Shown in pieces: positions 1 through 28,681 of a stretch of 28,681 nt of DNA. Below the pieces are notes generated by a model. The model was not told where the DNA came from and did not search any database. It saw only the letters and a program-made list of their open reading frames with translations. Position 1 is the stretch's first letter. Each line of letters opens with the position of its first letter. Source of the DNA: a virus; IMG/VR virus record IMGVR_UViG_3300031772_000210, positions 1 to 28,681 of that record; one strand, 5' to 3'. The position numbers and the translations under genes were made by a program.

Positions 1-1792
1 TTGTACCAGAAGTTAATCCAGTATTTAATGTGAATTTCTTATTAGCAGTTGTTGATGATACAATATTTGTAATAGTCATATTAGCTAATGATGCCTTAAC
101 ATTATTATCAATTAACATTGTCATCTGGTTTTTATTCGGAGAAGACAATAGGTTAGTTAAATAGTTAAAGAATTTAATTCTTCTATATTGTTTGTAATTT
201 GATGTGACAGCTGTAGCATTCGTACCCAACATTTCTATTGTGAATGAACCAGAACCATTGTTTGTTACAGTATAATCTGTACCAACTAATAATTCAACAT
301 ATCCAGTAGTATTAACAGTAATATCATTGAATATAGGAGAACCAGTTATCTGATTAACACCACTTATTGTTTGAATACCAAATACTATTTGTCCTAATAC
401 TATGTCAGTTGTATTAACTGATATATTAGCTGAGTTGGTAGTATTTTCATATTTAACAATTGTTCCTGTTGTATCAATTGCATATGTAGTTGAATATGTT
501 AATGTAGATGCTGTTATACCAATATATGTACTTGGATCAATTGTGAATGAACCAGTAGCAGATATATTGTGCTTAACTCCACCAATTACAGTATAAGCAC
601 CAGATGCTACACCATATGTTATGGTAGCAGATGCTGTACTAGATGAATGAGTAGCCGATACACCACTTACAAAACCTTCAGCATAATAAGCTGAACGAAT
701 AGTTGAAGATGTACCACTTCTTAAAGTTGACATTGTACCGTTTATAGCGGTTACATTACCAGCTCTATCAAGATATGTGTTACTATATGGCATCGATTCT
801 AAAATTGCATCTTTATAAGATAAAAATTCAATATCAGTGATGTCATCATTAGCAATTAAATTATTACCGATAATATCAATTAGACCATTTGGTGTATCTG
901 TCTCTAGCATTTCAGCATTAAAAGCACAGAATAATCCAGTTTTGTCAGTATCTCTATTAAGTATAGTTTCAACGAAGATATTTGAACCATTTTTATTTCT
1001 AAAGTATGGAATTAAAGAAACACCTTCATAGTAACCTAAAACATTTACGTTTCTATCATTTACAAAATTAACAACTTGATCTTTTCTTAAACCAGTTGTA
1101 TTGAAGTAGTTACCCCACTTAGTATCAACTGCTAATACTGGATAGTTAGACCAGTCACCTGATACTACCACAACATCAATCATATAATCAGATACGTAAT
1201 CATTAGTATATACATAAGTTGGAACCTTATCAACTGAACCATAGTAGTCCAACATTGTTTGGTTATAACCAGTAATTTTAGATTTAAATACAAATGCGGT
1301 AATAGTTTTATCAGACATATTAGTAAATTGTATAACTCTAGTGCTAGCACCTGGGTTAGTTTTAACTAAATTTAAAAATGCTTCTGTATCTTTTGTCCAG
1401 AAACCAGTAGTGTCAAAAAATCTTCTATATGGACCAGTTCTAACAACATCATTTAAGTATTGTGTAGAAGTAGACATAGATTTATATTCTAATAAGTCTA
1501 AAGTATCATCAGTTGCTAATAAATTCATAGCCCAAACTGGACTAGACTCCAACATCTTTGCAATAGTTCTTTGAAAATAAGAACCCTTCTTTTCCATATT
1601 TGTATCAATCGATCCAAATATTTTTTCTAGATCACTAGTAGTGTTTAATAATACTGGATTGTTAACAGGGCCTTTTCTTGAAAATCCAATAACCATAGTC
1701 GACAAGCCTTGTACTGTAGGTGTTTGAATCGCTGAGTTATCGAATTCTTCTATAAAGATGCCTGGGCGTTTGTATTTACCAATTTGAACCAT
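1..1792 (-). CDS. Contractile tail sheath protein (gp18-like), C-terminus missing
   Basis: Polymerises around the tail tube and contracts to drive the tube through the host envelope. I translated the minus strand directly: an open frame runs from ATG at 1792 to the window edge, 597 codons without a stop. The N-terminus MVQIGKYKRPGIFIEEFDNS is the classic sheath start (RPGI-[FY]-IEE), followed by the usual QGLSTMVIGFSRKGPVNNPV segment. The middle, about residues 360-560, is rich in Thr, Ser, Ile and Val and looks like an inserted beta-domain of the exposed, variable kind. The conserved C-terminal domain lies outside the window. The TATATATTAA copy at 1822-1831, 29 bases upstream, is its likely late promoter. 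Family assignment is confident; the exact C-terminal end is unknown. Confidence 0.88.
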   Translation of the reverse strand, partial: MVQIGKYKRPGIFIEEFDNSAIQTPTVQGLSTMVIGFSRKGPVNNPVLLNTTSDLEKIFGSIDTNMEKKGSYFQRTIAKMLESSPVWAMNLLATDDTLDLLEYKSMSTSTQYLNDVVRTGPYRRFFDTTGFWTKDTEAFLNLVKTNPGASTRVIQFTNMSDKTITAFVFKSKITGYNQTMLDYYGSVDKVPTYVYTNDYVSDYMIDVVVVSGDWSNYPVLAVDTKWGNYFNTTGLRKDQVVNFVNDRNVNVLGYYEGVSLIPYFRNKNGSNIFVETILNRDTDKTGLFCAFNAEMLETDTPNGLIDIIGNNLIANDDITDIEFLSYKDAILESMPYSNTYLDRAGNVTAINGTMSTLRSGTSSTIRSAYYAEGFVSGVSATHSSSTASATITYGVASGAYTVIGGVKHNISATGSFTIDPSTYIGITASTLTYSTTYAIDTTGTIVKYENTTNSANISVNTTDIVLGQIVFGIQTISGVNQITGSPIFNDITVNTTGYVELLVGTDYTVTNNGSGSFTIEMLGTNATAVTSNYKQYRRIKFFNYLTNLLSSPNKNQMTMLIDNNVKASLANMTITNIVSSTTANKKFTLNTGLTSGT

Positions 1793-1821
1793 ATTAGCTT
1801 TATTAATTTTATTTTATAACA

Positions 1822-1831
1822 TATATATTAA
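1822..1831 (-). promoter_or_regulatory. Candidate late promoter TTAATATATA for the sheath gene
   Basis: Exact copy of TTAATATATA on the minus strand, 29 bases before the sheath ATG. The same ten bases recur upstream of other morphogenetic genes in this window. The role as a gp55-type late promoter is inferred. Confidence 0.6.
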
Positions 1832-1889
1832 TAATAAAAAACAACTTTTTCATAATTAATAACATGTGGATATGATAATGATTTTTATT

Positions 1890-2402
1890 CTAAGCATTCC
1901 TCTTCATGTCAGCTACCTCTTCTTTAGTATCTTTAATTGCATCTTTCATGTCTTTGTCAAACTCTTTATACTTTTTGATAACTTTAGCTCTTAGTGTATT
2001 TAGCTCATCCGTTGTATCTTTTGTATCAAGTTTAACTTGTGTTAGTTGTTGAGCTATTTGTGCTGCTTGTGATTTATCAACTGGTGCTTTTAATTCAGAA
2101 GTTTTTTCTTGATTACCTTTGAGGTTATTTTCTAATTCTCTTACTCTTCTATCATCTCTTTGAATCTCAGCAAGTTTAACTAAATATGTATTCTTTATTA
2201 TATTAGTACCTCTTTTTATTAGAGTTTTTCTGACAATACTTTGATATGCTAGCTCTGGGTCTTTTGCATCATTCAGGAAGGCTGAGGTTAATATACCAGC
2301 ATTTTTCTTGTAATCCTGAATCATTTTATCTCTATCTTCTATCCTTTGTGTGATATCCTGATCAGATGTTGCATATGCTTCGTATAATAAGATGTATTTC
2401 AT
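1890..2402 (-). CDS. Probable internal head protein with capsid-targeting-like leader
   Basis: 170 residues. I do not recognise the body. The N-terminus MKYILLYEAYATS fits the short leader shared by eleven proteins in this window, with a possible prohead-protease site L-Y-E|A at residues 6-8. The rest is highly charged and helical (many Lys, Asp and Glu, no Cys). It has a probable coiled coil from about residue 75 onward, interrupted by a Gln/Ala-rich stretch near residue 110. It lies directly upstream of the sheath gene on the same strand. A TTAATATATA copy is 12 bases before the ATG, so it can be transcribed alone and read into the sheath. The packaged-protein role is inferred from the leader only. 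Confidence 0.6.
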   Translation of the reverse strand: MKYILLYEAYATSDQDITQRIEDRDKMIQDYKKNAGILTSAFLNDAKDPELAYQSIVRKTLIKRGTNIIKNTYLVKLAEIQRDDRRVRELENNLKGNQEKTSELKAPVDKSQAAQIAQQLTQVKLDTKDTTDELNTLRAKVIKKYKEFDKDMKDAIKDTKEEVADMKRNA

Positions 2403-2414
2403 ATTGATTGACTG

Positions 2415-2424
2415 TATATATTAA
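2415..2424 (-). promoter_or_regulatory. Candidate late promoter TTAATATATA
   Basis: Exact minus-strand copy 12 bases upstream of the ATG at 2402. With T4-like spacing the transcript would have a leader of only a few bases. Confidence 0.55.
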
Positions 2425-2478
2425 TGAATTAAATCGTATTTTATGAAGTATCAATTAGGTAAAATAAACCATTTTTTA

Positions 2479-2510
2479 TTTGCATATGTCAATTTAATTC
2501 CTTATATTTG
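2479..2510 (+). promoter_or_regulatory. Bacteroidota-type promoter, upstream of a tandem pair
   Basis: TTTG at 2479-2482, a 20-base spacer, then TATATTTG at 2503-2510. This is an exact fit to the Bacteroidota housekeeping consensus TTTG / TAnnTTTG. It points to transcription by unmodified host RNA polymerase, probably early in infection. Confidence 0.7.
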
Positions 2511-2548
2511 TATTAGAATATAATAAAGCAAATATAAATAAAGAAAAA

Positions 2549-2580
2549 TTTGCACAATTCATATATATTCCGTATATTTA
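2549..2580 (+). promoter_or_regulatory. Bacteroidota-type promoter, downstream of a tandem pair
   Basis: TTTG at 2549-2552, again a 20-base spacer, then TATATTTA at 2573-2580 (one mismatch to TAnnTTTG). The identical spacing to the promoter 70 bases upstream makes a tandem pair likely. The RNA would start only a few bases before the ribosome binding site of the gene at 2599. Confidence 0.55.
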
Positions 2581-2583
2581 CAT

Positions 2584-2591
2584 AAAGGAGG
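2584..2591 (+). promoter_or_regulatory. Strong Shine-Dalgarno sequence AAAGGAGG
   Basis: AAAGGAGG ends seven bases before the ATG at 2599. This is near-perfect and stands out because almost no other gene in the window has a purine-rich ribosome binding site, as expected in Bacteroidota. It supports the chosen start and suggests very high expression or a different ancestry for this gene. Confidence 0.7.
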
Positions 2592-2598
2592 ACACGCT

Positions 2599-2964
2599 AT
2601 GAAAAACATCTTAAAAAACGCTATCTGCATCGACTTAACTCAATTCAACCACGCTGGTTTAGCCAAAGTTGTTGCTGAGTACCCATTTATATCACTTAAT
2701 ATGCTTGTTGGTAACAAGGATAATGGGTTTGCTAAACTATTCATTGATAAGTTTGATGGGCTTGTTATTGCCTATACTACTAAGAAAGATAAGACTATTG
2801 TTTTCAGCACTGAATTCACTAACTTATTAAGTAGTATGACTACTATCACTATCACTAAAGAAGATAGAGTTCTTGAATTAGACGCTATACTTGAAAAGAT
2901 TTCAAAATATGGTAAGGACTCTTTAAAGAAAGACGAAATTGATTTTTTAAACAACTTAAACTAA
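2599..2964 (+). CDS. Small protein of unknown function, first gene of an early-type unit
   Basis: 121 residues, not recognised. No signal peptide, no membrane span and a single Cys. It looks like a compact alpha/beta protein ending in a charged helical segment with a Lys/Asp pattern. It starts behind tandem host-type promoters and an unusually strong AAAGGAGG. The first 60 bases use more C-ending codons than the neighbouring genes, which may reflect a different origin. The next gene starts six bases after its stop, so the three genes to 3714 probably form one transcript. Given its expression signals an early, abundant host-takeover or decoy protein is possible, but that is a guess. Confidence 0.7.
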   Translation: MKNILKNAICIDLTQFNHAGLAKVVAEYPFISLNMLVGNKDNGFAKLFIDKFDGLVIAYTTKKDKTIVFSTEFTNLLSSMTTITITKEDRVLELDAILEKISKYGKDSLKKDEIDFLNNLN

Positions 2965-2970
2965 TACAAA

Positions 2971-3162
2971 ATGGGATTATTTGGAGCAATAGCCGGTTTA
3001 TTTACCGCAAGTAAAGTACACGATAAAATCGACCAAGATCACGACGATAGCTTTATTGAAGATTCGTTTGAGGTTGGTGTATCTAATGTCGCTGGTAGTA
3101 TAGTTGGTGATTTAGTAGATGATTTATTCGATGATAGTGATGATGATGATGATGATTTTTAA
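2971..3162 (+). CDS. Small acidic protein of unknown function
   Basis: 63 residues. It begins with the hydrophobic stretch MGLFGAIAGLFTASKV, turns acidic, and ends in a run of Asp (DDSDDDDDDF). A second hydrophobic/glycine segment lies around residues 37-48 (VGVSNVAGSIVGDLV). The pattern suggests membrane association or a DNA-mimic-like acidic tail, but I cannot name a family. It sits six bases after the previous stop and 18 bases before the CAP gene, so it is cotranscribed with both. Confidence 0.6.
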   Translation: MGLFGAIAGLFTASKVHDKIDQDHDDSFIEDSFEVGVSNVAGSIVGDLVDDLFDDSDDDDDDF

Positions 3163-3180
3163 TCTATAAAAACAATAACA

Positions 3181-3714
3181 ATGAAAAATATATTAATTCT
3201 TTTACTTCTCTCTATTTCTTGTTTTGCTCAAACAAAGCTTGATAGCTTAGTATTCAATAAAGTAAATGAATATAGAGCATCTAAGGGTCTTAGCAAGATA
3301 TCTTGGGACACTGCTGCCTTCAAAGCGAGCAAATGTCATTCTGATTACTTAGAGGGATTGGCTGCTAAGACAAACTATACAGTTATCACTGCTGGTCACT
3401 CAGAGAATGCTAAGGGTCTTGAAGATGCTGAAGATAGATTTATTCACTTTGGTGGAAAGACTAAATATGTTGGTGAAATTGTTTTGATAAACTCATCTAA
3501 TTTAAAAGATAATGATGCTGACAAACTTGATAAGTTAGCAACCAGCCTTGTAAAACAATGGAAAGATTCACCAAAACATAATGAAATTATGTTAACTCCT
3601 AATTTTAACTTTGGTGGTATTAGTTGTAAGATTATTACCAGACCAGCTGGATTAAGAGGAATCACAAATTATGAAACTTGGTCAACTTTTGTCTTTGCTA
3701 AAATCCCTGATTAA
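3181..3714 (+). CDS. Exported CAP/SCP-domain protein
   Basis: 177 residues. The first 16-18 residues (MKNILILLLLSISCFAQ) form a typical Bacteroidota signal peptide. Cleavage after the AQ is likely; the Cys has only a weak lipobox. The mature part fits the bacterial CAP (cysteine-rich secretory protein/SCP) fold: an N-terminal helix with NKVNEYRASKGL and a following W-D, a His in the AGHSEN region, a V-G-E-I segment, and the hallmark W-K-D-S-P-K-H-N before NFNFGGIS. CAP proteins act outside the cytoplasm, and bacterial members are mostly of unknown biochemistry. As the last gene of a host-promoter unit it is probably made early and exported, perhaps altering the cell surface. It ends convergently with, and overlaps by four bases, the OmpA-like gene. 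Confidence 0.8.
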   Translation: MKNILILLLLSISCFAQTKLDSLVFNKVNEYRASKGLSKISWDTAAFKASKCHSDYLEGLAAKTNYTVITAGHSENAKGLEDAEDRFIHFGGKTKYVGEIVLINSSNLKDNDADKLDKLATSLVKQWKDSPKHNEIMLTPNFNFGGISCKIITRPAGLRGITNYETWSTFVFAKIPD

Positions 3715-3727
3715 CCCCAGGGATTTT
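3700..3727. terminator. Bidirectional terminator between convergent genes
   Basis: Ten-base-pair stem AAAATCCCTG / CAGGGATTTT with an eight-base loop that contains both stop codons. A-rich and T-rich flanks allow it to work on both strands. Confidence 0.7.
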
Positions 3728-4574
3728 GCTTATTGCCCCAAGTAGGACACAAATATGTACTATTTTTACCTGTTCTTCTGTGATGTTTGATTGGACCCAA
3801 CCCAAAATTGAACTTGAATCCACCTTTAAACTTATGGCGACTGCCAGTATCAGTACTACCCTTTTCCTTCGATAAATAATAAGTTTTTGTTATAGGTTGT
3901 TCTGGTTTGGGTTCGCGTGGTTCTGTTACTTCCGGTTTAATATAGTAAATATCAACGCTAACGTATCTAGCTGACTGTTCAATCTCTGCTTCTCCTTGTT
4001 CATATTTTTGTTCCGTTTGTATTAAGCTATTATTGATACCCAATTCTCCCATGTAAGTAGATATTGATTCGCTTCTGGCTCTAGATAAGCCCTGATTATC
4101 TGGTGTATATCCTTTAGAACTTAATAGATTTCGTAAATTAGCACTTGGTTTTTGTTTATCAGTTGATGATACAATTACAATATCAGTAATTACACCATTA
4201 TCATTGCTAATACTAGCTAGTGAATTATAGATACTATCACTCACTTCTTGTGATAATTCAAATTTACCAGATTGGAAGTACTGATCTTTATCAAGCTTAA
4301 TTCTCGTAACCATCATTTCATCCTGTGGTGCCTTTTCTTTAACTTCATTGAATAATGTATCGACTTTAACCGAATCAAGACTCCAACCACGTTTAATTAA
4401 ACTTGGTAGACTAGCTTCCTGCTTAGTATGAAATGTTCTTCTTGATCCAACATCTTCACCTTTTTGACCAAATGCGCTAACACCCAGTATAGATAATAAA
4501 CCAACAAGAATGTTTTCTTTCCATCCTTCTTCTTCGTTTATCTTATCGAATTCGCTAAATTTTGATATTCTCAT
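3711..4574 (-). CDS. OmpA-like domain protein with capsid-targeting-like leader and hydrophobic segment
   Basis: 287 residues. The leader MRISKFSEFDKINE carries an I-N-E site at residues 12-14. It is followed by a hydrophobic stretch (about 21-36, NILVGLLSILGVSAFGQ) that resembles a signal peptide or membrane anchor. About residues 98-212 match the OmpA C-terminal (peptidoglycan-binding) family: an F-x-x-G-K-F-E-L-S opening, an S-T-D in the central strand, N-Q-G-L-S-R-A-R-S, and a closing ARYVSVDI. A basic Gly/Lys-rich tail follows. It is the last gene of the four-gene operon starting at 7939, one base after its upstream neighbour's stop. If packaged and cleaved, it could be ejected and then anchored in the envelope against peptidoglycan; that is inference. 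A structural virion role is the alternative. Confidence 0.72.
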   Translation of the reverse strand: MRISKFSEFDKINEEEGWKENILVGLLSILGVSAFGQKGEDVGSRRTFHTKQEASLPSLIKRGWSLDSVKVDTLFNEVKEKAPQDEMMVTRIKLDKDQYFQSGKFELSQEVSDSIYNSLASISNDNGVITDIVIVSSTDKQKPSANLRNLLSSKGYTPDNQGLSRARSESISTYMGELGINNSLIQTEQKYEQGEAEIEQSARYVSVDIYYIKPEVTEPREPKPEQPITKTYYLSKEKGSTDTGSRHKFKGGFKFNFGLGPIKHHRRTGKNSTYLCPTWGNKQNPWG

Positions 4575-4575
4575 A

Positions 4576-6327
4576 TTAGTCTTTTGCTTTGCTCATATTA
4601 TCAGTTAATATTTTGATAATACTATTAATTTTATTTGCTTCTTCTTTAGAAGAGTCTTCTAAACTAATTTTAGCCCATTTAATGGCTTGTTTATAGCCTC
4701 TATCAGCACCATTATTAATTAACCAAGTAACTAATTCAAGGTGATTGTTTTCTGCCGCAAATTTAAGTGGCATACCATCTTTAGAGTTAATATCAACTCC
4801 CTTATTATGTAAGTATTCAACTAATTTAGTGTTACCTGTTCTACAAGCAGCACGTATAGCATAAGCATCTTCGAAGTTAGGATCAACACCATATTCTTCG
4901 ATGATATACTTAACCGCATCAAAGTCACCTGATAGTGATTTAAATGCTTCTTTATTCATTGATGCACCATGTTTAAGTAAAAGTTTCAACATATCAAATG
5001 TCTTAACTAATGATACTGCCGTTTTATTCTTTTCATATGTAATATCTGGATTAGAACCATTTAATAATAGAAACTCAGCAATTTCTACGTTATTTGTTTT
5101 TACGGCATTTCTGAGTGGTTTACCTGAATCGATATTTATATTAGCACCATCCTCAAGACATTGTTTAATTCTCTCTAATGTTGGTAATTTTTCACCCTTT
5201 AACTCTCTAGACGCAATATTATATTTCTCTTTCTGTGCTTTCTCTTCTTTGGTCATACCACGAAGAGCTTCATTTTCTTCTTTTGTTAAATCTCGTCTAA
5301 CATCAGCTTCATTAATGTGATTATCATTTTTAATATGTGCTGTTGTAAACTTATCTCTCATGTCAATAGTCGCACCGATAATTGACCTCTGATTTGTTGG
5401 TGGTAATGAGTAATCAAAAATAGCATATTGTTTAGTGAATTTATCTTCACCACCAACATATTGATCCCAATAACTTTGCATTCTCATAATACACCAATTT
5501 GTCTGTGCACATGTAATTCTACAAGCATCAAAGGATTTCAATTCTAATATTATGCGTTCTTTATCTTCATTGATGTAAGCAACAGCTATACCCCACTTAT
5601 CACCATATTTACTATTAACTTCTTCAACTTTCTTTAATAGATTAGCAAGACCATCATTACTAGATGCTTTAACATATGTTTCTACCCTCTTAACTAATTC
5701 ATCTACGGTTCTATATGCACTAATTTTTCTAAGAAACTCTTTTCTTAAAATTGGATCTAAGTCAAAGAAACCTGCGGCTGCGCCTTCAAATCTTTCTTTA
5801 ATCTTACCAGTTGCTCTAATAACATCATGTTTTAACTCGGACGGTAACTCATTAATAAAGTTTTTAACTTTACGTTGTATTACTAATTGTTCGACATCGT
5901 CACGTAAATCTTCAAGTGCAGTTCTATCTTCTAATCCAAATCTCTTTTCTGATTCAAGATATTTATCGACTGTTTTTGGTAGCTTATTTAAAACATCTCT
6001 ATTCTCAATGAGTTTATTGTATAATTCAGTTAATTCTTCAAGTGAACCTTTATCTCTAAAGAAAAACTTGGTAAATACCTCAGTGTAACCTGGGTTTCTT
6101 TCTACTAATTTCTTAATCTTTAAGAAATTTTCATCATTCTCAGCTCTACGAATCTCTTCTGGTGTTAGCTTAATTTGTAGTGGCTTTTCACCTTCTTTTG
6201 GTGGTTCTTGTGGACCAGCCCTTTCTATCTTTTGAGCCAACATAGTATCACGCATAAATTTCTTAGCGTTTTGTACGTTCTCATTTAATGACTTACCTAT
6301 AAAATTCTCGTAGTTAAATAATTTCAT
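4576..6327 (-). CDS. Ankyrin-repeat protein with capsid-targeting-like leader
   Basis: 583 residues. The leader MKLFNYENFIGKSLNE ends in an L-N-E site at residues 14-16. Residues 50-240 are charged and mostly helical. Residues 245-335 form a separate domain with clustered Cys and Trp (CRITCAQTNWCI, then W-D-Q-Y and KQYAIFDYSL); I have seen T-x-W-C motifs of this kind in other phage proteins of unknown function. From about residue 383 to 570 there are ankyrin repeats with the usual G-A-N-I-N, A-E-F-L-L-L-N-G, L-L-L-K-H-G-A and V-T-W-L-I-N-N-G-A-D signatures. Ankyrin repeats bind proteins. With a head leader, this is a candidate ejected effector. It overlaps the upstream gene by one base (TAATG-type coupling). 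Confidence 0.78.
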   Translation of the reverse strand: MKLFNYENFIGKSLNENVQNAKKFMRDTMLAQKIERAGPQEPPKEGEKPLQIKLTPEEIRRAENDENFLKIKKLVERNPGYTEVFTKFFFRDKGSLEELTELYNKLIENRDVLNKLPKTVDKYLESEKRFGLEDRTALEDLRDDVEQLVIQRKVKNFINELPSELKHDVIRATGKIKERFEGAAAGFFDLDPILRKEFLRKISAYRTVDELVKRVETYVKASSNDGLANLLKKVEEVNSKYGDKWGIAVAYINEDKERIILELKSFDACRITCAQTNWCIMRMQSYWDQYVGGEDKFTKQYAIFDYSLPPTNQRSIIGATIDMRDKFTTAHIKNDNHINEADVRRDLTKEENEALRGMTKEEKAQKEKYNIASRELKGEKLPTLERIKQCLEDGANINIDSGKPLRNAVKTNNVEIAEFLLLNGSNPDITYEKNKTAVSLVKTFDMLKLLLKHGASMNKEAFKSLSGDFDAVKYIIEEYGVDPNFEDAYAIRAACRTGNTKLVEYLHNKGVDINSKDGMPLKFAAENNHLELVTWLINNGADRGYKQAIKWAKISLEDSSKEEANKINSIIKILTDNMSKAKD

Positions 6328-7709
6328 TACTTTCTTCTATTTTTAGACTCGTTTATTCTTTCAAATTCCTTCATATAGACTGCAACAGACTCATTCGCTA
6401 AATATTGAGAAATCTTTTTAAATCTTTCAATGTCACCAGCATCTAAGGCATCATCTGCTTCACTATGAAGGTCGGATTTTGACATAGTTGAGTAATCAAT
6501 CTCTTCAGTTTCTTCAGTAGATGTTGATTTTGCTACAATCTCCTCAGATGGTAGTGCTACGCCTAGTTCATACTCTTTTAATTCTGTTATAACAGCAACA
6601 ACAAGATTATCAACTTCAGTTCTTGCTTCAGGCGTTTTCATTAAAATACCTTTCATTAATCTTAAAAAGTGTTCTGCTTGTAGCTCTATCATTTTACCAA
6701 ATACGTGTTCACGTATATTTGGAAATTCATCTACACTGCTATTCTCATTAATAAAATCTCTTAAATCTGCAGCTATTTCTGGACCATATCTAAAATCTTC
6801 AGCCTCATCTTCAAATGTATCAGTATTCATTAGAACCTTTTTAGCAATTTCTTCATTGCCTGGTATGCCTTTTGCTGTAATTAATTCATATATACCTTTT
6901 ACAGCTTCGTGTAATAACATCGGAAAATCGATACCAATTGCTTTAACTGTAATTTCAAATTCGTTTGATGATTCTTCTTCTTCTTGTTCTTCCTCTTTTT
7001 CTTCTTTACCAACTTCAAATGGTTTAATATCATCTATTTCTTTAGGCTTCCATTCTACCTTACAAGCACCCGCCATTCCCTCTGGAGCATGCTCCATCAT
7101 ATGACTTTTTTGCTCAATTGGTATAATCCAATCTAATTTATCAGCAATACTAGTAATTTCATTCCATATTCTAAAAGCTTCTTCACCATCCTTTTCGCCA
7201 AAAAGTTCTATAATCTTTTCTTTAACTTCTGGCATATTTAGAATGTGTTTAGTATTCTTAGCTTCTCCTTGTGTAATAGCATTTGCTATCTTTCTCTTAT
7301 CAACTTCCTTTCTAACTTCTGGATCTTCAAATTTTCTAACTTGTGGCATTTGACATGTCTCACCATCACAATCATCCATGAAATTTTTAACTTGTCTACC
7401 ACTTTTAGCAAATTTTATATCTAGCTTAATATTATCATCAAATAGAGATCCGTAATTATTCATAATTACATCATATGCTATCTTCTCTAATTGCTCTTCT
7501 TTACCAGCTATTAATCTCATCGACTTTTGAACCAATCCCATAATTCTTGGGAATAGTTGACGAGGATCAGCTCCTGTTAGTCCTAGATTTCTACTAGCTC
7601 TTGCTTCTACATCTTTTAAATAGCCTGGTTCGTTCTTATCCTTTTCACCTGGAATACCTTCACTACCTTTGATAGTTATTTCTTCAAGAAATTTCTTAAA
7701 ATCTTTCAT
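6327..7709 (-). CDS. Large probable head protein of unknown function
   Basis: 460 residues, not recognised. The leader MKDFKKFLEEITIKG has an L-E-E site at residues 8-10. There is a short Cys pair (C-D-G-E-T-C) near residue 115. A very acidic low-complexity linker rich in Glu around residue 240 separates an N-terminal part from a C-terminal helical part containing FPMLLHEAVKGIYELI. The C-terminus ends KNRRK. It is coupled at both ends: its start overlaps the upstream gene's stop by one base, and its stop overlaps the ankyrin gene's start. The leader and operon place it with candidate packaged proteins, but its length and acidic linker would also suit a core/scaffold component. Confidence 0.6.
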   Translation of the reverse strand: MKDFKKFLEEITIKGSEGIPGEKDKNEPGYLKDVEARASRNLGLTGADPRQLFPRIMGLVQKSMRLIAGKEEQLEKIAYDVIMNNYGSLFDDNIKLDIKFAKSGRQVKNFMDDCDGETCQMPQVRKFEDPEVRKEVDKRKIANAITQGEAKNTKHILNMPEVKEKIIELFGEKDGEEAFRIWNEITSIADKLDWIIPIEQKSHMMEHAPEGMAGACKVEWKPKEIDDIKPFEVGKEEKEEEQEEEESSNEFEITVKAIGIDFPMLLHEAVKGIYELITAKGIPGNEEIAKKVLMNTDTFEDEAEDFRYGPEIAADLRDFINENSSVDEFPNIREHVFGKMIELQAEHFLRLMKGILMKTPEARTEVDNLVVAVITELKEYELGVALPSEEIVAKSTSTEETEEIDYSTMSKSDLHSEADDALDAGDIERFKKISQYLANESVAVYMKEFERINESKNRRK

Positions 7710-7939
7710 TAGTCTATATATTTTTTAATATCTTCACCAGTTTTATTCATTAACATTATGAATTTATTAGCAACCTCTTCAGCAGTAGCCTTTGGAACTA
7801 AATCTGTATCAGGTTTATCTCTTCTAAATGGTGTTGGTTTAGCGGGCTTGACGATTGGTTTTGTTGTAGGCTCTTTTGTACCTGGTTGAGTCTGAGGTTC
7901 AGCCATTGTAAAAGTTTCAAATTTCTTTAAATATCTCAT
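7709..7939 (-). CDS. Small Pro/Lys/Thr-rich protein with capsid-targeting-like leader
   Basis: 76 residues. The leader is MRYLKKFETFTMAE, then a low-complexity Pro/Thr/Lys stretch to about residue 50, then a short helix. No family is recognised. It is the first gene of the four-gene minus-strand operon and overlaps the next start by one base. An exact TTAATATATA copy lies 23 bases upstream of the ATG. Its composition resembles small internal head peptides, but the role is inferred. Confidence 0.6.
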   Translation of the reverse strand: MRYLKKFETFTMAEPQTQPGTKEPTTKPIVKPAKPTPFRRDKPDTDLVPKATAEEVANKFIMLMNKTGEDIKKYID

Positions 7940-7962
7940 AGTGAGTTCTTTTGGTTTGATGG

Positions 7963-7972
7963 TATATATTAA
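7963..7972 (-). promoter_or_regulatory. Candidate late promoter TTAATATATA of the CTS operon
   Basis: Exact minus-strand copy, 23 bases before the ATG at 7939. The same spacing is seen at 17057 and 17970. It sits back to back with the host-type ligase promoter, separating late and early units. Confidence 0.6.
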
Positions 7973-7987
7973 TAATCTAAAATTAAT

Positions 7988-8018
7988 TTTGAAAATTCAA
8001 CATTTTTTCGTATATTTG
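7988..8018 (+). promoter_or_regulatory. Bacteroidota-type promoter of the ligase operon
   Basis: TTTG at 7988-7991, a 19-base spacer, and TATATTTG at 8011-8018: exact consensus. It places the RNA start just before the ATG at 8034, which rules out the in-frame ATG at 7941 as the ligase start. Confidence 0.75.
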
Positions 8019-8033
8019 TATAAATACACGACT

Positions 8034-9863
8034 ATGAAGTTAAATGAGCTAAGAAAAGTAATACAAGATGCTAATACAGCATACCGAAAAGGTAGTGCTA
8101 TCATGCCTGATCTTGAATATGATAATTATGTAGAAATGTTAGAGGAAATGTCACCAAATGATGATCTTTTGTCTAAAATTGGCTTTCAAGTTGAGAATGA
8201 CTCAAGAAAAGAAAGACTACCAATTCAAATGCGTTCTATGAATAAGGTTAAGACTTATGCTGAACTTGTTCATTGGATGCAACTTAAAGGTATACCTAAG
8301 AATACAAAATTAGTAATCACTCCGAAATTCGATGGTATCTCATTCTGTGTTGATGATGATAATTCTCTTGCTTGGACTCGTGGTGATGGTGAATTTGGTC
8401 AACGTGCGGATGAACACTTTAAACTTATTGATAACAAAGCCAATAAAGCAATTGGTATGTATTCATTTGGTGAGGTTATGATGGGTCGCACCACATTCAA
8501 TAATAAATATGCTACTGAATTTAGAAATCCACGTAACCTTGTTGCTGGAGCAATAAATAACAAAGAAGCACAAAAGATGCTTAAAGACCTAACTTATATA
8601 AGATATGGTCTTTCTGAAAAAGCTGATGGTTTTTTCCCTACTAAGACCGCTCAATTAGAATTCCTAAATAGCATTCAATCTACACAAGTAACATTCGTCA
8701 ATACGACTATTGATAAACTATCAGACGCATATTTGCTTGATTTATTCAATAATTTAAATAAAGAATTTGAATTAGATGGGCTTATCATCGAAGTTGATGA
8801 TGAAGGTTTGCGCAGTAAACTTGGTCGTGAGACATCAAGTGGTAATCCTTGTTATGCTCGTGCCTATAAGGGTGCGTTTGAGCAAGTAAAAGAGACCGAA
8901 GTAACTGGTATCTCTTGGAATATATCTAAACAAGGCTTATTGAAGCCAATCATACATGTTAAACCAATCGATCTTGATGGTGTTACGGTATCTAATGTTA
9001 CTGGTAATAATGCTAAGTTCGTCAAAGATAATGGACTTGGGATTGGAGCTAAGATTAGAGTTAAGCGTTCCGGTATGGTTATTCCTCTTATTGTAGAGGT
9101 AACAAAAGCTGTTAAGTTTCATCTACCCGTAATTGACGGTGTTGATATTGATTGGAATGATGCTGGTATCGAACTTATTACTTTAACTGAAACAGACGAC
9201 CAGAAGTTAAAACAATTAGTTTCTTTCTTTGAGATTCTTGAAGTAAAGAATGTATCAGAGGGCATTATTAAACAACTGTGGGTAGCTGGTTACACATCGG
9301 TTAAAGAAATATTAGATCTTAAGCCACAGTTGCTTGAGCAATTAGAAGGTTTTGGTAAGCGTAAGGCAACTATTGTATATAATGCGATTCAAGATAAGAT
9401 GAAGAATGTTGAGTTATCTAAATTACAACATGCTACTGGATTATTCAAAGGATTAGGTTCAAAGAAACTTGTTTTACTTGAGCACTTTGAAACGAAGCCA
9501 TCAGTAAATGATATTATATCAATCGATGGGTTTGCTGAAACTTCAGCAGAAGCTTATCGTGAGGGTTGGGATAAGTTTTATGACTTCATTAAAGACTTAC
9601 CAATAACCCTTAAGAAATCAACTAAGGTTGAAGCTGCATCTAGTGAATTAACTGGTCAATCATTTGTATTTACTGGTGTTCGTAGAGCAGACTTAGAAGC
9701 AATAATCGCTGAGAAGGGTGGTTCAGTTGGTTCTGGTGTATCCAAAAATACTTCATACCTTGTTATGAAAGCAGTTGGTTCCGGTTCTGGTAAAGAGACA
9801 AAGGCGCTTCAATTAGGTGTTAAAGTTATTACCGTTGAACAATTAGAAGACTTATTAGCATAA
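8034..9863 (+). CDS. ligA: NAD+-dependent DNA ligase
   Basis: 609 residues; seals nicks using NAD+. In order: an NMN-binding Ia domain (AYRKGSAIMPDLEYDNY), the adenylation domain with active-site Lys98 in K-F-D-G and the T-R-G-D-G motif at 115-119, an OB fold, helix-hairpin-helix repeats (LEGFGKRKA) and a C-terminal BRCT domain (about 535-609, SFVFTGVRRADLEAIIAEKG). The four-Cys zinc finger normally between the OB fold and the HhH region is absent: no Cys is present in that stretch. This accounts for part of the shorter length compared with about 670 in bacteria. The start at 8034 is chosen because the host-type promoter's -7 box ends at 8018; the in-frame ATG at 7941 would lie upstream of the RNA start. 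It is the first gene of an operon reaching 11566. Confidence 0.93.
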   Translation: MKLNELRKVIQDANTAYRKGSAIMPDLEYDNYVEMLEEMSPNDDLLSKIGFQVENDSRKERLPIQMRSMNKVKTYAELVHWMQLKGIPKNTKLVITPKFDGISFCVDDDNSLAWTRGDGEFGQRADEHFKLIDNKANKAIGMYSFGEVMMGRTTFNNKYATEFRNPRNLVAGAINNKEAQKMLKDLTYIRYGLSEKADGFFPTKTAQLEFLNSIQSTQVTFVNTTIDKLSDAYLLDLFNNLNKEFELDGLIIEVDDEGLRSKLGRETSSGNPCYARAYKGAFEQVKETEVTGISWNISKQGLLKPIIHVKPIDLDGVTVSNVTGNNAKFVKDNGLGIGAKIRVKRSGMVIPLIVEVTKAVKFHLPVIDGVDIDWNDAGIELITLTETDDQKLKQLVSFFEILEVKNVSEGIIKQLWVAGYTSVKEILDLKPQLLEQLEGFGKRKATIVYNAIQDKMKNVELSKLQHATGLFKGLGSKKLVLLEHFETKPSVNDIISIDGFAETSAEAYREGWDKFYDFIKDLPITLKKSTKVEAASSELTGQSFVFTGVRRADLEAIIAEKGGSVGSGVSKNTSYLVMKAVGSGSGKETKALQLGVKVITVEQLEDLLA

Positions 9864-10222
9864 TGTTTGGACTCTTCGATTTTATAGACAATAGACTCGG
9901 GAAGCATCACTGGTATAGAAAATTAACCAGAGGTAATTGGTATCTTGTCGAGTGGACATTCCCATATAGTTTTATCAAAAAAACAGACAAACTACCAGCT
10001 ATTCGAGAAGCTGTGAAAAAAATGAACATTGATGGTGAGTTTCCAAGATGGCAACGGCACTATGGTCGACCTGTTGACTATTTATGGATAATACTTGATA
10101 AAGAAATATATAGAGGAGAGGATAGTCCTTGGTTAACCAAGGAAGAGCGAGAGCAAATTAAAATAGAGAATAAACTATTTGAAAGAAATAAAAGAATTGA
10201 TAAACTAACAAAGCAAGAATAA
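9863..10222 (+). CDS. Unknown protein in the ligase operon
   Basis: 119 residues, not recognised. It starts within the ligase stop (TAATG), so translation is coupled. The sequence is rich in Trp, Tyr, Arg and Lys, with W-x-x-x-L-T-R-G-N-W-Y near the start and GEFPRWQRHYGRP in the middle, and ends in a charged helix. The basic aromatic composition suggests nucleic-acid binding, but nothing identifies a family. Confidence 0.65.
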   Translation: MFGLFDFIDNRLGKHHWYRKLTRGNWYLVEWTFPYSFIKKTDKLPAIREAVKKMNIDGEFPRWQRHYGRPVDYLWIILDKEIYRGEDSPWLTKEEREQIKIENKLFERNKRIDKLTKQE

Positions 10223-10224
10223 TT

Positions 10225-10494
10225 ATGGAAAGAAATTGTTCAATTTGTAGCGAACCAATCCCGACAGGAAGATTAAAGGCGCTACCCAAAGCTACAACTT
10301 GTGTGAAATGTTCAAACGTAGATGCATATTGTGGACATAATATGATTACTGGTAAAAATACCTATTCAGAGGTACAAATCGTTGACGCCAACACCGCCAG
10401 AAAACTAAAAGAGATGGAAAATAGAATCGGATATGGTGTATCCAATGGTGTTAAGTTTGATGGTGATAAAAATGGTGAATTCAACGGGAATTAA
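10225..10494 (+). CDS. DksA/TraR-type zinc-finger protein
   Basis: 89 residues. Residues 5-29 form a four-Cys finger of the DksA/TraR pattern: C-S-I-C, then IPTGRLKALP, then C-V-K-C. DksA/TraR proteins bind in the RNA polymerase secondary channel and modulate promoters with ppGpp. Here the long N-terminal coiled coil needed for that is missing, since the finger is at the very N-terminus. It may therefore be only a zinc-ribbon adaptor of the same fold. The gene starts two bases after the previous stop, in the early ligase operon. Confidence 0.6.
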   Translation: MERNCSICSEPIPTGRLKALPKATTCVKCSNVDAYCGHNMITGKNTYSEVQIVDANTARKLKEMENRIGYGVSNGVKFDGDKNGEFNGN

Positions 10495-10519
10495 AACCTT
10501 TTTGTGCTTTTTGATATAA

Positions 10520-11566
10520 ATGAAAATGAGAGAATTTATCGAACAAATAAACCAGCAAATTGAGGAATCACTTCAGATTGCTAGTAAAATGAACTACAAA
10601 AAATACCAACATGGAAATTTAAAAGAAGTTCCCATGTCTAGAATGCTACGAAACGAAGTTATTACTAATGTTTTGATTTGTGGTGTTGGTGGATCTGGTA
10701 TAGCTGGAACTATCGTAGCCAATCTTTTTAAAGATGATGTCACATTACCTATTATAGTTAATAAATCATACAATATTCCTAATTGGGTAAATGATAATAC
10801 ACTCATCATCATTTCATCTTATTCTGGTACAACTGAAGAGACACTTTCATGCCTTAAAGAATCTATTGCAATTACTAATAAAATAATATGTATCACTACT
10901 GGTGGCTCTATTCTAGCTTTAGCGAACGAACACAACATTGAACATGTTATAATACCGAGTGGGTATCAACCACGAGCAGCACTGATATATTCCTTAGTTC
11001 AAATGATTGATATTCTAAGTAAACAGGAGATCATTAGAGATAGAACAATTGAGTTGAACGCCGCAATTTCTTTAATCGAATTCGAGAAGTTAAATATTAC
11101 TAATGAAGCAAAAGAAGTAGCAAAATTTTTAAAGAGATCTATGGTTCATATCTATTCAGACGATAAATATGAAGGGCTTGCTGTTAGATTTAAACAACAA
11201 CTAAATGAGAATTCAAAAACACTATGTTCCACTAGTTCTCTACCTGAGATGAATCACAATGAGTTAGTGGCGGTAAATGCGTTCGGAATTGAATCATGTA
11301 AAAATAACATTAGGCATTTATTTTTACAAACTGGTTATCAAAATAAAGATATGTTAAAACGATTTGAATTTGTAAAATTAAAACTAACTGAGAGAGGAAT
11401 TAAACATACAACACTGAATATATTGGGGAATAACTCCATCGAGAAGATGATCTACACAATTCATCTATCTGATTGGATTTCATATTATCTTTCAGTTGAA
11501 AATAATGTTGATCCGAATGACGTTAGTATTATTGGAAAACTTAAAGAATTTATAAAAGCTGATTAA
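10520..11566 (+). CDS. SIS-domain phosphoglucose/phosphomannose isomerase
   Basis: 348 residues. It matches the bifunctional PGI/PMI family, which interconverts fructose-6-phosphate with glucose-6-P or mannose-6-P. There are two SIS halves: G-V-G-G-S-G at 55-60, the phosphate-binding SSYSGTTEE at 99-107, PSGYQPRAAL around 146-155, E-M-N-H-N-E-L at 243-249 (the Glu is the expected catalytic base) and a C-terminal HLSDWISYYLS followed by NNVDPND as in the family C-domain. All key motifs look intact, so activity is plausible. It is the last gene of the ligase operon. A role in host sugar metabolism or precursors for glycosylation is inferred. The 3' end overlaps the convergent gene at 11550. Confidence 0.85.
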   Translation: MKMREFIEQINQQIEESLQIASKMNYKKYQHGNLKEVPMSRMLRNEVITNVLICGVGGSGIAGTIVANLFKDDVTLPIIVNKSYNIPNWVNDNTLIIISSYSGTTEETLSCLKESIAITNKIICITTGGSILALANEHNIEHVIIPSGYQPRAALIYSLVQMIDILSKQEIIRDRTIELNAAISLIEFEKLNITNEAKEVAKFLKRSMVHIYSDDKYEGLAVRFKQQLNENSKTLCSTSSLPEMNHNELVAVNAFGIESCKNNIRHLFLQTGYQNKDMLKRFEFVKLKLTERGIKHTTLNILGNNSIEKMIYTIHLSDWISYYLSVENNVDPNDVSIIGKLKEFIKAD

Positions 11567-11993
11567 TCAGCTTTTCTAATTTAAGGTCCCTTTTAATTAC
11601 ATCGAACATCGTTTTGATATCATCACGCTTTCTGAATAGCTCAATGCTGATTATATCCGATAACCTATTATATGATGTTAATCTAAGTTTATCATTCGTA
11701 ATATTATCCAAATCACATGATATAAAGAAATCACAAGTAACATCGTCGTTTGATAGTTTATAGATATACAAGTCTAGTACTCTATTCATAGCCGAATCAA
11801 TGAATTGTAAAGTATTTTCATCACATTTTATCTCTAGGTGATGTCGTTCCTTTGTCGGTCCATATGAACGAACTGCTGATTTATAGTTTATATTATTTTC
11901 ATATTTAATATTATTGATTCGGAATAAAATCGGACTATGTTTATTTATAGTAATCTCACCAACATATATACCACCTTCATCAAATGTTATCAT
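11550..11993 (-). CDS. Unknown protein translationally coupled to TerL
   Basis: 147 residues, not recognised. Its ATG overlaps the TerL TGA (ATGA), so it is probably made from the same mRNA. It reads as a beta-rich N-terminal half (GGIYVGEITINKHSPILFRI) resembling T4-type small structural domains, and a helical C-terminus ending KLINQLL. Its last 17 bases overlap the end of the isomerase gene on the other strand. Position next to TerL suggests a packaging or head-completion role, without direct evidence. Confidence 0.6.
   Translation of the reverse strand: MITFDEGGIYVGEITINKHSPILFRINNIKYENNINYKSAVRSYGPTKERHHLEIKCDENTLQFIDSAMNRVLDLYIYKLSNDDVTCDFFISCDLDNITNDKLRLTSYNRLSDIISIELFRKRDDIKTMFDVIKRDLKLEKLINQLL
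11554..11575. terminator. Perfect palindrome, bidirectional terminator inside two gene ends
   Basis: A 22-base perfect palindrome whose half-site is AAAAGCTGATT. It encodes the last residues of both convergent genes. It has A/T-rich arms with a T run on either strand. Hairpin function is inferred; an uninterrupted palindrome could also bind a dimeric protein. Confidence 0.6.
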
Positions 11994-14170
11994 AACTTTC
12001 TACCGAATATATCTATGTTAGTTCCTGTGTTAGATCGTGAATTCTTATATTGTTTCATAAATTTTCGATTTTTATTAACTGATATGAGAGAACCATAATC
12101 TGTTCCTTCTGAGTAGTCAGCATTTTTTAATTTATCATTAATGAATATTGCTAATTCCTTGCTAATACCACTGACTAATAACTGTTCACATAATTCTTTG
12201 AAGAATATCTTTTTGAATATGGTTGCTGATGATACTAATGTCATAACCGTATCATCATTTCCTGTATCTGCTTGGTATCTTATGTTACCTGCCGTTGTTA
12301 TTGTTTTAACAAATGTTGTTATCTCATGTATATTCTCAGCATTATTAACTACAATATCACCTCTTTGCATAGCATCCTGATAATCCTTAATTAGTAAATT
12401 TTTATTATCATTAATTTTCAAACCAATTTTTTCTTCGGTTGCATCTGCGCGGTGTTTATATCTAACAAAAACTGACGAACCATAATTGTTATTTCCATCA
12501 AACACATGAGGTAGATGTGCTAGTAATTCAGATCCATATGTATTTAATTCTAATACAATTTTAACCCTATCATTATTGAAGTATTCAAATGCTAACATAT
12601 AGACAAGTTCTGCTAATTGTTGAACTGATACCAAATTTGATCGAAACAATCCAATTTGGACTATTGAGAAAAAGTCAGCAGTTGTTGTATATGCTTGATG
12701 TTGAGCTTCAATTTTTTCTCGTGATTTAGGTGCGACTTTAAATATATTAATAATGGAATAATCTTGTCCTAGTCCTTCTGCTATATCGACAGACATAACA
12801 ATGTCATATGATTTTCTTGCTATAGGTTGAAATATATCAACATTATCTATCCATTTTAAATTCTGATATGACCATCTTAATTTCCTATCTAATTCTATAA
12901 TTGGTTCGAATACATACTCAACTTTACTTCTAAGTAGATCATCGATTATCTTCTCGTCAAATAATGATTTAGATGAGTTAACAAATCTTAAGTCATATTC
13001 TTGATTAAATGCTTCTTCACCACCAATATCTTTAATAGCCTCTTCTTTCCAAGATGTTATTTCACAAATAGATGCTAATGGAATATCCATATCATTTTTA
13101 TTTGTTAGAAATATTTGTCTAATGGCTTCTGATGAGCATTTATCACTATTTTGTATATGTAGCACTTGCTTATTAATTGCATAATCAAAAAAGTCAGTTA
13201 TCTGATCCAATTCTTTTTCTGACCAATCAAACGAATCTCTTAATTTGTCAATAATTTGTTGTTTGCTAATACCCTGCTCATGCATCATGCCTTCGTCTAG
13301 TCTTAGATATGTTACAAATCGATTAGGTACTTGCCACCAATAAACACGCATCGCTTTATAGTTATTCTTTAGTCTATCACCTTCTGGTCTTTCGGCAGCC
13401 GCTAATAGTTTATAAAACATATTCATACCATTTGGTGTTGATGTGATAACAATTTTTGAATTGCTAATCGCGGATACGGTCGGGAATGCGGCCGTGTAAT
13501 ATGGTTCAATAATAGTTGATGGAATGTGAGCAAACTCATCCATGTATAGAAAGTCAATAGTAAAACCAATCGCTGGTGTCTTTGAACGAGCTGATGTTTT
13601 AATACGACATCCATTTTCAAAAATTAGTGACTTCTGATTCCAGTTTTTAACACCTTTTTGTAAGAAGAATGGTAATAATCTATAAATTGATTTGATTTTA
13701 TCAACAATTTCAATTGCTGTATCACCTTTATTGGCAATAATCATGACGTTTTTATCATTGTTGAAAAGTACGAAGTGTAAGATTGCTATTGCGGCTGATA
13801 CTGTTTTACCAACCTGTCTTGATGCCATTAAGATACTAAATCTATTCTTTGTATATAGATCTAGAATATCCTTCTGATAATCTCTAAGTTTCATTGGACC
13901 AACAGTACCATCCTCTCTCTTAATTTTACAATATTTTTCTGAAAAATAGTGAATATCTAATTTACATTTAATGTATTCTTGTACTTCTTCTTCTGTTATC
14001 GAGTACACGCAGCCTGCGCGTCTCACTCCTGTCTCACCCATGAACCACGGGTTCATGAATCGTTTGATGGTATATCCATCATTTATTTTTGCCGTTACCT
14101 CGACCACATTTTCTGCGGTGAATACGAATTGTTTTTCTTGTACCGGTTTTTTTGGTTTAGCCTTAGCCAT
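11990..14170 (-). CDS. terL: Terminase large subunit (gp17-like)
   Basis: 726 residues, longer than T4 gp17 (610). The ATPase/translocase domain has Walker A ASRQVGKT at 116-123, Walker B FLYMDE at 207-212 and the coupling motif ITSTPNG around 242-248. The C-terminal RNase H-like nuclease has its metal-binding acids in MSVDIAEG (about residue 470), in LELNTYGSE, and in the N-D-D-T-V-M segment near 625. It packages DNA into the prohead and cuts the concatemer. It is divergent from the probable small subunit at 14233; the 62 bases between them carry a TA-rich element that reads as a weak late-promoter match on both strands. It ends with a TGA overlapping the next ATG. Confidence 0.95.
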   Translation of the reverse strand: MAKAKPKKPVQEKQFVFTAENVVEVTAKINDGYTIKRFMNPWFMGETGVRRAGCVYSITEEEVQEYIKCKLDIHYFSEKYCKIKREDGTVGPMKLRDYQKDILDLYTKNRFSILMASRQVGKTVSAAIAILHFVLFNNDKNVMIIANKGDTAIEIVDKIKSIYRLLPFFLQKGVKNWNQKSLIFENGCRIKTSARSKTPAIGFTIDFLYMDEFAHIPSTIIEPYYTAAFPTVSAISNSKIVITSTPNGMNMFYKLLAAAERPEGDRLKNNYKAMRVYWWQVPNRFVTYLRLDEGMMHEQGISKQQIIDKLRDSFDWSEKELDQITDFFDYAINKQVLHIQNSDKCSSEAIRQIFLTNKNDMDIPLASICEITSWKEEAIKDIGGEEAFNQEYDLRFVNSSKSLFDEKIIDDLLRSKVEYVFEPIIELDRKLRWSYQNLKWIDNVDIFQPIARKSYDIVMSVDIAEGLGQDYSIINIFKVAPKSREKIEAQHQAYTTTADFFSIVQIGLFRSNLVSVQQLAELVYMLAFEYFNNDRVKIVLELNTYGSELLAHLPHVFDGNNNYGSSVFVRYKHRADATEEKIGLKINDNKNLLIKDYQDAMQRGDIVVNNAENIHEITTFVKTITTAGNIRYQADTGNDDTVMTLVSSATIFKKIFFKELCEQLLVSGISKELAIFINDKLKNADYSEGTDYGSLISVNKNRKFMKQYKNSRSNTGTNIDIFGRKL

Positions 14171-14202
14171 AATAGTCTTTTATTTTAAGAAAAAAGCATT
14201 TC

Positions 14203-14212
14203 TTTATATATA
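14203..14212. promoter_or_regulatory. Shared late-promoter-like element between terL and terS candidates
   Basis: TTTATATATA on the plus strand (one mismatch to TTAATATATA), 20 bases before ATG 14233. The opposite strand reads GATATATATA, two mismatches, about 36 bases before the terL ATG. Possibly a single bidirectional late promoter. Confidence 0.4.
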
Positions 14213-14232
14213 TCGAAAAATAACTCTTACTT

Positions 14233-14838
14233 ATGTCGAAGAACGAAGAGAAACAGAATCAACTACAATCAGAGTTTGATAATATACAGAATGATAATCA
14301 ATTCGATCCATCTAACCATCTTGTCAAGAATGAAGATATGCCTGACTTTGGTGAATTAGAAATATACAATTATAATAACGATTTAGCTGAAGTTAGTCAA
14401 GAAGCAAGTGAAATTATGGATCATCTTGTTGATCTCTATCTAGGAGATGCTCCTAAAATTACACAACATCCATATATCTTAAGAAAGAAAACTGAAGATG
14501 CTCGTATATATGCGCGCTCATTATTCTTAGAGAGAATGTCTGAGAAATTACTAATTCAACAATTTAAACAAGTAGATCAGGGTGATAACTCGGCAAGAAT
14601 GCACGAGGTTATTAATCAAACCATGAAAGAAATGCGAGAGATTAATACTGATGGTCGTAAATCAAGAACCGAAATTGAAAGCTTATATAAAGAAATGCGA
14701 GATGATTTCGGATTAAATAATTTAGCTGATTCGGCACAAACCGGTGAGGTTAAACCAGCAGAAATTGAGGGTGGTAAAGTAATGGACACTAGAGAGCTTA
14801 ATGATGCCATTGATAAATATATTCAACAAAAGAAGTAA
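14233..14838 (+). CDS. terS: Probable terminase small subunit (gp16-like)
   Basis: 201 residues. It is divergently adjacent to terL. The architecture fits T4 gp16: an acidic, disordered N-terminus (about 1-50), a central helical pair (residues 75-165, including NQTMKEMREINTDGRK) that in gp16 forms the oligomeric coiled coil, and a C-terminal Q-T-G-E-V plus helix (MDTRELNDAIDKYI) resembling the gp16 segment before its end. TerS recognises phage DNA and stimulates TerL ATPase. Sequence similarity is weak and the call rests mainly on gene position and helical pattern. A long RNA hairpin follows its stop. Confidence 0.6.
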   Translation: MSKNEEKQNQLQSEFDNIQNDNQFDPSNHLVKNEDMPDFGELEIYNYNNDLAEVSQEASEIMDHLVDLYLGDAPKITQHPYILRKKTEDARIYARSLFLERMSEKLLIQQFKQVDQGDNSARMHEVINQTMKEMREINTDGRKSRTEIESLYKEMRDDFGLNNLADSAQTGEVKPAEIEGGKVMDTRELNDAIDKYIQQKK

Positions 14839-14914
14839 TTCTATTTTAATTTAAAATATATAAACATATTTTTATTTTAAAGTAAAAAGAATCTTGAATA
14901 TATTAGTACTAAAT

Positions 14915-14969
14915 AAAAGAGTCAGTTATAGTTTGCTATTTGGTAGCGAATCTATGAGCTGACTCTTTT
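14915..14969 (+). ncRNA. Long stable RNA hairpin (about 22 bp), terminator or structured RNA
   Basis: Outer stem of 11 bp (AAAAGAGTCAG with CTGACTCTTTT), a small internal loop, then ATAG/CTAT and TTTGCTA/TAGCGAA (one G-U pair, one bulged T) closed by a five-base loop. It is far longer than the 9-14 bp terminators elsewhere in the window. TTTTG on the 3' side fits a terminator for the terS candidate, but the inner paired part suggests an additional role. Confidence 0.55.
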
Positions 14970-14991
14970 GTTATATAAATAAAATCTAGTG

Positions 14992-15231
14992 ATGGGAAAA
15001 CAACCGCTTATTGAAGAAATCTATGACAAAACTAAAACACTAACTGGTAGTAAAAGGATTAAAAGTAAGTCAGTGTATGATTTATTAATCGAATTAAACT
15101 CGATAAACGAAATAATTGATCTCACTAAATTAAAAAATAAGTATCAAGGTGAACTATTGAATGGTGTTAACTTTGAAATTTCAATAAAAAAGAATTCATC
15201 ATTCTACGATCTAAATTTAAAATTATCTTAA
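14992..15231 (+). CDS. Small unknown protein
   Basis: 79 residues from the ATG at 14992; a GTG directly before it is an alternative start adding one residue. Basic N-terminal half (TKTLTGSKRIKSKS), then a helix (VYDLLIELNSINEIIDL) and a short beta-like tail. No family is recognised. The 60 bases upstream hold the long hairpin and an A/T-rich segment that includes TATAAATA at 14974-14981, the T4 late-promoter sequence. Its stop overlaps the next start (TAATG). Confidence 0.5.
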   Translation: MGKQPLIEEIYDKTKTLTGSKRIKSKSVYDLLIELNSINEIIDLTKLKNKYQGELLNGVNFEISIKKNSSFYDLNLKLS

Positions 15232-15443
15232 TGAACGAAAACGAAAAAATCAACGTAATTAAACAAACCAGACCAATTTCTTGGCAAGAAGACACCGAAT
15301 ATGTTACAGCATATATTAAGTCACATAGCATTGTGATATCTAAAAAGGATTTTAGTATATCAATGAATGATAGATTTAATGTTAAAGGGTGTAAGTCAAT
15401 TGAAGAAGCTAAACAAAAAGCAATTAGCCTTTTAGTAGATTAA
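15231..15443 (+). CDS. Small unknown protein
   Basis: 70 residues, coupled to the previous gene by TAATG. A beta-strand-rich middle (VTAYIKSHSIVISKKDFSISM) is followed by GCKSIEEAKQKAISLL, a layout typical of small alpha/beta domains. Not recognised. Its last 20 bases overlap the convergent gene at 15424. Confidence 0.5.
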   Translation: MNENEKINVIKQTRPISWQEDTEYVTAYIKSHSIVISKKDFSISMNDRFNVKGCKSIEEAKQKAISLLVD

Positions 15444-16299
15444 TATCTCTCTTAAATGATTCATATGTTTTAATGAATCTCTTATCAAGTTTTAATTCAA
15501 TCTTATGATCAATCTGATGTAATAACTTATTAGTTGTTACTTGTACTATATGTGCGATTGGTTTAGTTTTGATTGAATCCTGTATCTTTAGTTTAATTCC
15601 TTCATCTTCGGTTTTACCGTACATATTATCAATTACACTATTGATATTTTTACCCAAAGAAATGGACTTAGCTGAATCATCATAAAAGAATACTTCATGG
15701 TGTTTAGTTATCTCTTCGTCGATAAATTCACTATCTTTAGTTTTTAAACCAACTAAATGCTGAATTATTATTTTAATCTTATTAAATGCTATATCATCAT
15801 TACTCTGATTATAAAATCTTTCATTGATATGGTAATATGCTTTGATTTTTAAGCCATCTTCAGCCAATTTTTCTTTAAGCTTATTTAAGAATTTCTCATA
15901 TTTAACCCTGTCTCTACGAGGACATATAATATAGATATCATCGTGTGAATTTTTTAAATGATGGAAGTTATTATCAAGTATATCATACTCAAGATTTTCA
16001 ATTAATTCCTTATTTACATATTCCTGTATTGATAGTCCAAGATTGGACATTTTTGATTCAATATTCTTTACTTTAACTTTAAGTTGTTCGATGAAGTCAT
16101 TAGGCAACCAATATTCTTTACCATTGAAGTGCATACTATTGCCCTGCGAACGGAATATACCAGACTCATACATATTTAAATCAGATGGGTCAATCTTAAG
16201 AATAGGAATACTAGGTTTAGTCTTATCAATAAGCCAAACCATCTGTTTTATTTTAATAACAGTATCAAGATTAAATATGTGTGCATTTATATTTGGCAC
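15424..16299 (-). CDS. HAD-like protein with substituted nucleophile
   Basis: 291 residues. Layout resembles phage HAD-superfamily proteins: an N-terminal motif I region with a following KIDPSDLNMY segment, a helical cap, a middle IYIICPRRDR strand (motif II position), NQSNDDIAFNKIKI, and a late EVFFYDDSAKS matching the HAD motif with two acidic residues. In motif I the expected D-x-D reads H-I-F-N-L-D, so the nucleophilic Asp is Asn. Catalysis as a phosphatase is therefore doubtful; the protein may bind RNA or nucleotides instead. Family call is by pattern and moderate. It is last in the unit starting at 16948. A weak hairpin at its 3' end overlaps the convergent gene. Confidence 0.45.
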   Translation of the reverse strand: MPNINAHIFNLDTVIKIKQMVWLIDKTKPSIPILKIDPSDLNMYESGIFRSQGNSMHFNGKEYWLPNDFIEQLKVKVKNIESKMSNLGLSIQEYVNKELIENLEYDILDNNFHHLKNSHDDIYIICPRRDRVKYEKFLNKLKEKLAEDGLKIKAYYHINERFYNQSNDDIAFNKIKIIIQHLVGLKTKDSEFIDEEITKHHEVFFYDDSAKSISLGKNINSVIDNMYGKTEDEGIKLKIQDSIKTKPIAHIVQVTTNKLLHQIDHKIELKLDKRFIKTYESFKRDINLLKG

Positions 16300-16303
16300 A
16301 ATA

Positions 16304-16717
16304 TTATTTAGATTCTATTTCTTCTTCAAGTGATTTAATTCTATCAGAAACTTCTGCTGCTGATATATCTTCCCACTTGCGAGTTAAATCGTTGTAAAAT
16401 TTAGTCGTACTATGAGCCATTGGAGCATCTTCTGAGACATCAGCCTTTTGACCGAAGTGAGTTCTCTTAATTCTTTTATAGTAAGCTAATGCTTCTTCGG
16501 GTGTTGCGTTTACAACAGATTCTTTAACTTTTTTAACATTCTTATCTTTAACTTTCTGAGCATCTAAAAGTTTTTTCATTTCTTTTTTAGAAAGTTCTTT
16601 TCCATAACCTTCATCAAAATCAAATTTCTTCTTTTTCTCTGTGTCATGGAATTCAGATGCATCAACACCTAATTCAGAATCATTAGTAACATCTTCAAAT
16701 CTTTTAAGATATTTCAT
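16304..16717 (-). CDS. Probable internal head protein with capsid-targeting-like leader
   Basis: 137 residues, very charged (Lys, Glu, Asp). The leader MKYLKRFEDVTNDSELG fits the shared pattern. A possible cleavage site is less clear here than in its relatives. The remainder alternates acidic and basic helices (KELSKKEMKKLLDAQKVK) and ends in a coiled coil. No family is recognised. It lies nine bases after the zinc-ribbon gene and four bases before the HAD-like gene. Confidence 0.58.
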   Translation of the reverse strand: MKYLKRFEDVTNDSELGVDASEFHDTEKKKKFDFDEGYGKELSKKEMKKLLDAQKVKDKNVKKVKESVVNATPEEALAYYKRIKRTHFGQKADVSEDAPMAHSTTKFYNDLTRKWEDISAAEVSDRIKSLEEEIESK

Positions 16718-16726
16718 AGTTTTTAT

Positions 16727-16948
16727 TTATTTTTCTCCGAATTTTTTAACGTTAATTTCCATTTGGTGGTATTTTCCGTCAAATCTTTCGCCTGGATATT
16801 CTTTATTCTCTGTGAAGGTAACTCCTGCAGATAATTCTGTTGCAAATGAGCGACATTTCTGACATTCATTTACGGGGTTTGCTTCGTATTCAGCGTCTGG
16901 GACATCAAATGTTCCCTTGCACCAAAAATTTTTACATACTATTCTCAT
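16727..16948 (-). CDS. Small zinc-ribbon protein
   Basis: 73 residues from the ATG at 16948. Four Cys suggest a zinc ribbon: C-K-N-F-W-C near the N-terminus and C-Q-K-C about 20 residues later. I reject the longer frame starting at 17029, because a TAATATATA copy ends only five bases before 16948 and the extra 27 residues look non-coding. It leads the 16948-15424 unit. Such small ribbons often bind nucleic acid or a protein partner; no more can be said. Confidence 0.6.
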   Translation of the reverse strand: MRIVCKNFWCKGTFDVPDAEYEANPVNECQKCRSFATELSAGVTFTENKEYPGERFDGKYHQMEINVKKFGEK

Positions 16949-16953
16949 ATTAC

Positions 16954-16963
16954 TATATATTAG
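16954..16963 (-). promoter_or_regulatory. Candidate late promoter CTAATATATA
   Basis: Minus-strand CTAATATATA (nine of ten bases), ending five bases before ATG 16948. A gp55-type start would give a leaderless or nearly leaderless mRNA. Confidence 0.5.
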
Positions 16964-17056
16964 TAACCAAAAATCTATATTATAATTATAAGTTAATATC
17001 ATGATCTTGTATATTTTACTGTTTTCCAAGATTGTGATTTTTAACCATTTTATACT

Positions 17057-17066
17057 TGAATATATA
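17057..17066 (+). promoter_or_regulatory. Candidate late promoter TGAATATATA
   Basis: Eight of ten bases match TTAATATATA; 23 bases before the ATG at 17090, the same distance as at 7963 and 17970. Confidence 0.4.
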
Positions 17067-17089
17067 AAAACAGAAATACATTACTTTGT

Positions 17090-17425
17090 ATGAGGTTTAA
17101 GAGTCTAACACACAATTCACAAAAGTTCACACGAGAACTTGATATCAACAAAATTTTACAAAATAGTAATCTTGATTGGTTGACTGACGCAGAATTTGAA
17201 AATGCGGAAATCGAAATCGAAAAGGATACATTAATTTGGCATAATGGTGACTGGTATTCAGGAGACTTTGAATATGGTATTTGGTTAAGTGGTAAGTTTT
17301 ATGGTGGAAATTTTATTAATGGTATATGGCAAAATGGAGAGTTTTATGATGGCACATTTGAAAGTGGTCTATGGAAAAACGGGAAATTCTATGGTGGTGT
17401 AAATAGATTGACCGATAAAAAATAA
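17090..17425 (+). CDS. MORN-like repeat protein
   Basis: 111 residues. Residues 58-102 are three exact-length 15-residue repeats of pattern G-x-F-x-x-G-[IL]-W-x-x-G-x-F-Y-[GD], for example GNFINGIWQNGEFYD, preceded by a partial copy. Such G/F/W repeats, often annotated as MORN-like, build a flat beta-sheet ladder. They are frequent in phage and Bacteroidota proteins of unknown role. The N-terminal 50 residues are a charged cap. It is followed nine bases later by the next gene. Confidence 0.65.
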   Translation: MRFKSLTHNSQKFTRELDINKILQNSNLDWLTDAEFENAEIEIEKDTLIWHNGDWYSGDFEYGIWLSGKFYGGNFINGIWQNGEFYDGTFESGLWKNGKFYGGVNRLTDKK

Positions 17426-17434
17426 AAACACACA

Positions 17435-17905
17435 ATGAAAAGAAGAAAAGTAACTGTTAAAGTCAAAGAAAGAAAATTAGACTTAACCATTTACATTAAC
17501 GGCAATGATGTAGAAATAGTAAGGGACATTGAAGGCAATTTATTCTTTAAAGTGGGAAGAGAACTATCTAATGATTTAGCAGAAGGTGTATCTTTACTTA
17601 TGAGAAATAAAAAATTATTAAATGATAGCGAGTTATGGTCTATCAATATAAAAAATAACGGATACAATATTTATCCAGAGAAGGCATTATACTGGTTAAC
17701 CGGTGGCGATTCAGACTGGAACATAAAAGATAGCTATAAGAAAACATGGGGAGAATCATATTCTCTATACCAAAAACAATACGGAGAGTTAATATCTGAC
17801 ATAATAAGTCAGTCAAAAACACTCGGTGATATAAAAAATAAATTTTTAAAAGAATTAAATATATTAGATTTATATGAATTTGCCCTTAGTAAAGGGATAG
17901 CATAA
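17435..17905 (+). CDS. Unknown protein
   Basis: 156 residues with a basic start (MKRRKVTVKVKERKLDLTIY). Predicted beta-rich N-terminal third, then Trp/Tyr-rich middle (ALYWLTGGDSDWNI, TWGESYSLYQKQYG) and a helical C-terminus (LGDIKNKFLKELNILDLYEF). No family is recognised. It is cotranscribed with the repeat protein and closed by a strong terminator. Confidence 0.6.
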   Translation: MKRRKVTVKVKERKLDLTIYINGNDVEIVRDIEGNLFFKVGRELSNDLAEGVSLLMRNKKLLNDSELWSINIKNNGYNIYPEKALYWLTGGDSDWNIKDSYKKTWGESYSLYQKQYGELISDIISQSKTLGDIKNKFLKELNILDLYEFALSKGIA

Positions 17906-17907
17906 AG

Positions 17908-17934
17908 AAAAAGCCCTCATCTGAGGGCTTTTTT
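17908..17934 (+). terminator. Strong intrinsic terminator
   Basis: Eleven-base-pair stem (AAAAAGCCCTC / GAGGGCTTTTT), loop ATCT, ending in a T run. Stem core and length closely match the one after the 814-residue gene (20450-20473). Confidence 0.85.
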
Positions 17935-17969
17935 ATTGCATAGATAATACCTAAAAAGGATTTAAATAA

Positions 17970-17979
17970 TTAATATATA
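17970..17979 (+). promoter_or_regulatory. Candidate late promoter TTAATATATA
   Basis: Exact copy, 23 bases before the ATG at 18003, directly after the previous terminator. Confidence 0.62.
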
Positions 17980-18002
17980 CAGAAAAATAGTAAGTTTCTA
18001 TT

Positions 18003-20447
18003 ATGAAATATGTTCATGAACGCGAAGAATACCTTAAAAGCCTTAAATTAGTTAACGAAGCAGCCTCAAATGATATTGAGTTTGGTGATTCAATTGTGGG
18101 TCGTCTATTATCTGGTATCTTCAGAATGGCTAAGATGGGTGTTGACATGAAGAGAATTGATGGTGCTTTAGCTAGATTAGAAAAAGCTATTACTAACTCA
18201 GTTGTTGTTGAATTAAAAAAGGAGCCAGATTTCGAAAAGGCTACTACTGATATTGAAAAGGCTGGTCTTATTGATGGATTTACTGATAAAGTAGAAAATG
18301 ATCCAAAAAATTTGACTACATATTTAGAAGAAGCTAACAAGGAAAATCCTGAGCTTATGAAAGAATTATTGGCACTACCTGGAATTGCAGAAATTCTACA
18401 AAGTGTTATAGATGAATATGGTGAAGGTGGTGCTAAGACTGAAGAAACTTCAGGTGGTAATTATATTAACATGATTAAAAACTTAAAAGCTTTATCAGCT
18501 ATGTTATCAACATACAAAAATGTTAAATTAGAAGGGGAGCCAGCAAAACAAGCAGCCGAACCGAGAGCAACTAGTGCTGAAAATCTTAAGAAGAAAACTG
18601 GTGAAACAATACAACAACAGCAAGCAGCTAAAGCTGCAGCTGATAAAGCCAAACAGTCAACACTGAAGCAAAATCCAACTGTTACTAAGAAAACTGAAGT
18701 AACTGATAAAAACGAATCTATATTATTTGAAGCGCTTGGTGATCCAGAAAAAGGGGCAGATGTAGCTAAAGGTGAATCTCACTTAACTGAAGCATTTGGT
18801 AAATTGAGAAAATCAATTGAGTCATTGATGTCACCAAAAGATAAAGGAGTTGGTATTGATGTAGCATTTATTAATGATATTGTGAGTAAAGCAAATGATA
18901 CTAAAAATAAAGAAACAATTAAATCTCTTTATAAAGAAATCAATAGATATTTAGTTGGTGATAAGAAAGCTACATTACAACAACCTGATGCTCTATATAA
19001 AGAGAGTATGGAAACTATTTCAGACAAAAATAAAATACCAGTTGTTGCTGAGAAAATAGCAAGACTTGCAAACCGCGCTATGCAATTCGAAGGAACTGGT
19101 TTATATGGTGGTATGGGTGATTTTGGTAAAGCACTTGAACAATTTAATATAACAATGAAGTCATTATCATCAGCACCAGCTAAAACAAATGAGTCAATTA
19201 ATGAATCTTGGATTTCTGATATGTTTAATATTAAGACTGATTCTACAAAAGGTAGTGTTGAAATCAAAGGTGATAATAATAAAGTAACTCAAATTATTTA
19301 TAATGGTAAGAATTTTGATTTTGATGCGTATCTAAAAGAAAAGGGTATGGCTATTGATGCTGATAGTATTAATAAATCCAATAAGGAATTAGAAACCAAA
19401 TTGGAACCAAAAGCCACCGAATTAATTAAAGAAGCGCAAATTGATGCTATTGAAATTGTTAGAATATTTAACCAAGCAGGTAGATTAATTACTAAAACTA
19501 ATATACCGTCTACTAGAAGTGGTGGTAAGATTAGTGTTGCTAGATCCAATAATTGGGAAACATTAGATGGTGGTGCTATTGATCCACAAAATCCAAAAGG
19601 TCCTGTTAGAAACATTAAATTATTCCAACGTTGGAATGATGGTGTTTTAAAATTGGTTAAGAAGTATGATGATATATTGAAAAATGCCAAAGTTAAGACA
19701 TCATCTGGTGAATTAATTAAACCTAAATATCCAATTAGTAAATTTATGGTTGATTGTTTAGAAGATGGTAAACTATTTAAGTCAATGTCTGGTAGAGGTA
19801 GTGGTGATGATATGGGTTATCAGAAAAAATATCTAATGGAACATCTAGAGTTGGATGAAGCTACTGCAGGAAAAGCTGGCGATGCAACTTCTAATGTTGA
19901 TACAAGTAAGGGCACTTCAAATTTTGAATTCAAAGCATTTGATAAATCAAAACCAATCAAAGATTTAAATAAAACACTAACTAGACTGAGTGGTAAATTT
20001 ACAATAGCTGGTACAACCAAAGAAAATATAAGCTTATATATGACATCATTCTATCCATTAAAGGGTAATGAATATATTGGATATTTATCTACATCTGATA
20101 AATATTTTAAGAGATTCGTTAATGGTTATACTTCTGAAAATGATATCAACGAAGCTATTTATTTAGTAAAGTTTACCCCGGGTAATCAATTTGGTAAAAA
20201 TACTGAATTTAAATCTAAAGTAATTAAATGTTGTAAAGCAGATGAAATAGATGCTGCTGAACTAGTTGATATATCATTGAAAATGAATAAGGTAGAATAT
20301 TTAATTGATAATAAGGATAATAGAATATCGGCTAAACATAGTAAAACTGTCGATGTTCCTGGTTTCTACTTCTATGAGAATACTGAAACTATAGCTAAGT
20401 TGCAAAAGAAACTCTCTAAATCAGAGACAGCGGAATCAGCAGAATAA
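18003..20447 (+). CDS. Large probable internal head protein (814 residues)
   Basis: 814 residues with the leader MKYVHEREEYLKSLKLVNE|A (V-N-E at 17-19). Further sites of the T4 prohead-protease type, each followed by Ala or Ser, lie at 241-243 (LFE|A), 261-263 (LTE|A) and 399-401 (INE|S). Residues 180-235 are an Ala/Gln/Lys-rich linker. Residues 20-170 and 265-385 are helical. From about 400 on it looks globular, with G-G-K-I-S and SMSGRGSGDDMGY stretches. No family is recognised. It forms its own transcription unit between two near-identical terminators, behind an exact TTAATATATA. The multi-site pattern suggests a precursor matured in the prohead. A tail or tape role is less likely. Confidence 0.65.
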   Translation: MKYVHEREEYLKSLKLVNEAASNDIEFGDSIVGRLLSGIFRMAKMGVDMKRIDGALARLEKAITNSVVVELKKEPDFEKATTDIEKAGLIDGFTDKVENDPKNLTTYLEEANKENPELMKELLALPGIAEILQSVIDEYGEGGAKTEETSGGNYINMIKNLKALSAMLSTYKNVKLEGEPAKQAAEPRATSAENLKKKTGETIQQQQAAKAAADKAKQSTLKQNPTVTKKTEVTDKNESILFEALGDPEKGADVAKGESHLTEAFGKLRKSIESLMSPKDKGVGIDVAFINDIVSKANDTKNKETIKSLYKEINRYLVGDKKATLQQPDALYKESMETISDKNKIPVVAEKIARLANRAMQFEGTGLYGGMGDFGKALEQFNITMKSLSSAPAKTNESINESWISDMFNIKTDSTKGSVEIKGDNNKVTQIIYNGKNFDFDAYLKEKGMAIDADSINKSNKELETKLEPKATELIKEAQIDAIEIVRIFNQAGRLITKTNIPSTRSGGKISVARSNNWETLDGGAIDPQNPKGPVRNIKLFQRWNDGVLKLVKKYDDILKNAKVKTSSGELIKPKYPISKFMVDCLEDGKLFKSMSGRGSGDDMGYQKKYLMEHLELDEATAGKAGDATSNVDTSKGTSNFEFKAFDKSKPIKDLNKTLTRLSGKFTIAGTTKENISLYMTSFYPLKGNEYIGYLSTSDKYFKRFVNGYTSENDINEAIYLVKFTPGNQFGKNTEFKSKVIKCCKADEIDAAELVDISLKMNKVEYLIDNKDNRISAKHSKTVDVPGFYFYENTETIAKLQKKLSKSETAESAE

Positions 20448-20449
20448 TT

Positions 20450-20473
20450 AAAGCCCTCTTATGAGGGCTTTTT
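20450..20473. terminator. Intrinsic terminator, probably bidirectional
   Basis: Nine-base-pair stem (AAAGCCCTC / GAGGGCTTT), loop TTAT, then T run. It overlaps the stop codon of the convergent minus-strand gene by two bases, so it can serve both. Confidence 0.8.
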
Positions 20474-20855
20474 AAATTGTACTAATCGTACCAGAACTAT
20501 AAGACCAGTCAAAATATAATAGACTAGATTTTGGTCCCTCAGGTTCTATCCAGTCTGGATGATCTTGTCGTGTTTTCTCGACATACTCTTTACCTTCGAT
20601 TATAGATCCAATCTTACCCTCACGATTTTCTTGTTTTAATTCAGTATCAATTCGACGAATTTCTTCACCTGGTAATCCACCATCCATTGGTGATACTGGT
20701 ACCATATTAAGTGCAATAGTTTGTGCAGCGACTTTGATAGCAATTGGTAAAAGGCTATTATCAAATTGTGATTGTGTTGCGGATGACTCATTCAACACAT
20801 AATTTGATTGTGCTTCAATTATTTCTTGAATCTTTTTATTTAATTCTTCATCCAT
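20472..20855 (-). CDS. Small protein resembling part of a gp23-type capsid protein
   Basis: 127 residues. Residues 36-61 (LPIAIKVAAQTIALNMVPV, then SPMDGG) resemble the segment of T4-like major capsid proteins in which a P-[IM]-x-R-[RK]-V stretch is followed by A-x-[DN]-[LM]-V-x-V-x-P-M. The rest, with GLPGEEIRRIDTELKQENRE, is not familiar, and the whole is far too short to be a capsid protein. It could be a capsid-binding or mimicry protein, or the likeness may be chance. There is no targeting leader (MDEELNKKIQEI). It follows the 293-residue gene by about 30 bases and probably shares its transcript. Confidence 0.45.
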   Translation of the reverse strand: MDEELNKKIQEIIEAQSNYVLNESSATQSQFDNSLLPIAIKVAAQTIALNMVPVSPMDGGLPGEEIRRIDTELKQENREGKIGSIIEGKEYVEKTRQDHPDWIEPEGPKSSLLYFDWSYSSGTISTI

Positions 20856-20885
20856 GAAATTTATAGGATAAAATTTTGTGAAGTT

Positions 20886-21767
20886 TTATTCAGAATATAA
20901 TAGGTTAATTGAGATCTTATTCATAACAGCTCTTTGAAATGCTGATAGCACGGCATGATAATCGAACTCTTCTCCTTGTTGGTCTCTAAACATCTTGTAG
21001 ACATTTTTAAAAATTTTACCATTATCACTAAATGTCTTTTTAATCTCATTTAATAATAATCTGGCATCTTGTCTATTTGTCAATGGATGTTTCGCATCTC
21101 TATTTATAAAATCATTATAGGTTTCGGATATAAATGAATTTGCGCGTCCATATAATTGGTCTTCAATTTCTTTTGGACTCATATTAAGAAAATCATCAGC
21201 ATATGCGCATATTTCTGATTTTAGTGAGACACCAACTCTAAATGGTTCAAAGTCTCTAATTTTAGCCATTTTAATAAATTTTTTCCCTTCATTTGGCCAC
21301 ATTGGATTTGGTTCAAGTTCTTTTTCCACTACATCGACAAAACTAAAGTGTGGTAAAAATTCAATACCGAACCAATCTGCATTAAGATATTCTCCTATAC
21401 CATCCCATAGTTGCGGGCAGTCAAAATCCATTAGATAAAAATTAGTGTCGCTACTAATTGAAGTATTTGTTTTGAAGTTATAACCACCTGGTATCTTCTC
21501 TGGTTGTGTTGGTGGTATGTTTACTTTTAGTTTAAATGCATTTGAGCATAGAGATTTATTTTTCAACTCGTTCTCTAATTTTATTATATCTGATTCTAGA
21601 TTTGCCTCAGCATCAGCAATTTCTTTCCTAATTTCCTCAGCTCTTATGATACTACCATAACTAGCTAATTTTTGGCCTCTCGTTGAGTGACCATATCTCA
21701 ATAGCTTTTCGCCGGCCTGTTTATAGGTGTCGCTTTTTAATTCGTCTATGCGCTTAATATGTTTCAT
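20886..21767 (-). CDS. Probable internal head protein with capsid-targeting-like leader
   Basis: 293 residues. The leader MKHIKRIDELKSDTYKQ has I-D-E at residues 7-9. A helical charged region (about 20-70), then a globular part with DFDCPQLWDGIGEY, ADWFGIEFLPHFSF and PFRVGVSLKSEI, and a helical C-terminus ending in LLYSE. No family is recognised. Its ATG overlaps the previous gene's stop by one base, so the genes from 24008 to 20472 are likely one operon. Confidence 0.6.
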   Translation of the reverse strand: MKHIKRIDELKSDTYKQAGEKLLRYGHSTRGQKLASYGSIIRAEEIRKEIADAEANLESDIIKLENELKNKSLCSNAFKLKVNIPPTQPEKIPGGYNFKTNTSISSDTNFYLMDFDCPQLWDGIGEYLNADWFGIEFLPHFSFVDVVEKELEPNPMWPNEGKKFIKMAKIRDFEPFRVGVSLKSEICAYADDFLNMSPKEIEDQLYGRANSFISETYNDFINRDAKHPLTNRQDARLLLNEIKKTFSDNGKIFKNVYKMFRDQQGEEFDYHAVLSAFQRAVMNKISINLLYSE

Positions 21768-22762
21768 TATTTAATCTTAATACTAAAGTAAACCCAATAG
21801 TTAGATGGCTTTACTGAAACTACAATTTTATCCGACCAGCGGTATTTTGATAACCAAGTTTTAAAATTCTGTTTTAAATTTTGAAATTCGCCTTCATCTA
21901 ATATCGTACCATCCCATTTACCAACACCATAGATACCAAATGACATTATACCATTCGCAATCATAATTCTACTTCTTTGTTCGTAGTTACCTGGTTTATA
22001 TTGTAGCAATTCTTTTTTAGCAGTCATTAGCACTTTAATTGTATTAATTGTTATATCTTTCATTTCTTTTTTGAAAGAAGCTAGTGACTTGTTGGATTTA
22101 TTCATAAGACTAAATATAACTGAGTTTGTTAGTTTAAATTGACCAATTAATAATTTATCATTGTTTGATATTATACCATAATCAAGATATACAACACCAT
22201 CAGAAAATGATATACCCATATATAATCCACATTTATCTTTACACTTTTCTAAATGTTTTATACCATTGTGTAAAGAGTGGTAACGAGACATAACATCAAT
22301 CAAATCCTGTTTATCTGCTTGATATGACCAATAGATATAATAATTTTCCGGACAAGTTTCCCAATTTGGTTCTTTATTTGCACCAAATGCTGTCAGTGTA
22401 TATAAAAAGCAATTGAAAGTATTTTTTCCTGCAACTGCTATTTCTTCTATCTCTTCGGTGATGCCTTCATTAACTACACTAGCAGTTACCGTTAGCTCAC
22501 CTTCTTGTGTATCAGATAAAACATCTTCAATTTCTTTAACCAAGGTTTCTTTATCCCAATCCGATAATAAATTAACAGCGTTTGCTATCTCTATATCCGG
22601 TTTACTTTCTGTTAAATAATTGTTTACTATTCTTAGTATATCTTCATTTTCTTTAATTTTATCTTCAACCCATATACCAATAGATTTATCCTGCTCGATT
22701 TCTTCAACTCGACCCAGTGACTCAGTTATAAAATTATAATATTTTTTAATTATCTTCATCAT
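21767..22762 (-). CDS. Probable internal head protein with capsid-targeting-like leader
   Basis: 331 residues. Two adjacent ATGs give MMKIIKKYYNFITESLG; the second is the better match to the leader. Candidate processing sites are I-T-E|S at residues 12-14 and V-E-E near residue 20. The N-terminal 110 residues are acidic and helical. The later part has Cys/Trp/Tyr clusters (NWETCPENYYIYWSY, CKDKCGLYMGISF) and a repeated [ST]-x-x-W pattern. No family is recognised. Its start overlaps the end of the membrane-protein gene by 17 bases. Confidence 0.6.
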   Translation of the reverse strand: MMKIIKKYYNFITESLGRVEEIEQDKSIGIWVEDKIKENEDILRIVNNYLTESKPDIEIANAVNLLSDWDKETLVKEIEDVLSDTQEGELTVTASVVNEGITEEIEEIAVAGKNTFNCFLYTLTAFGANKEPNWETCPENYYIYWSYQADKQDLIDVMSRYHSLHNGIKHLEKCKDKCGLYMGISFSDGVVYLDYGIISNNDKLLIGQFKLTNSVIFSLMNKSNKSLASFKKEMKDITINTIKVLMTAKKELLQYKPGNYEQRSRIMIANGIMSFGIYGVGKWDGTILDEGEFQNLKQNFKTWLSKYRWSDKIVVSVKPSNYWVYFSIKIK

Positions 22763-23591
22763 TTTCTAATTTTGTATCACCATCATTTATTGGTTTGATG
22801 TTTGAAAGTTCGGCGAATGTTTGAATAGATGGTTTTAGATCTGATAGATCATCATTCGCGCCTAAATCTTGTTTAATTTCTTCTTCTTCTTTTTTCTTGA
22901 AACCAAATCTATCTTTTAGTCGACTGATGAAATCAGTTATAAAGTTCTTAGATATTAATGTGCTAATACCAACACCCAATCCTAAAAATATACCAGGTAG
23001 TGTATCTATATCAATTTTGTATTTTTCAACTAGTGTAGCCAATGTTGACATAACTGGTATTAATAGTGCAGTATATGCGAACATATCAGCGAAGCCATAT
23101 ATTACCCTTCCTAAATGTTTACATATGACATTAAATACACTTTTAATTGAGTTTAATACTTTAACTAGTTTTTTTACGACACCGTATACTCCCTGTAATC
23201 TAAATTCTTCTAATTCAGATTGTATATCTTTTGTTAACTTATTTTTTTCAGTTTGTGATAGTTTATCTTTTCTATCTTCTAAATAAACAATTGAGATAGC
23301 GCATACCGTCATCTCAACTATCATCAGCGGAGTAACGGTTACATTTAGATTCATATTCTTAACAAGATTATCAATGATAGGATAGAATGCTGCAACACCT
23401 GTACCAAATGTTACTATGAAATTGAAGTTTACTCCAATATCATTCATAACCTTTTTATGTAAATCTTCCCATATAGATGTCCCACCTTTGGCTTCTTCTT
23501 GTAGATTATCCGATAATATACCATTAATAAAATCTTGTGACATCATATCAATATATGATTTAGAATATTCTTCGAATCTTTGGACTTTCAT
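22746..23591 (-). CDS. Multi-pass membrane protein with capsid-targeting-like leader
   Basis: 281 residues. The leader MKVQRFEEYSKSYID is followed by L-Q-E-E-A near residue 30. About four hydrophobic segments follow: 54-76 (FIVTFGTGVAAFYPII), 84-104, 162-188 (FADMFAYTALLIPVMSTLA) and 196-214 (GIFLGLGVGISTLI). A charged loop of about 55 residues lies between the second and third. The C-terminus is acidic. A TTAATATATA copy ends four bases before the ATG. A membrane protein carrying a head leader would be unusual: it might be ejected and insert into the inner membrane. The alternative is an ordinary membrane protein (lysis, exclusion) whose start merely resembles the leader. Confidence 0.6.
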   Translation of the reverse strand: MKVQRFEEYSKSYIDMMSQDFINGILSDNLQEEAKGGTSIWEDLHKKVMNDIGVNFNFIVTFGTGVAAFYPIIDNLVKNMNLNVTVTPLMIVEMTVCAISIVYLEDRKDKLSQTEKNKLTKDIQSELEEFRLQGVYGVVKKLVKVLNSIKSVFNVICKHLGRVIYGFADMFAYTALLIPVMSTLATLVEKYKIDIDTLPGIFLGLGVGISTLISKNFITDFISRLKDRFGFKKKEEEEIKQDLGANDDLSDLKPSIQTFAELSNIKPINDGDTKLENDEDN

Positions 23592-23595
23592 TGCT

Positions 23596-23605
23596 TATAT
23601 ATTAA
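23596..23605 (-). promoter_or_regulatory. Candidate late promoter TTAATATATA
   Basis: Exact minus-strand copy, four bases before the ATG at 23591. Either the RNA is leaderless or the element serves another purpose. Confidence 0.5.
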
Positions 23606-23624
23606 AATTGGAAATTTAATATCG

Positions 23625-24008
23625 TTACCCAAAATAAGAGTAAACTTCGTAGTCTTTTATCTTAAAGTCAATAAACATCATATCGGAATAGCTTTCTGGA
23701 TTTTCGGCAAATCGAATAGTTAACTCATAATTAATTCCTGCTATTTCGGGAATATATAAATCTATTTGATTAACAATTTCAGACTTAACAAAGTCGGCAG
23801 ATACTCTAGTTTCATGTAAGAATCGTTCTAGGTCTGCGCCAAATACTGGATCACCAAATAATTCACCTTTACCCGTAAATAAAATCATCTCATATTTTTG
23901 TAAAACTACCTCAATTATCTCATCTTCTATAATTTCTAATGGATTATATCGAGGATGACCCTGATATAAGATATAGAAGTCGGTAAAATTAAAATTTTCT
24001 GCTGCCAT
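23625..24008 (-). CDS. Baseplate wedge protein, gp25-like
   Basis: 127 residues, close to T4 gp25 (132). The diagnostic segment ILFTGKGELFGDPVFGADLE, then the helix and beta-hairpin (LTIRF, FIDFKIKDYEV) match the gp25/lysozyme-like wedge family. In T4, gp25 sits at the hub-sheath boundary and helps start sheath assembly. The EPR-type motif of the family appears here as the variant I-P-E-I. It is the first gene of the minus-strand unit reaching 20472. A TTAATATATA copy is four bases upstream. Confidence 0.8.
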   Translation of the reverse strand: MAAENFNFTDFYILYQGHPRYNPLEIIEDEIIEVVLQKYEMILFTGKGELFGDPVFGADLERFLHETRVSADFVKSEIVNQIDLYIPEIAGINYELTIRFAENPESYSDMMFIDFKIKDYEVYSYFG

Positions 24009-24012
24009 GAAT

Positions 24013-24022
24013 TATATATTAA
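24013..24022 (-). promoter_or_regulatory. Candidate late promoter TTAATATATA of the gp25 operon
   Basis: Exact minus-strand copy, four bases before the ATG at 24008. The same close spacing is seen at 23596 and 16954. Confidence 0.55.
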
Positions 24023-24038
24023 ATATATAACACTCGAT

Positions 24039-24278
24039 ATGTGGGTAGTATATTTATTAAAATGTTCGGATAACAGTTTATATTGTGGTATAACCAATGA
24101 TATAGATAATAGATTGTCTGTTCATAATTCTGGTAAGGGTGCTAAATACACAAAGGTTAGATTACCAGTAGAATTAGTATATAAAGAAAAAGCAGATGAT
24201 AGATCATCTGCTTCTAAACGTGAATATCAAATTAAAAAAATGAGTAGAGTAAAAAAGCTTTTACTTATAGCGACTTAA
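24039..24278 (+). CDS. GIY-YIG nuclease-domain protein (UPF0213/YhbQ type)
   Basis: 79 residues, the whole being one GIY-YIG domain: VYLLKCSDNSLYCGIT, then D-N-R-L with the catalytic Arg, HNSGKGAKYTK, PVELVY and the Glu in SKREYQIKK. Length and motifs fit the small stand-alone UPF0213 type found in bacteria rather than intron-homing endonucleases, which carry a DNA-binding tail. It may nick or trim DNA. It starts divergently from gp25 and ends convergently with the clamp loader, overlapping it by 14 bases. Confidence 0.85.
   Translation: MWVVYLLKCSDNSLYCGITNDIDNRLSVHNSGKGAKYTKVRLPVELVYKEKADDRSSASKREYQIKKMSRVKKLLLIAT
24248..24265. terminator. Weak hairpin between convergent genes
   Basis: Seven-base-pair stem AGTAAAA / TTTTACT with loop AAGC. 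No proper T run follows, so termination activity is uncertain. Confidence 0.3.
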
Positions 24279-25203
24279 TTTGTCCAATTAACGATACTCC
24301 AATAATAATTGGATCTGAACCTTGTGTATCTAGGAAAGCCTGATGTTCAGTTACTAATCTAGCAACTTTAAATCCATTTTCAATCCAATCTTGTTTATTC
24401 TCAAAAATCCATGCTAAGAATGGTCTACCTAACAATTTTATCATCTCATCAACTCTATCTGGACCAAAATTTGACATAATGAAATGATAAACAACTTCAG
24501 TATTAGCATCAGAGAACATTAACTCATATAGCTGTGCTTTCATTTTGATATCTATATTAGCCGTTGCGAAGTTTAACTCACCAGTTTCTTTGTAGTTTTG
24601 TAGGTATACTAATATTGAGCGAAAGTCTGGAAAATACTTACTGATGAGTTTGATTAGATCTTCTTGTGATATATCAATCCCTTCTGCAGGACAAATAACA
24701 TTTTTAATTCTCTTAAAAATTCCATTCTTCAAGAATTTCTCTTCTTCTATGGATTGTGAATTAAAATCAATGATTAAGAATCTAGAATGTAATGGCTCGA
24801 TTATTTTACCTAAGTTATTAGTGGTTGCGATAAACCGAACAGTTGAATGTTTTTCGATGAAGCCTTTAAATGCCTCTTGAAATTGTCTGGATGCTCCTTC
24901 AAACTCATCTAAAAATACTACTTTAGTATCATTGGCTGAATCAAACATTGACATATTTGAACAGAACTCATCAATTTTATTTCTGAGTACATCAATAGAT
25001 GTCTCCATCGATGCATTAATATGCAGACATGGGTTATCCTTGGTTAAGATTTTAGATAATGTTGTTTTACCCAAACCAGCAGAACCATATAGAATCATGT
25101 TTCTTGTTAGACCATTTTCAACGGCCTTTCTGATTCTTGGTAATAGAATTATGTCTTCCATTGTCTTTGGGCGCCATTTTTCCCAGAATAGTTTATCTTT
25201 CAT
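24265..25203 (-). CDS. DNA polymerase clamp loader ATPase subunit (gp44-like)
   Basis: 312 residues (T4 gp44 has 319). AAA+ ATPase that opens and loads the sliding clamp. It opens with WEKWRPKTMEDIIL, typical of this family. Walker A is GSAGLGKT at 40-47, Walker B VVFLDE at 95-100, sensor 1 is IATTNN at about 125-130 and the Ser-Arg finger S-R-F is at 140-142. A helical C-terminal collar follows. It is alone on its strand, divergent from the gp15-like gene. The small subunit (gp62) is not visible here. Confidence 0.9.
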   Translation of the reverse strand: MKDKLFWEKWRPKTMEDIILLPRIRKAVENGLTRNMILYGSAGLGKTTLSKILTKDNPCLHINASMETSIDVLRNKIDEFCSNMSMFDSANDTKVVFLDEFEGASRQFQEAFKGFIEKHSTVRFIATTNNLGKIIEPLHSRFLIIDFNSQSIEEEKFLKNGIFKRIKNVICPAEGIDISQEDLIKLISKYFPDFRSILVYLQNYKETGELNFATANIDIKMKAQLYELMFSDANTEVVYHFIMSNFGPDRVDEMIKLLGRPFLAWIFENKQDWIENGFKVARLVTEHQAFLDTQGSDPIIIGVSLIGQIKSL

Positions 25204-25243
25204 ATCGTGTTAATTTTCTATTAAAAAATGAAGGAATGTTTTT

Positions 25244-25253
25244 AGAATATATA
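25244..25253 (+). promoter_or_regulatory. Candidate late promoter AGAATATATA
   Basis: Eight of ten bases match TTAATATATA; 31 bases before ATG 25285. Confidence 0.35.
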
Positions 25254-25284
25254 ATGGTACTATTAAAAATAACTGAAGTTTAAA

Positions 25285-26637
25285 ATGAAATTTTCAACTA
25301 GCCCGGACCACACTTTTAATTATGATGATGTCTTTTTTCGTGACTTAACAGCATGTCTATTGGATACAATCGATGGTCAGCTAACGTGGGTAAATAGATT
25401 TTCAACTGGTAATGTTCAAGTTCGTGTTCCCATATTTTATTCTATGACGGGAGACGAGAAATTTTTATTAGATTCCTTTTCGGATGATATAGTATCAAAC
25501 TCTAGATATGTAGAATTAAACACATCTATGATACCACGTGGTCACGTTACCATGACATCAAATGCTATTAAAAGTGATGAATTTGCTAATCCGAATGTTT
25601 GGTTAAAGTGGGTTAGAGAAGATAAAGATGAGATTAGAAAAATCTTAACAAAGATTAGAGCTATTCCATTATCAGTTAAGTATGATTTAGAGATTATGGT
25701 TAAATCTGAAATTGATTCATTTAAATGTCAAGAAGCAATTATGAATATGTTTTGGTTATATAAATATATGTATTTTGAGCATAATTTCATGAGCATTGAT
25801 GCTGTTCTTGTTGTACCTGATGATTCTTCTGTTGAAATTGTAAGAGAGCAAAACTTATCAAGTGATAATACAATTAAGATTAAAACTTCATTTGAAGTAC
25901 ACACTTATTATCCAGCTGTTAGACCCGACGCATATAATTATAATAAAAACAAATTGAGTGGTGGTGGTAAAGATGGTATAGCAAGTGATATGGTTACTAA
26001 CAATCCATTAGATGGTGGTGATTTTTTAATTCCGAAGAAAGTAAAATGGAGAAATCATACAAATCGCTCAGTTGGATACGGTGAAGTAGAAGCTAATTAT
26101 TTAGAGGGAACTTATGCGATTGATAAAACAACTGGTGAAGTTGTTGCTATTATTGAGAATGTTAATAATACAACCTTTAAGGTTGCTAGAACATATAAGT
26201 TAAAGGATGTATTGAATATTGCCGATTTATTGAGACCAGCAAATCAATATGAGATTGACGATTTTATTTTAGCTATGAATGGTAATTATGCGTCACTGAA
26301 CGTAACATATACAACATTACCTGCCACCATTATTGGATTAGTACTAGACTTTGTTTATTATACTACTGGTACAGTATCTATATTTAACACGTCTACCCAA
26401 TCACATGCTACTGTATCATTTTGGAGTCTATCTTCATATTCTACACCAGATTTTTATAATGCAACAGTCAATGCAACAGCTTCATCTTTAGTATATCCTT
26501 ATATGTCTAATTTGCGATTGACATATGATGATTCGTCATATGTTGACTATATAGGTGGTTATAATGACAATTATAATCCAGTCAATAACAGTAATAATAA
26601 AGATGTATTAATACACTTCGGTATAAACAGAGTATAA
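25285..26637 (+). CDS. Tail sheath stabiliser/completion protein (gp15-like) with extra C-terminal region
   Basis: 450 residues. The first 215 resemble T4 gp15: an R-D-L-T-A-C-L-L-D start helix, GNVQVRVPIFYSMTGDEKF, an S-M-I-P-R-G strand, a helical WLYKYMYFEHNFM block and the closing KIKTSFEVHTYYPAV. T4 gp15 is 272 residues, caps the tail and joins it to the head. Here about 180 additional residues follow, Thr/Ser/Tyr/Asn-rich and beta-like, with ANATAS- and SSYVDYIGGY-type repeats suggesting an exposed decoration domain. The unit begins after the divergent clamp loader. Confidence 0.7.
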   Translation: MKFSTSPDHTFNYDDVFFRDLTACLLDTIDGQLTWVNRFSTGNVQVRVPIFYSMTGDEKFLLDSFSDDIVSNSRYVELNTSMIPRGHVTMTSNAIKSDEFANPNVWLKWVREDKDEIRKILTKIRAIPLSVKYDLEIMVKSEIDSFKCQEAIMNMFWLYKYMYFEHNFMSIDAVLVVPDDSSVEIVREQNLSSDNTIKIKTSFEVHTYYPAVRPDAYNYNKNKLSGGGKDGIASDMVTNNPLDGGDFLIPKKVKWRNHTNRSVGYGEVEANYLEGTYAIDKTTGEVVAIIENVNNTTFKVARTYKLKDVLNIADLLRPANQYEIDDFILAMNGNYASLNVTYTTLPATIIGLVLDFVYYTTGTVSIFNTSTQSHATVSFWSLSSYSTPDFYNATVNATASSLVYPYMSNLRLTYDDSSYVDYIGGYNDNYNPVNNSNNKDVLIHFGINRV

Positions 26638-26638
26638 T

Positions 26639-26659
26639 TTGAAAAATGTCAATTTTCAA
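26639..26659 (+). terminator. Possible weak terminator
   Basis: Seven-base-pair stem TTGAAAA / TTTTCAA, loop of seven bases, followed by TTTAAAT. A/T-only apart from two G-C pairs, so weak. Confidence 0.3.
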
Positions 26660-26668
26660 TTTAAATAT

Positions 26669-26678
26669 ATAATATATA
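26669..26678 (+). promoter_or_regulatory. Candidate late promoter ATAATATATA
   Basis: Nine of ten bases match TTAATATATA; 26 bases before ATG 26705. Confidence 0.5.
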
Positions 26679-26704
26679 ATACATAAAAAAATAATATCTT
26701 AGAT

Positions 26705-27997
26705 ATGAACAAACCATTAGATTTAAAATTAGAACTTTTCAATTTTAAAAAGAAACTAAATCTAGATCAAGAAGAAGTTTATCAGGTAGTAGAAGGACAT
26801 ATGAATGCCCTTGATACTTTCTCTGAAAAACAAGTGATTGAATCTTTGAATGAGAGATTGAAAATCTACACTTATGATAAAGATGTTAAGTCTTTATTGG
26901 AAAATCTAAACACAAGTTTAGATACATATAAGTTATTGTATGAATTAAAACATTTATATAAAGTAATAGAATCAAAAAACCTAGGTATGATTTATCGTCA
27001 ACCACTTAAAGTTTTATTTGATATAATCAATGTTGAAGCAGCTGATGATAGAATGTCAAAGGTTCTAAACGAATTAGCAATCTATGACTATGTTCCAGAG
27101 ATAAAATTATTTGTTCATAATCTAACTAAATCTCCAGAGCAAAAGCAAAATTTACTTTCGGGTGGTAGAGCTGAGTCTGTGTTCACTATTGTTGAACAGG
27201 TTGAAGATGGTTATGTAGCATATGTTAGAGATTCTTGGTTTTTATTAAACGATGAAACAATCGAAAAAACTCTATTAGAAACTCACATTAAAGATGATGC
27301 TAAGTTAAGAACTCTTAGATTATTAGAAACTGCAATGAAATATGCTACTATTAGTGATAATAGAATTAATTTCAGAATTTCTGAAAATTTAGTAGTTGGT
27401 ATGTCAGTTGATAAAAAAGGTACAATGTACATCAATGATGATGAACTTAATGGTGAAACAACATTAGAGAGTTTATTCTCTTCTCCTATTGTTCCTATCG
27501 TTAATAAAAATTTCTACCCACTTTTAATTGAAACATCAAAGAATCTTGATAAATTTGTTGAGTTAGATGTTGTTAAAAGAATTAGTAATTTAATTAACCC
27601 ATACTTAGAAGCTTTTACTTTTAATTATAAAGATAGCGTATATATGTATCGTTGTGATGAGAGATATGGTAATTCATTCTATAAGTATGAATCAGCTATT
27701 GAACTTGTTACCGAAGTTAAAAATGAACTTAACTTTGATCTAACTTATTTCTATGAGAATAAAGTTGGTAAAGAAGTTATTGTAAAACGTCAACTTGAAG
27801 ATAAAGAAAGAGAAATCACTTTAAAACTTGAAGATGTTAATTCAAATCTTGATAAAGTAAGATATACTATATCTGAAATGAAGGATTCTGAGACGCTATC
27901 TAAAGCATTAAAGATGCTAGAAGCACAACAGAAATCTTTACAAGTTGAGTTACAATCAGTAAAAGAGCTTCAGTACACAGAAGTTACACAGAAATAA
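26705..27997 (+). CDS. Probable virion protein of unknown function
   Basis: 430 residues, not recognised. Helical N-terminal 150 residues; a central beta-containing part (SVFTIVEQVEDGYVAYVRDSW is the start of it), and a long charged C-terminal coiled coil from about 350 to 425 (REITLKLEDVNSNLDKVRY). Near its start a possible late promoter lies 26 bases upstream, and a very strong terminator follows the stop, suggesting abundant late expression. No targeting leader: it begins MNKPLDLKLELFNFKKK. A structural or tail-fibre-related role is possible but not shown. Confidence 0.6.
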   Translation: MNKPLDLKLELFNFKKKLNLDQEEVYQVVEGHMNALDTFSEKQVIESLNERLKIYTYDKDVKSLLENLNTSLDTYKLLYELKHLYKVIESKNLGMIYRQPLKVLFDIINVEAADDRMSKVLNELAIYDYVPEIKLFVHNLTKSPEQKQNLLSGGRAESVFTIVEQVEDGYVAYVRDSWFLLNDETIEKTLLETHIKDDAKLRTLRLLETAMKYATISDNRINFRISENLVVGMSVDKKGTMYINDDELNGETTLESLFSSPIVPIVNKNFYPLLIETSKNLDKFVELDVVKRISNLINPYLEAFTFNYKDSVYMYRCDERYGNSFYKYESAIELVTEVKNELNFDLTYFYENKVGKEVIVKRQLEDKEREITLKLEDVNSNLDKVRYTISEMKDSETLSKALKMLEAQQKSLQVELQSVKELQYTEVTQK

Positions 27998-28017
27998 TTT
28001 AAAAAATTAAATAAATT

Positions 28018-28050
28018 AAAAAGAGAGTAAAGAAATTTACTCTCTTTTTT
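28018..28050 (+). terminator. Very strong intrinsic terminator with GAAA loop
   Basis: Perfect 14-bp stem beginning AAAAAGAGAGTAAA, GNRA tetraloop GAAA, then T run. It isolates the 430-residue gene from the gp55 region. Confidence 0.88.
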
Positions 28051-28058
28051 TATATATA
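28049..28058 (+). promoter_or_regulatory. Candidate late promoter TTTATATATA
   Basis: Nine of ten bases match TTAATATATA; five bases before ATG 28064 and fused to the end of the preceding terminator. Confidence 0.4.
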
Positions 28059-28063
28059 CTCAT

Positions 28064-28288
28064 ATGAAGCACATTTTACCATTTAAAATATTTGAATTTA
28101 AAGAAGAAGCGACTGACTTAGTTTGTAAGATATGTGGTGCTAAAATGTACATGACTGATATCGGTGGTACAAGTAAGACATATCATTGTTCATCGGATGA
28201 AGCTAAATTTTGGAATTTCTTAAGAGGAAGCAAAGAAGAGAAAACTGCACACAAACATTTTTATGATTCGACAATCAACTTATCATGA
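28064..28288 (+). CDS. Small Cys-containing zinc-ribbon-like protein with leader-like N-terminus
   Basis: 74 residues. It starts MKHILPFKIFEFKEE, matching the shared leader with I-F-E at 9-11, and then has C-K-I-C at 21-24 and a third Cys at 42 (H-C-S-S-D-E). With His residues in the tail (AHKHFYDS) it may bind zinc. It ends in TGA that overlaps ATG 28285 and lies in the same frame as gp55, so the two could be coupled or even read through. Function unknown. Confidence 0.55.
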   Translation: MKHILPFKIFEFKEEATDLVCKICGAKMYMTDIGGTSKTYHCSSDEAKFWNFLRGSKEEKTAHKHFYDSTINLS

Positions 28289-28681
28289 TCGTTAAAATAT
28301 AACCGAAGGGTAATCCGTAAGGAACAAAAAATAACATCATACGAGATGTATTTGAATAACAAAGATTTATTCGTGGAAATTGTTGTTTCCAAAGCACAGG
28401 GGAAATTAACTTCCAAAGCAAAAGTAATGTTAGAACTTCTTGCTAAAAAAACAATCAAAAAAATGCGTTACTGGAATAATGATGATAGAATGGATTGCTA
28501 TCAATCCGGTTTATTGGATATGTTTTCTAACTGGCATAACTTCAATGAAGAAAAGTCAACCAATGCATTTGCTTATTATACTGAAATCTTCAAAAGAGGT
28601 TTGGCTAAGGGTTATAATGAGTTGTATAAGAAAAAAGGAGATGCTGAGCATCAAATAAAACTTGTCTCATTGGATAGCTCT
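28285..28681 (+). CDS. Late sigma factor gp55-like, C-terminus outside the window; N-terminus possibly frameshifted
   Basis: The open frame from ATG 28346 reads MYLNNKDLFVEIV, then MRYWNNDDRMDCYQSGLLDM, HNFNEEKSTNAFAYYTEI and GLAKGYNELYKKKGD. This aligns with T4 gp55 (YVNNKELLQAI, LHNFDETKYKNPHAYI, and so on). gp55 is the minimal sigma-70-like protein that directs host RNA polymerase to T4 late promoters. Codons in the same frame continue upstream of 28346 as KYNRRVIRKEQ, with no ATG before the TGA. The natural start is likely ATG 28285, overlapping the preceding TGA, but it is one base out of frame. Skipping one A in the AAAA run at 28294-28297 restores one open frame beginning MIVKYNRR. A sequencing error, a programmed shift, or the internal ATG 28346 are all possible. 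Confidence 0.75.

Follow-up and report, generated by a model that had tools for sequence, protein, structure and literature searches.

What would a hydrophobic phage protein do with an N-terminal leader of the kind that T4 uses to send internal proteins to its head? The question is raised by a gene on a virus contig of 28,681 nucleotides (28.7 kb), here called the window, which codes for a T4-like TerL, gp25, gp44 and a gp15-like protein. The product of the gene, P0001, begins with MKVQRFEEY. The coordinates in the initial annotation proved exact, and the gene lies on the minus strand, in the following surroundings:

22746..23591, minus strand: P0001 gene, 281 aa
21767..22762, minus strand: next gene, overlapping the P0001 gene by 17 nt; leader score 17.1
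20886..21767, minus strand: third gene in the run; weak leader, score 7.3
23625..24008, minus strand: gp25-like baseplate wedge gene (phrog_261, E 7e-7), upstream of P0001; leader score -10.2, i.e., no leader; AATATATA in front

To describe the leader, a model of 14 columns, built from the window and three megaphage genomes only, was used with a pass mark of 10 bits. Scores above 10 bits were obtained for 180 of 917, 153 of 888 and 132 of 969 ORFs of the three megaphages and for 9 of 35 ORFs of the window, against 2.2, 2.6, 3.1 and 0.0, respectively, expected from decoys that start at internal methionines; a start-codon artefact is ruled out by these decoys. The model was trained on the megaphages that it counts, and T4, phiKZ, phage G and P-SSM2 served as independent tests. 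Out of 222 T4 ORFs, four passed 10 bits, and ipIII, ipII and ipI ranked first to third (17.6, 17.4 and 15.7; the chance of this ranking is 5.6e-7). Mutational work on T4 IPIII, as described in PMC9026906, assigned targeting to residues 4 and 7 and processing to residues 8 and 10, and the gp21 cleavage motif is given there as L/I-X-E. In IPIII, the aromatic pair and the I-x-E occupy these residues, and the megaphage leaders keep the same parts: two aromatic residues three apart, then [ILV]xE.

Two further trivial explanations were rejected. The enrichment does not come from one paralogous family, as clustering of the 474 leader proteins gave 362 clusters with unrelated bodies (1921 clusters in total). 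The enrichment of cut sites is not due only to the model's own columns, for selection on the columns before the site still gives hxE[ASGN] in 119 of 512 proteins versus 172 of 1725. Leader ORFs of LR756502, LR745206 and LR756501 (tiles L005-L114) occupy 169, 143 and 111 body clusters, and a large set of LR756502 leaders reads like MKHLKxYKIFES. The gene caller accepted ATG only and took the longest start, so some leaders were missed; the LR745206 homologue of P0001, given a wrong start, scored -7.6.

P0001 itself scored 11.3 bits, and only 0.2-0.3% of internal-Met decoys exceed 10 bits. The leader-like N-terminus and the L-Q-E-E-A site noticed in the initial annotation are both present, the latter as L30-Q31-E32-E33-A34:

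23496..23591, minus strand: leader, residues 1-32, with aromatic pair F6/Y9; score 11.3; AlphaFold2 helix 6-26
23490..23504, minus strand: predicted prohead-protease site L30-Q-E-E-A34, in a low-confidence linker (residues 31-37) between two predicted helices

Relatives of P0001 were sought in several ways. A tblastn search of a phage collection matched the contig to four records only, megaphage genomes of 634-735 kb from uncultured metagenomic phages; Al-Shayeb et al. place their largest phage genomes in the Mahaphage clade, for which Bacteroidetes hosts are predicted (PMC7162821). A single-sequence search of viral contigs with P0001 was fruitless, tblastn with two distant homologues returned already-known megaphages only, and GTDB genome contigs contained no family member detectable with the patterns used. 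Alignment-based scans of viral contigs revealed 23 and then 32 loci of the P0001 family, and each of the three megaphages had one match. Together, the viral-contig homologues, the three megaphage copies and P0001 make 30 distinct proteins, 29 of them besides P0001. The N-terminal aromatic pair is present in 27 of the 30. An [ILV]xE within residues 18-38 is present in all 30 (L30-Q-E32 in P0001), compared with 1955 of 6185 (32%) of the 21-residue stretches elsewhere in the same proteins, and serine directly follows the glutamate in 18 of the 30 first matches. In four homologues (L134, L135, L136 and L143), about 50-60 extra residues lie between the first leader site and the body. A second tag at the C-terminus was considered and discarded: an I[KN]EQ-like end is found in 26 of 30 family members, P0001 not among them, and in 0 of 474 leader proteins.

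P0001 has the key-residue pair of a T4-type capsid targeting sequence (CTS) in F6/Y9 and an L/I-x-E site following the leader. We conclude that its N-terminus is likely a CTS-type leader; the leader is probably cleaved. T4 IPI, IPII and IPIII share with P0001 an aromatic-pair leader and an L/I-x-E site and were selected by the same model, and IPI, like P0001, has its I-x-E some residues beyond the aromatic pair. P0001 differs from them as follows: its predicted cut site is about 20 residues past the pair; its body is hydrophobic and conserved in the clade, whereas T4 IP bodies are soluble and variable; and its residence in the head is putative. Head proteins of the giant phages phiKZ and SPN3US lose an N-terminal part after Glu to a gp21-like protease, but the SPN3US propeptides described in PMC7411985 are 111-130 residues long, unlike a short aromatic leader.

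In all three megaphages, a large ORF near the portal gene contains an S77-protease-like stretch (PF03420, E 1e-4 to 1e-6, below the Pfam cut-off); the window is a fragment. In LR756502 and LR745206, this ORF is flanked by the portal gene and the major capsid gene, and in LR756501 it has the matching position. It is perhaps a protease fused to a scaffold:

LR756502 225272-227371: ORF of about 700 aa, S77-protease-like in its N-terminal part
LR745206 198546-200669: ORF of about 700 aa, S77-protease-like in its N-terminal part

Among megaphage and window proteins matching T4 proteins, the leader was found on 0 of 17 virion (shell, tail) or packaging proteins and on 2 of 48 replication or metabolism proteins. 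These two are the RNA ligases RnlA of LR756502 and LR745206 (score 19.2 each), while RnlA of LR756501 has no leader (-7.1); the leader is thus a module that can be added or lost. Six of ten leader proteins chosen by hand received Pfam names: RNA ligase, poly(A)/CCA polymerase, SET domain, two methyltransferases and FMN reductase. RnlA, a tRNA repair enzyme, is a possible head cargo, and a poly(A)/CCA polymerase with a leader fits the same idea:

L031:10690-11961: leader-bearing RnlA
LR745206 470485-471747: leader-bearing RnlA
L037:5869-7053, minus strand: leader-bearing poly(A)/CCA polymerase

Two other leader-bearing proteins of the window were noted. In the first, the leader (15.6) precedes a stretch resembling a signal peptide and an OmpA-like domain (E 6.6e-5, which is below the Pfam cut-off). 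A hydrophobic stretch directly after the leader is also seen in several leader proteins of LR756502, and in proteins of this type removal of the leader might expose a signal for export once in the next host.

3711-4574, minus strand: protein with leader, signal-peptide-like stretch and OmpA-like domain
4576-6327, minus strand: leader-bearing protein with ankyrin repeats at its C-terminus

The initial annotation did not expect membrane proteins inside a DNA-filled head, and proteins of this type are indeed rare in the leader class. With Kyte-Doolittle hydrophobicity averaged over 19-residue windows (KD19), a segment at 1.8 or more was found in 17 of 474 leader proteins versus 199 of 2148 others. 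Two or more such segments were found in 1 of 474 versus 70 of 2148, and that one is P0001. When the threshold was lowered to 1.7, two more leader proteins with two segments appeared, one of them the LR756502 homologue of P0001. The P0001 family is the chief multi-segment exception among leader proteins. About four hydrophobic segments had been noted in P0001, and we find three at KD19 of at least 1.6 and one weaker:

23364..23420, minus strand: hydrophobic segment 1, about residues 58-76; KD19 1.42 (at 59-77); weaker
23286..23342, minus strand: hydrophobic segment 2, residues 84-102; KD19 2.02
23091..23279, minus strand: long basic loop, residues 105-167; 13 K+R, 8 D+E; expected to be cytoplasmic
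23028..23084, minus strand: hydrophobic segment 3, residues 170-188; KD19 1.81; adjoins the invariant D169-M-F and Y173
22953..23009, minus strand: hydrophobic segment 4, residues 195-213; KD19 1.65; weaker

With three segments at 1.6, P0001 departs from the soluble body of T4-type CTS internal proteins; by comparison, none of 70 control proteins, taken from the megaphages or the window for their match to a T4 protein, had two or more segments at this threshold. Averaged over an alignment of 26 homologues, the four peaks are lower (1.37, 1.64, 1.64 and 1.17; two of them clear, the others weaker), and in 6 of the 30 distinct homologues no segment reaches 1.6, so that an integral membrane protein is likely, not certain. 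We consider it likely that P0001 is in a membrane at some stage, and its body is probably a helical, four-segment membrane protein. Segments 2 and 3 are separated by the basic loop, and this, together with short outer loops that have few charges, suggests an N-in/C-in topology with both termini cytoplasmic. In two homologues (L169:5995-6885 and L170:5995-6891), the loop between segments 2 and 3 contains a Cys-rich insert of the CxxC type.

An AlphaFold2 model calculated from 26 alignment rows is all-helical and of moderate confidence (mean pLDDT 68, pTM 0.64). It consists of a helix at residues 6-26, a linker at 31-37 with pLDDT below 50 around the proposed cut site, and the body. A Foldseek search of BFVD with this model returned a single match at E of 0.001 or less, A0A8D9CDY1 (E 7e-7, 24% identity), an uncharacterised protein of an uncultured marine phage. 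Its fold is P0001-like, but it is 589 aa long, and the P0001-family domain is therefore a portion of a longer protein there. The PDB yielded no match by fold at E of 0.001 or less and no useful match by sequence, and Pfam and PHROGs gave no convincing match for the family. A tail tape measure protein was considered and rejected: the profile similarity, seen in 10 of 22 family members, is unconvincing (best E 0.0027) and may reflect composition, and P0001, at 281 aa, does not have the great length of such proteins.

The neighbouring genes had been called virion related. This is correct for the contig, given gp25 and the two downstream proteins with leader scores of 17.1 and 7.3, but does not extend to the relatives. 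In 23 of 29 family loci, the next gene downstream, 47-90 bp away and on the same strand, codes for the gp41 helicase (phmmer match to T4 gp41, E 4e-35), and the surrounding cluster comprises DNA polymerase, helicase and nrdA genes; this neighbourhood is missing in the window, in the 735-kb genome and in four other loci. In T4, gene 41 is preceded by gene 40, whose annotation reads "membrane-associated initiator of head vertex assembly"; Thanatos-1 has the same order, and in AS-zj a single gene separates the two. T4 gp40, a head vertex assembly chaperone, resembles P0001 in being encoded directly upstream of gene 41, in being membrane-related and in its proposed role at the start of head assembly. 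It is unlike P0001 in being 114 aa long and acidic, with no hydrophobic segment (maximal KD19 0.83) and no leader (score -6.0). Alignment of the P0001 family with gp40 by hhalign showed no sequence similarity (probability 0.1), and no gp40 matches were found in the three megaphages (W01-W03). The comparison accordingly comes from gene order and is a functional hint, not a claim of homology.

A short element in front of the P0001 gene bears on the timing of its expression:

23596..23603, minus strand: AATATATA element, candidate late promoter, 4 nt before the P0001 ATG

AATATATA precedes the family gene in 24 of 26 distinct contig homologues (25 of 29 family genes when counted by locus). In the same loci, it was found before 0 of 29 gp41 ORFs, 0 of 30 upstream helicase ORFs, 0 of 12 DNA polymerase ORFs and 4 of 20 nrdA ORFs. 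Leader genes of the three megaphages have it within 25 nt upstream more often than other genes (75/180 versus 51/737, 48/153 versus 47/735, and 24/132 versus 35/837); in the window alone the difference is not significant (3/9 versus 2/26, p 0.09). It also precedes gp25 genes as well as lysozyme-like and fibre-like genes, the latter two judged by eye, and was not found within 25 nt of portal and capsid genes. On account of this company, from which the word "late" derives, AATATATA is read as a possible late promoter, and the P0001 gene is probably expressed late. The element is located 4-5 nt before the ATG in the window and in many megaphage genes; if it is a promoter, transcripts starting downstream of it would be nearly leaderless.

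From features that were computed (the leader, the site, their conservation, the hydrophobic segments and gene order), we infer a course of events in which late expression, membrane insertion, topology, core binding and cleavage would together amount to a tether. Proheads of T4 are described as beginning on the inner membrane and detaching upon maturation by gp21 (PMC9026906; see also PMC9958956 and PMC4493910), and SPN3US proheads formed without the protease are described as remaining on the membrane (PMC7411985). We tentatively propose that P0001 is a membrane tether: its leader would be lodged in the core of the prohead and would be cleaved by the prohead protease. The body of P0001 would be seated in the host inner membrane and its leader built into the scaffolding core, so that head assembly would be tethered to the membrane; the protease would then cut at L-x-E during head maturation and release the head. 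A core-held leader that is cut by the protease, joined to a membrane body, would serve both attachment and release. Both ends of P0001 must be cytoplasmic for this model. It is favoured by the performance of the leader model on T4, the [ILV]xE in 30 of 30 homologues, the AATATATA bias, the segments and basic loop, the gp41 adjacency and the protease-like ORF. Against it stand the lack of similarity to gp40, the gaps in the gp41 neighbourhood, the moderate segments, the sub-cut-off protease matches and the pLDDT of 68.

The main rival is the ejected channel of the initial annotation, a possible reading that the tether, which was not among the explanations listed there, matches at least as well. 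P0001 would be loaded into the head by its leader, stay trimmed and soluble amid the DNA, and after ejection with the genome insert in the inner membrane of the new host as a DNA-entry channel or a membrane-altering factor, e.g., for superinfection exclusion. Loading is the known job of T4-type CTS leaders on other proteins, as described in PMC7411985 and PMC3012670, and since known CTS proteins are soluble ejected cargo, this point favours ejection over a tether. The moderate hydrophobicity would suit solubility inside the head, and the tape-measure similarity, weak and perhaps compositional, points the same way. The leader class, however, avoids hydrophobic segments, and in most relatives the gene lies in a replication cluster, not among virion genes. 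We regard ejection as possible, though somewhat less probable than the tether. What stands of the earlier interpretation is that a hydrophobic protein has a T4 CTS-like head leader and a prohead-protease-type site, which are kept in relatives; the argument from neighbours does not stand beyond this contig.

It is less probable, and in our view unlikely, that the leader is a general N-terminal signal unrelated to the head, such as one for a replication compartment or for translation, and that P0001 is an ordinary phage membrane protein. The leader is on 14-20% of genes, RNA ligase, poly(A)/CCA polymerase, SET and methyltransferase proteins included, and these are more kinds of protein than in the heads described in the literature consulted. 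Yet the same model placed three T4 CTS proteins at the top, the aromatic pair and I/L-x-E coincide with mapped CTS residues, and the leader is on 0/17 and 2/48 of the two T4-like classes given above and rare in the sampled parts of phiKZ (1 of 168 ORFs), phage G (1 of 172) and P-SSM2 (0 of 128). A lysis factor (holin or antiholin) acting late in infection is very improbable, for although P0001 is hydrophobic, probably late, and single family members have marginal similarity to holin PHROGs (E 0.038 and 0.063), there is no convincing Pfam or PHROGs family match (best holin PHROG E 0.038, 1 of 22 members), the protein has 281 aa and a long basic loop, no endolysin recurs next to the gene in the 29 loci, and a holin would have no need of the protease-type site, which is conserved.

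Our literature search, mostly of openly available main texts, found no paper on capsid targeting leaders of megaphages or on the P0001 family. The 132-180 proteins with a T4-type leader in each megaphage are a list of candidate head cargo that includes RNA ligase, poly(A)/CCA polymerase, SET and other methyltransferases. Conceivably, though we would not rely on it, the T4 CTS has become a general loading tag in the largest phages, carried by about 14-20% of genes, with P0001 at its membrane end and the cutting of P0001 as the event of prohead release. Proheads of T4-like and giant phages assemble on the inner membrane and come off it once the protease acts, and it is the link between the two that is at stake. 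A conserved protein in which a membrane body is combined with a core-targeting leader and a cut site would make this prohead-membrane link testable.
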